A stretch of DNA of 64,000 nt from Granulosicoccaceae bacterium (lineage in GTDB: Bacteria > Pseudomonadota > Gammaproteobacteria > Granulosicoccales > Granulosicoccaceae), in assembly GCA_020629835.1 (NCBI GenBank), contig JAHDCO010000002.1, positions 1 to 64,000 on the forward strand, given 5' to 3'. The translations under genes and the position numbers were made by a program. The notes beneath the pieces were generated by a model, which was given only the letters and a program-made list of their open reading frames with translations, ran no database searches and was not told the origin of the DNA. Shown piece by piece: positions 1-64,000 of the stretch (position 1 is its first letter; every line of letters starts with the position of its first letter).

Positions 1-1312
1 CAATGTGGTGAATACGCGTGCCGTAATTACGCACGTAGTCGTTTAGCACCACAACGTCCAGCCAGGGATACTTCTTCACTTGCTCCGCGAGGTAACTATC
101 GTAATCCGCATTAGGAATGTCGCCACCCGGGAGATAGGTATCCGCCGTCCATGCGCCATTCGTGGTGTTTAGATGTGGCACGATCATATCCACCGCTTGT
201 TCGGCTAACTTTCGATAAGTTGTGATCTTGCCACCGTAAACCGATAACACCGGTGCATCATTACGAACGTCCAAGTCAAGCTTGTAGTCGCGGGTGACTT
301 TGGAGGCGTTTTCGGACGCATCGTCATAGAGTGGTCGAACCCCGCTGTAGCTCCACACCACGCTGTTTACATCAATCGGTTTGTCAAAATATTCACTGAC
401 CGCCTGACAGATGTATTCCACTTCGACACCTTCGATGGATTGTTTGCCCGGCTCATCATCTACCTCGATATCCGTGGTGCCCAGTAACGTGAAATCATTT
501 TCGTAAGGCACAGCAAATATGACCCGATTGTCGGCGTTTTGAAATATGTAGGTATAGGGGTGTTCGAATAACTTCGGCACCACGACGTGACTGCCTTTAA
601 CCAGCCGAACGCTGTGCTTGGAATCGTGCTCTTCGTCTAGATCGAGGGTTTTTTCCACCCAGGGGCCAGACGCGTTAACCACCAACCGAGCTTTTACCGA
701 ACTGGCACTGCCACTCAGATGATCGTGCAGCTTCACTTCCCATGCACCGTCGTGCCTGATGAGATCAGTTACCTCAGTACGCACACGAACGTCACATCCT
801 CGTTCAGCAGCGTCCATCACATTCAACGTTACGAGGCGGGCGTCTTGTACCCAACAGTCTGAGTATTCGAAACCGCTGGTGAACTCACTTTTCAATGCGT
901 TACCCGCTGCGTGCTCCTTGAGGTTTACCGAATGAGACTTAGGCAACATTTTTCTGCCACCAATGTGGTCATACAGAAACAAGCCAAGGCGAATTAACCA
1001 ACGTGGGCGCAGCGCCTTGTGGTGCGGCAGGATAAACCGAAGAGGCCAGATAATATGAGGCGCCGCACGAAGGAGCACTTCACGTTCCTGCAGGGCATGC
1101 CGAACCAATAAAAAATCGTAGTGCTCTAAATAACGCAAACCACCATGAATGAGCTTGGTGCTGGCACTGGATGTGTGCTCGGCAATATCGTCTTTTTCAC
1201 ACAATAGAACCGATAAACCACGGCCTGCGGCGTCGCGTGCTATCCCTGCCCCGTTGATTCCCGCGCCAATCACGATCAGGTCGTAATCAAACGCTGCTGC
1301 GGGAGAGGTCAT
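1..1312 (-). CDS. glpD: Glycerol-3-phosphate dehydrogenase (aerobic, FAD), 3' end cut by window
   Basis: Membrane-associated flavoenzyme that oxidises sn-glycerol-3-phosphate to dihydroxyacetone phosphate and passes electrons to quinone. About 437 codons are visible from the ATG at 1312; the reading frame runs off the left edge, so the C-terminal cap is missing. The N-terminus has the Rossmann FAD-binding motif (VIGAGINGAGIARDAAGRG), followed by the family-typical STKLIHGGLRYLE and later LLGTTDIEVD and GVRPL segments. It is the last visible gene of the minus-strand glycerol operon, 59 bp after the DUF2160 gene. Identification rests on these motifs and on the neighbouring transporter, glpR and glpK. 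Confidence 0.96.
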   Translation of the reverse strand, partial: MTSPAAAFDYDLIVIGAGINGAGIARDAAGRGLSVLLCEKDDIAEHTSSASTKLIHGGLRYLEHYDFLLVRHALQEREVLLRAAPHIIWPLRFILPHHKALRPRWLIRLGLFLYDHIGGRKMLPKSHSVNLKEHAAGNALKSEFTSGFEYSDCWVQDARLVTLNVMDAAERGCDVRVRTEVTDLIRHDGAWEVKLHDHLSGSASSVKARLVVNASGPWVEKTLDLDEEHDSKHSVRLVKGSHVVVPKLFEHPYTYIFQNADNRVIFAVPYENDFTLLGTTDIEVDDEPGKQSIEGVEVEYICQAVSEYFDKPIDVNSVVWSYSGVRPLYDDASENASKVTRDYKLDLDVRNDAPVLSVYGGKITTYRKLAEQAVDMIVPHLNTTNGAWTADTYLPGGDIPNADYDSYLAEQVKKYPWLDVVVLNDYVRNYGTRIHHI

Positions 1313-1371
1313 AGTTCGTTCCTTAATATGTCTATGAAAAAGAAAAACTGGGAAAAAATAGAGTTCTTTGG

Positions 1372-1656
1372 TTATACGAACAGAAACACCAAAAGGGCGT
1401 AAACCGCAGAAACACCCACCGCTCCACGCAGATCCGGCCCCACCAACCCAAGCCACGCAAGATGAATAAAAGCGCTACCCAATAGTGAAATAAACAGCCG
1501 ATCGCCGCGTGTTGTGTCCAGCCCTAAAACGCCGCGCCGTGGGGCACCGCCAGGACTAAAGAACTCCCATACGCTCATGGTAAGCAAACACGCCAAAATA
1601 AACAGGAAAAACAGTGCTGTCTGAGGAGTCCAAGCCATCCAAGAAATTAAGTCCAC
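1372..1656 (-). CDS. DUF2160 small membrane protein of glycerol ABC transporter operon
   Basis: A 94-residue integral membrane protein with about three hydrophobic segments (near residues 12-32, 50-72 and 78-94). The central part, FFSPGGAPRRGVLGLDTTRGDRLF, separates the first two. Proteins of this DUF2160 type are typically encoded with rhizobial-type glycerol ABC importers, and here it sits 10 bp downstream of the second permease. Its role is unproven; an accessory or assembly subunit of the importer is an inference from context. The gene ends only six bases after the last hydrophobic stretch, so the C-terminus is probably membrane-embedded. Confidence 0.85.
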   Translation of the reverse strand: MDLISWMAWTPQTALFFLFILACLLTMSVWEFFSPGGAPRRGVLGLDTTRGDRLFISLLGSAFIHLAWLGLVGPDLRGAVGVSAVYALLVFLFV

Positions 1657-1666
1657 ACCGTTCTCC

Positions 1667-2467
1667 TTAAACCCGACCCAGGGCGAACCCTTTGGCGATG
1701 TAATTACGCACGAACCAGATCACAATTGCGCCTGGGATTAACGTTAGCGAACCCGCTGCGGCCAGTAGGCCCAATTCATAGCCGGACGAACTGGCCGTTT
1801 TGGTCATGACGGCCGCAATAGGTTTGGCATTCACCGACGTTAACGACTTTGCAAGCAGCAGCTCTACCCACGAAAACATGAAGCAGAAAAACATGGTGAC
1901 ACCTATGCCTGCAGTGATTGTTGGAATGAAGATGCGCGTGAAAAATCGTGGAAACGAATAACCATCGATGTAGGCCGTTTCATCCAGCTCTTTTGGTACC
2001 CCTGACATAAAGCCTTCCAAAATCCAAACCGCCAAAGGAATGTTGAACAAGCAATGCGCGATAGCCACTGCCCACGGTGTATCAAACAACCCCACCGCCG
2101 AGTACAGCTGGATAAAAGGCAGAGCAAATACAGCCGGTGGCGCCATGCGATTGGTTAACAACCAAAAAAACAAATGCTTATCACCTAAAAAGCGATAACG
2201 AGAGAACGCGTATGCCGCTGGAAGCGCGACGGCTACCGACAAAACAGTATTCAAAACCACGTACTGCAACGAGTTGGCGTACCCACCCAACCATTCACTG
2301 CTGCTAAAAATGGTTTGGTAGTTTTCTAATGTGAAGGTCTGCGGCCATAGCGTGAAGCTGCCCAATATTTCGTTCGTGGTTTTGAACGACATATTAAGAA
2401 GCCAGTAGATAGGCAACATGAGGAATACGATGTAGACCGTGGGCACTAACCATTTAAATGAACGCAT
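1667..2467 (-). CDS. glpQ: Glycerol ABC transporter permease, MalG type
   Basis: Inner-membrane permease of 266 residues with about six hydrophobic helices. The EAA loop that docks the ATPase is visible as ELDETAYIDGYSFPRFFTRIFIP (central E, A and G residues present). MalG/UgpE-type permeases usually have about 270-280 residues, so it is full length. It starts 3 bp after the stop of the other permease gene, and DUF2160 and glpD follow. The symbol follows the rhizobial glpSTPQV naming; this is not the E. coli glycerophosphodiesterase GlpQ. Glycerol specificity is inferred from the operon. Confidence 0.88.
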   Translation of the reverse strand: MRSFKWLVPTVYIVFLMLPIYWLLNMSFKTTNEILGSFTLWPQTFTLENYQTIFSSSEWLGGYANSLQYVVLNTVLSVAVALPAAYAFSRYRFLGDKHLFFWLLTNRMAPPAVFALPFIQLYSAVGLFDTPWAVAIAHCLFNIPLAVWILEGFMSGVPKELDETAYIDGYSFPRFFTRIFIPTITAGIGVTMFFCFMFSWVELLLAKSLTSVNAKPIAAVMTKTASSSGYELGLLAAAGSLTLIPGAIVIWFVRNYIAKGFALGRV

Positions 2468-2470
2468 CGT

Positions 2471-3334
2471 TTAATCCTCGTTTCGCATGGTAACTGTGTA
2501 AAACACCCAGCTCACCAGCAAGATAATGAGAAAGTAAATTATGGACATGGCGGCCGCCGGGCCAAGGTCAAACTGACCTAACGCCATTTTCACCAAATCA
2601 ATCGATAGGAATGTGGTGGTATTTCCTGGCCCTCCGCCGGTCAATACGAAGGGTTCGGTATAAATCATAAAGCTGTCCATAAAGCGAAGTAGGATTGCTA
2701 TGGTCAACACGCGTTTCATCTTGGGCAGTTGGATGTATCGAAATACTGACCACGCACTGGCTCCGTCGATACGAGCTGCCTGAAAGTAGGCGTCAGGAAT
2801 GGACGTCAAACCAGCGTAAGCGAGTAATGCCACTAACGATGTCCAATGCCAGACATCCATAGCAATAACGGTAAACCATGCATCCATAGGTTCACGCGTG
2901 TAGTTGTAGTCAAACCCCAGAGCATTTAGCGTCTTGCCCAACAAGCCGATATCAGGCAAAGCGAATATGTTCCACATCGCGCCTACCACGTTCCAGGGAA
3001 TCAGCAGCGGTAACGACATCAGTACCAGACAAACCGATACCCACACCCCTTTACGCGGCATACACAACGCGATAATGACGCCCAACGGAATCTCAATCGC
3101 AAGGATAATTGCAGTAAACAAAAACTGCCGACCTAAGGCATCATGAAATCGCTCTGATGCCAGAATGTCTTGAAACCAACGTACGCCCTCAAAGAAAAAT
3201 ACGTTGTCGCCAAACGTTTCCTGAACCGAGTAATTGACCACCGTCATCAACGGTATGACCGCATTAAACGCTACCAGCAAGACTACCGGTAACACCAACC
3301 ACCAGGCATGATTGTTTTGCGTTTTTGTGCTCAT
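2471..3334 (-). CDS. glpP: Glycerol ABC transporter permease, MalF type
   Basis: Inner-membrane permease of 287 residues, six predicted helices, with an EAA-like loop (YFQAARIDGASAWSVFRYIQLP) near residue 200. I place the start at the ATG at 3334, which overlaps the stop of the upstream ATPase gene as ATGA and implies translational coupling; a longer frame begins at 3361 but would overlap the ATPase more deeply. It pairs with the MalG-type permease downstream. The symbol follows the rhizobial glpSTPQV system and is distinct from the Gram-positive antiterminator GlpP. Confidence 0.88.
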   Translation of the reverse strand: MSTKTQNNHAWWLVLPVVLLVAFNAVIPLMTVVNYSVQETFGDNVFFFEGVRWFQDILASERFHDALGRQFLFTAIILAIEIPLGVIIALCMPRKGVWVSVCLVLMSLPLLIPWNVVGAMWNIFALPDIGLLGKTLNALGFDYNYTREPMDAWFTVIAMDVWHWTSLVALLAYAGLTSIPDAYFQAARIDGASAWSVFRYIQLPKMKRVLTIAILLRFMDSFMIYTEPFVLTGGGPGNTTTFLSIDLVKMALGQFDLGPAAAMSIIYFLIILLVSWVFYTVTMRNED

Positions 3335-4413
3335 GCGGAAGCCCCTTGCTGACGCAACCAACCGTCTACAAACAAACCCGTCTTCTCCGGTTTAAACGAA
3401 ATATGTACAGAATCACTGGGTAATGGCACGCCTTCGGCAAGTACCATTTTCACCGGTTGTTCATTTGCCGTTACCGTGACGATGCGCAAACGACCAATGT
3501 CGTGAACCGTCTCGATTCGTGCTGGGATGCCCTGCTCGGAAAACGTGACGAATTCCGGCCGAATACCGATTTCAAATTCCCCGCTTTCAGGTAAGTGAGC
3601 CTTCCAGGAACCGCTATCAATCACTTCACCGCCAAACACGACACGATCATCCTGCTGCGTGCCACTGAGTACATTCATACCGGGCGACCCAATAAAGTTA
3701 CCGACGAACGTGTGTAAAGGCTTTTCAAATAACTCTACCGGCGTACCGGTCTGCACCACCATGCCGTCATGCATCACCACCACCTGGTCGGCAAACGTCA
3801 GCGCTTCAGTTTGATCGTGGGTGACGTAAATCATGGTCGCGCCGAACTGTTCGTGCAGTTCTTTAAGCTTGGAACGCAGTTGCCATTTTAAATGCGGGTC
3901 TATTACGGTTAGCGGCTCATCGAACAAAATGGCATTAACATCGGAGCGTACTAATCCCCGACCCAACGATATTTTTTGCTTTCCATCAGCGGTTAGTCCT
4001 GCAGCGCGGGTATCGAGCCTTTCGGTTAAATCCAGCATGTCTGCGATGTTGCTTACGCGTTGTTGTATTTCACTGGCGGGCACGCCGCGGTTACGCAGTG
4101 GGAACTCTAAATTCTGTCGAACGGTCATGGTGTCGTAGACAACGGGAAACTGAAACACCTGAGCGATATTGCGCGCTTCAGTGGACGCGTTGGTCATGTC
4201 TGCACCATCAAATAGAATTTGACCTTCACTGGGGTTCAACAGACCCGAAATCAGGTTCAACATGGTGGTCTTCCCACAACCCGACGAACCCAGCAGCGCG
4301 TAGGCACCGCCGTCTTCCCATTCCATGTTGACTTTTTTTAAAGCGAAATCTTCGTCACGGGTCGGCTTTGCCAAATAGCTGTGACGAACGTCTTTTAGAT
4401 GAATACCGGCCAC
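3331..4413 (-). CDS. glpT: Glycerol ABC transporter ATPase with degenerate signature motif
   Basis: Cytoplasmic ABC ATPase of the MalK/UgpC kind, 360 residues, with a C-terminal TOBE-like regulatory domain. Walker A (GSSGCGKT, residues 42-49), Q-loop (VFQFP), Walker B (ILFDEP, 162-167) and the switch histidine (VTHDQ, H199) are intact. The ABC signature is not: LTADGKQKISLGRGL at about 140 replaces the usual LSGGQ-type motif. The neighbouring ATPase keeps LSGGQ but lacks the switch His, so the two probably form an asymmetric heterodimer. Named after the rhizobial system, not the E. coli glycerol-3-phosphate antiporter GlpT. Confidence 0.9.
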   Translation of the reverse strand: MAGIHLKDVRHSYLAKPTRDEDFALKKVNMEWEDGGAYALLGSSGCGKTTMLNLISGLLNPSEGQILFDGADMTNASTEARNIAQVFQFPVVYDTMTVRQNLEFPLRNRGVPASEIQQRVSNIADMLDLTERLDTRAAGLTADGKQKISLGRGLVRSDVNAILFDEPLTVIDPHLKWQLRSKLKELHEQFGATMIYVTHDQTEALTFADQVVVMHDGMVVQTGTPVELFEKPLHTFVGNFIGSPGMNVLSGTQQDDRVVFGGEVIDSGSWKAHLPESGEFEIGIRPEFVTFSEQGIPARIETVHDIGRLRIVTVTANEQPVKMVLAEGVPLPSDSVHISFKPEKTGLFVDGWLRQQGASA

Positions 4414-4416
4414 CGC

Positions 4417-5490
4417 TTATCCCTCCACCTGTATGCGATCGTGATTACTATCAAACAACAGACACTGATCGGTATTGACATACAACTTCACCGTTTGACC
4501 TTTCTCCAAACGATGCACGCCGTGATTTAGCGAGATCCATGTTTCATTGGCAGACTTAACGTGCACCGTACTTTCAGAGCCGCTGATCTCGGTCAGGTCC
4601 ACTTCCGCATTTACCACCATGGAACGTCCCATTAAGGGCTCTAACGTAATGTGGTGGGGGCGAACCCCCAAAAAATACGACCCATCAGGCAGTTGGCTAT
4701 AGCCGCCATCTAAACTCCAGGAAGCACCACAACTCAGCGTCATGCTGTTACCCAATTTTTCTGCTTTCGATAAGTTCATGGGTGGATCGGAAAACACCCC
4801 GGCACTCAGTGAATTCACCGGTTGCCTATACACCGTCGCAGTTTCTCCAAATTGAGTAACCCTACCTTCATGCATAGTGGCTGTGTTTCCACCGAGCAGT
4901 AACGCTTCTGTAGGTTCTGTGGTGGCATACACCACCGTAGCGCCCGCATCTAAAAACAACTTAGGCAGCTCTTCTCGTAATTCTTCACGTAGTTTGTAAT
5001 CTAAGTTTGCCAGTGGCTCATCCAACAAAACCAATGAAGCTTTTTTTACTAAGGCTCGAGCTAATGCGGTGCGTTGTTGTTGGCCGCCAGATAACTCACT
5101 CGGCTGCCTATGCAACATCGGTGTGAGCTTGAGTAGCTCTGCCACTTGTTGAATTTCATGGTCGATCTCTTTGGCCGATTTACCCATCAGTTTCATCGGC
5201 GAAGCAATGTTGTCGTAAACGGTAAAATTGGGATAGTTAATAAACTGCTGGTACACCATCGCCACGTTGCGCTTACGTACACGTTCGCGCGTGACATCTT
5301 TACCTTCAAATCGAATGGTACCCTTCGTGGGTTTTTCTAACCCCGCCATCAGTCGCATCAATGTAGTTTTACCTGCCAGGGTTGTACCCAGCAACACATT
5401 GAACGCACCTTTTTCAAGGGTTAAGCTGGTGGGGTAAATATGCGGCTCCCCAGCGACGTTCAGCGATACGTTATCGAGTTCCAGTGACAT
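4417..5490 (-). CDS. glpS: Glycerol ABC transporter ATPase lacking the switch histidine
   Basis: Cytoplasmic ABC ATPase, 357 residues, with a MalK-like C-terminal domain. The P-loop is unusual but fits the consensus (GTTLAGKT, 35-42). The Q-loop (VYQQF), signature LSGGQ (133-137), Walker B (VLLDEP) and D-loop (ANLD) are canonical. The switch region reads YATTEPTEA, so the conserved histidine of THDQ is a threonine (T191). The gene starts 7 bp after glpR and ends 3 bp before the partner ATPase. Glycerol as substrate is inferred from glpD, glpK and glpR around it. Confidence 0.9.
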   Translation of the reverse strand: MSLELDNVSLNVAGEPHIYPTSLTLEKGAFNVLLGTTLAGKTTLMRLMAGLEKPTKGTIRFEGKDVTRERVRKRNVAMVYQQFINYPNFTVYDNIASPMKLMGKSAKEIDHEIQQVAELLKLTPMLHRQPSELSGGQQQRTALARALVKKASLVLLDEPLANLDYKLREELREELPKLFLDAGATVVYATTEPTEALLLGGNTATMHEGRVTQFGETATVYRQPVNSLSAGVFSDPPMNLSKAEKLGNSMTLSCGASWSLDGGYSQLPDGSYFLGVRPHHITLEPLMGRSMVVNAEVDLTEISGSESTVHVKSANETWISLNHGVHRLEKGQTVKLYVNTDQCLLFDSNHDRIQVEG

Positions 5491-5497
5491 AGATGTT

Positions 5498-6319
5498 TTA
5501 CGCTACGATTAACTGAGTGTTGTGACGCGCACAGAGATCTGCAAACGCCTCACTTGGCGGCTTGTCTGTCACTATGTGGTCAACGTCTGAAATATGTCCA
5601 ATGCGCATGGGCGCGTTACGATCAAACTTGCTGGAATCCGCCACCAAAGTTACCGTTCTTGCATTAGCAATAATTGCTTTGGCAACACGAACTTCTTCGT
5701 GATCAAAGTCCAGTAAAGCACCATCGGGATCAATAGCCGACACGCCAATCACCGCATTGTTCATCTTGAATTGATTAATGAAACTCACCGATGCTTCACC
5801 CACGATGCCACCATCTTCACTGCGCACTCGACCGCCGGCGATCATGATGGAGATCGATTCGTTTTTACGCAGCGTTTCAACGACGTTTAAGTTATTGGTT
5901 ACTACAAGCAATCCGTTCCGTTCAGCCAGGCGCTCTACGACGGCCTCTGTCGTTGTACCGATGTTTACAAACAACGACGAGTCGTTCGGTATCAAGGCAG
6001 CTGCCGCACGTCCTATTCGTCCTTTCTCGTCAGCACGCAATCGCTTGCGTGCCTCATAACCCATGTTAGAGACACCATCACTTAACACCGCCCCGCCGTG
6101 CACGCGCTGCAATAAGCGCATACCACACATGATGTTCAGGTCTCGCCGAATGGTTTGGGGTGTTACCGCAAGGCTTTCGGCCATGGGTTCTACTAATACT
6201 TCACTGTGTTCTCTGGCGTAATCCAGCAATAACTGTTGTCGTTCTGACAAATCGTAGTTGCGTATTCGAGCTGAATGGGCTTTTAGAGAACTTGGGTGAG
6301 CTTCTGTTAGATCGTTCAT
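5498..6319 (-). CDS. glpR: DeoR-family repressor of the glycerol regulon
   Basis: Transcription factor of 273 residues. The N-terminal DeoR helix-turn-helix is visible (SERQQLLLDYAREHSEVLVEPMAESLAVTPQTIRRDLNIM), followed by the HGGAVL linker and a sugar-phosphate-isomerase-like sensor domain (NIGTTTEAV near the ligand pocket). GlpR proteins repress glycerol genes and are released by glycerol-3-phosphate. I prefer the ATG at 6319; a TTG at 6334 is possible and neither has a strong ribosome site. It lies inside the operon, between the binding protein and ATPase genes, so it probably controls its own synthesis. Confidence 0.92.
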   Translation of the reverse strand: MNDLTEAHPSSLKAHSARIRNYDLSERQQLLLDYAREHSEVLVEPMAESLAVTPQTIRRDLNIMCGMRLLQRVHGGAVLSDGVSNMGYEARKRLRADEKGRIGRAAAALIPNDSSLFVNIGTTTEAVVERLAERNGLLVVTNNLNVVETLRKNESISIMIAGGRVRSEDGGIVGEASVSFINQFKMNNAVIGVSAIDPDGALLDFDHEEVRVAKAIIANARTVTLVADSSKFDRNAPMRIGHISDVDHIVTDKPPSEAFADLCARHNTQLIVA

Positions 6320-6390
6320 GATGGTGCCAGGCAACGCAGCGCATCCGTGCGCTGGAGTCCTATCCTTAGAAAGCTACTGCCGTTTCGGTG

Positions 6391-8127
6391 TTACTGAGAT
6401 TCCCACTGCTTAATGAGATCTTCATAAGCAATGGTTTCACCTTGAGGCTTCTCGTTAGCTAATTTCGCTTTTGGAGAACCCGGCTGCTCTAACCAGTAAG
6501 AGGCGTCACGTTCTTCGTTCAAACGCGGACCACAGCCACCGTACACATTGGCACGCTCATCAGCGGCTTGCATACGCGCCATGGTGATATCCATTTCACT
6601 GGCTAGTCGATCCATTGCTTCCTGTGGTGTGAATGCACCCGAGTTAACGTCACCAATTTGCTGCCACCAGATTTGTGCAAGCTTTGGATAGTCAGGTACG
6701 TTAACGCCCGTGGGTGACCAACGAACCCGGTCAGGTGAACGGTAGAATTCAACCAGACCACCTAACTTAGGTGCACGCTCGGTGAACGACTCATGTCGAA
6801 TATCACTGTCACGAATAGGCGTTAAGCCAACGTGTGTCTTCTTCAACGAGACAGTCTTGGACACCACAAACTGAGCATATAACCAAGCGGCTTTCTGACG
6901 ATCTTCCGGAGTGGACTTCAAGATTGTCCAGGAACCCGCATCTTGATAACCCAACTTCTGACCTTCTTCCCAGTAGGGTCCATAAGGTGAAGGAGCCATA
7001 CGCCATAATGGATTTCCATCATCATCCACGGTGTTGTTGCCTGCACTCTTCGGTGCAACCATATCGGCGGTAAACGCTGTGTACCAGAAGATTTGCTGGG
7101 CTACGTTGCCTTGAGATAACGCCGGTAATGATTGATAAAAGTCATAGTCAGCCGCAGCTGGCGGAGCGTATTTGCGTAGCCATTCATCCCACTTACGAAT
7201 AGCGTAAACAGCGGCTGGGCCATTGGTTGCGCCACCGCGAGTAACCGATGCACCCACCGGGTTACAGCTACCCTCTTCCATTCGAATGCCCCATTCATCT
7301 ACAGGCACACCGTTTGGTAAACCTTTACTGCCGGCACCCGCCATGGATAACCAGGCATCGGTCATACGCCAACCCAAGTCAGGCGCTCGCTTACCGTAAT
7401 CCATGTGCCCGTACACACGAACGCCATCGATTTCCTGCACATCTTCAGAGAAGAATTCAGCGATATCTTCGTACGCCGACCAGTTCTTAGGCACACCTAA
7501 GTCGTAGCCGTATTTTTCTTTAAACTGGGCTTGCAGATCTTCACGACTGAACCAGTCCTGGCGGAACCAATACAGGTTAGCGAACTGCTGATCGGGGAGT
7601 TGATACAGCTTTCCATCCGGACCCGTGGTAAACGAAATACCCATGAAGTCATCGAGGTCTAAACCAGGGTTTGTAACATCGGCGCCTGGCCCTGCCATGA
7701 AGTCAGTCAGGTTAACGGCCAACTGCAGGCGTGAATGCGTTCCGATTAAGTCTGAGTCGTTGATGTAAGCGTCGTACAGGTTACGCTTTGTTTGCATTTG
7801 GGTTTGTACCGCTTGTACAACTTCCCCTTCACCCAACAGCTGATGGTTAACCTTGATGCCGGTGATGTCTTCGAACGCTTGAGTTAACGTTTCTGATTCA
7901 TACACGTGCGTGGGAATGGTTTCCGACAACACGTTAATTTCCATACCTGCGTATGGCTTGGCTGCTTCGATGAACCATTCCATTTCGGCCATCTGCTCAT
8001 CGGTTGACAATGTCGATGGTTGGAATTCATCGGCAATCCATTGCTCGGCTTCTGCTGCACCCGCTAACGCAGAACCCGAACCAATGGTCAGCGCCGCGGA
8101 GACCGCGACCGCTACTAACGATTTCAT
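6391..8127 (-). CDS. glpV: Glycerol ABC transporter periplasmic binding protein
   Basis: Extracellular solute-binding protein of 578 residues, longer than most sugar-binding proteins but usual for the glycerol (GlpV) group. The signal peptide (MKSLVAVAVSAALTIGSGSALA) is followed by a mature part rich in aromatic residues. The start at 8127 is chosen because AGGAGG lies nine bases upstream at 8137-8142; the longer frame to 8178 would place that site inside the gene. It is the first gene of the minus-strand operon, 286 bp from divergent glpK. The first position suggests high expression, as expected for a binding protein. Confidence 0.9.
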   Translation of the reverse strand: MKSLVAVAVSAALTIGSGSALAGAAEAEQWIADEFQPSTLSTDEQMAEMEWFIEAAKPYAGMEINVLSETIPTHVYESETLTQAFEDITGIKVNHQLLGEGEVVQAVQTQMQTKRNLYDAYINDSDLIGTHSRLQLAVNLTDFMAGPGADVTNPGLDLDDFMGISFTTGPDGKLYQLPDQQFANLYWFRQDWFSREDLQAQFKEKYGYDLGVPKNWSAYEDIAEFFSEDVQEIDGVRVYGHMDYGKRAPDLGWRMTDAWLSMAGAGSKGLPNGVPVDEWGIRMEEGSCNPVGASVTRGGATNGPAAVYAIRKWDEWLRKYAPPAAADYDFYQSLPALSQGNVAQQIFWYTAFTADMVAPKSAGNNTVDDDGNPLWRMAPSPYGPYWEEGQKLGYQDAGSWTILKSTPEDRQKAAWLYAQFVVSKTVSLKKTHVGLTPIRDSDIRHESFTERAPKLGGLVEFYRSPDRVRWSPTGVNVPDYPKLAQIWWQQIGDVNSGAFTPQEAMDRLASEMDITMARMQAADERANVYGGCGPRLNEERDASYWLEQPGSPKAKLANEKPQGETIAYEDLIKQWESQ

Positions 8128-8215
8128 TATGTGCATCCTCCTATGTGGAAAAACTTGCTTTGTTTTTTCGCAAGTCACATGACACTACGCCTAATTTTTC
8201 ATAGGATCAAGATGT

Positions 8216-8265
8216 GTTTTCATTCGAACATCGAAACGAAAACACTAATTTAAAACGAACATCGA
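8216..8265. promoter_or_regulatory. Candidate GlpR operators between glpV and glpK
   Basis: The 10-mer CGAACATCGA occurs twice in direct orientation, at 8225-8234 and 8256-8265, 31 bp apart (about three helical turns). The first copy lies within a GTTTTC...GAAAAC inverted repeat (8216-8221 and 8238-8243). The half-site resembles the CGAACAT half of E. coli GlpR operators. The site is between the divergent operon and glpK, where a shared repressor would act. The match is visual; no binding data. Confidence 0.55.
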
Positions 8266-8413
8266 TAGACGCAGGCTAATTTCCACAGACAGTGCGGTGT
8301 TGATCCACATAAGAATCAACTACTTAAAAACTGAGACTGAATGCAACGCGCTTATACTTGCGGCTATTCGATAAAATTAAAAAGAAAAACGCGACACGCA
8401 TTTAGGAGCACGC

Positions 8414-9901
8414 ATGACACAGCCACTCATACTCAGCATCGACCAGGGAACAACAAGTTCACGCGCTATGCTGTTTGAAAAAAACGGATCGACCTTCGCT
8501 GTGTCACAACAGGAGTTCACGCAAATCTACCCACAAGCCGGTTGGGTAGAGCACGACCCCGAAGAGATTTGGACAAAGACCGTTGAGGTTTGTCGCGATG
8601 CCATGCAAGCAGCAGATAAAGAAAATCGAACGATTGCTGCTATAGGAATCACAAATCAACGTGAAACGACTGTTATTTGGGAACGTGCTACCGGTAAACC
8701 GATCTTCAATGCCATTGTTTGGCAAGACAGGCGCACTGCAGATCGATGCCGTGCGTTAAAGGATGCCGGGCACGAAGCAACCGTGACAAAGAAAACGGGC
8801 TTACTGCTTGACCCGTATTTTTCCGGCACCAAAGTCGGCTGGATCCTGGACCAAGTGGACGGTGCACGAGCTCGTGCTGAAAAGGGTGAGCTGGCGTTCG
8901 GAACCATTGATAGCTTTTTAATCTGGCGACTGACCGGTGGCCAAAAGCATGTAACCGATGCTACCAACGCGGGTCGAACGTTGTTGTTTAACATCCACAC
9001 CCAACAGTGGGACCCGGAACTGCTGTCTCTATTGGATATACCGATTGAGTTGCTGCCGGAAGTGAAAGACAGCGCAGACGACTTCGGCACCAGTGACACA
9101 TCGATTCTGGGCCAGGCATTACCGATTGCTGGCGTGGCTGGCGACCAACACGCCGCATCCATTGGTCAGGTGTGTTTTGAACCCGGAATGGTCAAGAGTA
9201 CTTACGGTACCGGTTGCTTTGTCATGCTGAACACCGGCGACAAAGCTATTGTGTCAGAAAATCGCCTGCTCACGACCGTCGGCTATCGTTTGAATGGTGA
9301 AACCACCTACGCACTGGAAGGCTCGATATTCATTGCCGGGGCTGCGGTGCAATGGTTGCGTGATGGTTTAGGCGTGATTGGCTCAGCGCCTGAAACTGAA
9401 CAAATGGCTAGTGACGTGGATGATGATCACGGTGTGGTGCTGGTGCCGGCCTTTACCGGCCTCGGCGCACCCTATTGGGACCCCGATGCACGCGGTGCCT
9501 TATATGGGCTGACTCGTGACAGTGGGCCAGCTGTATTGGCAAGGGCTGCTTTGGAATCGGTTTGTTTTCAAACCTTGGACCTATTTGAGGCCATGCGTGG
9601 AGACGGCGCAGCACTGGATACGGTACGGGTTGATGGCGGCATGGTGAACAACAGTTGGGTTTGCCAATTTTTAGCCGATGTATTGAACGTGGGCGTAGAG
9701 CGCCCTGAACAAACTGAAACCACCGCACTGGGCGCTGCGTATTTAGCCGGGTTACAAGTTGGGGTATACCAATCCACCGATGATTTGGTAAGCAACTGGC
9801 AACAGGACAAAACCTTTCAGCCCAACATGCCGGCCGATCATCACGCCAAAATCACACAACTTTGGGCCGACGCGGTTCGCAGAACGCGCAGTAATTTTTA
9901 A
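8414..9901 (+). CDS. glpK: Glycerol kinase
   Basis: Cytoplasmic FGGY-family kinase, 495 residues, phosphorylating glycerol to sn-glycerol-3-phosphate. It opens with the family signature [15 protein letters not shown] (ATP phosphate-binding), then [19 protein letters not shown], the catalytic-Asp region [22 protein letters not shown] and the C-terminal RVDGGMVNN. Full length. A ribosome site (TTTAGGAGCACGC) precedes the ATG. It is transcribed away from the transporter operon and supplies the substrate for GlpD. Confidence 0.98.
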
Positions 9902-9906
9902 ACTTG

Positions 9907-9976
9907 GGGGTAATATCCCCATTAGAAGTTGGTAGGTTACAGCTTGTTACCGCTTGGCACCCTAGTTTCGGGTGCC
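9907..9976 (+). terminator. Two hairpins after glpK, weak terminator candidates
   Basis: GGGG-TAATAT-CCCC (about 9907-9920) is followed by GGCACCC-TAGTTTC-GGGTGCC (9956-9976). Neither is followed by a T-run, so factor-independent termination is uncertain; they may stabilise the glpK 3' end or act with Rho. Confidence 0.35.
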
Positions 9977-10046
9977 TGAGCCGCTAAACTCTTAAGTAGA
10001 CACGCGCACGATGTGCGCAAACCCTTTGTTCAGTGAAGGAAACCAC

Positions 10047-10667
10047 ATGCTTAAGAATTTTACCCGCACACTGGCTCGTGCTACATCGCTTCTGCTCATG
10101 AGCGCAGCGCTGGTCGGCTGTGTTGCAACTACTCGATCTATTGATACATCCAGCGATTTTCACTACGACGCCAGCTACGACTTCGCTGATAAAAAAGCCA
10201 TCGTAAACGAATTAACGTCCAGCCTACTGGCCGACGCTCGCACGAATAATTTTATCGAACGACCGGTTGTGATTTCCTACGGTATCGCGAACGAAACGTC
10301 CGAGCACATCAACACTGGCGGCATCGCCGATGACATTCGTGCAAACTTGCTTCAATCTAAGCAGTTTCGCTTTCTTAACCAACGCCAACGAGAAAACCTG
10401 GTTAACGAAGCCGATTATCAGTACGCCGGCTTTGTCGCACCAGAAGAGCGATTAACTGAAGGTCGTCAATTGGGTGCGGACTTTCTACTCTCAGGCACGC
10501 TACGTTCTATTGAAAAGAAGCAACCTAAACAGTGGCGTTTAAATAAACGCAAACTGATTTACTACAACATGACCCTGGAAATGACAGACACCACCACAGG
10601 TGAAATAACCTGGACTGACAACGTTGAGATTGCACGCGAGTCTTCTCAGCCAATCATCGCTTGGTAA
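10047..10667 (+). CDS. LpoB-like outer-membrane lipoprotein (penicillin-binding protein activator)
   Basis: A 206-residue lipoprotein: signal peptide followed by lipobox LVGC near residue 20. The mature domain has the LpoB-type fold pattern (ERPVVISYGIANETSEHI, IRANLLQSKQFRFLNQ, LGADFLLSGTL, YYNMTLEMTDTTTGEITW). In enterobacteria LpoB activates PBP1B from the outer membrane; here that role is inferred by family. The start at 10047 follows GAAGGA; a longer frame from 10011 would precede the signal peptide. The TPR lipoprotein downstream belongs to a family often encoded beside LpoB homologues. Confidence 0.85.
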   Translation: MLKNFTRTLARATSLLLMSAALVGCVATTRSIDTSSDFHYDASYDFADKKAIVNELTSSLLADARTNNFIERPVVISYGIANETSEHINTGGIADDIRANLLQSKQFRFLNQRQRENLVNEADYQYAGFVAPEERLTEGRQLGADFLLSGTLRSIEKKQPKQWRLNKRKLIYYNMTLEMTDTTTGEITWTDNVEIARESSQPIIAW

Positions 10668-10731
10668 GTGTTTTATTTGCCAGTTACGAGGTTATCGACG
10701 CTTCGTTTTCCTCGTGACTGGCTCTACTAAC

Positions 10732-12051
10732 ATGTCACTTCGTCCTCTAATTCTATGCACAGCTGCGTTGTGGCTTACCGGCTGCGCCACATCGTATGAT
10801 CTGTATGATGCGCGAGCGCAGTTCGCCAGTGGCGCGCCCGTGCAGGCGTTAACCACCCTGGAAAACGCCGATGTTTCCGGACGCGACGCCTTACTGTTGT
10901 TGTTAGACAAAGGCGCTATCGCGTTCAGTGCGGGTCAATACTCCCAGGCGAAAGATGCGCTATTGCAAGCCCACGACTTAATAGAAGAGTGGGATCAGAT
11001 CCGAGTTGGAGAACAGTCTGCCACCTTAGTCACCAGTGAGTGGGCCACGCGTTATCGCGGTGAGTACAGTGAACAACTGTGGATCCACAGCTACTTAATG
11101 ATGACATTTCTAATGTTGGGCGAACCCTCAAGTGCGGCTGTTGAAGCCAGACGTGCGCTGGCTCGGATGGATGAGCATGAGAGTTCACTTAAGCAGGATT
11201 GGTTTACCCGAGCGCTGATTGCACTGTCGTTTGAAGCCGCTGGCGCGCATGACAGCGCGCAAGTGGAATATCGAAAGTTAGTTAACGACAGTCATTACAA
11301 CGGCCAATGGAACCAGGTCATCCAACGTCACTCTCGTCGAATTGGCCGCGCACCGATTGACGGTATAACCTCAGCGGATCTACCCACCCCGAACCAACTC
11401 GGTAACGATGAGGGTGAACTGATTGTGTTTGTGCAGTCTGGTTACATCGACAAGAAGCAACCGGGCGATCTGCCGATAGACATCGACCTACGCATTGCCT
11501 ATCCATTTTATCCGGTACAAAACCACTGGAAACCGAGCCTGGATGTTTTAGCTGATGGCAAACGCGTCGCGGCAGACCGAATCGATACGCCATTAACTGA
11601 CGTGTCCAAACGTTCGCTCAGCGCTCGCGGCACGGTGCTGGCCACCAAACAAATAGCACGCATAGCAGCCAAAAAAGCCCTGGTTGACGCAGCCGCTAAG
11701 GAAGATGATGTATTAGGCGGCGTTGTACAGATACTGATGTTTGCAACCGAACAAGCGGATACAAGGAGTTGGGAAACTTTACCCGCCTGGTTTAGTTTGA
11801 TCAGAGTGCCATTGGTGGAGGGTCCACAAACCGTGAGCCTGCGAATACAACACGAAGGGGTCGACAAACTGATAGAACTGGGCAACTTCGACATACAAGC
11901 GGGTCAGTTGCACTTTGCTACCTACCGAACAACACAGCCGTTACCGCTTCGTGATGGGTATTTTCTAGAAACCTTAACGCAGCCCAATACCGAGCCTTTT
12001 GAACTAGAACCTACACTGGAAACTTTGCCCGAGCAGTTGCCAGAAACTTAA
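10732..12051 (+). CDS. COG3014-type lipoprotein with TPR-like N-terminal half
   Basis: A 439-residue lipoprotein with lipobox LTGC at about residues 15-18. The N-terminal half is helical and TPR-like (LLDKGAIAFSAGQYSQAKDALLQA; WIHSYLMMTFLMLGEPSSAAVEARRAL); the C-terminal half is beta-rich (ELIVFVQSGYIDKKQP, LADGKRVAADRIDTPLTD). It resembles the uncharacterised COG3014 proteins commonly found next to LpoB homologues. The start at 10732 is the first ATG ahead of the signal peptide; an upstream frame to 10624 overlaps the lpoB-like gene and has no signal. Function unknown; an envelope role with LpoB is inferred. Confidence 0.75.
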   Translation: MSLRPLILCTAALWLTGCATSYDLYDARAQFASGAPVQALTTLENADVSGRDALLLLLDKGAIAFSAGQYSQAKDALLQAHDLIEEWDQIRVGEQSATLVTSEWATRYRGEYSEQLWIHSYLMMTFLMLGEPSSAAVEARRALARMDEHESSLKQDWFTRALIALSFEAAGAHDSAQVEYRKLVNDSHYNGQWNQVIQRHSRRIGRAPIDGITSADLPTPNQLGNDEGELIVFVQSGYIDKKQPGDLPIDIDLRIAYPFYPVQNHWKPSLDVLADGKRVAADRIDTPLTDVSKRSLSARGTVLATKQIARIAAKKALVDAAAKEDDVLGGVVQILMFATEQADTRSWETLPAWFSLIRVPLVEGPQTVSLRIQHEGVDKLIELGNFDIQAGQLHFATYRTTQPLPLRDGYFLETLTQPNTEPFELEPTLETLPEQLPET

Positions 12052-12136
12052 CGAGTAAGTAATGCGAGTGAGTAACTAAAATTATTCACACAACCTGGCT
12101 AAGATCGTGCTAACTTTTAGATTCGATGAACTACGC

Positions 12137-12149
12137 AAAGGAGGTGATC
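12137..12149 (+). promoter_or_regulatory. Extended Shine-Dalgarno of the 16-codon ORF
   Basis: AAAGGAGGTGATC is a 13-base perfect complement of the usual gammaproteobacterial 16S rRNA 3' tail (GATCACCTCCTTT). The core GGAGG lies seven bases before the ATG at 12152, an optimal spacing. Natural sites rarely pair over so many bases, so this one decides that the very short frame is a real candidate. Confidence 0.75.
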
Positions 12150-12151
12150 AC

Positions 12152-12202
12152 ATGTCTAGTGTTTTACTATTGGCTGATCAGTTCCGAGCGAATAAAGACT
12201 GA
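12152..12202 (+). CDS. 16-residue small ORF with very strong ribosome site
   Basis: Reads MSSVLLLADQFRANKD then TGA. It is supported by the 13-base Shine-Dalgarno directly upstream and by an independent hairpin plus terminator 30-92 bases after the stop, giving a compact transcript. The peptide is amphipathic, with a short hydrophobic LLLA core, too short for a standard membrane helix. I do not recognise a family. It may be a small protein, a leader peptide for the downstream gene at 12357, or the coding part of a dual-function small RNA. Confidence is for translation, not function. Confidence 0.6.
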   Translation: MSSVLLLADQFRANKD

Positions 12203-12232
12203 CTAACCCTCTGTCTTGAACCGTTCGAAACG

Positions 12233-12249
12233 AGCTGATTTAGTCAGCT
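12233..12249 (+). other. Perfect hairpin AGCTGA-TTTAG-TCAGCT
   Basis: A six-base-pair perfect stem with a five-base loop, between the small ORF stop (12202) and the terminator (12258). With the terminator it gives the short transcript two consecutive stem-loops, a layout often seen in small regulatory RNAs. Confidence 0.55.
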
Positions 12250-12257
12250 AAAGCACG

Positions 12258-12294
12258 GGCCGCTGCTCTTACCTTGGGGCAGCGGCCTTTTTTT
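12258..12294 (+). terminator. Strong intrinsic terminator after the small ORF
   Basis: GGCCGCTGC pairs with GCAGCGGCC (12258-12266 and 12279-12287), followed by seven T. A nine-base-pair GC-rich stem plus T-run is a textbook factor-independent terminator. It ends transcription from the small ORF and possibly from the lpoB-like operon. Confidence 0.92.
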
Positions 12295-12323
12295 GCGTCT
12301 AGTGTTTACCGACATTCTGCCGG

Positions 12324-12329
12324 TATACT
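12324..12329 (+). promoter_or_regulatory. Putative -10 box of the VC0807-family gene
   Basis: TATACT lies 28 bp before the GTG at 12357. The -35 region (GTGTTT) is weak. A similar CGGTATACTTT stands upstream of the DM13 gene at 13131-13141, supporting both as promoter elements. Confidence 0.4.
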
Positions 12330-12356
12330 TTCGGCAACCCTAACCTTTGAACGCCT

Positions 12357-13088
12357 GTGACTGACAGCAACACGAATCCCGAACAACCCAAAAAAGCCAA
12401 CCCCCTTGTGGACCTGGCCGTCAGCATCATCATTCCGTCGATCATCCTGATGCGCCTAAGCGGTGAAGACAAATTAGGACCCACCGGCGCGTTGCTACTT
12501 GCCCTGGCTTTCCCGATTGCATGGGGCTTATATGACCTGACTAAGAACGGCGTAAAAAACTACGTCGCTATCCTGGGCGTGGTAAGCGTGTTGCTAACTG
12601 GCAGTATTGGGTTATTAAAATTAGACGCTCAATGGCTGGCGGTAAAAGAGGCCGCCATTCCGTTCTGTATAGGCGTGGGAATTTTGATTGCAAACCAGTT
12701 GGGGTTTCCCGTTATTCGAAAGATGCTGTACAACCCTACCATCATGCAGGTAGACCGAATTGATGACGTACTAACCAGGAACGGCAACAAAGAAACCTTT
12801 ATCAAACGACTCGATAGAGCCAATACCTTTTTTGCAGGCACCTTCTTTTTTTCAGCGGTTGCCAACTTTGTTTTAGCTAAAGCCATTGTGACAAGCGACA
12901 GTGGTACCGAGGCGTTCAACAATGAATTGGGCAAGATGACCTTACTGTCTTATCCCGTCATAGCCATTCCTTCCATACTGATGATGCTAGCCATTTTTTA
13001 TTATGTCTGGCGCACTGTGAATAGCCTCACAAACCTATCACTAGAGCAAGTGATGGTGGGCGGCGAAGAGCCTGACGATAAAGCGTAA
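12357..13088 (+). CDS. VC0807-family inner-membrane protein
   Basis: A 243-residue integral membrane protein starting at GTG. It has about six hydrophobic segments and the family-typical opening PLVDLAVSIIIPSIILMRLSGEDKLGP followed by ALAFPIAWGLYDL. A charged cytoplasmic loop (DRIDDVLTRNGNKETFIKRLDRAN) divides the helices. Members of this family are uncharacterised. The gene follows the strong terminator at 12294, so it probably has its own promoter. Confidence 0.75.
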   Translation: MTDSNTNPEQPKKANPLVDLAVSIIIPSIILMRLSGEDKLGPTGALLLALAFPIAWGLYDLTKNGVKNYVAILGVVSVLLTGSIGLLKLDAQWLAVKEAAIPFCIGVGILIANQLGFPVIRKMLYNPTIMQVDRIDDVLTRNGNKETFIKRLDRANTFFAGTFFFSAVANFVLAKAIVTSDSGTEAFNNELGKMTLLSYPVIAIPSILMMLAIFYYVWRTVNSLTNLSLEQVMVGGEEPDDKA

Positions 13089-13132
13089 TCCCGGACAGAG
13101 CTACGACCAGGCCGATGATGGATTACGATCGG

Positions 13133-13138
13133 TATACT
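13133..13138 (+). promoter_or_regulatory. Putative -10 box upstream of the DM13 gene
   Basis: TATACT within CGGTATACTTT, repeating the context seen at 12324. It would give an untranslated leader of about 100 bases before the ATG at 13246. No convincing -35 is visible. Confidence 0.3.
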
Positions 13139-13245
13139 TTTTGGTAAAGCGCATACGCTGAACTACCCGCCCATCAGCATCTCTTAGGTTCCATGCAAGC
13201 CATTAATGTGGCTGTAATCGACACCACTGTACAAGGAACCAACTC

Positions 13246-13683
13246 ATGCAAGACAAGAACTTAGCCATCAACAACTACGTCATCAGCTTCATGTTATCGG
13301 CGTTGTTTTTTCTATTTATCGGGGCCAGCTGGGCTGCGGCAACAAACCTTCAAACTCACTCTGGCGATTGGCAGAAGAAGGGATACAGCATCAAAGGCAA
13401 CTGGTCTGTAGAGCAACGCGGCGATCAACACGTGATTGTGTTTGACAATAAATTTAAAACGAAAAAAGGTCCTGACTTAAAGCTGTTCTTATCACCCACT
13501 TCGATTGATGACGTTACAGGCGATACGGCAACCGAGGGTTCTGTATTTTTAGCAGAACTTAAGAGCCATAAAGGTGCGCAGGAGTACGTTATTCCAGCCA
13601 ACATTGACATCAACGATTTTGAATCGCTGCTTATTCACTGCGAAGCGTACAGCCATCTTTGGGGCGGAACGACGCTTAAATAA
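13246..13683 (+). CDS. Secreted DM13-domain protein
   Basis: A 145-residue protein with a signal peptide (hydrophobic stretch about 12-30, ending ASWAAA) and one DM13 domain (GNWSVEQRGDQHVIVFDNKF, GPDLKLFLSP, QEYVIPANIDINDFESLLIHCEAYSHLWG). The conserved single cysteine of the family is present (IHCEAYS). DM13 domains have been proposed to take part in redox or electron transfer at membranes; no function is proven here. ACAAGGAACC upstream of the ATG serves as ribosome site. The gene converges on, and overlaps by 8 bp, the last phn permease gene. Confidence 0.85.
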   Translation: MQDKNLAINNYVISFMLSALFFLFIGASWAAATNLQTHSGDWQKKGYSIKGNWSVEQRGDQHVIVFDNKFKTKKGPDLKLFLSPTSIDDVTGDTATEGSVFLAELKSHKGAQEYVIPANIDINDFESLLIHCEAYSHLWGGTTLK

Positions 13684-14494
13684 TCGCGTGCCGAACTTTG
13701 GCAGATACCCACTCACTGACAACCACCGTGGCCAGGATGACGATAAAGATTAACGTGACTTGCGGCCAGGCCAACACGTTCAGCGATGCCTGCAGTTGCA
13801 AGCCGATTCCGCCGGCTCCTACCAAACCAAGGATGGTTGATTCACGAATATTGATGTCCCAGCGGAACACCGAAATGCCATAGAGCGCAGGTAAGATTTG
13901 CGGCAGGATACCGTAATTCACCACTTGCGCTCTTGAAGCACCCGTAGCGGTAATCGCCTCGATTTGAGTAATGTCCGTTTCCTCTATGGCTTCATACAAC
14001 AGCTTTGCAACAAAGCCGATTGAACGCAAACCGATAGCGACAATTCCAGCAAGGATGCCAGGACCAATAATCGACACCAGCAGCAACGCCCAAATCAATG
14101 AGTTGATAGAGCGTGACGACACAATGATAAACAAGGCAATAGGCCGAACAATGGCGCGACTTGGAGTGGTATTTCTTGCTGCTAAAAAGGCAACCGGAAC
14201 CGCCAAGGCCACACCAATTAACGTACCTAATGTCGCGATGTTCAAGGTATGCCATAACGGCACCCACAAAACGTTAATGTAACTCCACTTGGGTGGCATC
14301 ATCCGCGCGCCTAAATCTGCCGCTTGCCGCGGTGCGTCCGCAACAAATGCCCAGATGGTGGACTCTGTCATGACTTGCCAGCAATACACAGTCAGTGCAA
14401 CCAGAGCCAACCAGCATACCCAAATAATCAAGCGTTGCTTGCTGGTCCTGTGCTGCCATTCTTTGGGTGTAGCACTTGTGTTGTCTGTACTCAT
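13676..14494 (-). CDS. phnE: Phosphonate-type ABC transporter permease, second copy
   Basis: Inner-membrane permease of 272 residues, PhnE family. The conserved ATPase-docking and pore segments are visible: LLYEAIEETDITQIEAITATGASRAQ and FRWDINIRESTILGLVGAGGIGLQLQ. The start at 14494 overlaps the stop of the first permease gene as ATGA; the frame extends to 14503 but the coupled start is more likely. It is the last gene of the operon and converges on the DM13 gene. Confidence 0.9.
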   Translation of the reverse strand: MSTDNTSATPKEWQHRTSKQRLIIWVCWLALVALTVYCWQVMTESTIWAFVADAPRQAADLGARMMPPKWSYINVLWVPLWHTLNIATLGTLIGVALAVPVAFLAARNTTPSRAIVRPIALFIIVSSRSINSLIWALLLVSIIGPGILAGIVAIGLRSIGFVAKLLYEAIEETDITQIEAITATGASRAQVVNYGILPQILPALYGISVFRWDINIRESTILGLVGAGGIGLQLQASLNVLAWPQVTLIFIVILATVVVSEWVSAKVRHAII

Positions 14495-15348
14495 TGCACC
14501 CACTTCCGCGCATACCCAGAAGAGTACTCAGCCAGCATGACGATAAAAATGATCAGCAGCAAGATGGCACCGGCCGAATCGAACTCATACCGATCAATTG
14601 CCGTATTGAGTGTTGCGCCTATACCGCCGGCACCCACGATACCGATAACAGCGGACTCTCTGAAGTTAATGTCTAATCGATACAACGATAAGCCGATCAA
14701 ACGCGGGGTTACTTGAGGCTGCACGGCATAGTTAACCAACTGCCACCACGACGCGCCGGTCGCTTTGATTGCCTCTAGTTGGCTTTTATCAACAACTTCG
14801 ATGTCTTCAGCCAGTAGTTTTGATAGAAAACCAATGGTGGCAAACGACAGTGTCAGAAAACCTGCGAACGGGCCAAACCCAAACATGGCCACAAACAAAA
14901 TAGCAATGATGATCTCTTGCAACGATCGAGACACTGCAATGATGGCTCGGCAGATCCGATAAACAAACGGTGGCACCAGGTTTCGGGCTGCACCGATACC
15001 AATGGGAATGGAAATAAGAACGCCCGCAACAGTTGACGTCAACGCCATCGTCAGACTTTCAATCATACCCGTCTTGATATCTGACCACCGAGTGGTGAAA
15101 TCGGGCTGTAAAAATCCTTTTATAAAACGCCACCCGCGATCCAGGCCTTCCACTACGCGAGCCCAGTTCACTTCAACCGTACCAATGGCAAGGATCAGAT
15201 AAACGATAGCGCCAATGATCAACGCGTATCGGAGTTTGGTGTCTTTGACCAACGTCGGTGGCCTGCGCCACTGTGTTGGGTAGTCTGTGTTTGTTACAGC
15301 ATCTGCTGAGGCGTACCCCGCTGATGAGTTGCCCGGCGATGAACTCAC
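14491..15348 (-). CDS. phnE: Phosphonate-type ABC transporter permease, first copy
   Basis: Inner-membrane permease of 285 residues with a proline/charged cytoplasmic N-terminus before the first helix (about residue 40). PhnE hallmarks are present: [26 protein letters not shown] and [25 protein letters not shown]. It starts by ATGA overlap with the ATPase gene. Together with the second permease it probably forms a heterodimeric channel, as in other PhnCDE1E2 systems. Confidence 0.92.
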
Positions 15349-16148
15349 GCCACGCTCTCGTCTTCAGCTGACTCAGCATCCTCTGCCCGATCACCTTCTA
15401 TGGCAGTCCAATCTTCTTCACCATAAATTCGCGTTAAGACGCTGTCGTCTAACTCTGAAGGTAATCCGTCAAACACCACTTTGCCGTCCTGCAAACCAAT
15501 CAGGCGCTGTGTGAACTGTCGCGCTAACACCACATCATGAATATTGATGATGGCGGGTAAATTGCGCTCCTGGCAGATACCAACGATCAGGCGCATGATA
15601 GAACGCGACGTTTTGGGATCCAACGAAGCGGTTGGTTCATCAACCAACAATAATTCAGGGTTCTGTTCAAGTGCCCTAGCAATGCCAACACGTTGCCGCT
15701 GACCACCGGACAACGCGTCTGCGCGTTTATTCGCGTGCTGTATTAAGCCCACTCTATCTAGTAAGGCGTAAGCCTGCTGCACATCTTCTGCGGGAAATTT
15801 GCGCAGAAAACTTCGCCAAAAAGACACGTAACCCAAACGGCCTGACAGAACGTTTTCCATAACCGTGAGCCGTTCTACTAACGCATACTCCTGGAAGATC
15901 ATACCGATACGGCGTCGCATCTCCCCCAATTGTTTTCTTGATAATCCGGTTATGGCCTGATTGTTCAGGTGGACCGAACCACTGGTGGGTTCGACAAGCC
16001 GGTTTACACAGCGAATGAGCGTGGATTTACCCGCCCCCGAGGGGCCGATCAGGCCAACGACCTGACCGGCTTCGACGGTAAAACTTACCGAGTCCAGAGC
16101 TTTGTCGCCCGTAGCGTACGTTTTGGAGAGAGCATCAACACGAAGCAT
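15345..16148 (-). CDS. phnC: Phosphonate-type ABC transporter ATPase
   Basis: Cytoplasmic ABC ATPase, 267 residues. Walker [11 protein letters not shown]-loop [19 protein letters not shown], signature [15 protein letters not shown], Walker [14 protein letters not shown] and switch INIHDVVLA are all intact and PhnC-like. An acidic tail ([13 protein letters not shown]) extends the C-terminus. It lies 46 bp after the binding-protein gene and overlaps the first permease gene by 4 bp. Confidence 0.93.
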
Positions 16149-16194
16149 TGTTGCTTCCTCTTCTAAACACAGTAAATCCCGAACACAACGTCAG

Positions 16195-17139
16195 TTAGCT
16201 GCAGCTGTACTCAACACCATTAGCTTCATCTATTTTACGAATCACAGCCCAGTCATCTTTGAAGGTGATCGGAACAAACTGCGCTTCGCCAGACTTGCTG
16301 AATTCCGCTTCTAAAGCAGTACCTGCCCATTCGAACGATTTAAACGCTTCCTGGATCCTGGCTTGCAAATCAGCATCAAGGTTGTGCGCGATGCCGTAAC
16401 TGGTGGTCGGGAAGGTCTGAGATTTATAGATCGAAACCAATTGATCTTCACTCACTACATCACGGCTGAGCATTCTGCTTAATACAGAATTCGCAACGGC
16501 GGCTGCCGGATAGTCTTTGTTTGCCACACCCAGGATAGAGTTGTCATGCTTACCAGAAAATGCGGGTTCGAAGTCTTTTCCAGGTTCCATGCCGTAGTCG
16601 GCTTTTAAAATAGCAGACGGAGCTTTAAATCCTGAGTTCGAAGTTTCAGAGGTAAACGCTAACTTTTTGCCCTTGATGTCTTCTACTTTTTCGATTCCAC
16701 TACCTGGGTACGTCAGAATCTCCATTTCATAACCAAACGAGCCATCTGCAGCGGCCATCATAGTGAACGGACGATAACCTGCACAAGCAACGGCTAAAGG
16801 ATTCGAACCTGTATTAAAGCCGGCGATGTGCAGCCGCCCTGCACGCATAGCTTCAATTTGTGCAGCGTTTGATTGAACCGGGAAAAATTGAACCTTCTTT
16901 CCAGTGACGCTGCCAAGATGATCAAGAAATTCTCCCCATACTTCTGCATACACCGCCGGGTCTTCAACGGGTGTGTAGGCGAAAATTAATGTACCTGGAT
17001 CAACAGTTTCGGCTGGAATGTCAGCGATGAGATCGCCGTCGTTGTCAGTGTAGCGGCTGTCTAACGTGAATTCTGCATGGGCGGGAAGTGTGAACAACAA
17101 GCTGGCTGCTAAACCCGTAGCTAAGTGTCGTAGTTTCAT
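16195..17139 (-). CDS. phnD: Phosphonate/phosphate-type ABC transporter binding protein
   Basis: Periplasmic binding protein of 314 residues with a signal peptide (MKLRHLATGLAASLLFTLPAHA). PhnD-family landmarks are present: AAQIEAMRAGRLHIAGFNTG, AFTSETSNSGFKAPSAIL and FSGKHDNSILGVANKDYPAAAVAN. The start at 17139 follows AAGGAGATAACG; the frame opens at 17163 but lacks this site. No phosphonate-degrading enzymes (C–P lyase, phosphonatase) are in the window, so the substrate could be phosphonate, phosphate, phosphite or a phosphate ester. Confidence 0.9.
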   Translation of the reverse strand: MKLRHLATGLAASLLFTLPAHAEFTLDSRYTDNDGDLIADIPAETVDPGTLIFAYTPVEDPAVYAEVWGEFLDHLGSVTGKKVQFFPVQSNAAQIEAMRAGRLHIAGFNTGSNPLAVACAGYRPFTMMAAADGSFGYEMEILTYPGSGIEKVEDIKGKKLAFTSETSNSGFKAPSAILKADYGMEPGKDFEPAFSGKHDNSILGVANKDYPAAAVANSVLSRMLSRDVVSEDQLVSIYKSQTFPTTSYGIAHNLDADLQARIQEAFKSFEWAGTALEAEFSKSGEAQFVPITFKDDWAVIRKIDEANGVEYSCS

Positions 17140-17208
17140 CGTTATCTCCTTAAGGTAAGTCAAAGCGTGGTGTTCGTCTGACGCAAACTCTCAAAGTTAC
17201 TCACGCAA

Positions 17209-17226
17209 TGTTACCTCAGTGTTACA
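17209..17226 (-). promoter_or_regulatory. Possible PhoB-type direct repeat upstream of phnD
   Basis: On the minus strand TGTAACA (17226-17220) and GGTAACA (17215-17209) are spaced 11 bp apart, the period of Pho boxes (consensus CTGTCAT repeated every 11). The sequence match is partial and only two units are seen, about 70 bp before the start codon. Confidence 0.35.
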
Positions 17227-17328
17227 CATAGTGCGCGTTTAGCGCTAGCAGTTGTTATGGACATTAAAGTGGTCCAACCTCAAAATAAAATAAACTGGGC
17301 ACGAAGCCAACCATAGGTTCGTTGGGCG

Positions 17329-17359
17329 AAAAAAAAGGCGATGCACTGATGCATCGCCT
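17329..17359 (-). terminator. Intrinsic terminator of the DegP-type gene
   Basis: AGGCGATGCA-TCAG-TGCATCGCCT reading on the minus strand (17359 to 17336), a perfect ten-base-pair stem followed by eight T. It lies 85 bp after the protease stop. A smaller hairpin (CGGTCA...TGACCG, 17366-17382) sits between the gene and this terminator. Confidence 0.9.
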
Positions 17360-17443
17360 CTAATTCGGTCAGTTTTTGACCGTTTTGCACAGGTCGCAAC
17401 CGTTCTCCCGACTCGCGATCAGTTGCTTGAAATTTTTACCTTG

Positions 17444-18928
17444 TTAGCTGTTCAGAGTGATGGCCACAAATACCGGAGTACCTTCACGGTAAACCCTCAT
17501 CGGCGTTGCTTCGCCCGCTTCTATACCTTGCAACACTTCACTCAACGTATCGACTGAATCAATCGGTTGCCTGGCCAGTGACGCGATCACGTCACCACTT
17601 CTAACCCCTGCGTAAGCCGCTGGACTATTCTGCTCAACTTCGGCCACTACCACACCGTAGTCAACGTCTAGCTCCGACAGCTGATCCGGTGAAGCCTCAC
17701 CGACAACCACACCTAAACGACTGGTTTCGGCCTTCGTCTCAGGTATCAGACCTTTGGCACTGGCCATTTGCTCATCTTGCGCTAACGCTTCAATGGTGAC
17801 CGGCAGTGTGGTTTCTTTGCCACCTCTTAGTACTACCATGTCAACCTTGGATCCTGGAACAATCGCTCCGACCAGTGGTGGCAACGCATCGGCATGCCGT
17901 ACCGGCTTATCGTTAAACGTCAGGATGATATCTTCAACTTGAACACCGGCATTTTGTGCTGGACTTCCTTCCACAACCGATGCGACAAATGCGCCGCGTG
18001 GGCGGTCGAGGTCATAGGCTTCAGCAAGCTCTTGACTTAGCGATTGAATTTGCACACCCAACCAGCCTCGTGTTGCATAGCCATTAGCTTTCAATTGATC
18101 AGCCACTGACATCGCTACGTTAATTGGGATGGAAAACGATAGTCCCTGATAGCCACCAGAGCGGGAAAAGATTTGCGAGTTCACGCCTATTACTTCACCG
18201 TCAGTGTTAAACAATGGCCCACCAGAGTTGCCCGGGTTTACCGCCACGTCGGTTTGAATAAACGGCACATAAGTGTCCTGCGGCAAACTGCGTGCTAATG
18301 CCGATACGATGCCTTGGGTGGCCGTGTGTTCAAATCCGTAGGGCGATCCGATAGCTAGCACCCATTGGCCGGTTTTTAGAGAATCAGAATCCCCTAGTTT
18401 TACTGTGGGTAAGTTCTCAGTATCTAACTTAAGCAAGGCAATGTCAGTTGTTTTGTCACTGCCTACGACGGTTGCGTCAAATTCACGTTGATCCTGCAAC
18501 CCAACAGTCACCTCCACCGCATTGTCGATTACGTGTGCGTTAGTGATGACATAGCCATCGTCTGAGATGATGAAACCGCTACCAAAACCGCTGCCTCTTC
18601 GTGACGGATTAGAAGGGAATTGAGGTAATTGCTCTAAATAGGGCAATAGTCCCGGTGGTATGTTCTCTAAATCCAATCCCGGGATGCCGCTAACTGGCGA
18701 AGCAGACTCAGTCACCACAGAAATTTTTACGACTGCGTCACCTTCTTTTTCAATTAATCCGCTGAAATTGGGCAAATCTTGCGCCCAGGATGTCGTAACT
18801 GCAATAAACGGCAGTGCGACCAACCATAGGTAACGTTTTCGGGATATTCTTGATGTACGTCTTGTCTGATTTGTAGAAGATGTAACCGCGGACTTTCCAC
18901 CATCCGCGGAAAAGGTCTTAATAAACAT
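17444..18928 (-). CDS. Periplasmic serine protease, DegP/HtrA (Do) family
   Basis: A 494-residue protease/chaperone. After a basic N-terminus (about residues 1-33) and a signal-anchor-like stretch ending TTSWAQ, the trypsin-like domain carries the triad: His in VITNAHVID, Asp in TTDIALLKL and Ser in VNPGNSGGPL. Two PDZ domains follow (about 275-370 and 395-490; DRPRGAFVASVVEGSPAQNAGV and VVVAEVEQNSPAAYAGVRSGDVI). Length and layout match DegP/DegQ/MucD. It degrades or refolds misfolded envelope proteins. It is divergent from a two-component system 153 bp away, which may regulate it. The N-terminus before the signal is longer than usual. Confidence 0.93.
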   Translation of the reverse strand: MFIKTFSADGGKSAVTSSTNQTRRTSRISRKRYLWLVALPFIAVTTSWAQDLPNFSGLIEKEGDAVVKISVVTESASPVSGIPGLDLENIPPGLLPYLEQLPQFPSNPSRRGSGFGSGFIISDDGYVITNAHVIDNAVEVTVGLQDQREFDATVVGSDKTTDIALLKLDTENLPTVKLGDSDSLKTGQWVLAIGSPYGFEHTATQGIVSALARSLPQDTYVPFIQTDVAVNPGNSGGPLFNTDGEVIGVNSQIFSRSGGYQGLSFSIPINVAMSVADQLKANGYATRGWLGVQIQSLSQELAEAYDLDRPRGAFVASVVEGSPAQNAGVQVEDIILTFNDKPVRHADALPPLVGAIVPGSKVDMVVLRGGKETTLPVTIEALAQDEQMASAKGLIPETKAETSRLGVVVGEASPDQLSELDVDYGVVVAEVEQNSPAAYAGVRSGDVIASLARQPIDSVDTLSEVLQGIEAGEATPMRVYREGTPVFVAITLNS

Positions 18929-19081
18929 AACGCTTCGGTACTCCTTAACTGTTCAGTATCTAAGTGTTTGTAAAGACCGTACCTAGGCACACACTGTTGC
19001 ATTACGGGTTTGTTAAACACAAACTTAATCCGGAACTGAATGGGTGCCTAGCCGTACGAACGGAGCAAACATGGGGTCAAT

Positions 19082-19777
19082 ATGCGAATTTTACTAGTTG
19101 AAGATGATATTGAAGCCGCCACTTATTTGGTGAAGGGCTTAACAGAAAGCGGGCACGACATTGATCATGCAGCCGATGGTGATAGAGGTTTGGCACTGGC
19201 CATATCGAATGCCTACGATGCATTGATTGTGGATCGTATGTTGCCTAAACGAGACGGCTTGTCGGTGATCGAAGAGATACGCCGCAAGGGCAACATGGTG
19301 CCGGTGCTTATACTAAGTGCCTTGGACGATGTAGACGAACGCGTAACCGGTCTGAAGGCTGGTGGCGACGACTACTTAACCAAGCCTTACTCGCTCAGCG
19401 AACTTACAGCCCGCCTGCAAGCACTCACCCGCCGAGCCCACACTGGGGTGCAAGGTACGGTTCTGCATGTGGGAGATTTAACGCTGGATTTGATCAAGCA
19501 CAAAGTTACACGCTCAGGCCGCAACATCAATTTGCAACCGCGTGAATTTCGTCTGCTTGAGTACCTGATGCAGCACACAGGTCAAGTCGTCACACGCAGC
19601 ATGCTTTTGGAGAATGTGTGGGACTACCACTTTGATCCGCAGACTAACGTTATTGATGTGCAGATCAGTCGTTTGCGCAGCAAAATAGATAAAGATTTTG
19701 ATACACCACTGCTACACACCGTACGTGGTGCGGGCTACAAGCTGCAAGAAGTCGCAGACAGCGTTGAATTGATGTAA
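19082..19777 (+). CDS. OmpR-family response regulator
   Basis: DNA-binding regulator of 231 residues. The receiver domain (1-115) has the acidic pocket (VEDD), the phosphoacceptor Asp in ALIVDRMLP (about D51), Thr/Ser switch (LILSALDD) and Lys in YLTKPY. The C-terminal winged helix shows LTLDLIKHKVTRSGRNINLQPREFRLLEYLM and VIDVQISRLRSKID. It resembles the QseB/CusR branch. It partners the histidine kinase 87 bp downstream and is divergent from the DegP-type gene, so envelope stress or metal sensing are possible, neither proven. Confidence 0.93.
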   Translation: MRILLVEDDIEAATYLVKGLTESGHDIDHAADGDRGLALAISNAYDALIVDRMLPKRDGLSVIEEIRRKGNMVPVLILSALDDVDERVTGLKAGGDDYLTKPYSLSELTARLQALTRRAHTGVQGTVLHVGDLTLDLIKHKVTRSGRNINLQPREFRLLEYLMQHTGQVVTRSMLLENVWDYHFDPQTNVIDVQISRLRSKIDKDFDTPLLHTVRGAGYKLQEVADSVELM

Positions 19778-19793
19778 CGTTGGCCATCCTATT

Positions 19794-19837
19794 CCGGCCG
19801 CTGACTACCGGTTGTTTTAACTGGTAGTAGCGGCTGG
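19794..19837 (+). other. Long hairpin between response regulator and kinase genes
   Basis: CCGGCCGCTGACTACCGGTT and AACTGGTAGTAGCGGCTGG form an imperfect stem of about 16-18 base pairs around a TTGTTTT-rich loop. It lies 17 bp after the regulator stop and just before the kinase start, without a trailing T-run. It could reduce kinase expression relative to the regulator or protect the upstream mRNA end. Confidence 0.55.
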
Positions 19838-19864
19838 CGATTGTTCGACAACAGCGCATCGCCC

Positions 19865-21421
19865 ATGGCCACAAGCCCATCCAGCCACTCCGCACCCACC
19901 GTCAAACCCAAAGGTAAGCGCCTGGGTATCACACTGCGGCGACGCTCGCGATTCCGCCGAAAGTTCCGCCACTGGCTGGACACCAAACGACTATTCCGCA
20001 CGTCTGCGTTTCGACTGGCGGTCATCTACGCGACGTTATTCAGCGCACTCTCAGCAGCCACACTGGGCTTCATCTACTGGTCGACTCGGGACCAAATCGA
20101 ATCGCAGGTTGATACACGATTACGACTCGAAACAGACTTTCTAATCAACCTCTACAAGTCCGGTGCGTTACCCGAGCTCCTGGAAGCCATTCAGAGGCGA
20201 AACCAGATAGACACCTATGGGCGGTTTTACTATCTCGCTCATAGCGACACCTTAAGCCCAACCTCTGAGCAGAACGAACAGGACATGCCCATCCGCATGA
20301 CGTCAACGCGTTCCCACACCACTCGCAACATGGGTGATGTGGCCGATCTGCCACCAGGCAGTAGTCGCGCATACAACCCGGTACGGGTTGCCGAAACAGA
20401 ATTGGCGAACGGCTTGAAACTCACCATCGGCCATGAAATCAGCGATGAGAAAGCACTGCTTGATCACACGTTTGTTTTGGTGCTCGGTGCTACGTTCCTT
20501 ACGCTACTGTTTTCATTAATTGGCGGTATGTGGATAGGAACCACGGTACTACGACGAATCGACTCTGTTAATCGAGCCGCATCTGACATCATGAGCGGTG
20601 ATCTATCACGTCGTTTAGCGGTCACCGAACGCGATGATGAATTTGACGAAGTGTCAATTAAAATCAATCAAATGCTTAACCGCATTGAAGATTTGATGAG
20701 CGGTATGCAGCAAGTGACCGACAATGTGGCGCACGATTTACGAAGCCCACTCACTCGCTTACGCAACCGCCTGGAAGTCACGCTATTGGAAGAACGCGAA
20801 GCGGACAACTACCGGGCGGTAATGGAAGAAGCAATCGGCGACGCCGACAGCTTGATTCAAACCTTCAATTCTATGCTGAGTATCGCACGACTGGAAGCTG
20901 GCATAGACGCTGTGGAATGGGCTGACGCCAATATGGGTGACTTAGTCACCGAACTGGCTGAATTGTATGAAGCGGTTGCTGAAGACTCAGGGTTAAGCTT
21001 TGAACACAACATCCATACATCACCGATTCTGCATTGCAATAAACACCTGATTGCTCAGTGCGTAACAAACTTGCTGGATAACTCCATAAAGTACACGCCG
21101 GTTCCAGGGCGGGTAAGCCTTAGCTTAAATGGTGATGATGAGCAATTCACCATCACCGTTGCCGACAATGGCCCAGGCATTCCAGCCAACGATCGTAAAC
21201 GTGTTTTTGAGCGCTTTGTGCGTCTTGAAAATGAACGCAACACACCGGGCAATGGGTTGGGTTTAAGCCTTGTACAAGCAGTCGTCCGGATTCATGGGGC
21301 AACACTGGTATTGGAAGACAACAACCCAGGCCTGCGTACAACCATTCACTTCAGGAAGGTAAAGCGCTCTGCACCGTCCAGAGAAGTCCTGGCACCTGCG
21401 TTAGCGTCCTTAGCGAGCTAG
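19865..21421 (+). CDS. Membrane sensor histidine kinase
   Basis: About 518 residues. A basic N-terminus precedes TM1 (near residues 48-70), a periplasmic sensor of about 130 residues, TM2 (near 200-225), a HAMP domain, the H-box HDLRSPLTRLRNRLEV, N-box TNLLDNSIKYTP, G1 DNGPGIP and G2 GNGLGLSLV. I use the ATG at 19865; a TTG at 19841 is also open and no clear ribosome site supports either. It phosphorylates the regulator encoded upstream. The ORF end overlaps the convergent gene by 12 bp. The signal sensed is unknown. Confidence 0.9.
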   Translation: MATSPSSHSAPTVKPKGKRLGITLRRRSRFRRKFRHWLDTKRLFRTSAFRLAVIYATLFSALSAATLGFIYWSTRDQIESQVDTRLRLETDFLINLYKSGALPELLEAIQRRNQIDTYGRFYYLAHSDTLSPTSEQNEQDMPIRMTSTRSHTTRNMGDVADLPPGSSRAYNPVRVAETELANGLKLTIGHEISDEKALLDHTFVLVLGATFLTLLFSLIGGMWIGTTVLRRIDSVNRAASDIMSGDLSRRLAVTERDDEFDEVSIKINQMLNRIEDLMSGMQQVTDNVAHDLRSPLTRLRNRLEVTLLEEREADNYRAVMEEAIGDADSLIQTFNSMLSIARLEAGIDAVEWADANMGDLVTELAELYEAVAEDSGLSFEHNIHTSPILHCNKHLIAQCVTNLLDNSIKYTPVPGRVSLSLNGDDEQFTITVADNGPGIPANDRKRVFERFVRLENERNTPGNGLGLSLVQAVVRIHGATLVLEDNNPGLRTTIHFRKVKRSAPSREVLAPALASLAS

Positions 21422-21892
21422 AACTTCCATAACCCATAGCGTGGACGAACCTTCCACCGTTGGTGCTGCCTTAACGTCAATAGCGTCACCTTTTTCGTAA
21501 TTTGCGTTCAGCAACGATTTCTTTTGTTCGTAACTAATACGCAGTGGCCTGGTTCGCTCTTCAGTGGTTAACCAAAGATAGTGTTTGCCAGAGGCTTTAT
21601 CGTCCCGCGGCGTAAACCGATCAAACGCCCCCTGCAGCCATTGATGTTCTGACTCAATGGGCACACCCTGCTTTTGCCTACTTTCACCCCACCAATGAAA
21701 CGCTAATCCAACGATTAACATCAATACCGGTAGTGACGTTATTAACGCCTGGCTTCGGGTTTTTTTAACTTGCGGTACCGGAGCACCAGACTCCATGCGT
21801 TCACGCATTTTGTCCTTCGGTTGATCGAACTTAGACGACCAGATCGAACGTTCCTCATTTTCATCCCGCTCATAGGGATCATGCGCAGCCAC
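21410..21892 (-). CDS. Small membrane-anchored protein of unknown function
   Basis: 160 residues. A charged cytoplasmic N-terminus (MAAHDPYERDENEERS...) is followed by one transmembrane helix (about 49-68, ALITSLPVLMLIVGLAFHWW) and an extracytoplasmic domain of about 90 residues (HYLWLTTEERTRPLRISYEQKKSL). I recognise no family. It begins 2 bp after the sodium-channel stop, so the two are co-transcribed and a channel-related or envelope role is possible. It converges on the histidine kinase gene with 12 bp overlap. Confidence 0.7.
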   Translation of the reverse strand: MAAHDPYERDENEERSIWSSKFDQPKDKMRERMESGAPVPQVKKTRSQALITSLPVLMLIVGLAFHWWGESRQKQGVPIESEHQWLQGAFDRFTPRDDKASGKHYLWLTTEERTRPLRISYEQKKSLLNANYEKGDAIDVKAAPTVEGSSTLWVMEVLAR

Positions 21893-21894
21893 GG

Positions 21895-22683
21895 TCAGCG
21901 ATTCTGTTTTTGTAGTTCGGACAATTGCTCACGTAGAGCGGAGATCTCAGCCAGGATTCTTTCGTTATCGCTTATCATTTGCCCTCGTTCTTCACTGGCC
22001 ATGGATTCGTGTTCAGTCTGCATCGCGTCAACAATGACACCGATAAACAAATTAAGAACGGTGAACGCGGTCAGGATGATAAACGGTACGAACAATATCC
22101 ACGCTAGAGGGTACACCTCCATCACCGGCCGCACGATACCCATGGACCAACTCTCCAGCGTCATGATCTGGAACAAGGTGTAAGCCGAAGCCCCGAGGGA
22201 CCCGAACCATTCCGGGAAACTCTCTGAAAAAAGATTTGTGGAAATAACGGAGAAAACGAAAAACAGCAACCCGATTAACAAGATGATCGAAGCCATACCC
22301 GGTACTGCACCCAGCAATCCTTGCACAACGCGGCGCATAGCAGGCACAGACGACACCAATCGCAGTACCCGTAAGATGCGCAGCGAACGCAATACAGCCA
22401 GCGGCCCTGATGCCGGCATTAAGGCAAGACCGATCACCACGAAATCGAACACACGCCAGGGGTCTCTCCAGAAACCCCTGAAGTCCACCACCAAACGCAT
22501 TAACAGCTCGATAACAAACAGCGCTAAGAAAAATCGATCAATGACGAACAGGATTCCGCCAATGGAGGCTTGAACGGTAGGAACCGTTTCTAACGCAAGA
22601 ATGACCGAATTGACGATGATCAACCCGAGTACCACGGCCTCAAAATGCGGCCAGTTAAGGATGCGTTGAAAATGTGTTTTCAT
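21895..22683 (-). CDS. Bacterial voltage-gated sodium channel (NavBac)
   Basis: 262 residues, the usual length for one-domain NavBac subunits that assemble as tetramers. Six helices are visible. S4 carries arginines at 99, 102, 105 and 108 (RSLRILRVLRLV), the regular voltage-sensor spacing. The pore has the selectivity motif TLESWSM (175-181), identical to that of NavAb. The C-terminus is a charged helix (about 225-262, ISALREQLSELQKQNR), as in the coiled-coil tail of the family. It admits Na+ on depolarisation; roles in motility and pH adaptation are known for homologues. The nhaR/nhaA pair follows. Confidence 0.95.
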   Translation of the reverse strand: MKTHFQRILNWPHFEAVVLGLIIVNSVILALETVPTVQASIGGILFVIDRFFLALFVIELLMRLVVDFRGFWRDPWRVFDFVVIGLALMPASGPLAVLRSLRILRVLRLVSSVPAMRRVVQGLLGAVPGMASIILLIGLLFFVFSVISTNLFSESFPEWFGSLGASAYTLFQIMTLESWSMGIVRPVMEVYPLAWILFVPFIILTAFTVLNLFIGVIVDAMQTEHESMASEERGQMISDNERILAEISALREQLSELQKQNR

Positions 22684-22746
22684 GAAGGGGCACGTTTTAT
22701 CCGCGAGTGACTGTTCCGCGGTGACTTTGTCGTGAATCTATCGGTT

Positions 22747-23646
22747 TTACTCATCCAGCCACTCGTGCGCCACATCGTTGATGTGCACCACGGCAGAATT
22801 CTTCAACCGGCGTTCTGGTGTGATGGCAAAGTAATGCTCTCTTAAGCCTTTGGCAAGACCAAGCAGCTGTGCCTGATACGACTGTTCGATTTCAGATGAA
22901 ATCGCCGTAGGCGATGGGAACACCCCGGCCCCACCTTCACCAAACATTTTAAGCAAGGCACTGTCAGCGAATTCTGCAACCACCCGGGGGGTGATGTCGC
23001 GCTCCTCGAACCAGGCGTCGATTTCGCGGCGCATAACGTTCGATGTTTCCGGCAAAAGAAACGCTGCCCCATCGAGCTGGCTCTCAGAGTAATTTGTAAA
23101 TTTTTCCGACAGTTTTTTTTCGGCAAACCAGCCGATTTCACTACTGCCTAATCGATGGTTGTAGGCCTTAACACCAAGGCCTTTTGGTAACGGACGATTG
23201 GAGAGCACCATATCAATTCGGTGCAACGCAAGATCCCCCAACAGCTGATCAAGGCTGCCTTCATGACACACCAGCTTTACCGGCGATTCCAGCCTTAGTA
23301 CAGGCTCCAGCACTCTGTAGGCGATGAGCTTTGGTATGGAGTCAACCACGCCTACATTCACAACCAGTGAGGCATCTGGCTGCTTTTCGTTAATACGTTG
23401 GGCAAGCTCAGCGCCGGTAGAAAATATGTCATCAGCGTAATGTTTTACCAGATGACCCGTGTCCGTTAACACCAAACCACGCCCTACCCGATGAAACAAC
23501 GGCTCACCGACCGATTCTTCGAGTAATTTGAGCTGTCCGCTGATGGTTTGCGGGGTCAGATGGAGCAATTTTGAGGCGCCCGAGATACTGCCTTCTTTTG
23601 CCACAGCCCAAAAATATTGGAGGTGGTTGTAGTTCAGCTGCTGCAT
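22747..23646 (-). CDS. nhaR: LysR-family regulator, NhaR type
   Basis: 299 residues. The N-terminal helix-turn-helix is very NhaR-like (MQQLNYNHLQYFWAVAKEGS, then ASKLLHLTPQTISGQLKLLEE), followed by the LysR ligand domain. NhaR activates nhaA in response to Na+. The start at 23646 matches the family N-terminus; the frame is open to 23664. It is divergent from nhaA with 114 bp between starts, an arrangement that differs from the co-directional nhaAR of E. coli. Confidence 0.9.
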   Translation of the reverse strand: MQQLNYNHLQYFWAVAKEGSISGASKLLHLTPQTISGQLKLLEESVGEPLFHRVGRGLVLTDTGHLVKHYADDIFSTGAELAQRINEKQPDASLVVNVGVVDSIPKLIAYRVLEPVLRLESPVKLVCHEGSLDQLLGDLALHRIDMVLSNRPLPKGLGVKAYNHRLGSSEIGWFAEKKLSEKFTNYSESQLDGAAFLLPETSNVMRREIDAWFEERDITPRVVAEFADSALLKMFGEGGAGVFPSPTAISSEIEQSYQAQLLGLAKGLREHYFAITPERRLKNSAVVHINDVAHEWLDE

Positions 23647-23760
23647 GATCCCGCTCCCGCCCAACCTCGTAAAAGTCGAGTATTCAGTGATCCTGATACG
23701 ACTTTTTCGATGTGTAGATCAGTCGACTTACTTACGAACCTTACCAGCAGGAAGCAGAAC

Positions 23761-24990
23761 GTGCCAAAACGCGCAATACAACGATTTATAAAACTAGAAG
23801 CCTCCGGCGGCATTTTGTTATTCGCCGCGGCTGCACTATCTATGGTGGTCGCTAATTCAGCGTTAGCCGATTACCTGAACTCGGCGTTGAACGCTCGAGC
23901 TTCCGTCATTATTGGCCCCCTGGCCATTGATAAGTCTGTACTGCTGTGGATCAACGATGGACTCATGGCCATCTTCTTTTTGCTGGTTGGCTTAGAACTA
24001 AAACGGGAGATACTCGATGGGCAACTCTCTGACCGCAGCCAATTAGCGCTGCCTTTGATTGCGGCCTTCGGTGGATTTGTGTTGCCTGCCATCTTCTTTG
24101 CCGTCATTAACTGGGGTGAGCCGGTCAACTTACAAGGCTGGGCGATCCCTTCAGCTACTGATATTGCGTTTGCACTGGGTGTGCTTTCACTGTTCGGTTC
24201 TCGCGTACCGCTTGCGGTCAAAGTCTTCCTTGTATCGCTGGCCATCATTGATGACCTGGCAGCCATTGTTGTTATCGCGTTGTTCTACACCAGCAACCTG
24301 TCTCTGACGGCTCTCGCCTATGCCGGTGTTGGCATCGCAGGGCTCGTGATGTTGAACGTGTTCAATGTAACGCGTATTGCAGCGTACATACTGGTGGGTG
24401 TGTTTATCTGGGTTGCCGTTTTAAAGAGCGGCGTGCACGCAACGCTGGCAGGTGTTGTTGTGGCTTTTGCGATCCCGTTAGGCGCAAAGTCCAGTGAAAC
24501 GGGAGGCTTTTCACCCCTAAGGAAGCTGGAGCACACGCTACACCCTTGGGTTGCCTACGCCATTCTGCCCATCTTCGCCTTTGCGAATGCAGGCGTGTCA
24601 TTAGAGGGCTTTACCTTAGAAACGTTTGCCAATCCGCTAACCCTGGGTATCCTGGCGGGGCTGTTTATTGGTAAGCAAATCGGAGTATTTGTACCGGTGT
24701 GGTACGGCATGAAGAAAGGCTGGTTTCAGATGCCCGTTGGCGCCAACATGACCATGATGTACGGCACTGCACTAGCGACCGGTATTGGTTTTACCATGAG
24801 CTTTTTTATTGGCTCGTTGGCCTACGAAGACTTAGACCCTCTGATTAACGACAAGATGCGCCTGGGTGTATTGAGTGGTTCTATGCTGTCTTTGGTCGCC
24901 AGTTTGATTGTGCTTTACATCAGTACTAAATTGCCGAAGAAAGCAGGGGCTACTCCACATTCTGAACCTGCTCCCGCATCTGCTCAATAA
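23761..24990 (+). CDS. nhaA: Na+/H+ antiporter NhaA
   Basis: Inner-membrane antiporter of 409 residues. It contains the discontinuous-helix region PSATDIAFALGVLSLFGSRVP with the ion-binding aspartates further on (SLAIIDDLAAIVVIALFYT). The start is the GTG at 23761, preceded by AGGAAG; the frame is open back to 23617, but the E. coli protein begins near this residue and no membrane logic supports the extension. It extrudes Na+ in exchange for protons. Its 3' end overlaps the convergent yicC by 41 bp. A short Pro/Ala-rich tail (ATPHSEPAPASAQ) is extra. Confidence 0.94.
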   Translation: MPKRAIQRFIKLEASGGILLFAAAALSMVVANSALADYLNSALNARASVIIGPLAIDKSVLLWINDGLMAIFFLLVGLELKREILDGQLSDRSQLALPLIAAFGGFVLPAIFFAVINWGEPVNLQGWAIPSATDIAFALGVLSLFGSRVPLAVKVFLVSLAIIDDLAAIVVIALFYTSNLSLTALAYAGVGIAGLVMLNVFNVTRIAAYILVGVFIWVAVLKSGVHATLAGVVVAFAIPLGAKSSETGGFSPLRKLEHTLHPWVAYAILPIFAFANAGVSLEGFTLETFANPLTLGILAGLFIGKQIGVFVPVWYGMKKGWFQMPVGANMTMMYGTALATGIGFTMSFFIGSLAYEDLDPLINDKMRLGVLSGSMLSLVASLIVLYISTKLPKKAGATPHSEPAPASAQ

Positions 24991-25903
24991 GTACTTTTAT
25001 GTCCACGCTGGCACCGGTGGTATCAATGTCGGAAGACTTTGATGCCACCGTGTTAGCTTCACGGTTTAGCTCCTGCATCAAAAAGTCTAAACGTCTGCCG
25101 ACAGGCTCTTTACGCTCGAGCACCGCTTCTACTTCAGTTAAATGGTGGTCCAACCGATCAAGCTCTTCATCGATATCCAGCCGCTGCGCAACATAGACAA
25201 GCTCTTGCTCTAAGCGATAGCTATCCACTGGCACATCAAGTTCAGATAACTTTCGTTGCAGCCGTTCTTTTTGCCGGGCAACCACTTGCGGACGGTGTTG
25301 TCTTAGCGATTGTAAGCAAGCTTTTATATCCGTATTGCGGTTAACAAATACCGCATGCAACGCCTTACCCTCTCTCGCTCTAGCGGAAACGAAATCGCTG
25401 ATTGCGGTATCCAAACCGCTCAACAGCTCCTGGTTGACTGCCTTAACATCAACTTCTGGTGATTTGAGTACCCCTGGGTATTGCAGCAAGGCAAGGCTAG
25501 TGGGCGCGCTGACTACGGGTGCGCTGGCAGGTTCGTTCGCACTTACAGCCGTACTTGCACCCGCACTTGCACCCGCACTTGCACTTGCACCCGCACCTTG
25601 GTTTGCCTGCCTACTCACCTGATTCAGTGCATCCAGTAACTGCTGCAATGCTTCGGTATCAATACTCTGGCTTGCAGAATCCTGTGCACGAGCGTCTACG
25701 CGCTTTAAACCTACTTCGACTTTGCCGCGACTTAAACGCTTGTTTAAAACATCACGAATGCTGGGTTCGAGTGAACGGAACTCTTCTGGCAACCGCACCA
25801 GGATTTCCAGATATCGGTTGTTAACTGAGCGCAACTCCCAGGTAAATTCACCGGCTACGGTACTCAGTCGATGGCGACCGTAGGCGGTCATACTGTGCAG
25901 CAT
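24950..25903 (-). CDS. yicC: YicC-family endoribonuclease with Ala/Ser-rich insert
   Basis: 317 residues against about 290 in E. coli. The N-terminus MLHSMTAYGR...ELRSVNNRYLEI and the C-terminus GRRLDFLMQELNREANTVASKSSD are classic YicC. YicC proteins are RNA endonucleases. Residues about 101-135 are a low-complexity insert (GASASAGASAGAS...) encoded by a tandem repeat. The start at 25903 fits the family; the frame opens further upstream at 25984. It is divergent from rph, a widely conserved arrangement, and overlaps nhaA at the 3' end. Confidence 0.93.
   Translation of the reverse strand: MLHSMTAYGRHRLSTVAGEFTWELRSVNNRYLEILVRLPEEFRSLEPSIRDVLNKRLSRGKVEVGLKRVDARAQDSASQSIDTEALQQLLDALNQVSRQANQGAGASASAGASAGASTAVSANEPASAPVVSAPTSLALLQYPGVLKSPEVDVKAVNQELLSGLDTAISDFVSARAREGKALHAVFVNRNTDIKACLQSLRQHRPQVVARQKERLQRKLSELDVPVDSYRLEQELVYVAQRLDIDEELDRLDHHLTEVEAVLERKEPVGRRLDFLMQELNREANTVASKSSDIDTTGASVDIKVLIEQMREQVQNVE
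25553..25597. repeat. 6/12-bp tandem repeat inside yicC
   Basis: Units ACTTGCACCCGC at 25553-25564, 25565-25576 and 25583-25594, with one half-unit ACTTGC at 25577-25582. Lengths are multiples of six, so copy changes keep the yicC frame. It encodes the Ala/Ser/Gly-rich insert. Confidence 0.9.
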
Positions 25904-25998
25904 GCTAAAAACTCCGTGACTGTTTGGACGAAAACGCAAGCAGTGGTGGCAGGTATACTCACGCCCCTCCCTACTCTCAAGCAAATTTGGACACGCCC

Positions 25999-26712
25999 AT
26001 GCGACCCAGCGGTCGAGCCCCGGATGAATTACGCGCGCTTAGCTTCACCAGACAATACACGAAGCATTCGGCAGGATCGACGCTTATTAAAGTGGGCGAC
26101 ACACACGTATTGTGTACGGCCAGTGTTGAAGAGCGTGTTCCACCCTGGCTAAAAGGTAAAGGCGAGGGTTGGGTAACCGCTGAATATGGCATGTTACCGG
26201 GGGCCACTCACACACGTGGCCGTCGTGAAGCCAGTGCTGGCAAGCAGTCTGGACGCACCCAGGAAATTCAGCGCTTGATTGGCCGCGCTTTGCGCGCTGC
26301 AATCGATTTGCAGGCTTTGGGTGAGCGCACGATTGCTATCGATTGCGACGTACTGCAGGCCGATGGCGGAACACGTACGGCATCTATCACCGGAGCGTTC
26401 GTATCATTAACCGACGCGGTCAATGAACTAATGCGCACAAAAAAGATAAAAAAGAACCCGCTGCACGGCAGCGTGGCGGCAGTTTCGGTGGGCATTTACA
26501 ACGGCAGCCCCGTATTAGACCTGGATTATCCGGAAGACTCTTCAGCCGAAACCGATATGAACGTGGTGATGAACGATTCCGGGGGCTTTATTGAGATTCA
26601 GGGCACTGCGGAAGGTCATGCGTTTCGTGATAACGAATTAGAGGCCATGCTGGCGTTGGCCAGAAAAGGAATCAGCGAACTCATTGAGGCGCAGCAAGCA
26701 GCCCTTAGCTAG
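25999..26712 (+). CDS. rph: Ribonuclease PH
   Basis: Phosphate-dependent 3'-5' exoribonuclease that trims tRNA 3' ends; 237 residues. It starts [12 protein letters not shown], with [24 protein letters not shown] and the phosphate-site region [29 protein letters not shown]. The ATG at 25999 matches the family N-terminus; the frame is open to 25924. rdgB follows after 22 bp. Confidence 0.97.
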
Positions 26713-26734
26713 TTAAATCACAGGCAAAGCAACC

Positions 26735-27364
26735 ATGCACACGCAGCAATCACTGGTTTTTGCATCCGGTAACCCGGGCAAAATTGCTGAACTGAATGAT
26801 TTACTAAAACCACTGGGGTATGCGGTGCAGCCCCAGTCGGATTTTGGTGTGCAGCCAGTTGACGAGACCGCAACAACTTTCGTAGAAAACGCCCTACTAA
26901 AGGCAAGAGAAGCTACGCGCGTATCCGGCCTGCCAGCCATTGCCGATGATTCAGGCTTAGAGGTCGATGCGCTGAACGGCGCACCTGGCTTGTACTCGGC
27001 GCGTTTTGCACAGATGCACAACGCCGGGCAAGGTGACGCTGACAACAACGCCTTGCTATTGCAAAAATTAGCCGGTTTGAGTGCCGATGAAAGACGCGCG
27101 CGATTTCGAAGCGTGGTGGTGCTGCTTCGCCATGAGCTTGATCCATCACCCATCATTTGTGAGGGACACTGGGAAGGTGTGATTATGGAAGCCGCCGAAG
27201 GTGATGGCGGATTTGGCTATGACCCGATCTTTCGCAATGCCGATACTGGCACGGCAGCAGCTACATTGGATAAGGCAACCAAAAACCGCTTAAGCCATCG
27301 CGGCAAAGCTGTGGCGGCGTTAATTTCCTATTTGGCAAAGCATCCCTTGCCGACGCCTCAATGA
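26735..27364 (+). CDS. rdgB: XTP/dITP pyrophosphatase (RdgB/HAM1)
   Basis: 209-residue nucleotide house-cleaning enzyme that hydrolyses dITP, ITP and XTP to monophosphates. Diagnostic segments: FASGNPGKIAELNDLL, TFVENALLKAREA, AIADDSGLEVDALNGAPGLYSARFA and GDGGFGYDPIF. It sits between rph and hemW and overlaps hemW by ATGA. Confidence 0.97.
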   Translation: MHTQQSLVFASGNPGKIAELNDLLKPLGYAVQPQSDFGVQPVDETATTFVENALLKAREATRVSGLPAIADDSGLEVDALNGAPGLYSARFAQMHNAGQGDADNNALLLQKLAGLSADERRARFRSVVVLLRHELDPSPIICEGHWEGVIMEAAEGDGGFGYDPIFRNADTGTAAATLDKATKNRLSHRGKAVAALISYLAKHPLPTPQ

Positions 27365-28614
27365 CGTTTTCACCCCCCACTGAACGGCATTTCACCGAAT
27401 TACCTCCGTTAGCGTTGTATGTGCACCTGCCCTGGTGTGTAAAGAAATGCCCCTACTGTGATTTCAATTCCCACGAGGCGAAATCGGCTCTGCCTGAAAA
27501 GCAATATATCGACGCGTTGCTCGAAGACCTGGCTTTCGAGATGCCATTGGTATGGGGCCGTACGTTCAGTAGCGTCTTCATTGGCGGGGGCACGCCCAGC
27601 CTGTTTTCAGCTGACGCTATGCACGATTTGTTGTCGGGCATTCGAGCTTTGACTGGTCTTACGCCAAACGCTGAAGTCACCATGGAAGCAAACCCGGGCG
27701 CTATTGACGCCGGGCGCTTCGATGAATTTCGGAACGCTGGCATCAATCGCTTATCCATCGGCGTGCAGAGCTTTGACAACGAACAGTTGGAGCGCTTGGG
27801 CCGAGTGCACGATGCGAGTGAGGCGCACAAAGCCATCGACGTCGCCCGGGCGGCTGGTTTTGACAATCTGAACGTGGATTTGATGTTCGGCTTGCCGCAA
27901 CAGAGCCCGGACGCTGCATTGAGCGACTTAACAACTGCTCTGGCTCATCAGCCCGAGCATCTGTCCTACTACGAATTAACGATTGAACCCAATACGCGCT
28001 TCGCCAAATTCCCACCCAGCCTACCCGATGATGATCTGCGTTGGGAAATGCAGCAGACGGCAAAGGCGGCGATGGCCGAAGCGGGTTTCAGTCGGTATGA
28101 AGTGAGTGCGTGGAGCCAACCGAACAAACAAAGTCACCACAACCTGAACTACTGGCTGTTCGGGGATTACGTTGGCATTGGTGCAGGCGCGCACGGCAAA
28201 ATCAGCTTTGCGGACTCCAACAAAATTATGCGTCGCTGGAAACAGAAGCACCCGGACACCTGGATGAACGCCGCGGCGGCTGATCGGCTGGGCGGCGAGC
28301 ACGAGGTGGCTGTGGCGGATACTGGCCTGGAATTCATGATGAATGCGCTTCGACTCACCGACGGATTTCGACTGGCAGACTTCACGACCCACACGGGTGT
28401 TCCGATCCAACCGTGGTTAGGACCCATTCAGGAAGGCACCGAAGCCGGACTGCTGACGCGCGATCTGGGCCGCCTTAAAGCGACTGAACGTGGATTTGAG
28501 TTACTGAACGAAGTGTTGGCCCTGTTTATGCCAGAGGAAGAGAACCGCGCCGGCAGCGCGTCCGAAGCAGCGTCGACTGCGTCACGAATAACCATTCCAA
28601 TAAAACCGGCATGA
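27361..28614 (+). CDS. hemW: Haem chaperone / radical SAM protein HemW
   Basis: 417 residues. The radical SAM motif [11 protein letters not shown] (CxxxCxxC plus the extra C) is near residue 27, followed by [26 protein letters not shown] and [10 protein letters not shown], all typical of HemW (formerly misnamed oxygen-independent coproporphyrinogen oxidase). It has an Ala/Ser-rich C-terminal extension ([16 protein letters not shown]) compared with E. coli. Start overlaps rdgB stop. Confidence 0.94.
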
Positions 28615-28705
28615 CTGTGATGCACGAATTCTTCGCAAACACTTGCAATTTCCCCCTACAATCCCTATTCTTCACACCCTTTCGAATTTGGCCCGGAGTT
28701 TAACC

Positions 28706-28909
28706 ATGAAGCCAGAGATACACCCAGCCTACACACAGATCACTGTGACTTGCAGCTGTGGCAACACTTTCCAAACTGGCTCAACGTCTGGCAAAGACAT
28801 GTCCATCGAAGTGTGCGCCGCGTGCCACCCTTTCTACACCGGTAAGCAGAAAGTGCTGGATACCGCTGGTCAGGTAGACAAGTTCCGCCGTCGTTACGGC
28901 AAGAAGTAA
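28706..28909 (+). CDS. rpmE: 50S ribosomal protein L31, zinc-binding type
   Basis: 67 residues, [20 protein letters not shown]. The zinc ligands are visible as CSCG and [10 protein letters not shown], marking the C+ form rather than the zinc-independent paralogue. The start at 28706 fits the family; the open frame extends back to 28643. A terminator follows 37 bp after the stop. Confidence 0.97.
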
Positions 28910-28925
28910 GCCCTCGCCACGCTAC

Positions 28926-29807
28926 GTGGTCAAGGCGCAGTACACAGCGGGTCGTCCTGTTTCAGGCGGCCCGCTTTTTTGTGCGTATAGACGCCACATC
29001 CGCAACCAGAATTTACGTTATTTGCTGGCTCTGCTAATCCTCGGCTTCGCCCCGGCCTTTACCAGCGCTCATGCAAGTACGGATTCGCCACGAATCGGTT
29101 CGCTCACCCAATGCCTTGGCTCTGCTCTGCATCAATCCGAAGTTGTACAGATTCAATCGGTCACCGACGGCGATACCGTACGACTTACCGATGGTCGGCG
29201 CGTTCGAATCATCGGCCTGAATGCACCCGAGCTGCAAAAGCGTTCGGAAAAAAAGCTACTGGCTTACGCACAGCTTGCTAAACAACGCCTGGAAAACTGG
29301 ATTAGCACGGCAGATTCTGTTCGATTAGTGCCGGGTGCGGAAAACTACGACCGACATGGCCGAACGCTTGCGCACGTGTTAATTAACGGCGAATACAGCG
29401 TGGCGGCAAATTTGATTGCTGAAGGGTTGGCGGCATCAAGTGCGGTCGCGCCCAATACCCGATGCGCAACGGCCTATCGCTACCTGGAAGACAAAGCTCG
29501 CCAACACAAACGGGGGTTATGGAGTAGTGACAACAATCCCTGGTATACGACACAAAAGCCCGTACAAACCATTGTGGGTTTTCACATCGCACACGCCAAA
29601 GTTATCGACTTAAGCCGAACCCGAACGGGTTGGCAGCTGAGATTGCAAAATGGCATCGTAGTAAACGCCAAATCAAGTCGCTTAGCACAGTCTTACGCAA
29701 ATGAACTTATTGGTAAACGCATCGAAATACGAGGCTGGTTTAGTCGCTACAAAGGCACTACGCAAGTTCGGTTACACCACACCAGTAACCTAGCTGTATT
29801 GCCATGA
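28926..29807 (+). CDS. Secreted thermonuclease (SNase-like), start uncertain
   Basis: The staphylococcal-nuclease domain lies at about residues 75-200 of this frame (IQSVTDGDTVRLTDGRRVRIIGLNAPE, ENYDRHGRTLAHVLING, GLWSS); the usual R/E/R active-site pattern is suggested by RIIGLNAPE and the KRS and DRHGR segments. A C-terminal OB-like part follows. The signal peptide (LRYLLALLILGFAPAFTSAHA) sits at about 30-50. The only early start is the GTG at 28926, which puts the rpmE terminator inside the gene; a TTG at 29022 would remove the basic n-region. The true start is unresolved. Stop overlaps the next gene by ATGA. Confidence 0.8.
   Translation: MVKAQYTAGRPVSGGPLFCAYRRHIRNQNLRYLLALLILGFAPAFTSAHASTDSPRIGSLTQCLGSALHQSEVVQIQSVTDGDTVRLTDGRRVRIIGLNAPELQKRSEKKLLAYAQLAKQRLENWISTADSVRLVPGAENYDRHGRTLAHVLINGEYSVAANLIAEGLAASSAVAPNTRCATAYRYLEDKARQHKRGLWSSDNNPWYTTQKPVQTIVGFHIAHAKVIDLSRTRTGWQLRLQNGIVVNAKSSRLAQSYANELIGKRIEIRGWFSRYKGTTQVRLHHTSNLAVLP
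28947..28980 (+). terminator. Intrinsic terminator after rpmE
   Basis: GCGGGTCGTCCTG pairs with CAGGCGGCCCGC around a TTT loop, followed by six T. It lies within the 5' part of the open frame of the next gene (nuclease). Confidence 0.85.
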
Positions 29808-30739
29808 GCACAGAGCCCGCTGAGGCGATGACACCAACCAGGTTTGTGTACCTGGTTGATGCAAGCATCTATGTGTACCGTGGCTGGCAGACCATTCCTG
29901 CTTCAGTAAAAAATACCTACGGGAAAAGCTTTAACGCCGTTACAGGCTTTACCGAGATGATGGTATCGATTATTGAAAGTGAGTTGCCCAATCAGTTTCT
30001 GGTGGCTTTCGATTCTCGAAATAGACAAGCCATTCGCTATCGTTTGTACCCTGCATACAAATCCAATCGCAGCTCGTCTCCGGTTGAATTGCACGACCAG
30101 TTCGCGCAGTGCCAAGCAGTATGCAAAGCGCTCGGCATAGCGACCATGAGTCACCCTGAAATAGAAGCCGACGATATCATCGGACACATGTCCAAGCTTG
30201 CACAGGCACAGCAGCAAGCGGTCTGTATCGTTAGTGCTGATAAAGATTTGGTGCAGTTCATAACCGAAGACGATAGGTTTTGGGACTACGCTCGTAAAAC
30301 CAAATACTCGTATAAGCAACTGCAAAAGCGCTTTGGGGTAAAGCCCTCACAGTGGGCGGATGTGTTGGCGTTGTGCGGTGACAAAACCGACAATATTCCC
30401 GGTGTGCCAGGTGTGGGTGTGGCAACCGCCGCACGGGTGCTCACGAAGTGGGAAACACTTGATGCTGTATTTGAAAATTTAGATGGTATTGCGGCGATGC
30501 GCTTCAAAGGTGCGCCTCAAGTCGCTGCACTGCTTGGCGAACATGAAGCCACTGTTCGATTATCTCGGCAATTAACCGGGCTAATTCAAGTTCCCGGACT
30601 ACCCAGCAGCTTGCACTGCACGGACTTTAACGCCCCTGAGGTTACCGATTGCGCGTCGCAACTGGAAGCAATAGGGTTTAGTCGCACAGAAGCTGAAGCA
30701 TTTTCGAAAAGGGCGGGCTGCGGGAAGCCTGAAGCCTAG
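29804..30739 (+). CDS. Stand-alone 5'-3' exonuclease / flap endonuclease (Xni/ExoIX-like)
   Basis: 311 residues, similar to the 5'-nuclease domain of DNA polymerase I. Metal-binding acidic residues are visible in YLVDASIYVYRGW, FDSRNRQAIRYRLYPAYKSNR, EIEADDIIGHM, VSADKDLVQF and CGDKTDNIPGVPGVGVATA (helix-hairpin-helix-like H3TH region). It is longer than E. coli Xni (about 250) and has an N-terminal lead of eight residues. Translationally coupled to the SNase-like gene. Likely role is flap or RNA-primer processing; inferred by family. Confidence 0.88.
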   Translation: MSTEPAEAMTPTRFVYLVDASIYVYRGWQTIPASVKNTYGKSFNAVTGFTEMMVSIIESELPNQFLVAFDSRNRQAIRYRLYPAYKSNRSSSPVELHDQFAQCQAVCKALGIATMSHPEIEADDIIGHMSKLAQAQQQAVCIVSADKDLVQFITEDDRFWDYARKTKYSYKQLQKRFGVKPSQWADVLALCGDKTDNIPGVPGVGVATAARVLTKWETLDAVFENLDGIAAMRFKGAPQVAALLGEHEATVRLSRQLTGLIQVPGLPSSLHCTDFNAPEVTDCASQLEAIGFSRTEAEAFSKRAGCGKPEA

Positions 30740-30806
30740 CCGTATGTAACGTGACCAAGATAGAATTACAACGCCATGGCAACGCTGAAATTAAGCGCAC
30801 CCATTC

Positions 30807-31352
30807 ATGCTCATAAAGTTTAATAAACCGTTTCAGGTTTTGTGTCAGTTCACCGACCAGGAAGGGCGGCAAACCCTTGCAGACTTTATTGATGTGCCTT
30901 CGGTATACGCAGCGGGCCGATTGGATAAAGACAGCGAAGGTTTATTACTACTGACCGACGATGGTGCTTTGCAACACCGAATCAGCCATCCGAAAAAAAA
31001 ATTATCAAAAACCTACTGTGTGCAGGTTGACGGCGAGCCAGACTTACAAGCCATCCAGGCATTGCAACGTGGCGTGGTGTTGAAGGACGGGAAAACCAAG
31101 CCATGCCTTGCAAAAGTCATTGAAGAACCCGACTGGCTATGGCCACGTGAACCACCGGTGCGTTTCCGCAAAAACCTACCCACTAGCTGGATTCAGATCA
31201 CGCTGACTGAGGGTAAAAATCGACAGGTGCGCCGAATGACCGCAGCAGTCGGTTACCCCACCTTGCGCTTAATACGGTTTGCCATTGGAAACGTTACCCT
31301 GGACTCACTGCCACCAGGGCATTACAAAGTCTGCCAAGCGTCACATTTGTAG
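30807..31352 (+). CDS. rluE: 23S rRNA pseudouridine synthase (RluE type)
   Basis: 181 residues. The catalytic motif [19 protein letters not shown] contains the essential Asp. [28 protein letters not shown] and [18 protein letters not shown] match the RsuA/RluE group. E. coli RluE makes pseudouridine 2457 in 23S rRNA. It has no S4 domain, as expected for RluE. RluB/F would be longer. Confidence 0.92.
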
Positions 31353-31397
31353 CGGGCGTTCACCCGGCACTCATGGCGCCGTTGCTATAGTCCGCGC

Positions 31398-33107
31398 ATG
31401 CTCAGCCACCGCTTTTCACTCCGTACCTTGCGAATCCCATGCGCCTGGCTTACAGCCCTGTTATGGGTAGCACTGAGCCCCGCGTTCGCCGACGTACTTC
31501 CGGCATCGTTAGTGGCGGTTGATGAACGCAGTGCAACGCTCACAATCGAAAATCGAACCTGGACTCTGATATTCGATGACGTGATCGCGCAGCGCGATCC
31601 CATAACCAATACCGCATCGGAACCACAGCAGCTGAGCGGCACAGTCACTGGCTCACCAGAGTCATGGTTTACCTTAACGATTTACCAGTGGCCTAACGAT
31701 GTGGCCGGTGTGGTTAGCGCCTTTCATGAATGGTTTCAATTGGAGACAAGCGAAACGGCTAAGCACCTTTTGCGAGACTCACCCGCGACGGATTCGAACC
31801 TTGTTGCAATTCGTCCGGACGTGAACACTGCAACTCAGACTACATTGGTGGATACCATCTTACCGCTACCCAATGTGCATTCGTTTACGCCTTTACGCTC
31901 AGCTATAAAACCCAGAACAACCATCGAACGCCTGACCACGAAAGCTTTACGCGTGGGTGTGATTGTGGATAGTCGTTTTAATGAGCACCATAACGGACGT
32001 GGTGTGGCACGTGCCAAGGCGATCATGGCCGGTGTAGATGCCATCTTACGACAAGAGTTGGGTTTGGCCATTGAGGTAGATACGCTTGTTGACTACAGCG
32101 AACCGGACACGGATCCGTTTAGAACACTGGAAGCCAACATTAACGATAGTGTGATGCCCGCATTGCAGGCAGAGCGTGTGGACAATGAAAATCTATCAGA
32201 CGACTTAGCGCTTGTGCATCTGTTCTCTGGTCATCATCACCAAAACGTCGACACTATTGTTGGGCTGGGTTGGCTTAACGGGGTATGTAACCCCAATGGG
32301 TTTGATGTCAGTGTATCTACGCCCTACTTATTCGATACCTTGCTAGCAGCGCATGAAATTTTGCATAACCTGGGCGCGCCACACGACGATTCTGAGCAGT
32401 GTGCGGCCTATCCTGAAACCTCAGCTAATTCCGGTGAAACCGCGCAGTTCTTAATGAACACGCGGATATCTTCAAACACAGCTAGCCGCTTATCACGCTG
32501 CAGCATCGCATTAACCCAGGCCTCCCCAATCGATCAGTGTGCCGTGCAAGCGATAGATTTTGAAACCACTATTGGCCTACTACCTGGCCGCAACAGCAAC
32601 GAAAGTTTCGTTCGAATCAAGGTGACGAATCAAGATACCGCACGATCAGTAAGCGATGCGTTCAGCGTTATTGAATTTCCCGACGGTGTCACGGTGACAC
32701 AACTACCCGATTCCTGTGAGCAAAGCTTGCGCGAGTTACGCTGTCAGCATTCAAGCGTTGGGCCTAAGCGGTTTGAAGAATTCGAACTGGGCTTTGAATT
32801 GAATGCTGCGAATGACGCGCGCATTCGAGCAGAAGTCAAACTCGAACGCACAGTAGACCCCGTGGTAACTAACAACGTAGCGGTTGCGAATGTATCGCTT
32901 AACGGAACCACAGTACTACCCGCGTTTAATGATGATGATCAAAACGCAGTGAACAGTGACGTGCAAGCCGTTAACAGTAATACCGACCCCATTAACCAAA
33001 AACAAGGGTTTGGTGCACTGGCCTGGCTGAGCGCAATACTCGCATTGATTACTGTGTGGCGCCGCATTAGACAAACCAACGGAAGAAGTGATCTAGCCTA
33101 CGGTTAG
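31398..33107 (+). CDS. Secreted metzincin-type zinc protease with C-terminal membrane anchor
   Basis: 569 residues with a signal peptide (about 12-31). The zinc site AHEILHNLGAPHDD (HExxHxxGxxHD, near residue 318) and a downstream Met-turn candidate (QFLMNTRIS) place it with reprolysin/M12-like metzincins. A propeptide-like N-terminal 150 residues and a C-terminal beta-sandwich-like domain (ESFVRIKVTNQDTARSV...) flank the catalytic part. The C-terminus has a hydrophobic helix then WRRIRQTNGRS, resembling a CTERM sorting tail. Probably exported and surface-anchored. Substrate unknown. Confidence 0.85.
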   Translation: MLSHRFSLRTLRIPCAWLTALLWVALSPAFADVLPASLVAVDERSATLTIENRTWTLIFDDVIAQRDPITNTASEPQQLSGTVTGSPESWFTLTIYQWPNDVAGVVSAFHEWFQLETSETAKHLLRDSPATDSNLVAIRPDVNTATQTTLVDTILPLPNVHSFTPLRSAIKPRTTIERLTTKALRVGVIVDSRFNEHHNGRGVARAKAIMAGVDAILRQELGLAIEVDTLVDYSEPDTDPFRTLEANINDSVMPALQAERVDNENLSDDLALVHLFSGHHHQNVDTIVGLGWLNGVCNPNGFDVSVSTPYLFDTLLAAHEILHNLGAPHDDSEQCAAYPETSANSGETAQFLMNTRISSNTASRLSRCSIALTQASPIDQCAVQAIDFETTIGLLPGRNSNESFVRIKVTNQDTARSVSDAFSVIEFPDGVTVTQLPDSCEQSLRELRCQHSSVGPKRFEEFELGFELNAANDARIRAEVKLERTVDPVVTNNVAVANVSLNGTTVLPAFNDDDQNAVNSDVQAVNSNTDPINQKQGFGALAWLSAILALITVWRRIRQTNGRSDLAYG

Positions 33108-33108
33108 T

Positions 33109-33132
33109 GCGTATGCGTATGCGTATGCGTAT
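33109..33132. repeat. (GCGTAT)4 tandem repeat
   Basis: Four perfect copies of GCGTAT starting two bases after the protease stop codon, in the 67-bp convergent gap before ispB. Non-coding in the annotated frames. Confidence 0.9.
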
Positions 33133-33174
33133 TGCTGATTATGCGCAGCTGTATATGCTCACAACGTGCAACAC

Positions 33175-34149
33175 TTAGTGCTGTCGATCTACCGAATAAC
33201 GTGCCAGGGTTTCTAACGCATCGCGGTACGGTCCAGCGGGCACCTGCGTTAAAGCCTGCACAGCCTGTTCAGCAGATTCACGCGCTGTGGACAGCGATTT
33301 CTCAACAGCATTGGTTTCTTTAATGATGTTTAGCACCGCATCCATTTGGCTCGCATCGGCTTCTGAAATAGCTTGCCGCAATAACGCGCGCTGTGTGTCG
33401 TTGCCATCTCGCATGGCGTGAATCAATGGCAAGGTGGTTTTGCCTTCAGCCAGGTCATCGCCTGCGTTCTTACCCATGGTGTTGTCATCACTTTGGTAGT
33501 CCAACACATCATCGGCAATCTGGAAGGCGGTGCCCAAATGCATGCCGTATTGCGCGAGCGCATCACACACCGTGTCGTTCTGCCCGGCAATAACACCCCC
33601 AAGCTCTGTGGCCGCCTGGAAAAGCCGAGCCGTTTTTGCCTGAATAACTTCGATGTAGCGAGATTCCGTCAGGTCAGGGTCGCGAACATTCATCAATTGC
33701 ATAACTTCGCCTTCAGCTATGCGGTTGGTGGTGGTGGCCAGAATTTTCATCACTCGCATACTGTCGACGTCCACCATCATCTCGAACGCACGGGAGTACA
33801 GGAAGTCGCCGACCAGCACAGCCGCCTCGTTACCCCAAAGTGAATTGGCGGTATCGTTGCCACGCCGCAACTCAGACGCATCCACCACATCGTCGTGTAG
33901 CAGCGTAGCGGTGTGGATGAGTTCTATGACGGTGGCTAGCGTGATGTGGTGATTGCCCTGGTACCCGCAGGCAGCGCTGGCCAATAGCACCAATTGTGGC
34001 CGCAGGCGCTTGCCGCCACTGCCAATGATGTACGTAGATAGCTGGTTGATCAGAACCACATCCGATGCCAGACGATTCGTTAAGAATTCGTCTACGCGGC
34101 CCATGTCAGCAGCCACCAGTGCTCGGCAATCATCTAAAGTCATGGACAT
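33175..34149 (-). CDS. ispB: Octaprenyl diphosphate synthase
   Basis: 324-residue trans-polyprenyl synthase making the ubiquinone side chain. The two Asp-rich motifs are visible: LLHDDVVDASELRRG and QIADDVLDYQSD. GGKRLRPQLVLLAS near the N-terminus and KNAGDDLAEGKTTLPLIHA are also characteristic. The frame opens at a TTG (34155); the ATG at 34149 is preferred. It is divergent from rplU–rpmA, the normal arrangement in gammaproteobacteria. Confidence 0.95.
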   Translation of the reverse strand: MSMTLDDCRALVAADMGRVDEFLTNRLASDVVLINQLSTYIIGSGGKRLRPQLVLLASAACGYQGNHHITLATVIELIHTATLLHDDVVDASELRRGNDTANSLWGNEAAVLVGDFLYSRAFEMMVDVDSMRVMKILATTTNRIAEGEVMQLMNVRDPDLTESRYIEVIQAKTARLFQAATELGGVIAGQNDTVCDALAQYGMHLGTAFQIADDVLDYQSDDNTMGKNAGDDLAEGKTTLPLIHAMRDGNDTQRALLRQAISEADASQMDAVLNIIKETNAVEKSLSTARESAEQAVQALTQVPAGPYRDALETLARYSVDRQH

Positions 34150-34295
34150 CGGCAAATCGTTCTGAGTTGGTGCTTCTACGTAAACAACTGTCCAATGATA
34201 CGGCGGAAAACAGACGCGGTGCCGATTGCGGCGAGACAGGATCCATGGCGGCTTGGATTAATACTTGCGAATGCACGCCAATGCGGCCCAAATGA

Positions 34296-34324
34296 TTGAC
34301 GGATGCCGCCTTCCCCGCTATTCT
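34296..34324 (+). promoter_or_regulatory. Sigma-70 promoter of rplU–rpmA
   Basis: TTGACG (34296-34301), 17-bp spacer, TATTCT (34319-34324). Transcription would start near 34331, leaving a leader of about 68 bases to the ATG at 34399. The leader contains a small hairpin (GCGAGC...GCTCGC at about 34338-34355). Confidence 0.8.
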
Positions 34325-34398
34325 AGTGGGCTTTTCGCGAGCTCGATGGCTCGCCGAGTCTTGCCGGGTGGTCCGAGCAAGTCAGTTTGGAGAAAATC

Positions 34399-34713
34399 AT
34401 GTTCGCCGTAGTCAAAACAGGTGGCAAACAGTACCGAGTCAGCGAAGGTGACCGCCTTCGCGTTGAAACCCTGGACGCCGAAGCCGGCGCATCTGTGGAT
34501 TTTGACACCGTTCTGATGGTTGGTGAAGGCGAGAGCGTGCAGGTTGGCACTCCCACAATCAGTAACGCCACCGTAACAGCCAAGGTCATCGACCATGGTC
34601 GCGCCAAGAAAGTCAAAATTATCAAGTTCCGTCGCCGCAAGCACCACATGAAGCGCATGGGACATCGTCAGAACTACACAGAAGTTGAAATCACTGGCAT
34701 CAACGCCGGTTAA
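34399..34713 (+). CDS. rplU: 50S ribosomal protein L21
   Basis: 104 residues, [23 protein letters not shown] at the start and [26 protein letters not shown] near the end, diagnostic of L21. The start at 34399 has GGAGAAAATC upstream; the frame is open to 34387. Followed after 15 bp by rpmA. Confidence 0.98.
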
Positions 34714-34728
34714 TCAGGGACCAGAACA

Positions 34729-34989
34729 ATGGCACATAAGAAAGCAGGCGGTAGTACTCGTAACGGCCGCGATTCCGAGTCCAAACGCCTCGGTGTGAAG
34801 AAGTTCGGTGGAGAGTCAGTGTTGGCCGGTAACATTCTGGTTCGCCAGCGTGGCACCCGCTTCCACCCCGGACTGAACGTTGGCTGCGGTAAAGATCACA
34901 CTTTGTTTGCAAAGGCAGACGGTGTGGTGTCTTTCGCGGTACGCGGCGCAGGCAAGCGTAAGTTCATCGACATCGTTGCTGACGCGTAA
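34729..34989 (+). CDS. rpmA: 50S ribosomal protein L27
   Basis: 86 residues, [20 protein letters not shown] at the N-terminus, the tail that reaches the peptidyl-transferase centre. No Firmicute-type N-terminal pro-sequence. Co-transcribed with rplU and followed by a clear terminator. Confidence 0.98.
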
Positions 34990-35011
34990 AACGCGCTTTA
35001 ACGCTGTAACG

Positions 35012-35039
35012 AAAAAGCCCGCTATCCGCGGGCTTTTTT
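35012..35039 (+). terminator. Intrinsic terminator after rpmA
   Basis: AAAAAGCCCGC-TATCC-GCGGGCTTTTTT: a GC-rich stem extended by A:T pairs, with a T-run after it. Symmetric A and T runs allow it to act on both strands, also for the minus-strand gene ending at 35099. Confidence 0.92.
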
Positions 35040-35098
35040 GTGTCCGCAGCCCAGGTATTGACGAGCACAAAGCGCGGTCAGCAAACTGAGCTGACTAA

Positions 35099-36909
<1,811 letters not shown>

Positions 36910-36912
36910 TTC

Positions 36913-38067
36913 GTGAGTGACACGAGGAAACGACTGCGCTCAGCGCGTCGTTGGATCATCAAGGTTGGCAGCTCGATATTAACCAATGATGGGCAGGGGC
37001 TGGATAGAACCATCATCAATGCCTGGACAGCCGACATTGCAGCCCTTTTAGACCAGGGGCATGAAGTGGTGCTGGTGTCCAGCGGATCGATTGCAGAAGG
37101 TTTGGTGCGCTTGGGTTGGACGGTACGTCCAAAAGCTGTCAATGAACTTCAGGCCGCAGCGGCGGTGGGTCAGATGGGTTTGGTGCAAGCCTACGAAAGT
37201 GGCTTCCAGGCCTTTAACCGCAACACCGCACAAGTACTTCTTACTCACGACGACATCAGTGATCGACGCCGATACCTGAACGCTCGCGCGACATTGAATA
37301 CGCTCATTTCACACGGTGTTGTCCCTATCGTTAACGAAAACGATACGGTGACAACGGCAGAAATTCGTTTGGGTGATAACGATACGTTGGCTGCGCAAGT
37401 CGCCAACCTGATTGATGCCGACGTACTGGTGTTACTGACTGATCAACAGGGGTTATTTGACAAAGACCCGAGAAAGCATGCCGATGCCGTTTTACTCGAA
37501 CGCGCCGACGCCAGCGACCCAGCCATTCAAGCCTTAGCAGGCCCCAGTGGCACCGCGCTGGGTAGCGGCGGCATGGGCACCAAGGTGAAAGCGGCAGAAC
37601 GAGCCGCACAAGCTGGCACCACCACCATCGTGGCAGCCGGGCGCGAGCCAAACATCATTGCCAGGCTCGCAGCAGGCGAACCGCTGGGGACGATGTTTAC
37701 CAGTCAGCAGGTTCCTGTCGTTGCTCGCAAACGCTGGTTAGCTAACCACCTACGCAGCAATGGAGAACTGGTACTGGACGACGGTGCCTGTGCAGCGGTT
37801 AGAAATAAGGGGGTGAGCCTATTGGCCGTGGGCATTCGTGAGTGCCGCGGTGAATTCAGTCGCGGGGCGCTCGTCAGCTGCGTGGATACTGCTGGAACAG
37901 AGATTGCGCGAGGGCTTGCGAATTACAACGCCAATGAGATCCGGCAGGTACTAGGCCTGGCCAGTGATCAATTTGTGGAAAAATTGGGCTATGCCCTGGA
38001 ACCAGAAATTATCCATCGGGACAATCTGGTGGTGAGCCGAGGTACGAACCCGGTCACTAGCCGATGA
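36913..38067 (+). CDS. proB: Glutamate 5-kinase
   Basis: 384 residues, GTG start. The amino-acid kinase domain shows IIKVGSSILTNDGQGLD, VVLVSSGSIAEG, FNRNTAQVLLTHDD, VPIVNENDTV and TALGSGGMGTKVKAA; a C-terminal PUA domain follows from about residue 275. It makes glutamyl-5-phosphate, the first step of proline synthesis, also relevant to osmoprotection. Second gene after obgE, as in many gammaproteobacteria; the proA partner is not in the window. Confidence 0.97.
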   Translation: MSDTRKRLRSARRWIIKVGSSILTNDGQGLDRTIINAWTADIAALLDQGHEVVLVSSGSIAEGLVRLGWTVRPKAVNELQAAAAVGQMGLVQAYESGFQAFNRNTAQVLLTHDDISDRRRYLNARATLNTLISHGVVPIVNENDTVTTAEIRLGDNDTLAAQVANLIDADVLVLLTDQQGLFDKDPRKHADAVLLERADASDPAIQALAGPSGTALGSGGMGTKVKAAERAAQAGTTTIVAAGREPNIIARLAAGEPLGTMFTSQQVPVVARKRWLANHLRSNGELVLDDGACAAVRNKGVSLLAVGIRECRGEFSRGALVSCVDTAGTEIARGLANYNANEIRQVLGLASDQFVEKLGYALEPEIIHRDNLVVSRGTNPVTSR

Positions 38068-38138
38068 CGAAACAGCCGCTGGCCAGGCGGTACAGGGTAC
38101 CCGCCGACGAATCATCGGCGAGTACCAACAAGCATTTC

Positions 38139-38399
38139 TTAAAGCGCGCGGACCTGCGCGTTAAACCGACTCTTGTAACGTGCCGCTTTATTCTTATGGA
38201 TCAGACCCTTACGAGCCATGTGATCAAGTACAGGCACGGCTTCTTTCAAAGCTGTTTCTGCAGTGGTTTTGTCACCTTCTTCGATTGCCTTGAATACGCG
38301 CTTCACTTTAGTACGCATCATGGATCGTTGACTGGTGTTGCGCTGACGTCGGACTTCCGCCTGACGGGCGCGTTTTCGAGCTTGGGGAGAATTCGCCAC
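38139..38399 (-). CDS. rpsT: 30S ribosomal protein S20
   Basis: 86 residues, [20 protein letters not shown]... and [16 protein letters not shown] at the end, typical S20. It is convergent with proB and divergent from murJ. The promoter at 38440-38468 precedes it. Confidence 0.97.
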
Positions 38400-38439
38400 G
38401 AAAGACCTCGTTTCTGGGCTGTATCAAATTTAGCCGATT

Positions 38440-38468
38440 ATTATGGGCTGCTACGCGCCGTGCGTCAA
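38440..38468 (-). promoter_or_regulatory. Sigma-70 promoter of rpsT
   Basis: On the minus strand TTGACG (38468-38463), 17-bp spacer, CATAAT (38445-38440), about 40 bases before the rpsT start. Near-consensus in both hexamers. It uses the same -35 sequence as the rplU promoter. Confidence 0.8.
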
Positions 38469-38479
38469 TCATCTGGTCT

Positions 38480-40066
38480 ATGACCCTTTCGCCTAACACA
38501 TCGCACAAACAAGACAAACCGGCCTCATTAGGTCGCTCTGGCTCGATTGTGGCCGTCATGACTCTGCTGTCACGCGTGCTGGGCTTCGTGCGTGACCAGG
38601 TGCTGGCCATAGTTTTCGGTGCCGGCGCCACGACCGATGTTTTTTTGGTGGCGTTCAAAATCCCAAACTTTCTCCGGCGTTTATTTGCCGAGGGCGCGTT
38701 TGCCCAGGCGTTTGTGCCCATTTTCACCGAATATCGCGAGACAGGGGACCGAGCCGCGCTTCGAGATCTGGCTGCGCATGTCTCCGGCACCCTGACGCTG
38801 GTGCTGCTCATGATCACCACCCTGGGGGTGATGTTTGCACCGTTCATCGTCATGGTATTCGCGCCGGGTTTTGTCGGTAACGACAGTCAATTTGAACTCG
38901 CCACGCACATGTTGCGCATTACTTTTCCGTATTTGATGGCGGTGTCGCTGGTGGCTTACGCGGGCAGCATGCTGAATACCTTCGGGCAGTTTGCGATACC
39001 GTCGTTTACGCCGGTTTTACTGAATATCTGCATGATCAGCGCGGCGGTGGTGTTTTCGCCCTACTTTCCTGAACCGATTGTGGCCTTAGCCTGGGGGGTG
39101 TTTGTAGCCGGCGTGGTGCAACTGGCATTGCAGCTGCCGTTCTTACAGCGCCTGGGTTTGTTACCCAAACCACGTTGGGGTTGGAAGCACTCCGGTGTGC
39201 GACGCATATTGAAACTTATGGCGCCCGCGGTCGTGGGGTCATCGGTTGCACAGATAAACCTGTTACTCGATACCGTCATAGCCACCTTCTTGGTGAGCGG
39301 CAGTTTAAGTTGGCTGTACTACTCTGACCGCCTCATGGAGTTTCCATTAGGTCTCATCGGTGTGACTTTGGGTACGATCATATTGCCCAGGTTATCGAAA
39401 GAATATGCAACCAAAGCCGAGGCGGGTTACCGAAATACCATCACGTGGGCGTTACGCGTCACAGTACTGGTGGGCCTGCCTGCCACGGTTGGATTAATTG
39501 TGTTGGCTGCACCGATGATTAGCACGCTGTTTGAGTACGGCGCGTTCACACCAGCAGATACACATATGGCAGCGTACAGCTTGGTGGCTTATTCGCTTGG
39601 CGTTCCCGCTTTTATCTTGATCAAGATCTATGCGCCAGCTTTCTTCGCCCGGCAGGACACCAAAACCCCAGTGCGTATCGGCATCGTCGCGTTGATTAGC
39701 AACATGGTGTACAACCTCATACTGGTATTGCCGATGGTATGGCTGGATTTTATTGCACCCCATACCGGTCTGGCGTTAGCCACTACCCTGTCTGCGGCCC
39801 AACAAGCGTGGATGCTGCAACGGACGCTGAAAAAACGCGAGCTGTACCAGTTAGACCCGACATTGATTAGCCTATTATTCAGAACCTTGCCGGCACTCCT
39901 CGTCATGGCCGTTGTGTTGCTACTTTTACAGCAGGTGGATTGGCAAACACTCGCCGCCAGTGAACGTGTATTACGGCTAATGGGTATAATTTTCGCGGGC
40001 ACAGCAGCATACGCTGCCACGCTGCTGGTGTTCGGTGTTCGGCCGAGCGATTTGAAAAGCCCGTAA
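38480..40066 (+). CDS. murJ: Lipid II flippase MurJ
   Basis: 528 residues, about 14 transmembrane helices, MOP superfamily. Typical opening SGSIVAVMTLLSRVLGFVRDQVLAIVFGAG, then VFLVAFKIPNFLRRLFAEGAFAQAFVPI, and YYSDRLMEFPLGLIGVTLGTIILPRLS. It exports the peptidoglycan precursor lipid II across the inner membrane. Divergent from rpsT, followed by ribF; this rpsT/murJ/ribF order is common in gammaproteobacteria. Confidence 0.97.
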   Translation: MTLSPNTSHKQDKPASLGRSGSIVAVMTLLSRVLGFVRDQVLAIVFGAGATTDVFLVAFKIPNFLRRLFAEGAFAQAFVPIFTEYRETGDRAALRDLAAHVSGTLTLVLLMITTLGVMFAPFIVMVFAPGFVGNDSQFELATHMLRITFPYLMAVSLVAYAGSMLNTFGQFAIPSFTPVLLNICMISAAVVFSPYFPEPIVALAWGVFVAGVVQLALQLPFLQRLGLLPKPRWGWKHSGVRRILKLMAPAVVGSSVAQINLLLDTVIATFLVSGSLSWLYYSDRLMEFPLGLIGVTLGTIILPRLSKEYATKAEAGYRNTITWALRVTVLVGLPATVGLIVLAAPMISTLFEYGAFTPADTHMAAYSLVAYSLGVPAFILIKIYAPAFFARQDTKTPVRIGIVALISNMVYNLILVLPMVWLDFIAPHTGLALATTLSAAQQAWMLQRTLKKRELYQLDPTLISLLFRTLPALLVMAVVLLLLQQVDWQTLAASERVLRLMGIIFAGTAAYAATLLVFGVRPSDLKSP

Positions 40067-40095
40067 ATGACAGGGCATTGTTAGGTTCCCCACTT

Positions 40096-41016
40096 ATGCA
40101 ACTCATTCGAGGACAAGCACGCCACACTTCCGAACAAGCGGTTATTGCCACTATTGGTAATTTCGATGGTATGCATCTGGGGCATCAGGCCATCATGAAC
40201 CGCGTTACCGATTTGGCACAACAACATCACGCCAAAGCGTGCGTATTTACTTTTCAACCGTTGCCTCACGAAGTACTCGCTAAGTCGCCGCTGCCGCGGT
40301 TACAAGGTACTCGAGACAGATTACTGGGCTTCAATCAACACGGTGTAGACCTATGCATCGTTCTGCCATTTAATGAACAACTCAGAGCACTGACACCACA
40401 GGCGTTCATCGAAACGGTACTACTTAAAAACTTAAATCTGCATACATTAATCGTGGGTGATGACTTCCGTTTTGGTAACCAGCGCGCCGGCGGATTCGAC
40501 ACGCTGGTGGAGGCGGGTAAACAGCACGGATTTGCCGTGGAAGACACACCAACCGTACTACACGAGGGCGAGAGAATCAGCAGCACGCGCGTACGGACAT
40601 GCTTAGCAGACAATGATCTTGATGCGGCAAAAGCGCTGTTAGGTAAGCCGTATCGGTTATCCGGTCGTGTGGTACATGGTCAAAAAGTCGGTCGTCAGAT
40701 GGGTTTTCCTACGGCAAACATCGCACTTAAAAACCACGAACCGCCGTTAAAAGGGGTATTTGCAGTAACCGCCACCTGCCAATACTCACAACAACAATGG
40801 AATGCGGTAGCAAACCTTGGACGCCGCCCTACCGTTGAAGGCTTAAAGTTGTTGTTGGAAGTACACCTACTGAATGCAAAGGAAGATCTCTACGGTAAGC
40901 ATTTGCATATCGATTTTATGCACCACCTTCGTGGCGAGAAAAAGTTTGCGTCACTCGATGAACTGAAAGCGCAGATCGCATTGGATGCGCAAGCGGCGGC
41001 TGACTATTTCGCGTAA
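40096..41016 (+). CDS. ribF: Bifunctional riboflavin kinase / FAD synthetase
   Basis: 306 residues. The N-terminal FMN adenylyltransferase domain has ATIGNFDGMHLGHQAI and ISSTRVRTCL; the C-terminal flavokinase domain has GQKVGRQMGFPTANIAL and EVHLLN. Both activities (riboflavin to FMN to FAD) are therefore expected. The ATG at 40096 matches the family; the frame is open to a TTG at 40078. Confidence 0.97.
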   Translation: MQLIRGQARHTSEQAVIATIGNFDGMHLGHQAIMNRVTDLAQQHHAKACVFTFQPLPHEVLAKSPLPRLQGTRDRLLGFNQHGVDLCIVLPFNEQLRALTPQAFIETVLLKNLNLHTLIVGDDFRFGNQRAGGFDTLVEAGKQHGFAVEDTPTVLHEGERISSTRVRTCLADNDLDAAKALLGKPYRLSGRVVHGQKVGRQMGFPTANIALKNHEPPLKGVFAVTATCQYSQQQWNAVANLGRRPTVEGLKLLLEVHLLNAKEDLYGKHLHIDFMHHLRGEKKFASLDELKAQIALDAQAAADYFA

Positions 41017-41031
41017 GGCTTGTCAGTTTCG

Positions 41032-41691
41032 TTATACGGAACTACAACCTTGCAACCACACATCAAACACACCGTTCGGTTCGCATTCCTTATTGACTAA
41101 CCGTTTTATAAGGCTGACCCGTTCGTGCAACCCATCATTGGGATTGCTTAAGTTATAGGTAGCCGGTGCAATCATGACCGCCACCAACGCTAGAAACTGA
41201 TCATCGGTTAAGGCATTAGCAGGCAAACCAAAACAGCGTTCACTGGCGTTGAAAAACCCCACCGTCCAAACACCATCGCAGCGCCCCATGGGAATGGTGT
41301 CTAAGAAGAGAGTGATGAGTTGCGACTTTGATAACTTCTGTTCTAAGGCCAGGGCGTAGCCGGTTTGTCTTAGCTTTGAGATACCCGGTTTAAATTCATC
41401 AAACGCCAATCGCTTTGCCAGTGACTGACTTAAGGTGGTTAGACCGGCGCCGGGGGTTTTAATGTCCACACCCGCGTGATGATAAAAACCCGGGTCTTCT
41501 ACGCTCAGTAACCACTGTAAGCGCTGCTCAGCCAGAGCCTGTGCACCAGAGCCCGAAGCCGTTAACTGATTGGCTAATTGCCGATGCTCGTCGCCATCCA
41601 CGTGGCCATCGCGCCACCCTAGTCCGAATAGCAGAATCGCGGTGCAAAACAAAAAACCTGCGCTGACCTGAGCAATATTTTTCAATTTCAT
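41032..41691 (-). CDS. GT51-like peptidoglycan transglycosylase domain protein
   Basis: 219 residues, one N-terminal membrane anchor (about 8-26) and a GT51-like domain facing the periplasm. Motif 1 is present (LLSVEDPGFYHHAGVDI, with the first catalytic Glu). Motif 2 is altered (GLTTLSQSLAKRL instead of GSTITQQ). In motif 3 the second catalytic Glu of KxxE aligns with Gln (KLRQTGYALALEQKLSKSQ). There is no transpeptidase domain. It could be a divergent monofunctional transglycosylase or an inactive relative. It separates ribF from ileS, on the opposite strand. Confidence 0.78.
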   Translation of the reverse strand: MKLKNIAQVSAGFLFCTAILLFGLGWRDGHVDGDEHRQLANQLTASGSGAQALAEQRLQWLLSVEDPGFYHHAGVDIKTPGAGLTTLSQSLAKRLAFDEFKPGISKLRQTGYALALEQKLSKSQLITLFLDTIPMGRCDGVWTVGFFNASERCFGLPANALTDDQFLALVAVMIAPATYNLSNPNDGLHERVSLIKRLVNKECEPNGVFDVWLQGCSSV

Positions 41692-41888
41692 GCCCGCACG
41701 GTAAATCCGCTCCCTGTTTCAAAACCATTCGAAAAATGGCAAATACTGACCGCGGCGTTAAGTTGTGATCATGGTCTTCGGCGTTACAGGGGAATATTGC
41801 TCAATCTCTTCAATTCAACTGATTCGTTCGCAGTTGTAAAAACCGCTTTGAGTTAGGCTGTTGGCCTAGCTCCTGGATTTCTGAATAT

Positions 41889-43487
41889 ATGGATATAAAC
41901 GCCTGTAGCACTTGTTTGCATTGTTTTTTCAAACGACCACTAATTCAGCTAATCGCTATTGCCATTGTGTCTCTGGCAATCACACCGGTGGTATCAGCTA
42001 ACAACTTACGACCAACGATCACCGGTAACACGATTGTTTGGGACCACGAGGGTTGGTGGCAACTTGAAAACTTGTTAACGCGCGAAATTGTCTGCGAAAG
42101 TAGCTCAGTATGTACAGTGCCAGATGGGCTTTACTGGGCGAGCTTGTTTTACGACGGTGGTGGTCGTGGCACGCGTATAGAGTTGGGAAATGTCCCCGAG
42201 CTTCAATTAACTGATGAGGAGTTTCGTGACACCATTTCAGTCAGCGAACTCACCATGACTTTTTCAGTAGGCGGATGGCATCAAGTACAAAGCACTCGCG
42301 ACTATTCGCAAATTTGTAGCGGCCTGGAATCCACCTGCACTGTGCCTGAAGCGGGAACGTACCTTGTTTCGCATCACGATATTGGTCGTCGTACGACAGT
42401 TGACTTAGGCAATGGCAATGGCAATGGCAATGGCAATGGCAATGGCAATAGTCCTACCCCAACAGGAAACTTACCACTAACCATCGATGGCCTAACCATT
42501 AGCTGGCCAAACGATGGGTGGTATCAGGTTCAAACAACCGATGATTACCGCACCGTGTGTGAAGGTGGAAGTTCCTGCACAGTTGAACCTGGTGTTTACA
42601 TCGTCATCAACCATACAACGAAACATCGCGATAACAATGTTGTCGTTTCATTCGACAGTACCGATACGCCAGAGGTGTCAATCGACAACGCGGAAGCGTT
42701 AATTTCCCAAGCCCTGGAGGTTATTAATGGACGCGCTTACGATGAACGCGCAACAAGTATTGGCGCACTGGACGCAAAACAAGCTGGCCTGACGGAAATC
42801 TCGCGCACGGGTGCTGCGGGTTTGGACGCCAGCTGGTTTGAGGTGACCTACTCATGCAGCAACGGAGGCACCGCAACTGAACGGGTGCAAAACCCGGGGG
42901 CACGCGTGACGCGATCTGTACAAAACTACCAGTTGTGTTTGATCGGTTCAGATCTAATTAACGGAGATTTCGACTATTACCGCGGTGAAAACGGAGAAGA
43001 ATTCAGACAGTTTGAAAATTACCAGGTGCGATTCGCGAACAACGGCCTAATGGAACTGCATGGCCGCATTGACTCAAGACCTGAACTATCAAGCGCTGCC
43101 GCTTACACCTTGGGTAACCTGGATTATCACTTTAGCTATCCAGAAGGGCGCTTAACAGTCACTGAAGCGGATACCTATCTAGAGACGTTTTCAGGCGTCA
43201 CGAGCATCCGTGATAACAGCCGCTTCAGCATGACACCACCCACTGAATCCGCGGCTTTCGAAGTAAGGGTGGGCGAATCAGGACTGAAATTGATGCCCGG
43301 AGACACAGGAATTCTCGAAATTGCATCGGGCACTATCAGCATTAAATCACCTCTGGACGGCAGTTTTTTGATCCTGAACGCCGATAATTGGGGCACGTCC
43401 ACCGTCGATGTTTGGATTCAAGCACCCGACGGCTCAGGTTACACGGTGATTTACCCTTCACACACCTGGCAGGCGATTTTCGACTAG
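41889..43487 (+). CDS. Secreted modular protein with three GWxQVQ repeat modules
   Basis: 532 residues with a signal peptide ending near VVSA (36). Three modules of about 57 residues lie at 43-99, 117-173 and 197-253. Each has the pattern GW-x-Q-(V/L)-(Q/E), two cysteines 6-7 apart ending in CTV, and a G-x-Y region (e.g. DGWYQVQTTDDYRTVC). Modules two and three are joined by a (Gly-Asn)7 linker. The remaining 280 residues are beta-rich and unrecognised. The paired cysteines suggest disulfides outside the cytoplasm. Function unknown; an adhesive or substrate-binding role is a guess. Confidence 0.75.
   Translation: MDINACSTCLHCFFKRPLIQLIAIAIVSLAITPVVSANNLRPTITGNTIVWDHEGWWQLENLLTREIVCESSSVCTVPDGLYWASLFYDGGGRGTRIELGNVPELQLTDEEFRDTISVSELTMTFSVGGWHQVQSTRDYSQICSGLESTCTVPEAGTYLVSHHDIGRRTTVDLGNGNGNGNGNGNGNSPTPTGNLPLTIDGLTISWPNDGWYQVQTTDDYRTVCEGGSSCTVEPGVYIVINHTTKHRDNNVVVSFDSTDTPEVSIDNAEALISQALEVINGRAYDERATSIGALDAKQAGLTEISRTGAAGLDASWFEVTYSCSNGGTATERVQNPGARVTRSVQNYQLCLIGSDLINGDFDYYRGENGEEFRQFENYQVRFANNGLMELHGRIDSRPELSSAAAYTLGNLDYHFSYPEGRLTVTEADTYLETFSGVTSIRDNSRFSMTPPTESAAFEVRVGESGLKLMPGDTGILEIASGTISIKSPLDGSFLILNADNWGTSTVDVWIQAPDGSGYTVIYPSHTWQAIFD
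42408..42449. repeat. (GGCAAT)7 coding microsatellite
   Basis: Seven perfect copies of GGCAAT encode the (Gly-Asn)7 linker of the secreted modular protein. Copy number can change without shifting the frame. Confidence 0.95.
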
Positions 43488-43672
43488 CGCAACAAGGGTT
43501 GCCACAACGAGTCGGTGACGCCTTTATTCGTTGACCTGGCGGCCTATTCCCGGCCGCTTTATCCACACGAGCATGAGTGCGTGAAAGTTGACGGAAAATG
43601 GGCTCAAAGCACGCCACAATCGCCTACACTGGCACCATCCCTTATTTATTTGTGCCTGAGTGAACCCGCGCT

Positions 43673-46525
43673 GTGAGCGACTATAAACAAACCCTGAACT
43701 TGCCCAAAACTGATTTCCCGATGCGAGGAAATTTGGCCAAGCGAGAGCCAGAGATGTTGGCCCGCTGGGAAGCCGATGATTTGCACCGTGAAATCCGCGA
43801 AGCCTCCGCTGGTCGACCGAAGTTCATTTTGCACGATGGCCCTCCGTACGCGAACGGCTCCATTCACATCGGCCATGTGGTCAATAAAGTCATCAAAGAC
43901 ATGATCGTGAAAAGCAAGCAGCTGGCTGGCTTCGATTCGCCGTATGTGCCGGGCTGGGATTGCCACGGTTTACCGATCGAAAACAAAGTGGAAGAAATCG
44001 CTGGTAAGCCAGGCGACAAGATTACTGAAAGCGAATTTCGCGCACGCTGTCGTGAATACGCCACCGAGCAAATTGCACATCAGTGTGCTGAATTCAAACG
44101 CCTGGGTATCGTCGGCGACTGGGATCACCCCTACCTCACCATGAATTTCGCCAACGAGGCGAATATCGTTCGGGCGCTGGCGAAAATCATCGAAAAAGGT
44201 CATGTGTACAAAGGCGTAAAGCCCGTTCACTGGAGCTGGGGCGCACACACGGCCATGGCTGAAGCCGAGGTGGAGTACGAGGACAAAACTTCCAATGCCA
44301 TCGATGTGCGGTTTCCACCTCGAAATACTGCTGACCTTCTGGCACCGTTTGGTGTTGATGACACGGGGGCGCCTGTCAGCGTAGTCATTTGGACAACAAC
44401 TCCATGGACTATTCCAGGTAACCAGGGTGTGTGCGTACACCCCGACCTTGAATACGCCCTGGTTCAGGTAAACCAGGACGCTGGCTCTGACGAGTCCGGC
44501 CGCAGTACCAAGGGCGAACGCATGGTGGTGGCATCAGCATTAGTCACTGACATCATGGCGCGTTACGGTATTGAAGACTTCGAAACCATTGGTATCTGTT
44601 CAGGACAAGAATTAGAACGCATTGTGCTGAAACATCCCATCTACGATCGCGATTCATTATTGATTACCGGAGACCACGTCACCACCGAGTCAGGCACCGG
44701 CTGTGTACACACAGCACCTGATCATGGTGTAGACGATTTTTATGTCGGTAAACGCTACGACTTAGAGCTGCTGGATAACGTCGATGACAACGGCCTGTTC
44801 CGAAATCACGTTGAGTTGTTTGCAGGTCAACATGTCATGAAAGTGGACAAAGCGCTGTTAGAGGAACTGACCAAAGCTGGGAATTTGGCACACGTTGAAA
44901 AGTACCAACACAGCTACCCGTTTTGCTGGCGTACCAAAACCCCCATTATTTTCCGTGCAACGCCTCAGTGGTTTATCAGCATGGAAAAAGAAGGCTTACG
45001 CAAAGACACCTTGAACGAAATTGAGAAAGTACGTTGGGTACCCGACTGGGGCCAGCAACGTATTGAAGGCATGATTGCAAACCGACCGGATTGGTGCATC
45101 TCTCGCCAACGTTATTGGGGGGTACCTATTCCTTTGTTCTTGCACAAAGAAACCGGTGAATTGCATCCGAACACGCAAGAACTTATTGAACAAGTTGCGC
45201 AGCGCATTGAACAAAACGGCATTCAGGCCTGGTTCGATACAGACAAAGCTGAACTACTGGGTGACGATGCAGATGATTACGACAAAAGCCGTGACGTACT
45301 GGATGTATGGTTTGACTCAGGTACCACGTGGCATCACGTACTGAACCAAACAGAGGGGCAAGTCTACCCGGCTGATATGTACTTGGAGGGTTCAGACCAA
45401 CATCGTGGTTGGTTTCATTCATCCATCCTGACCAGTACAGCAATTAACAGACAGGCCCCGTACAAACAAGTGCTCACCCATGGCTTCACGGTGGATCAAA
45501 ACGGTCGCAAGATGTCGAAGTCCTTAGGTAATGTGATTGCACCTCAGGATCTATTTAAGACACTGGGTGCCGACATTGTGCGCCTGTGGGTTTGTTCAGC
45601 CGACTACCGTGGTGAGATGAGTGTTTCCAAAGAGATCCTGGCGCGCATGGCAGACTCTTACCGACGCATCCGTAATACGGCACGGTATTTACTTAGCGCT
45701 ATTAACGATTTTGACCCAGCAACCGATGCGGTTCCACTTGATGAGATGTTGGCCTTGGATCGATGGGCTTTGGACTGTACCTTACGAACACAGAAAGACA
45801 TCGAAGCAGCGTTTTCTGACTATCAGTTTCACACGGTGTACCAACGACTGCATAACTTTTGCGCCGTTGATATGGGCGGATTCTATTTAGACATTATTAA
45901 AGACCGTCAGTACACCATGGCCGCAGACAGTTTGGGCCGACGCTCCACACAAACCGCGATGTATCACATCGCCGAAGCAATGGTGCGCTGGATCACACCG
46001 GTGTTGTCGTTTACCGCTGATGAAATTTGGCAGCACCTACCAGGTGATCGATCCGCATCGGTATTTACCACCACCTACGTAGATAACCTACCGAGCTTGG
46101 ATGAGTCAGCTCCGTTATCCAGCGATGATTGGGCAACCGTTGTGGATGTGCGAACAGCTGTATCGCGTGCTTTAGAAACCTTACGCACCGCAGGAGATAT
46201 CGGTGGGGGCTTAGACGCATCCGTCACTGTGTACGCCAGTGATAACGTGCTCGATGTACTGAACCGTTTGGGTGAAGAACTTCGCTTCGTACTCATCACG
46301 TCCACGGCCACACCGGCGCCACTGTCCGAAAAACCAGCCGATGCAGAAAGCTTAACCGCAGGTACCGGCTCTGTCGCTGTAAGCGCAACGGTTGCGAATG
46401 CAGAGAAATGCGATCGATGCTGGCACCGTTGCAGTAGCGTTGGTCAAAACTCAGAACACCCTAGCTTGTGTGCTCGATGCGTATCGAATGCATTTGGTGA
46501 AGGTGAAATACGACTGTTCGCATAG
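43673..46525 (+). CDS. ileS: Isoleucyl-tRNA synthetase
   Basis: 950 residues, class I synthetase, GTG start. The HIGH motif is at [16 protein letters not shown] at [10 protein letters not shown], and the C-terminal zinc-binding cysteines at KCDRCWHRC and LCARC. The CP1 editing domain ([26 protein letters not shown]) is intact. It is the bacterial, pseudomonic-acid-sensitive-type form by architecture (C-terminal zinc finger). lspA follows after 3 bp. Confidence 0.98.
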
Positions 46526-46528
46526 CTT

Positions 46529-47026
46529 ATGAACTTATTGTCACGCTATGGTATTGCCGCACTGGTTGTGATTTTGGATCAGATCACCAAAGTATGGGTA
46601 GATCGCTCATTGCAGTTATATGAGCAAATCCCCGTCACACCCATGTTCAACATAACGCTTGCTTATAACCGAGGAGCTGCGTTTAGCTTTCTCAGCGATG
46701 CGGGTGGTTGGCAGCGTTGGTTTTTTATCGGCATCAGTGTGGTGGTTAGCGTGTGCCTAACGGTCTGGTTATACCGTATGAAACCTAACGAGAAGTGGCT
46801 GGCTATAGCCATCGCACTCATTTTAGGCGGTGCTATTGGTAACAACTTGATTGACCGAGTGATTTACGGACACGTCGTTGACTTTATACAGGTGTATTAC
46901 AACACCTGGTATTTCCCATCGTTCAACGTGGCAGATTCGGCAATAACGGTTGGGACTATTTTGTTACTGATACTGACGTTTTTCGAAAAAGACGAACAAA
47001 CAACCACCAAATCAAAGAATTCCTAA
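46529..47026 (+). CDS. lspA: Lipoprotein signal peptidase (signal peptidase II)
   Basis: 165 residues, four transmembrane helices. The two catalytic aspartates are in [17 protein letters not shown] and [24 protein letters not shown] near the N-terminus is also conserved. It processes lipobox proteins, including the several encoded in this window (LpoB-like, COG3014 and 23-residue-repeat lipoproteins). Confidence 0.97.
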
Positions 47027-47046
47027 GGCTTAACTTAAGGGACACC

Positions 47047-48003
47047 ATGAACATACTACTGGCTAATCCACGCGGCTTTTGTGCAGGGGTTGACCGTGCC
47101 ATTGATATTGTTGAGCGTGCACTGGAAATTCATGGTGCACCGATCTATGTGCGTCACGAAGTAGTGCACAACAAATACGTGGTAGATGAGCTTAAGGATA
47201 AGGGTGCCGTATTTGTTGAAGAGCTGCACGAAGTGCCCGACGACAACACCGTCATTTTCAGCGCACACGGGGTGTCCAAAGCCGTTGAAGACGAAGCGTC
47301 CTCTCGCGGCTTACAGGTATTTGATGCAACCTGCCCACTCGTTACCAAGGTGCATATGGAAGTGGTGAAATATGCACGCGAAGGAAAAGAAGTCATTCTG
47401 ATTGGCCACGCCGGCCACCCCGAAGTAGAAGGCACCATGGGGCGCTACGATACATCGAAAGGCGGTCGTATTTTATTGGTGGAAACACCGGAAGACGTTG
47501 CCAAACTCGATATTAAAGACCCAAACACCCTGGCCTTCGTCTCGCAAACCACCTTAAGTGTGGATGACACAGAAGAGATCATTCATACCCTTCGTCAGCG
47601 TTTCCCAGCCATTGCCGCACCAAAACGTGACGACATTTGTTACGCCACTCAGAACCGACAAGATGCCGTAAAAGCCCTGTGCAAAGAGGTGGATCTGTTA
47701 TTGGTGGTTGGGGCTGCAAACAGCTCAAACTCCAATCGATTACGCGAACTGGGTGAACGTGCAGGCGTTGAATCTCATCTGATTACCCGTGCCTCAGATA
47801 TCCCGGATGAATGGTTGGCGAACAAGCAATGCGTTGGCGTCACCGCCGGTGCGTCGGCACCTGAAATATTGGTGCAGGAAGTGATACAACGCTTAAAAGA
47901 TGCCGGTGGCGAATACGCGGTTGAGTACGACGGTATTGAAGAGACGATCTCATTTTCCATACCCAAAGCCTTGCGCCGTGACGATAGGCATAAATCAACA
48001 TGA
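47047..48003 (+). CDS. ispH: 4-hydroxy-3-methylbut-2-enyl diphosphate reductase
   Basis: 318 residues. The three Fe-S cysteines are in [24 protein letters not shown] and [16 protein letters not shown] and [13 protein letters not shown] are also diagnostic. Last step of the MEP pathway, giving IPP and DMAPP. The fkpB gene often found between lspA and ispH is absent; the gap is 20 bp. Confidence 0.98.
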
Positions 48004-48680
48004 GTAACAACGGCCACGAATCTGCGCCAATGCGCCCATTGGATTTTGAATACCGTAGTGTGGAAGAACTGCAGGAACGCGCACAATCGTTTAAGCAGTT
48101 AATGCAGCAAAGGCGAACGGTACGCGACTTCGCCCCTACGCCAGTACCTGCATCGGTTATCGAAGACGCTATCGCTACCGCTGCCTCAGCCCCCAGTGGC
48201 GCGAACATGCAGCCGTGGCACTTTGCCGCGGTTCAAAGTGCTGACGTTAAACGCAAAATTCGTATTGCTGCCGAGCAAGAGGAGAATGAATTCTACTCTC
48301 ACCGAGCTTCCGATGATTGGCTAGAAGCGTTAAAACCATTCGCAACCGATGCACAGAAACCGTTTTTGGAAACTGCTCCGTGGCTGATTGCGGTGTTTGC
48401 TCGGAAGTTCACGATCAATGAAGCCGGAGAGAAACTTAAACACTATTACACGCCGGAATCTGTTGGCATCGCCACAGGCTTATTAATCGCAAGCTTACAC
48501 AATGCAGGCTTGGCCACACTTACGCATACCCCCAGCCCGATGGGTTTCCTTAAAGATCTGCTCGGTCGGCCGGCACAAGACAGAGCGTTTCTTTTACTTG
48601 TCACCGGTTATCCGTCGGAAGATGCCGTAGTACCGGACATTGAAAAAATGCCGCTACACGAAGTTATGTCGCGTTGGTGA
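48000..48680 (+). CDS. Nitroreductase-fold flavoprotein, iodotyrosine-deiodinase-like
   Basis: 226 residues, FMN-dependent nitroreductase fold. The N-terminal [15 protein letters not shown] and [16 protein letters not shown] bind FMN. The segment [11 protein letters not shown]...DDWLEALKP...QKPFLE resembles the active-site lid of bacterial iodotyrosine deiodinases, with candidate Glu, Tyr and Lys substrate contacts; [18 protein letters not shown] also matches. Such enzymes reductively dehalogenate halotyrosines. The assignment is from remembered family motifs. It starts by ATGA overlap with ispH and is coupled to a DMT exporter. Confidence 0.78.
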
Positions 48681-49579
48681 TGAACCAAACACTGGCCGGC
48701 GCCTTAGCTACGTTTGTAGGCGCAGCAGTATGGGGGCTCATCTGGTTCCCGGTTTATCACATTGAATCCATGGGCCTGACGGGTTTATGGTCCATTGTGT
48801 TTATACAGCCTGCGGCGGTAGTGGCTGCGTTTGTTGCCTTGGTTTATGTACGCGAGCTTGCCGAATTAAGAAAGTTTGATAACTGGCTGGTAGGAGCCAG
48901 TATGGGCTTAAGCACCATGCTGTACTTCTCAGGTATTTTATTATCTGATGTGGTGCGAGTTATCTTCCTGTTCTACACCTTGCCGGTGTGGGCCATCCTT
49001 TGGAATGCGGTTTTTTTCCGCATCAAACCTACTGCTACACAATACGTTGTTATCGTTATAGCGCTCGTTGGTTTGTGGTTATTTCTTACTGGTGGTGAAG
49101 CCATCGCGCCCTTACCAAGTAACCTTGGTGATTGGTGCGGATTGACTGCAGGTGCGATGTGGGGTTTGGGATTAACGTTACTGGAGAACAAACCCGGTAC
49201 CAGCGCGAAAGCTACTAGTTTTACCGCATTCCTGTTTGCATTCTCGTTCGCAGCGATTGTCTGTATCTTTTTTGCAGAACCGAAATTTAGCGCACTCCCT
49301 ACTGAAGTCCTGGCGGCAGCTATACCGATGGCAGTTGCCGTTGGTTTGTTGCTTCAGTTTCCAACCATGTTGTTGGTTATCTGGGGTGGGCAGCGTCTGA
49401 GCGCGCCGACAGCATCGTTAATCACAATGTCCGAGCTACTCGCCGCTACCGTATCTGCAAGCTTGATACTCGGCAATTCGTTAAACATCGTCTCGTGGAT
49501 TGGTGGTGGGATTATTGTACTGGCAGCAATCGTGGACATCATGGGCCAACAACGATCAGCTGCCGGCGTAGCCTCGTAA
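48680..49579 (+). CDS. EamA/DMT-family transporter
   Basis: 299 residues, about ten hydrophobic helices in two EamA repeats. Start ATG at 48680 overlaps the flavoprotein stop (TGATG); TTG and GTG codons just upstream are in frame but less likely. DMT proteins export amino acids or related metabolites; the coupling to the halotyrosine-like enzyme suggests, without proof, a tyrosine-type substrate. Confidence 0.85.
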   Translation: MNQTLAGALATFVGAAVWGLIWFPVYHIESMGLTGLWSIVFIQPAAVVAAFVALVYVRELAELRKFDNWLVGASMGLSTMLYFSGILLSDVVRVIFLFYTLPVWAILWNAVFFRIKPTATQYVVIVIALVGLWLFLTGGEAIAPLPSNLGDWCGLTAGAMWGLGLTLLENKPGTSAKATSFTAFLFAFSFAAIVCIFFAEPKFSALPTEVLAAAIPMAVAVGLLLQFPTMLLVIWGGQRLSAPTASLITMSELLAATVSASLILGNSLNIVSWIGGGIIVLAAIVDIMGQQRSAAGVAS

Positions 49580-49666
49580 CCGAGCTATAGCCGGGTCTCA
49601 CTGATCAGAAAATCAGCGCAGCCTGCGATGCAAAAGCCTGCCGAGCATTTAGCGACAACAATAACG

Positions 49667-49702
49667 GAAAAACCCTAAGCCGCGCACAGCAGCTTAGGGT
49701 TT
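49667..49702 (-). terminator. Terminator of the YidB-like gene, possibly bidirectional
   Basis: On the minus strand AAACCCTAAGC pairs with GCTTAGGGTTT around an 11-base loop, ending in TTTTT. It lies between the convergent DMT gene and YidB-like gene, so it may serve both. Confidence 0.85.
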
Positions 49703-49747
49703 GAATACAACACAACAGCTATTAGCAACTGCTATTGAGACGCCGGC

Positions 49748-50164
49748 TTAACGCCCAAGAAAGCTCTTCGCCATACCGAGTAAACCGCCTGCGCCACCAC
49801 CACCTTCGGTAAATTGACTCAATAAGTCTCCGCCTGAACTGGCTTTATCCAGTAATCCGGGCAGTAATTCTGAAAGTTGTGAGGCCGCAGATTCAGTATC
49901 CACACCCAGCTTATTGGCAACGTCGGCAACGCCTTGCTCGCCAAACGCATTTTTTATTTGATCAGCGGATATACCCTGGTTCTCACCATCACCTAACCAA
50001 GACTGTACCTGATCGCCCATACCGCCGGCCTGAAGCTTTTCCATGATGCCGCCGAGGTCCAGGCCTTCACCACTGGTCAAGCCGGACAGCGCATCCATCA
50101 TACCGCCTGCGTTATCACCTAATTTGTCGCCCAGCAGCTGCTGACCCATTTTCAATAAATCCAT
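49748..50164 (-). CDS. YidB/DUF937-family protein
   Basis: 138 residues, Gly-rich, without signal peptide. Typical features: MDLLKMGQQLLGDKLG, VQSWLGDGENQGISADQIKNAFGEQGVADVANKLGVDTESAASQLSELLPGLLDK. The family is uncharacterised. AATCAAGATGG precedes the ATG without a strong ribosome site visible. Confidence 0.85.
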   Translation of the reverse strand: MDLLKMGQQLLGDKLGDNAGGMMDALSGLTSGEGLDLGGIMEKLQAGGMGDQVQSWLGDGENQGISADQIKNAFGEQGVADVANKLGVDTESAASQLSELLPGLLDKASSGGDLLSQFTEGGGGAGGLLGMAKSFLGR

Positions 50165-50280
50165 CTTGATTCCTCACAACGATTAATTACACGTACACGA
50201 CAAGGGTAGAGATTATTACGATCCAAACAACCCCAATACAGTGACCAAGTGTAAACGGTGAAAAACCAACAGCACAAATG

Positions 50281-50314
50281 AAAACAGCGCTAAGCGGTTT
50301 CCCACTTAGCGCTG
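50281..50314 (-). terminator. Intrinsic terminator of the 23-residue-repeat lipoprotein gene
   Basis: Minus-strand CAGCGCTAAG...CTTAGCGCTG, a perfect ten-base-pair stem with a ten-base loop, followed by TTTT. It starts 51 bases after the stop codon of the lipoprotein gene. Confidence 0.8.
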
Positions 50315-50364
50315 CTGTTCGCTTATTACGCCCCACTCAGGGCATGATATTGCGAATTAACGAT

Positions 50365-51462
50365 TTATCGTAGTGACAAACCTAAGGCGCGTACTGTCTT
50401 AGCGGTTAATACGCCATTTCCAGATAAGCCTTTAGACTTTTGGAACGCAGATACCGCATTCACAGTAGATGGGCCAAGCTGACCGTCTACGCTGCCTGGG
50501 TTGTAGCCAGCAGCTTTCAGAGCACCTTGAATCTCGCGCACTTTACCAGCTGTAGTGTTGGTATCACACAAGATTTCACGCCAAGCCATCTCACCATCTT
50601 TAACTAACTCGCGCGTTTGTACTGTTTGGTACTTAGCAGGAATTGTTACGCGACGCTCAGACGCTGGAGTAACCACTTCAGTGACTTCAACTGTGCTGTA
50701 CTTGGCGGGGAGAGTAACCTGCTTAGTGTAGGCTTCCTGATCCACAACACGACGTGTAACCGTTTTGTATTCAGCAGGAATGTTTACAGTACGAGTAGAC
50801 GCAGGTGTCTTAATCACTTGCTTAGAAATGGTTTTGTAAGTGGCTGGCACCTCAACCAAACACATGATTTCACCAGTAGATTCGTCCAAACGCTGGATAG
50901 GTCCAGTGCCTTTCTTCCAAATCGTGTGTGCAGCTTTATCCACAACACGCTCAGTAACCGTTTCATATACCGCAGGTACTGATTCGATGCGAGAGGTTGC
51001 AGGGCGAACCATAACGCGCTCGGTAACGGTTTTATAAGTTGCAGGAACAGTCACTAACTTAGTAGAAGCTTCTTCTACAACAATACGCTTTGTGCCTGTT
51101 TTGTATTTGGCAGGGATAACTTCAATTTTTTCACCTGCTTCACTCATCAGTTTCCGTTCTGATTTCATTGTGTACGTTGGCTCCTGCCATACACGTGTGA
51201 AACACTGGCCAGGCTCAGCCTTAGGCGGTAACAAGCTGCTTCCTGATGCGGCGCCGCCAGAAACGGTCATCGCTTTAGGTGCGTTCTGTAAAGCCATTTC
51301 GCGACGCTTCAATTCCGCTTCACGGGCTTCAAGTGCCGCAGTCTTGTTGGCTAATTCTTGATCGAGTGACATGTCAGACGCAACGGGCTTACCACCGCTG
51401 CACGCAGACATCGTCAGCGCTAACGCGACAGAAGCCGCAACACTGTAAAAACGAGGGGTCAT
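50365..51462 (-). CDS. Lipoprotein with seven [V/I/L]PAxYxT repeats and peptidoglycan-binding domain
   Basis: 365 residues. Signal peptide with lipobox LTMSAC near residue 20, a helical stretch (DQELANKTAALEAREAELKRREMAL), then seven repeats beginning [VIL]PAxYxT; five of the six intervals are exactly 23 residues and one is 43 because of a 20-residue insert. The C-terminus (VREIQGALKAAGYNPGSVDGQLGPSTVNAVSAFQKSKGL) is a PG_binding_1 domain. It therefore likely links the outer membrane to the cell wall. The start at 51462 fits the signal peptide; the frame is open to 51480. Confidence 0.85.
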   Translation of the reverse strand: MTPRFYSVAASVALALTMSACSGGKPVASDMSLDQELANKTAALEAREAELKRREMALQNAPKAMTVSGGAASGSSLLPPKAEPGQCFTRVWQEPTYTMKSERKLMSEAGEKIEVIPAKYKTGTKRIVVEEASTKLVTVPATYKTVTERVMVRPATSRIESVPAVYETVTERVVDKAAHTIWKKGTGPIQRLDESTGEIMCLVEVPATYKTISKQVIKTPASTRTVNIPAEYKTVTRRVVDQEAYTKQVTLPAKYSTVEVTEVVTPASERRVTIPAKYQTVQTRELVKDGEMAWREILCDTNTTAGKVREIQGALKAAGYNPGSVDGQLGPSTVNAVSAFQKSKGLSGNGVLTAKTVRALGLSLR

Positions 51463-51640
51463 GAGTGATTCCTTGATCAACCCGATTCGAACTCAATTTC
51501 GATTCGGCAGGTATGTATTAAAGTTCGCCATCACAAAAGACGACGGTGGATGAGCGATTTCAATACTTCCCCATCCCACAACCCGGTTATCGTTGATTAA
51601 CGAATTTCCTTAATCGAATATTGTAAAAACCCTGTAACAC

Positions 51641-53308
51641 TCAAGGAAGCCGTTGATATACCCGCACGTAGTCAATATCAAACGATGCAGGAAATTGCGT
51701 GTTTTCATCAGGTGCCCCAGGAAACGTACCGCCAACAGCAAGATTCAGGATGATGTACATCTGTTCTTTTGAGACGCGCTCACCGGTTACTTCGGCTGTA
51801 ACTTGATCATTAACAAACCACGTAATGCTTTCAGGCGTCCATTCCACTGAATACGTTTGAAACTGCTCAGAGAAATCCGGTATCACAGCCCGGAACTCAT
51901 CACTGTCTGTGGAATCCGTTACACCATCACCGTCAGTATCACGCTTGGTGTGGTAAGCATGGTTCGCCGTTGTCGTCTGATCTCCTATCGCCTCAATGAT
52001 GTCTATTTCAGGGTCTTCTGGTTCTGCATCGTGGTAATAGGCGTTTAACAACCAAAAGGCACTCCATAGGCCTTTACCTTTTGGCATTTTCGCGCGCATT
52101 TCTACTTTGCCGTACTTAAAGCGAAATGAATCGTAGCTGGTTAATACACCTGACACGAAGGGTTGTCGGTTCAGTGCAAAACTGGCATCGGCTGTATTTA
52201 AGGTACGCGTGGTTCTGTCAAGTTCTATGCCTTCCTCATCAAGCGCGATGACCAGAAACTTTCGATCAGTGCCGGGCTGCATATCATCAACAAATAACGA
52301 TCGACCGGCTTGAGTACCTAATACAACCCCGTTATCCAATACATCGTATTCCGTTGCGTCTGCAACCGCGTTCCAGCTGATTTCTGCTGTTTGAGGGGAA
52401 TAAATAGACGCAGCTATTACCAGTCTGTCCGAAACTTCGCTGGGTGTTTGTCCATCAGAAGTATTGATGATGATGCTGTCTTCAATGACCAGTTCATCAC
52501 ACAGATCATAGGCGGATACGGTGTATTCCATATCTACGTCTGGTCGTATCGCATCTAAGTACAGACTGTCGTAGTTCCGACCTACTAAACGTTGTGTACC
52601 AGACGCACTTTGAATATCGAAGTATGCCGCACGATTCGGTGGGCGCCAGACGATCTCAGCAGACGTTTGCGAGTAGATTTTTCGATCAAGTTCTAAAGAA
52701 AACGGAACCCTGACTGAAGGTTGACTGCGTGTCGAAGTATTAACAGTAATTTGTTCGGTTGATAGTGCATTCCCGTTAACATCGCGAGCGGTAATTTCAT
52801 AGGCGTAATCGATACCGTCACGCAAGGCAGGTTCGAACCACGCACCGCCCGTTACCGAACCTAACTGTGCACCATCACGATTGACATCATAAGAGACAGC
52901 GCCTTCGGGCTGGCGCCACAGCACCTCGGCTGAAGTAGAAGAATAAACCGATTGGGTTAAGTACAGCCTGCTTCGATCAAACGGCGCTTTGTTAGCCTGG
53001 ATAGACAGTACCCCGTCGTTAATAACAAAAGGGTTGTAGTTAAATTGGCCGTCGTTGACGTAATACTGCATTTCATTATTGATGATGACGCCTGGGCCCC
53101 ACAATAGCTCCGGAGTCCAGCGGACAAGATCTAGCTCATTGTCATTAAACTCTTCAGCGAATACCAATTGATAGGGTGCATCCGCGTCATAGGGTGCACA
53201 GGTATCAGCGCTCGCGGGAGAAACTCCAGCGCAGGCAAAACCAGCAATCGTTAGAACGGCCCACGCCTTTGTTTGCTGAAAACACATTGGGCGATTATTA
53301 GTTGGCAT
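51641..53308 (-). CDS. Secreted GH16 beta-glucanase split by three FN3-like modules
   Basis: 555 residues with a signal peptide ending near PASA. GH16 N-terminal strands are at about 45-108 (YQLVFAEEFNDNELD...). Then come three modules of about 90 residues (115-190, 204-284, 294-372), each starting Y-S-x-x-[ST]-A-E-[VI]-x-W, fibronectin-III-like. GH16 resumes at 383 (FVSGVLTSYDSFRFKYGKVEMRA) with the catalytic ExDxxE as EIDIIE (E434, D436, E439). Probable laminarinase or related beta-1,3-glucanase. Start 53308 follows AAGGA. It is monocistronic. The domain order is unusual. Confidence 0.88.
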   Translation of the reverse strand: MPTNNRPMCFQQTKAWAVLTIAGFACAGVSPASADTCAPYDADAPYQLVFAEEFNDNELDLVRWTPELLWGPGVIINNEMQYYVNDGQFNYNPFVINDGVLSIQANKAPFDRSRLYLTQSVYSSTSAEVLWRQPEGAVSYDVNRDGAQLGSVTGGAWFEPALRDGIDYAYEITARDVNGNALSTEQITVNTSTRSQPSVRVPFSLELDRKIYSQTSAEIVWRPPNRAAYFDIQSASGTQRLVGRNYDSLYLDAIRPDVDMEYTVSAYDLCDELVIEDSIIINTSDGQTPSEVSDRLVIAASIYSPQTAEISWNAVADATEYDVLDNGVVLGTQAGRSLFVDDMQPGTDRKFLVIALDEEGIELDRTTRTLNTADASFALNRQPFVSGVLTSYDSFRFKYGKVEMRAKMPKGKGLWSAFWLLNAYYHDAEPEDPEIDIIEAIGDQTTTANHAYHTKRDTDGDGVTDSTDSDEFRAVIPDFSEQFQTYSVEWTPESITWFVNDQVTAEVTGERVSKEQMYIILNLAVGGTFPGAPDENTQFPASFDIDYVRVYQRLP

Positions 53309-53401
53309 GGGCGTCCTTAAATACACTGTTAAACGGCTAAGTCTCCAGCCCTATTATTGCCTAGCGTTAGAACTTAACCGTAAACGTTTGTAAGCGAGCC
53401 C

Positions 53402-54004
53402 TTAGCCCAGTGCACGCTCTAAAAAATCAATGCGGTCTTGGCCCCAAAACAGTTCGTCGCCCAACTGATAAGTTGGCGAACCGAATACGCCGGTATCGAT
53501 GGCTGTCTGGGTTGTGTTCGTATAAGCCTCAGCCCATTTTGCGTCTTTGGCAGTTTCAATAAGTTCGCTTCCCGATAAACCCACGCTATCAGCCACAGCA
53601 ACCAGGGTGTCCTCATTTGCTATGTCCTTCTCCTGTGCCCACACCGCTGTGAGTAGCGCATCAGATAACCGACCCGCAGCAGCTTCTGCCGAGGCACCAC
53701 CAGCGGCTAACACCATTTGTGCAGCCAGGGTTTGATCGGTGGGGAAATGCGCGGGGGTTAGGTTCATATCCGTAAGCCCAAGGTACTCAGACCAACGCGT
53801 AAGTTCAGCCATACGCATGCGCTGACGAGAGATATGTCGTTTAGCCGGCGGCACGCCACCGGTTTCACCAAACACTTGTGCCGGTGCCACCGGCAAATAA
53901 TTCACAGTCAATCCTTTATCCGCCGCTAAGGCGTTGAAACGATTAATAGCCATGTAGCTGAATGGTGAAATCAGAAAGTGGTAGTAGTTAACAGTGCGGC
54001 TCAT
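53402..54004 (-). CDS. HCCA isomerase / DsbA-family thioredoxin-fold protein
   Basis: 200 residues. The N-terminus (VNYYHFLISPFSYMA) has the SPFSY motif of glutathione-dependent 2-hydroxychromene-2-carboxylate isomerases, with Ser in place of the DsbA cysteine. VFGSPTYQLGDELFWGQDRIDFLE near the C-terminus is also typical. No naphthalene-type pathway is nearby, so the real substrate is unknown; a general GSH-dependent isomerase is likely. The start 54004 fits the family N-terminus; the frame opens at 54064. Confidence 0.85.
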   Translation of the reverse strand: MSRTVNYYHFLISPFSYMAINRFNALAADKGLTVNYLPVAPAQVFGETGGVPPAKRHISRQRMRMAELTRWSEYLGLTDMNLTPAHFPTDQTLAAQMVLAAGGASAEAAAGRLSDALLTAVWAQEKDIANEDTLVAVADSVGLSGSELIETAKDAKWAEAYTNTTQTAIDTGVFGSPTYQLGDELFWGQDRIDFLERALG

Positions 54005-54159
54005 ATTGCTTATATCTACGTTGGTGAATGGCCCTAGTATAGGGTTCAAGATACTGTTCGACACAGGGAATAACGTTCAGTTCAAACAGACATTGCGTCC
54101 ACTCTAAAACGCGCGTATAAGCTTTTGAATTGAAGGCTTGCCACGCCAAAGTGACATTT

Positions 54160-55494
54160 ATGCTGGTAGTACTAAAAAATTCCTGGGCGTTGCTTCTTGG
54201 CATGTTGCTGCTCATGCTGGGCAATGGCTTGCAGGGCACGTTACTGGGTGTTAGAGGCGGCCTTGAGTCTATTGACTCAGCCACACTTGGTTACGTTATG
54301 TCGGCCTACTTCGTGGGGTTTTTGGTCGGCTCACAAATCACCCCTGTCTTGTTACAACGTGTGGGTCATGTGCGCGTCTTTGCAGCGTTTGGCTCGCTGG
54401 TATCGGCGGCATTTATTTTATACGGTGCGTTTGTACACCCCGCCGCCTGGTTAGTGCTACGACTCATTGTTGGTTTGTGTTTTTCAGGGCTTTATGTGGT
54501 GGCCGAAAGCTGGATGAACCACAGCGCCACCAACGAGACGCGTGGGCAGGCATTGTCTACCTACATGGTGGTGCAAATGCTGGGCATGGTGTTAGGCCAG
54601 TTATTGCTGAACGTAGGCGACCCGGGTGGCTACGATTTGTTTGTACTGCTTACGGTACTGGTATCGGTTTCCTTCGCGCCAATCCTGCTGTCTTCATCAC
54701 CAGCACCCATGCACGAAACCTCTACTCCAATGAATGTAAAGTCACTGGTTGTGGCTTCACCATTAGCCTCTGTCAGTATGTTTTTGCTTGGTGGTATTTA
54801 TTCTATTTTATTTGCAATGGCGCCCGTTTATGCGGTGAGTCAGGGCTTTAGTGTGGCGAGTGTGTCGGTGTTCGTCACGATGGTGTTTATGGGGGGCTTG
54901 GTGTTTCAGTTTCCAATCGGTTGGTTCTCCGATCGTATGGACAGGCGACAGCTCATCATCGCGCTAACGGCCATTGGCGCTTTTGCAGGCATCTTTGGTT
55001 CGCTGTTTGGCAATTCGTTTATCGTGTTACTTGCCATCGCGTTGATTTTGGGTGGAACTTCCACGCCGCTGTATTCACTGATTGTTGCATACGCCAATGA
55101 CTACCTGGAACCTGAGCAAATGTCAGCAGCATCCGGTGGGCTGCTGTTCCTTAACGGCAGCGGGGCGATGGGCGGCCCTATCGTCGCCGGTTACCTGATG
55201 TCTCGATTTGGCAATCACTGGTTTTTTGTCATCATCTCTACGCTGATGCTAAGCATATGCGTTTACGGCTTATACCGAATGACACAACGCAGCACCATAG
55301 ACGTCGATGACCAGGCGCCGATGATGCCAATCTCAGTTCGCTCAACAGCGGTACTGACTGAAGTAGCTGCAGAGATCGCTATTGAGCAGGCAGAAGAACT
55401 TGCTATTGAGGCTGAAGAAGAAGCCGAGGAGATCTACGAGCGCAAGGACTTTGGCGACGATGAGAAAGACGGGACCGACGAAAGCCTTAAGTGA
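54160..55494 (+). CDS. MFS transporter, YcaD-like, with acidic C-terminal tail
   Basis: 444 residues, 12 hydrophobic helices. The segment YVVAESWMNHSATNETRGQALSTYMVVQMLGMVLGQ is typical of the YcaD branch of the major facilitator superfamily. The C-terminal 70 residues are cytoplasmic and strongly acidic (EQAEELAIEAEEEAEEIYER), an unusual addition. Start ATG at 54160; an upstream TTG (54130) would add a non-membrane lead. Substrate unknown. Divergent from the HCCA isomerase-like gene. Confidence 0.87.
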   Translation: MLVVLKNSWALLLGMLLLMLGNGLQGTLLGVRGGLESIDSATLGYVMSAYFVGFLVGSQITPVLLQRVGHVRVFAAFGSLVSAAFILYGAFVHPAAWLVLRLIVGLCFSGLYVVAESWMNHSATNETRGQALSTYMVVQMLGMVLGQLLLNVGDPGGYDLFVLLTVLVSVSFAPILLSSSPAPMHETSTPMNVKSLVVASPLASVSMFLLGGIYSILFAMAPVYAVSQGFSVASVSVFVTMVFMGGLVFQFPIGWFSDRMDRRQLIIALTAIGAFAGIFGSLFGNSFIVLLAIALILGGTSTPLYSLIVAYANDYLEPEQMSAASGGLLFLNGSGAMGGPIVAGYLMSRFGNHWFFVIISTLMLSICVYGLYRMTQRSTIDVDDQAPMMPISVRSTAVLTEVAAEIAIEQAEELAIEAEEEAEEIYERKDFGDDEKDGTDESLK

Positions 55495-55576
55495 ATCCTG
55501 ACGTGTCGGATGCCTCGGTAAAACCTGGGTGGAACCCGGGCTAATGACAGGGCGAGTAGCTGCGCCACCAGCAAGA

Positions 55577-55882
55577 CTAGTGAGGGTCGGATTCAGCGTC
55601 GTTCAGTAACTCATCATGCCGATCGAGGTTCTGCTCCAGCATGTTGTAGAACTCTCCCGAGTAGTGCTCTAATGCTGCGCCCTTCTCGCGCTCAAACGCT
55701 TTCGGATCGTCTAGTTGAGCCGCTACTGAAAATGCGCAAAAACGCGAAGAGGCAAACATGAATGCTGCACTGATCATACTGGCATCGTGACCGGACAACC
55801 GCTCGTTAGCCAAGTCGATAAATTGATCCGCCAGCATTAAAAACTCGCGGTTCCGTGCTTCGTCATTGGTATCGTTAGCCAT
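55577..55882 (-). CDS. DUF3144-family protein
   Basis: 101 residues, all helical, cytoplasmic. FLMLADQFIDLANERL and MISAAFMFASSRFCAFSVAAQL match the family pattern. Function unknown. It follows a DMT transporter gene by 13 bp and may be co-transcribed. Confidence 0.8.
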   Translation of the reverse strand: MANDTNDEARNREFLMLADQFIDLANERLSGHDASMISAAFMFASSRFCAFSVAAQLDDPKAFEREKGAALEHYSGEFYNMLEQNLDRHDELLNDAESDPH

Positions 55883-55895
55883 GGTTCTTAGTGTA

Positions 55896-56783
55896 TCAGT
55901 TGGCTACCGAACGCTCTCGATACCACGCAAATAAGCCAGTGCCCACAACCAGTACAGACCCTAATATCGTGTAGGCGTCCGGTACTTCACCGAATAGCAG
56001 ATACCCAAACGCCACCGCCCATAGCAAACTCGAGTACCGGAATGGCGTCACACTGGCGACCTCACCGACCCGCATCGCCTTGATGATGCATTGATAGCCC
56101 ACAATCAAAAAAGCCGCTGCCGATAACATCAGAGCGTATTGCCTTACGCTAACTACCTGCCACTGTGCTGTGGCGCTGGTGGCCACAACAGCGAACACCA
56201 CCACCATGATGGCTGTGGCTACCGTTACCCAATAACTATCAACCTGCTCAGGCAAGGTTCGTGTAACCAGATCCCTGGCCGCTGCGAAAATGACGGACAG
56301 CACAATCAACAGGATAGCGGGGTCAAAGCTTAATGTTCCGGGGCGGATGATGATCAGTACGCCCACAAATCCGACCAAAATGGCGGCCCACCGACGCCAA
56401 CCCACGACTTCCCCGAGGAAAACCACCGCACCGGCTGTAACGGCCAGCGGAAGCGACTGCATGACTGCAGATACATCCGCAAACGGAATTCGTACCAATC
56501 CCATCAGGAATGCGATGGTGGCCAGTACTTCCATTAGCGCCCGAAACAGAATTTTGGGCCAATGGCGCAGCGCTGGAGGAGCAGGGTTTCGCTGGTTTAC
56601 TCGCATGTAAAACCACCAAAGCGCTAAAAAGGAACAGATAAACAAGCCACGCACGGCAATGATTTCAAACAGCGGTAATGACAATCCAATAATTTTCACG
56701 AACAAATCGTTGACTGTGAAACCAAACATGGCAAGCACCATATAGATGGCGCCTTGAATATTCGGTGACCAGCGCGAAAACAT
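55896..56783 (-). CDS. EamA/DMT-family transporter
   Basis: 295 residues, ten hydrophobic helices in two EamA repeats (AIYMVLAMFGFTVNDLFVKI; FRYSSLLWAVAFGYLLFGEVPDAYTILGSVLVV). The start at 56783 has TTGGAAACC upstream; a longer frame opens at 56801. It is divergent from the TPR gene. Substrate unknown. Confidence 0.87.
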   Translation of the reverse strand: MFSRWSPNIQGAIYMVLAMFGFTVNDLFVKIIGLSLPLFEIIAVRGLFICSFLALWWFYMRVNQRNPAPPALRHWPKILFRALMEVLATIAFLMGLVRIPFADVSAVMQSLPLAVTAGAVVFLGEVVGWRRWAAILVGFVGVLIIIRPGTLSFDPAILLIVLSVIFAAARDLVTRTLPEQVDSYWVTVATAIMVVVFAVVATSATAQWQVVSVRQYALMLSAAAFLIVGYQCIIKAMRVGEVASVTPFRYSSLLWAVAFGYLLFGEVPDAYTILGSVLVVGTGLFAWYRERSVAN

Positions 56784-56825
56784 GCAACGGTTTCCAATCA
56801 ATTAACAAACGAAGAACTTCCGACC

Positions 56826-57314
56826 ATGACCAAAACAAAGACACAAGCACGCCGGGACAGCGCGATCATACGCCTAATTCAAGCAACTGTTTTATTGATC
56901 GCCGTGGTTGCCTTACTTTCAGCAGGCAGTGCATTTGCCGCAGGTGGATCCAGCAGCTCAAAACCTGAAACCACACTATTAGATATTGAGCGAATGCTTT
57001 ACAAGGAAAAATATTCCCGAGCAATCAAACCATTGAAGAAGATGGTAAAGGAAGATCCTGATAACGCGGATGCCTGGAATCTCTTAGGATTTGCGTTACG
57101 CAAAACCGATCAGCTTGAGGACGCCCAAGCGGCTTATACCAATGCTTTGAACCTTGACCCTGAACACAAAGGGGCATTGGAATATCAAGGCGAGTTGTTT
57201 TTACGCCTGGGCGACAGAGCAGCAGCCGAGGCCAACTTGATGCAACTCAAAAAACTTTGCCCGGACAGCTGCGCCGAACTGGAGCTGTTAGAACAGGCGA
57301 TGGTTCAGAACTAA
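56826..57314 (+). CDS. Periplasmic or membrane-anchored TPR protein
   Basis: 162 residues. An N-terminal hydrophobic segment (about 20-39, ending AFAAGG) acts as signal peptide or anchor, followed by two to three TPR units (ADAWNLLGFALRKTDQLEDAQAAYTNALNLDPEH; ALEYQGELFLRLGDRAAAEANLMQLKKL). Two cysteines (LCPDSC) near the end may pair. A protein-interaction scaffold; partners unknown. Start follows GAAGAACTTCCGACC. Confidence 0.82.
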   Translation: MTKTKTQARRDSAIIRLIQATVLLIAVVALLSAGSAFAAGGSSSSKPETTLLDIERMLYKEKYSRAIKPLKKMVKEDPDNADAWNLLGFALRKTDQLEDAQAAYTNALNLDPEHKGALEYQGELFLRLGDRAAAEANLMQLKKLCPDSCAELELLEQAMVQN

Positions 57315-57416
57315 GCCTTATCCGAAAACCACATTCACAAACAGAATGTTTTTGGGGTGAACAAGCCATAGCTACGCCACTATTGGCAAGCTCACCCTAT
57401 CTTTTAGTAGTCGACT

Positions 57417-59249
57417 TTATTCAACGGTTACCGACTTGGCCAGGTTTCTTGGCTGGTCAACGTCGGTACCTTTGATGATGGCCACGTGATAAGACAGCAA
57501 TTGCAGCGGTATGGTGTAAACGATAGGCGCTACGATAGCGTCACAACTCGGCACCTCTAATACCTTCATGGTTTCGTCGGCTTTGAAGTGTGCATCCTTG
57601 TCAGCAAACACGTACATCAAACTCCCACGCGCGCGAACCTCTTCCACGTTAGACTTTAGTTTCTCTACTAGCTCATTATTCGGTGCTACCACGATAACGG
57701 GCATATCCGCATCGATCAACGCCAGTGGGCCGTGCTTCAACTCACCGGCCGCATACGCTTCAGCGTGAATGTACGAGATCTCTTTTAGCTTTAATGCGCC
57801 CTCCATCGCAATAGGGTACTGATCACCTCGACCTAGAAATAAGCTGTGATGTTTATCGGCAAAATCTTCCGCCAGATCCTGGATAGCTTCATCCATACTC
57901 AGCGCTTGCTCAAGCTTTGCCGGTAACGCCTGTACTGCGCTCGCGATGCGTTGCTGCATGGCTTCAGGCATGCCGCGGTGTTTACCTACCGCTGACGCCA
58001 GAAGCAGTAAGCCAGTCAGTTGCACTGTGAATGCCTTGGTTGAGGCCACACCGATTTCAGCCCCGGCTTTCATCAGGTAAGCCATGTCAGACTCACGAAC
58101 CAGCGAAGACCCATCGACGTTACAGATCGTGAGGCTGGCCATATAGCCCTGCTCTTTAGCCAATCGCAGAGCAGCAAGTGTATCGGCCGTTTCCCCTGAT
58201 TGAGAAATTGTTACCAGCAGGCTATTCGGCCGCACAAAACTTTCTCGGTAGCGATATTCAGAAGCAATTTCTACATTGCACGACACGCCACCAAAGGATT
58301 CAAACCAATAACGCGCTGTCATTCCTGCGTGATAGCTGGTACCACAGGCAATGATTTGCACGTGCTCGACATTGGCTAATAAGGATTCAGCTTTCTCGCC
58401 AAACGCATGATCCGGCACTACCGAGCCTTCCAAGCGGCCTGTTACCGTGCGCTGAATAGCGACCGGTTGCTCATACATCTCTTTCTGCATGTAATGGCGG
58501 TAATTGCCTTTATCGCTGGAGTCTTGCGCCAGCGTGGATTCTTCTACATCACGCTCTACCGGATTACCGTCGGCATCCACGATCGTGACGGTTTTTCGGG
58601 TCACTTCGGCAACATCACCTTCTTCCAGATAAGCAAAACGCCGAGTAACCGGCAACAAAGCCAATTGATCAGACGCAATGAAGTTTTCACCCACCCCAAA
58701 TCCGATAACTAATGGACTGCCTGACCGCGCAACGATGAGCTTGTCCGGTTGCGTACGGTCCATGATTACGGTGCCATAGGCGCCTTCCAATCGAGCAGAC
58801 AAAGCCTGCACCGCTTCAAACAATGAGTCACGCGTTTTCATTTCGTGATCTATGGCGTGTGCCATAACTTCGGTATCGGTATCTGATGTGAAGGTGTAAC
58901 CGAGTGCGATAAGTTCGGCTCGCAGTTCTTCATGGTTTTCAATAATGCCGTTATGAACCACGGCAAAGCGTTCACTGGACACATGCGGGTGTGCATTGGC
59001 TTCATTGGGTTCACCGTGAGTCGCCCAGCGTGTGTGCGCAATACCGGTTCCACCTGGCATACCCACATCGGCAACGGCGTCTACCAGTTCTTTAACCTTT
59101 CCGACTCTGCGAACTCTTTGAAGTTCTCCGTCGGCGTTGATCGCTGCAATACCCGCGGAGTCATACCCGCGGTATTCCAGGCTTTGCAAACCCATCAATA
59201 AGATTTCGGCAATATCACGTTGCGCTACTGCGCCTACGATTCCACACAT
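57417..59249 (-). CDS. glmS: Glucosamine-fructose-6-phosphate aminotransferase
   Basis: 610 residues. MCGIVGAV at the N-terminus exposes the catalytic Cys of the Ntn glutaminase domain; two SIS isomerase domains follow ([63 protein letters not shown]). The C-terminus LAKSVTVE is classic. The start is fixed by MCGI at 59249. It makes glucosamine-6-phosphate for cell wall and LPS. glmU lies 16 bp upstream, so one operon. No glmS ribozyme is expected or seen. Confidence 0.98.
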
Positions 59250-59265
59250 GTGATTGATTCTTCCG

Positions 59266-60636
59266 CTATGACTTTTTGGTTGGACGTTGCCAACCTTCGA
59301 TGGTTGTTTGTTTAGCGCGTGTAATAGTGAGTTTGTCACCAGGCGCTTGTTTGGTAATGGTGCTGCCGGCGCCAATCGTTGCACCTTCACCGATCGTGAC
59401 TGGTGCGACCAATGCGGCGTTTGAACCGATAAAGGCGCCTGAACCTATGACTGTTTTATGCTTATTCGCGCCGTCGTAATTACAGGTAATGGTGCCCGCA
59501 CCGACGTTAACGTTCTCAGCAATTTCTGCATCACCCACGTAACTTAAATGATTTACTTTGCTGCCGTTTCCGATAACCGCTTTTTTTGCTTCCACGAAAT
59601 TGCCGATCTTTACCGAGTCAGCTAATTCGCAACCCGGACGAATACGTGCAAAAGGACCGATGTCTCCCTGCTGTCCGATGGTGGAATCTTCAATCACGCT
59701 GTTAGCCTTAATGTGAGTACCATCACCAATGATCGCATTAGAAAATGTGCAATTCGGGCCAATTGTGACGTTATTGCCTATATGACATTTACCCTCGAAT
59801 ACCGCGTTAACATCAATGTCCACATCGGTGCCATGAGTTAAGGTTCCGCGGATATCAATTCGTGCCGGGTCTCTCAAGGTAACCCCACCTTCCATCAAAG
59901 CCATGGCTTGATTATTCTGGTGTACGCGCTCTAACGTAGCTAATTGAACACGGCTATTGACTCCATCGGTTTCCCAGGCATCTTCAGGATGAATGGCTTC
60001 AACGTTGACGTTATTCGCCACCGCCAGGCCGATCAGATCGGTTAGGTAGTATTCGCCCTGGGCATTGTCATTACCGATCTGCTTTAACAGGGACAACAAC
60101 CATTTACCTTTTATCGATATAACGCCGCAGTTGCCTTCCTTAATGGCTAACTGTTCTGGGGTTGCATCTTTTTGCTCAACAATACCCACAACCGCGCCCG
60201 TGCCATCTGCGCCATCACGAATGATTCGTCCATAGCCCGTAGGGTCTTCCATGTGCAGCGTGAGTAGGCCCATCTGACTCTCGCTGACCGTATCCAACAT
60301 CTTTTGATAAGTACTGGCACGTGTAAGCGGGACATCGCCGTATGTGAGCAACACGGTATCGTCGTCTTCTATACCTTCAAGACCTTGCATGACGGCATGG
60401 GCGGTACCTAATTGCTCGGTTTGCATAGCCCACTGAACAGGCTGTGTCATGGTTTGTTTTACTTGATCAGCACCATGGCCAATGACCACCGTAATGCCTT
60501 CCGCGTTCAATGAAAGGCCAGTATCGATGACGTGGCCAAGTAACGGTTTACCCGCTAAACGATGCAATACCTTCGGCAACGTCGATTTCATGCGGGTGCC
60601 CTTGCCTGCGGCAAGAATAATGAGACGTATAGCCAT
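59266..60636 (-). CDS. glmU: Bifunctional GlcNAc-1-P uridyltransferase / GlcN-1-P acetyltransferase
   Basis: 456 residues. The N-terminal pyrophosphorylase signature is [18 protein letters not shown]; the C-terminal left-handed beta-helix is seen as hexapeptide repeats from about 260 ([34 protein letters not shown]) with [27 protein letters not shown]. It produces UDP-GlcNAc. Start at 60636 ([11 protein letters not shown]); the frame opens further upstream at 60681 but that adds non-family sequence. Standard position downstream of the atp operon. Confidence 0.97.
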
Positions 60637-60821
60637 AACCTTAATTGAGCGCCTAGCTGACTGGAAAGTGTGGACCCACACCGACTAAGTGTGTATCGGA
60701 TAACACTACCTAGCAATTGAGCCGCCAATTTCAAGTAATCAATGATTTCACACGGATTTACGTGTCAACAGTCCAGCGCCAAACTTTAGACACATTGCAA
60801 ACAGTCATACTCACGCCCATT

Positions 60822-60854
60822 AAAAAGGGCTGAGCAAGTAACCTTGCTCAGCCC
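60822..60854 (-). terminator. Intrinsic terminator of the atp operon
   Basis: On the minus strand GGGCTGAGCAAG pairs with CTTGCTCAGCCC around a four-base GTTA loop, then TTTTT. A perfect 12-base-pair stem 28 bases after the atpC stop. glmU therefore likely has its own promoter in 60640-60820. Confidence 0.93.
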
Positions 60855-60881
60855 TGGCGTTAACCGATAAAAAAGTCGCGC

Positions 60882-61301
60882 TTAGTTTTGACGCAACTTC
60901 TTAATCAGTGACAACTGCGCAGAAGCTTCAGCCAAGCGAGCCTGCACTTCCGCGTAGTTCACTTCAGAAGGCGCTCCGGTTAACAAGGCCTCAGCCTCTT
61001 CCTTCGCCTTAAGCGCCGCTGCTTCGTCTATTTCATCGCCACGTAAAGCGGCATCTGCCAATATCGTCACGTGGTGAGGTTGAACCTCCAGGATGCCGCC
61101 AGAGACATAGATGTCAACATCTTCAGCATCACCCACCGCTTTTACGTGCACTTCACCCGGCTTGATACCGGTGATGAAAGGCGCGTGCCCTGGCGCAATA
61201 CCCACTTCACCCATTTGAGCAGAGGCAGTGACCATAGTGCTTTCGCCCGAGAAGATTTCCTTCTCAGCACTCACGATGTCAACTTTAAGAGTGGCAGCCA
61301 T
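60882..61301 (-). CDS. atpC: ATP synthase epsilon subunit
   Basis: 139 residues. FSGESTMVTASAQMGEVGIAPGHAPFITGIKPGEV is the typical N-terminal beta-sandwich; the C-terminal helical hairpin follows. It is part of the F1 central stalk and inhibits ATP hydrolysis. It starts 2 bp after the atpD stop and is the last gene of the operon. Confidence 0.97.
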   Translation of the reverse strand: MAATLKVDIVSAEKEIFSGESTMVTASAQMGEVGIAPGHAPFITGIKPGEVHVKAVGDAEDVDIYVSGGILEVQPHHVTILADAALRGDEIDEAAALKAKEEAEALLTGAPSEVNYAEVQARLAEASAQLSLIKKLRQN

Positions 61302-61303
61302 GG

Positions 61304-62716
<1,413 letters not shown>

Positions 62717-63580
62717 CTAGACCGCTGCGGCGCCGCCGACGATTTCGGAAATTTCTTGAGTGATCGCTGCCTGGCGCGCTTTGTTGTAAACCAACTGAAG
62801 TTCACCAATAAGCTCACCGGCGTTGTCAGAAGCGCTCTTCATAGCAATCATGCGAGCGGACATTTCACAAGCAACGTTTTCTACCACCGATTGATAGATC
62901 AGTGATTCGATGTAGCGAGTCATCAAGTTATCCAGTACATCTTCCGCACTGGGTTCGTATAAGTAATCCCAAGCGCTTGCACGCTCTTCACCCAATTCAG
63001 CCACTGCCGGTAACAACTGCGTGACTCTTGGTGTCTGTGTCATGGTGTTAACGAATTCCGTCTCAACGATAAACAAGCGATCAATCTTGTTTTCATCGTA
63101 GGCATCCAGCATCACTCGCATCGCACCGATGAGCTCAGCCAACTCAGGTGAATCACCTAAGTCAGTGACGGAACCAACCACGTTGGCGCCCATTCGAGCA
63201 AACGCCTGCGTAGCTTTTTTGCCGATAGTTACCACATCAATCTCAACGCCTTGATCGTCGAACTCCTTCATTGCACTGACGGCGGCTTTGATCGCGTTGG
63301 TGTTTAAACCACCACACAAACCACGGTCCGTACTGACGATCATGAAACCGACCCGCTTTACATCGGGGCGGTCAATGACGTAGGGGTGCTTGTACTCAAC
63401 ATTCGCCGCTGCCACGTGGCCGATAACCTGGCGCATCTTGGTTGCATAAGGCCGGTTCGCATTCATGCGATCCTGTGCCTTACGCATTTTAGACGCAGCA
63501 ACCATCTCCATCGCTTTAGTGATCTTTTGAGTATTCTGAATACTCTTGATCTGCGTGCGTATTTCTTTACCTGAAGCCAT
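62717..63580 (-). CDS. atpG: ATP synthase gamma subunit
   Basis: 287 residues. N-terminal [36 protein letters not shown] and the [14 protein letters not shown] region are diagnostic. Rotary shaft of F1. It lies 33 bp before atpD. Confidence 0.98.
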
Positions 63581-63619
63581 TGCTCACCTCGTTATCCGTT
63601 TATGCCGAAGTGCCCGTGC

Positions 63620-64000
63620 TTACCAAGTACCAGTCGATTTGAACGCTTCGATGCCTTTCTTGAAAGCGGCCTCGATGTTTTCATTCCAGTCGCCATCAGA
63701 GTCAACAGAATCTAACAGGTCCTGGTGGTTGCTACGGAAGTGGTCGTGCATCGCCGCTTCGAAGTCTACGATCTTGGCAACTTCAACATCATCGAGGTAG
63801 CCTTCGTTCGCAGCGTACAGCGATACACCCATTTCGCCGATAGACAGAGGTGCGTACTGCTTCTGCTTCATCAGTTCGGTAACACGTTGGCCGCGTTCGA
63901 GCTGCTTACGAGTGGCTTCATCCAAGTCTGATGCGAACTGAGCAAATGCCGCCAATTCACGGTACTGAGCCAAGGCCAGTCGAACACCACCACCTAACTT
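63620..64000 (-). CDS. atpA: ATP synthase alpha subunit, C-terminal part (cut by window)
   Basis: The last 126 codons are visible, beginning within [34 protein letters not shown] and ending near AFKSTGTW, typical of the C-terminal helical domain. The start and nucleotide-binding domain lie beyond the right edge. Confidence 0.97.

Follow-up and report, generated by a model that had tools for sequence, protein, structure and literature searches.

A secreted GH16 protein of Granulosicoccaceae with three fibronectin III-type modules inside its predicted laminarinase-like catalytic domain

The window, the whole 64,000-nucleotide stretch of Granulosicoccaceae DNA analysed here, carries on its reverse strand (51641–53308) a gene for a secreted GH16 protein of 555 amino acids with an internal array of fibronectin III (FN3)-type modules; 18 full-length orthologs were found. 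The coordinates given below for parts of this gene all refer to the reverse strand. Residues 1 to 34 (53207–53308) are a probable Sec signal peptide, assigned by sequence inspection and from the pattern of identity among orthologs: in the alignment, identity is low upstream of the cleavage end, and ADTC at the end of the signal peptide is invariant. The mature window protein begins D-T-C.

A Pfam search placed the GH16 domain (PF00722) at residues 375 to 547 (E = 9.6e-25, 87.5 bits against a gathering score of 22). The catalytic ExDxxE motif of the family is present as EIDIIE (residues 434–439, 51992–52009) and is kept in all orthologs. Nine GH16 matches, the window gene included, were found in the same genome, and uninterrupted paralogs from this genome and its relatives were used for comparison. 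Residues 46 to 109 showed 35–54% identity to the first strands of these paralogs, in which the equivalent of 46–109 sits a short step upstream of the equivalent of 378–553.

The split was tested with a profile built from 17 uninterrupted GH16 domains of the paralogs. This profile matched the gene twice, with its positions 1–72 at 52967–53173 and its positions 72–240 at 51650–52180, leaving a gap of about 262 residues, so that the insert corresponds to approximately residues 115 to 376. The loop running from the P of 'TP' to the position preceding 'YLSG' or its variant is 10 residues long in 17/17 uninterrupted relatives and 273 residues long here. The original prediction had put the two GH16 parts at about 45–108 and 383–555, some 270 residues apart, and the two-piece match and the paralog alignment bear this out. 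The N-terminal half was assigned to residues 44–110 (52979–53179) from profile positions 1–72, paralog identity and structural alignment, and the C-terminal half to residues 375–553 (51650–52186) from the Pfam match and profile positions 72–240. Annotation by Pfam only overlooks the first part of such a split catalytic domain.

An AlphaFold2 model of the window protein was built from ten sequences (pLDDT 74.8, pTM 0.57), and a second AlphaFold model was of an ortholog with 59% identity (pLDDT 70.4, pTM 0.50). Confidence in both models is moderate, and pLDDT falls below 50 in parts of the first GH16 half. Residues 10–520 of the window model aligned with Thermotoga maritima laminarinase (3azz) with a Z score of 26.5 and an rmsd of 2.5 over 224 of 250 residues. 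The ortholog model gave the same picture at lower confidence against 2hyk (Z 24.8, 223 of 237 residues aligned). In the models, both halves jointly form one laminarinase-like jelly roll that is intact in three dimensions and broken in sequence; the N-terminal part thus belongs to the GH16 fold in two predicted structures, as had been proposed. The best structural and sequence matches are laminarinases, and W415-S-A occupies the site at which WPA is expected from the paper on GH16 subfamily 3. That the N-terminal 110 residues instead lie outside the GH16 fold, or that the gene is misassembled, can scarcely be credited: Pfam alone, which gives just 375–547, would allow it, but both models and the two-piece profile match contradict it and the same intact frame is present in 18 other genomes.

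The insert consists of three modules: M1 (residues 112–198, 52715–52975), M2 (203–289, 52442–52702), which includes Cys270, and M3 (294–373, 52190–52429). Their assignment is supported by the model, the comparison of modules across orthologs, a module profile and Pfam. The motif Y-S-x-x-[ST]-A-E-[VI]-x-W, which had been reported once per module, occurs at residues 122, 212 and 303 and was absent from all 100,000 shuffled versions of the protein. In the AlphaFold2 model the modules are beta sandwiches, M1 with seven strands and M2 and M3 similar. Foldseek matched them to FN3 arrays, and the module profile matched the FN3 domain of chitinase A1, titin and others, in agreement with the FN3-like character first proposed. 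The Pfam model for fn3 (PF00041) matched 5 of 14 modules, weakly (best E = 7.7e-05), and gave no match in the whole window protein. It is almost certain, as regards the architecture alone, that a GH16 domain is here interrupted by three FN3-type modules.

Identity is 29–33% between the modules and 49–61% between each module and its ortholog counterparts, which indicates that the modules diverged from one another before the orthologs did. The same class of FN3 module is also found in unrelated secreted proteins of the window genome; judging from sequence, the related modules of these proteins are a plausible source of the insert.

The 57 genomes covered yielded the 18 orthologs, all of one family and in three genera (Granulosicoccus and relatives); the named ortholog records are from Granulosicoccus and Granulosicoccaceae. 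The interrupted sequences fall into a single clade (support 100/100). The simplest history that the sequences offer would be one insertion, which placed three modules between the 'LSIxA' and 'LSGIITS' strands, followed by descent.

A limited survey of 369 Gammaproteobacteria revealed no interrupted GH16 beyond the Granulosicoccus family. There was also no split GH16 among the matches listed for 398 Pseudomonadota, a search that scored up to seven candidates per genome and missed the window gene itself, nor among those listed for 148 genomes from the phylum to which Natronoflexus belongs. Plasmid and phage collections contained no full-length relative, the matches being to the C-terminal part only. 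Three survey proteins with incomplete or late-starting GH16 matches were inspected, and their sequences proved to be uninterrupted.

An MFS transporter, a DsbA-like protein and a peptidoglycan-binding protein are kept as neighbours around many orthologs. In the window, the product of the gene at 50365–51480 (reverse strand) has a series of 'PAxYKTV'-like repeats, ends in a peptidoglycan-binding domain (PF01471) and may carry a lipobox; the gene is syntenic with the GH16 gene in several orthologous loci. In three loci (L041, L042 and L046), the interval separating the DsbA-like gene from the GH16 gene contains approximately 1.7–1.9 kb of extra DNA that is absent from the window locus.

The orthologs were then compared position by position. 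Mean pairwise identity is 0.70 and 0.74 for the two GH16 halves, and 0.59, 0.49 and 0.55 for M1, M2 and M3 respectively. The junctions with the catalytic domain (K107, P109, F110 and L115–T118 on one side, R368, N371 and A373–Q382 on the other) are nearly invariant; both inter-module linkers, unlike these junctions, vary freely. Nearly invariant junctions combined with variable linkers would be expected of a frame whose feet are fixed and whose corners are flexible.

Exactly two cysteines, at positions 37 and 270, are present in each mature protein (19/19 sequences). Cys37 (53198–53200) is the third mature residue and Cys270 (52499–52501) lies in the turn preceding the last strand of M2. The occurrence of two invariant cysteines in a secreted protein suggests a Cys37–Cys270 disulfide, which would join the mature N-terminus to M2; alternatively, the cysteines may form an intermolecular bond.

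The insertion could be a tolerated passenger, that is, a neutral insertion in a permissive loop, inherited without serving any specific purpose. Engineered GH16 loops do accept whole domains, as in the Clostridium thermocellum lichenase with interferon inserted in loop 53, which retained its activity (PMC9573741), and in GluXyn-1 (PDB 1axk). Against this, 18/18 orthologs keep exactly three modules and show almost no change in length; beyond the signal peptide they depart from the window protein by single-residue insertions only. In addition, each module has 23–33 positions at which 17 or more of the 19 sequences agree, and the cysteine of M2 is invariant. A passenger is therefore considered unlikely.

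The array and its disulfide staple might instead serve mainly to rigidify a jelly roll that the insertion had opened. The conserved junctions and the two invariant cysteines would fit such a role in folding or stability, but uninterrupted paralogs exist that have no array, and a short loop would be a cheaper means to the same end. This explanation seems very unlikely.

The reading that is preferred is that of an active, secreted beta-glucanase of family GH16 in which an FN3 frame, docked rigidly, flanks the cleft and extends or gates glucan binding. As a whole statement it is tentative, and we put its probability slightly short of even. The split, the rejoined fold of the models, the FN3 type of the modules, the single-clade distribution and the conservation pattern are computed results, whereas activity, substrate, docking, cleft contact, disulfide and role are inferred. 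The enzyme would be an endo-beta-glucanase most similar to laminarinases and would probably act on beta-1,3-glucan. M1 would depart from, and M3 return to, one and the same loop, so that the array would make a closed frame. The catalytic domain would hold both feet of this frame rigidly, and the putative disulfide would probably anchor M2 to the mature N-terminus. Most likely the frame would border the substrate cleft, where it would extend or gate the glucan-binding surface. In Bacillus lichenases the corresponding loop (residues 51–67), we assume, partly covers the cleft. A docked closed frame is favoured over the extended arm suggested earlier, since both ends of the array lie in one loop, the junctions are conserved and two cysteines are invariant. 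Kelp is rich in laminarin, and Granulosicoccus commonly lives as an epiphyte on macroalgae (PMC11126160, PMC10233909).

A more specific proposal, that the three FN3 modules form a disulfide-stapled ring that projects from a loop next to the cleft and acts as a clamp or lid which holds a beta-glucan chain and makes the enzyme processive or selective for chain conformation, is decidedly unlikely. If it were true, the jelly roll would here have gained its substrate clamp by a new type of construction.

FN3 modules of bacterial glycosidases are often mere spacers, and this was counted against the cleft-frame reading. The array could present the enzyme to the cell surface, the matrix or a partner protein, with a function unrelated to the cleft. 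The occurrence of the same FN3 class in unrelated secreted proteins of the genome is consistent with this, as is the N-terminal position of FN3 modules in GH16 paralogs. A spacer, however, requires no place within the jelly roll and no conserved junctions at its two ends, and an array that ends where it starts cannot part the catalytic domain from an anchor; nor did Pfam find an anchor domain in the window protein. A spacer or partner-binding role is thus judged rather unlikely.

The interrupted enzyme can be set beside known systems. The GH16 laminarinases 3azz, 2vy0 (Pyrococcus furiosus) and 4crq (ZgLamC) share the jelly roll and EIDIxE with the window protein and are the best structural match to the joined halves, but have a short loop at its insertion point. 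No GH16 chain with such an insert at this point was seen in the PDB searches, and no natural internal module array in GH16 was found in the open-access literature. Two PDB entries considered as split GH16 proteins, 8va4 and 7wwc, have extra N-terminal residues, and their GH16 part aligns as one contiguous range. EglC (NF052454), the best NCBIfam match, was likewise rejected as a precedent because it aligns unbroken to the uninterrupted paralog L029.

Accessory modules inside catalytic domains do have precedents in other families. Xyn10C-like GH10 xylanases, from xylan utilisation loci, have two CBM4 modules within the catalytic domain, with binding shown (PMC7848910); this array is likewise kept in many relatives, but the host fold is a TIM barrel and the modules bind carbohydrate. 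GH148 EngU, with one CBM4 inserted in its clan GH-A barrel (PMC5725463), is also a beta-glucanase split by an accessory module, and differs in having a barrel and a single carbohydrate-binding module. The lichenase–interferon fusion and GluXyn-1 also hold a whole domain within the GH16 jelly roll, be it in the same loop or in another, but they are man-made, contain a single domain and lack evolved junctions. The view that internal accessory modules are unusual is therefore fair as a general statement, with the qualification that insertions are known in GH10 and GH148; as far as was searched, those in GH16 are otherwise engineered only. Within the reach of the searches, the window protein would then be the first natural example described of a module array inserted in a GH16 jelly roll.

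The GH16 paralogs of the same genomes (for example L001, L002 and L029) share the GH16 domain, and L001 and L002 also have FN3-type modules. In contrast to the window protein, their GH16 domains are uninterrupted and the preceding parts, modules included, are N-terminal to GH16. Uninterrupted paralogs in the same genomes provide a ready control for an array that has been kept through 18 orthologs, and it becomes testable how an enzyme is affected when accessory modules shift from a terminal position to the interior of its catalytic domain. A GH16 protein close to the Granulosicoccus paralogs (L047) is filed under a Candidatus Paceibacterota MAG and is possibly mis-binned. Some relatives, including those at G004:C179 and G023:C1:5111162-5112535, have ORFs that apparently contain two tandem GH16 domains.
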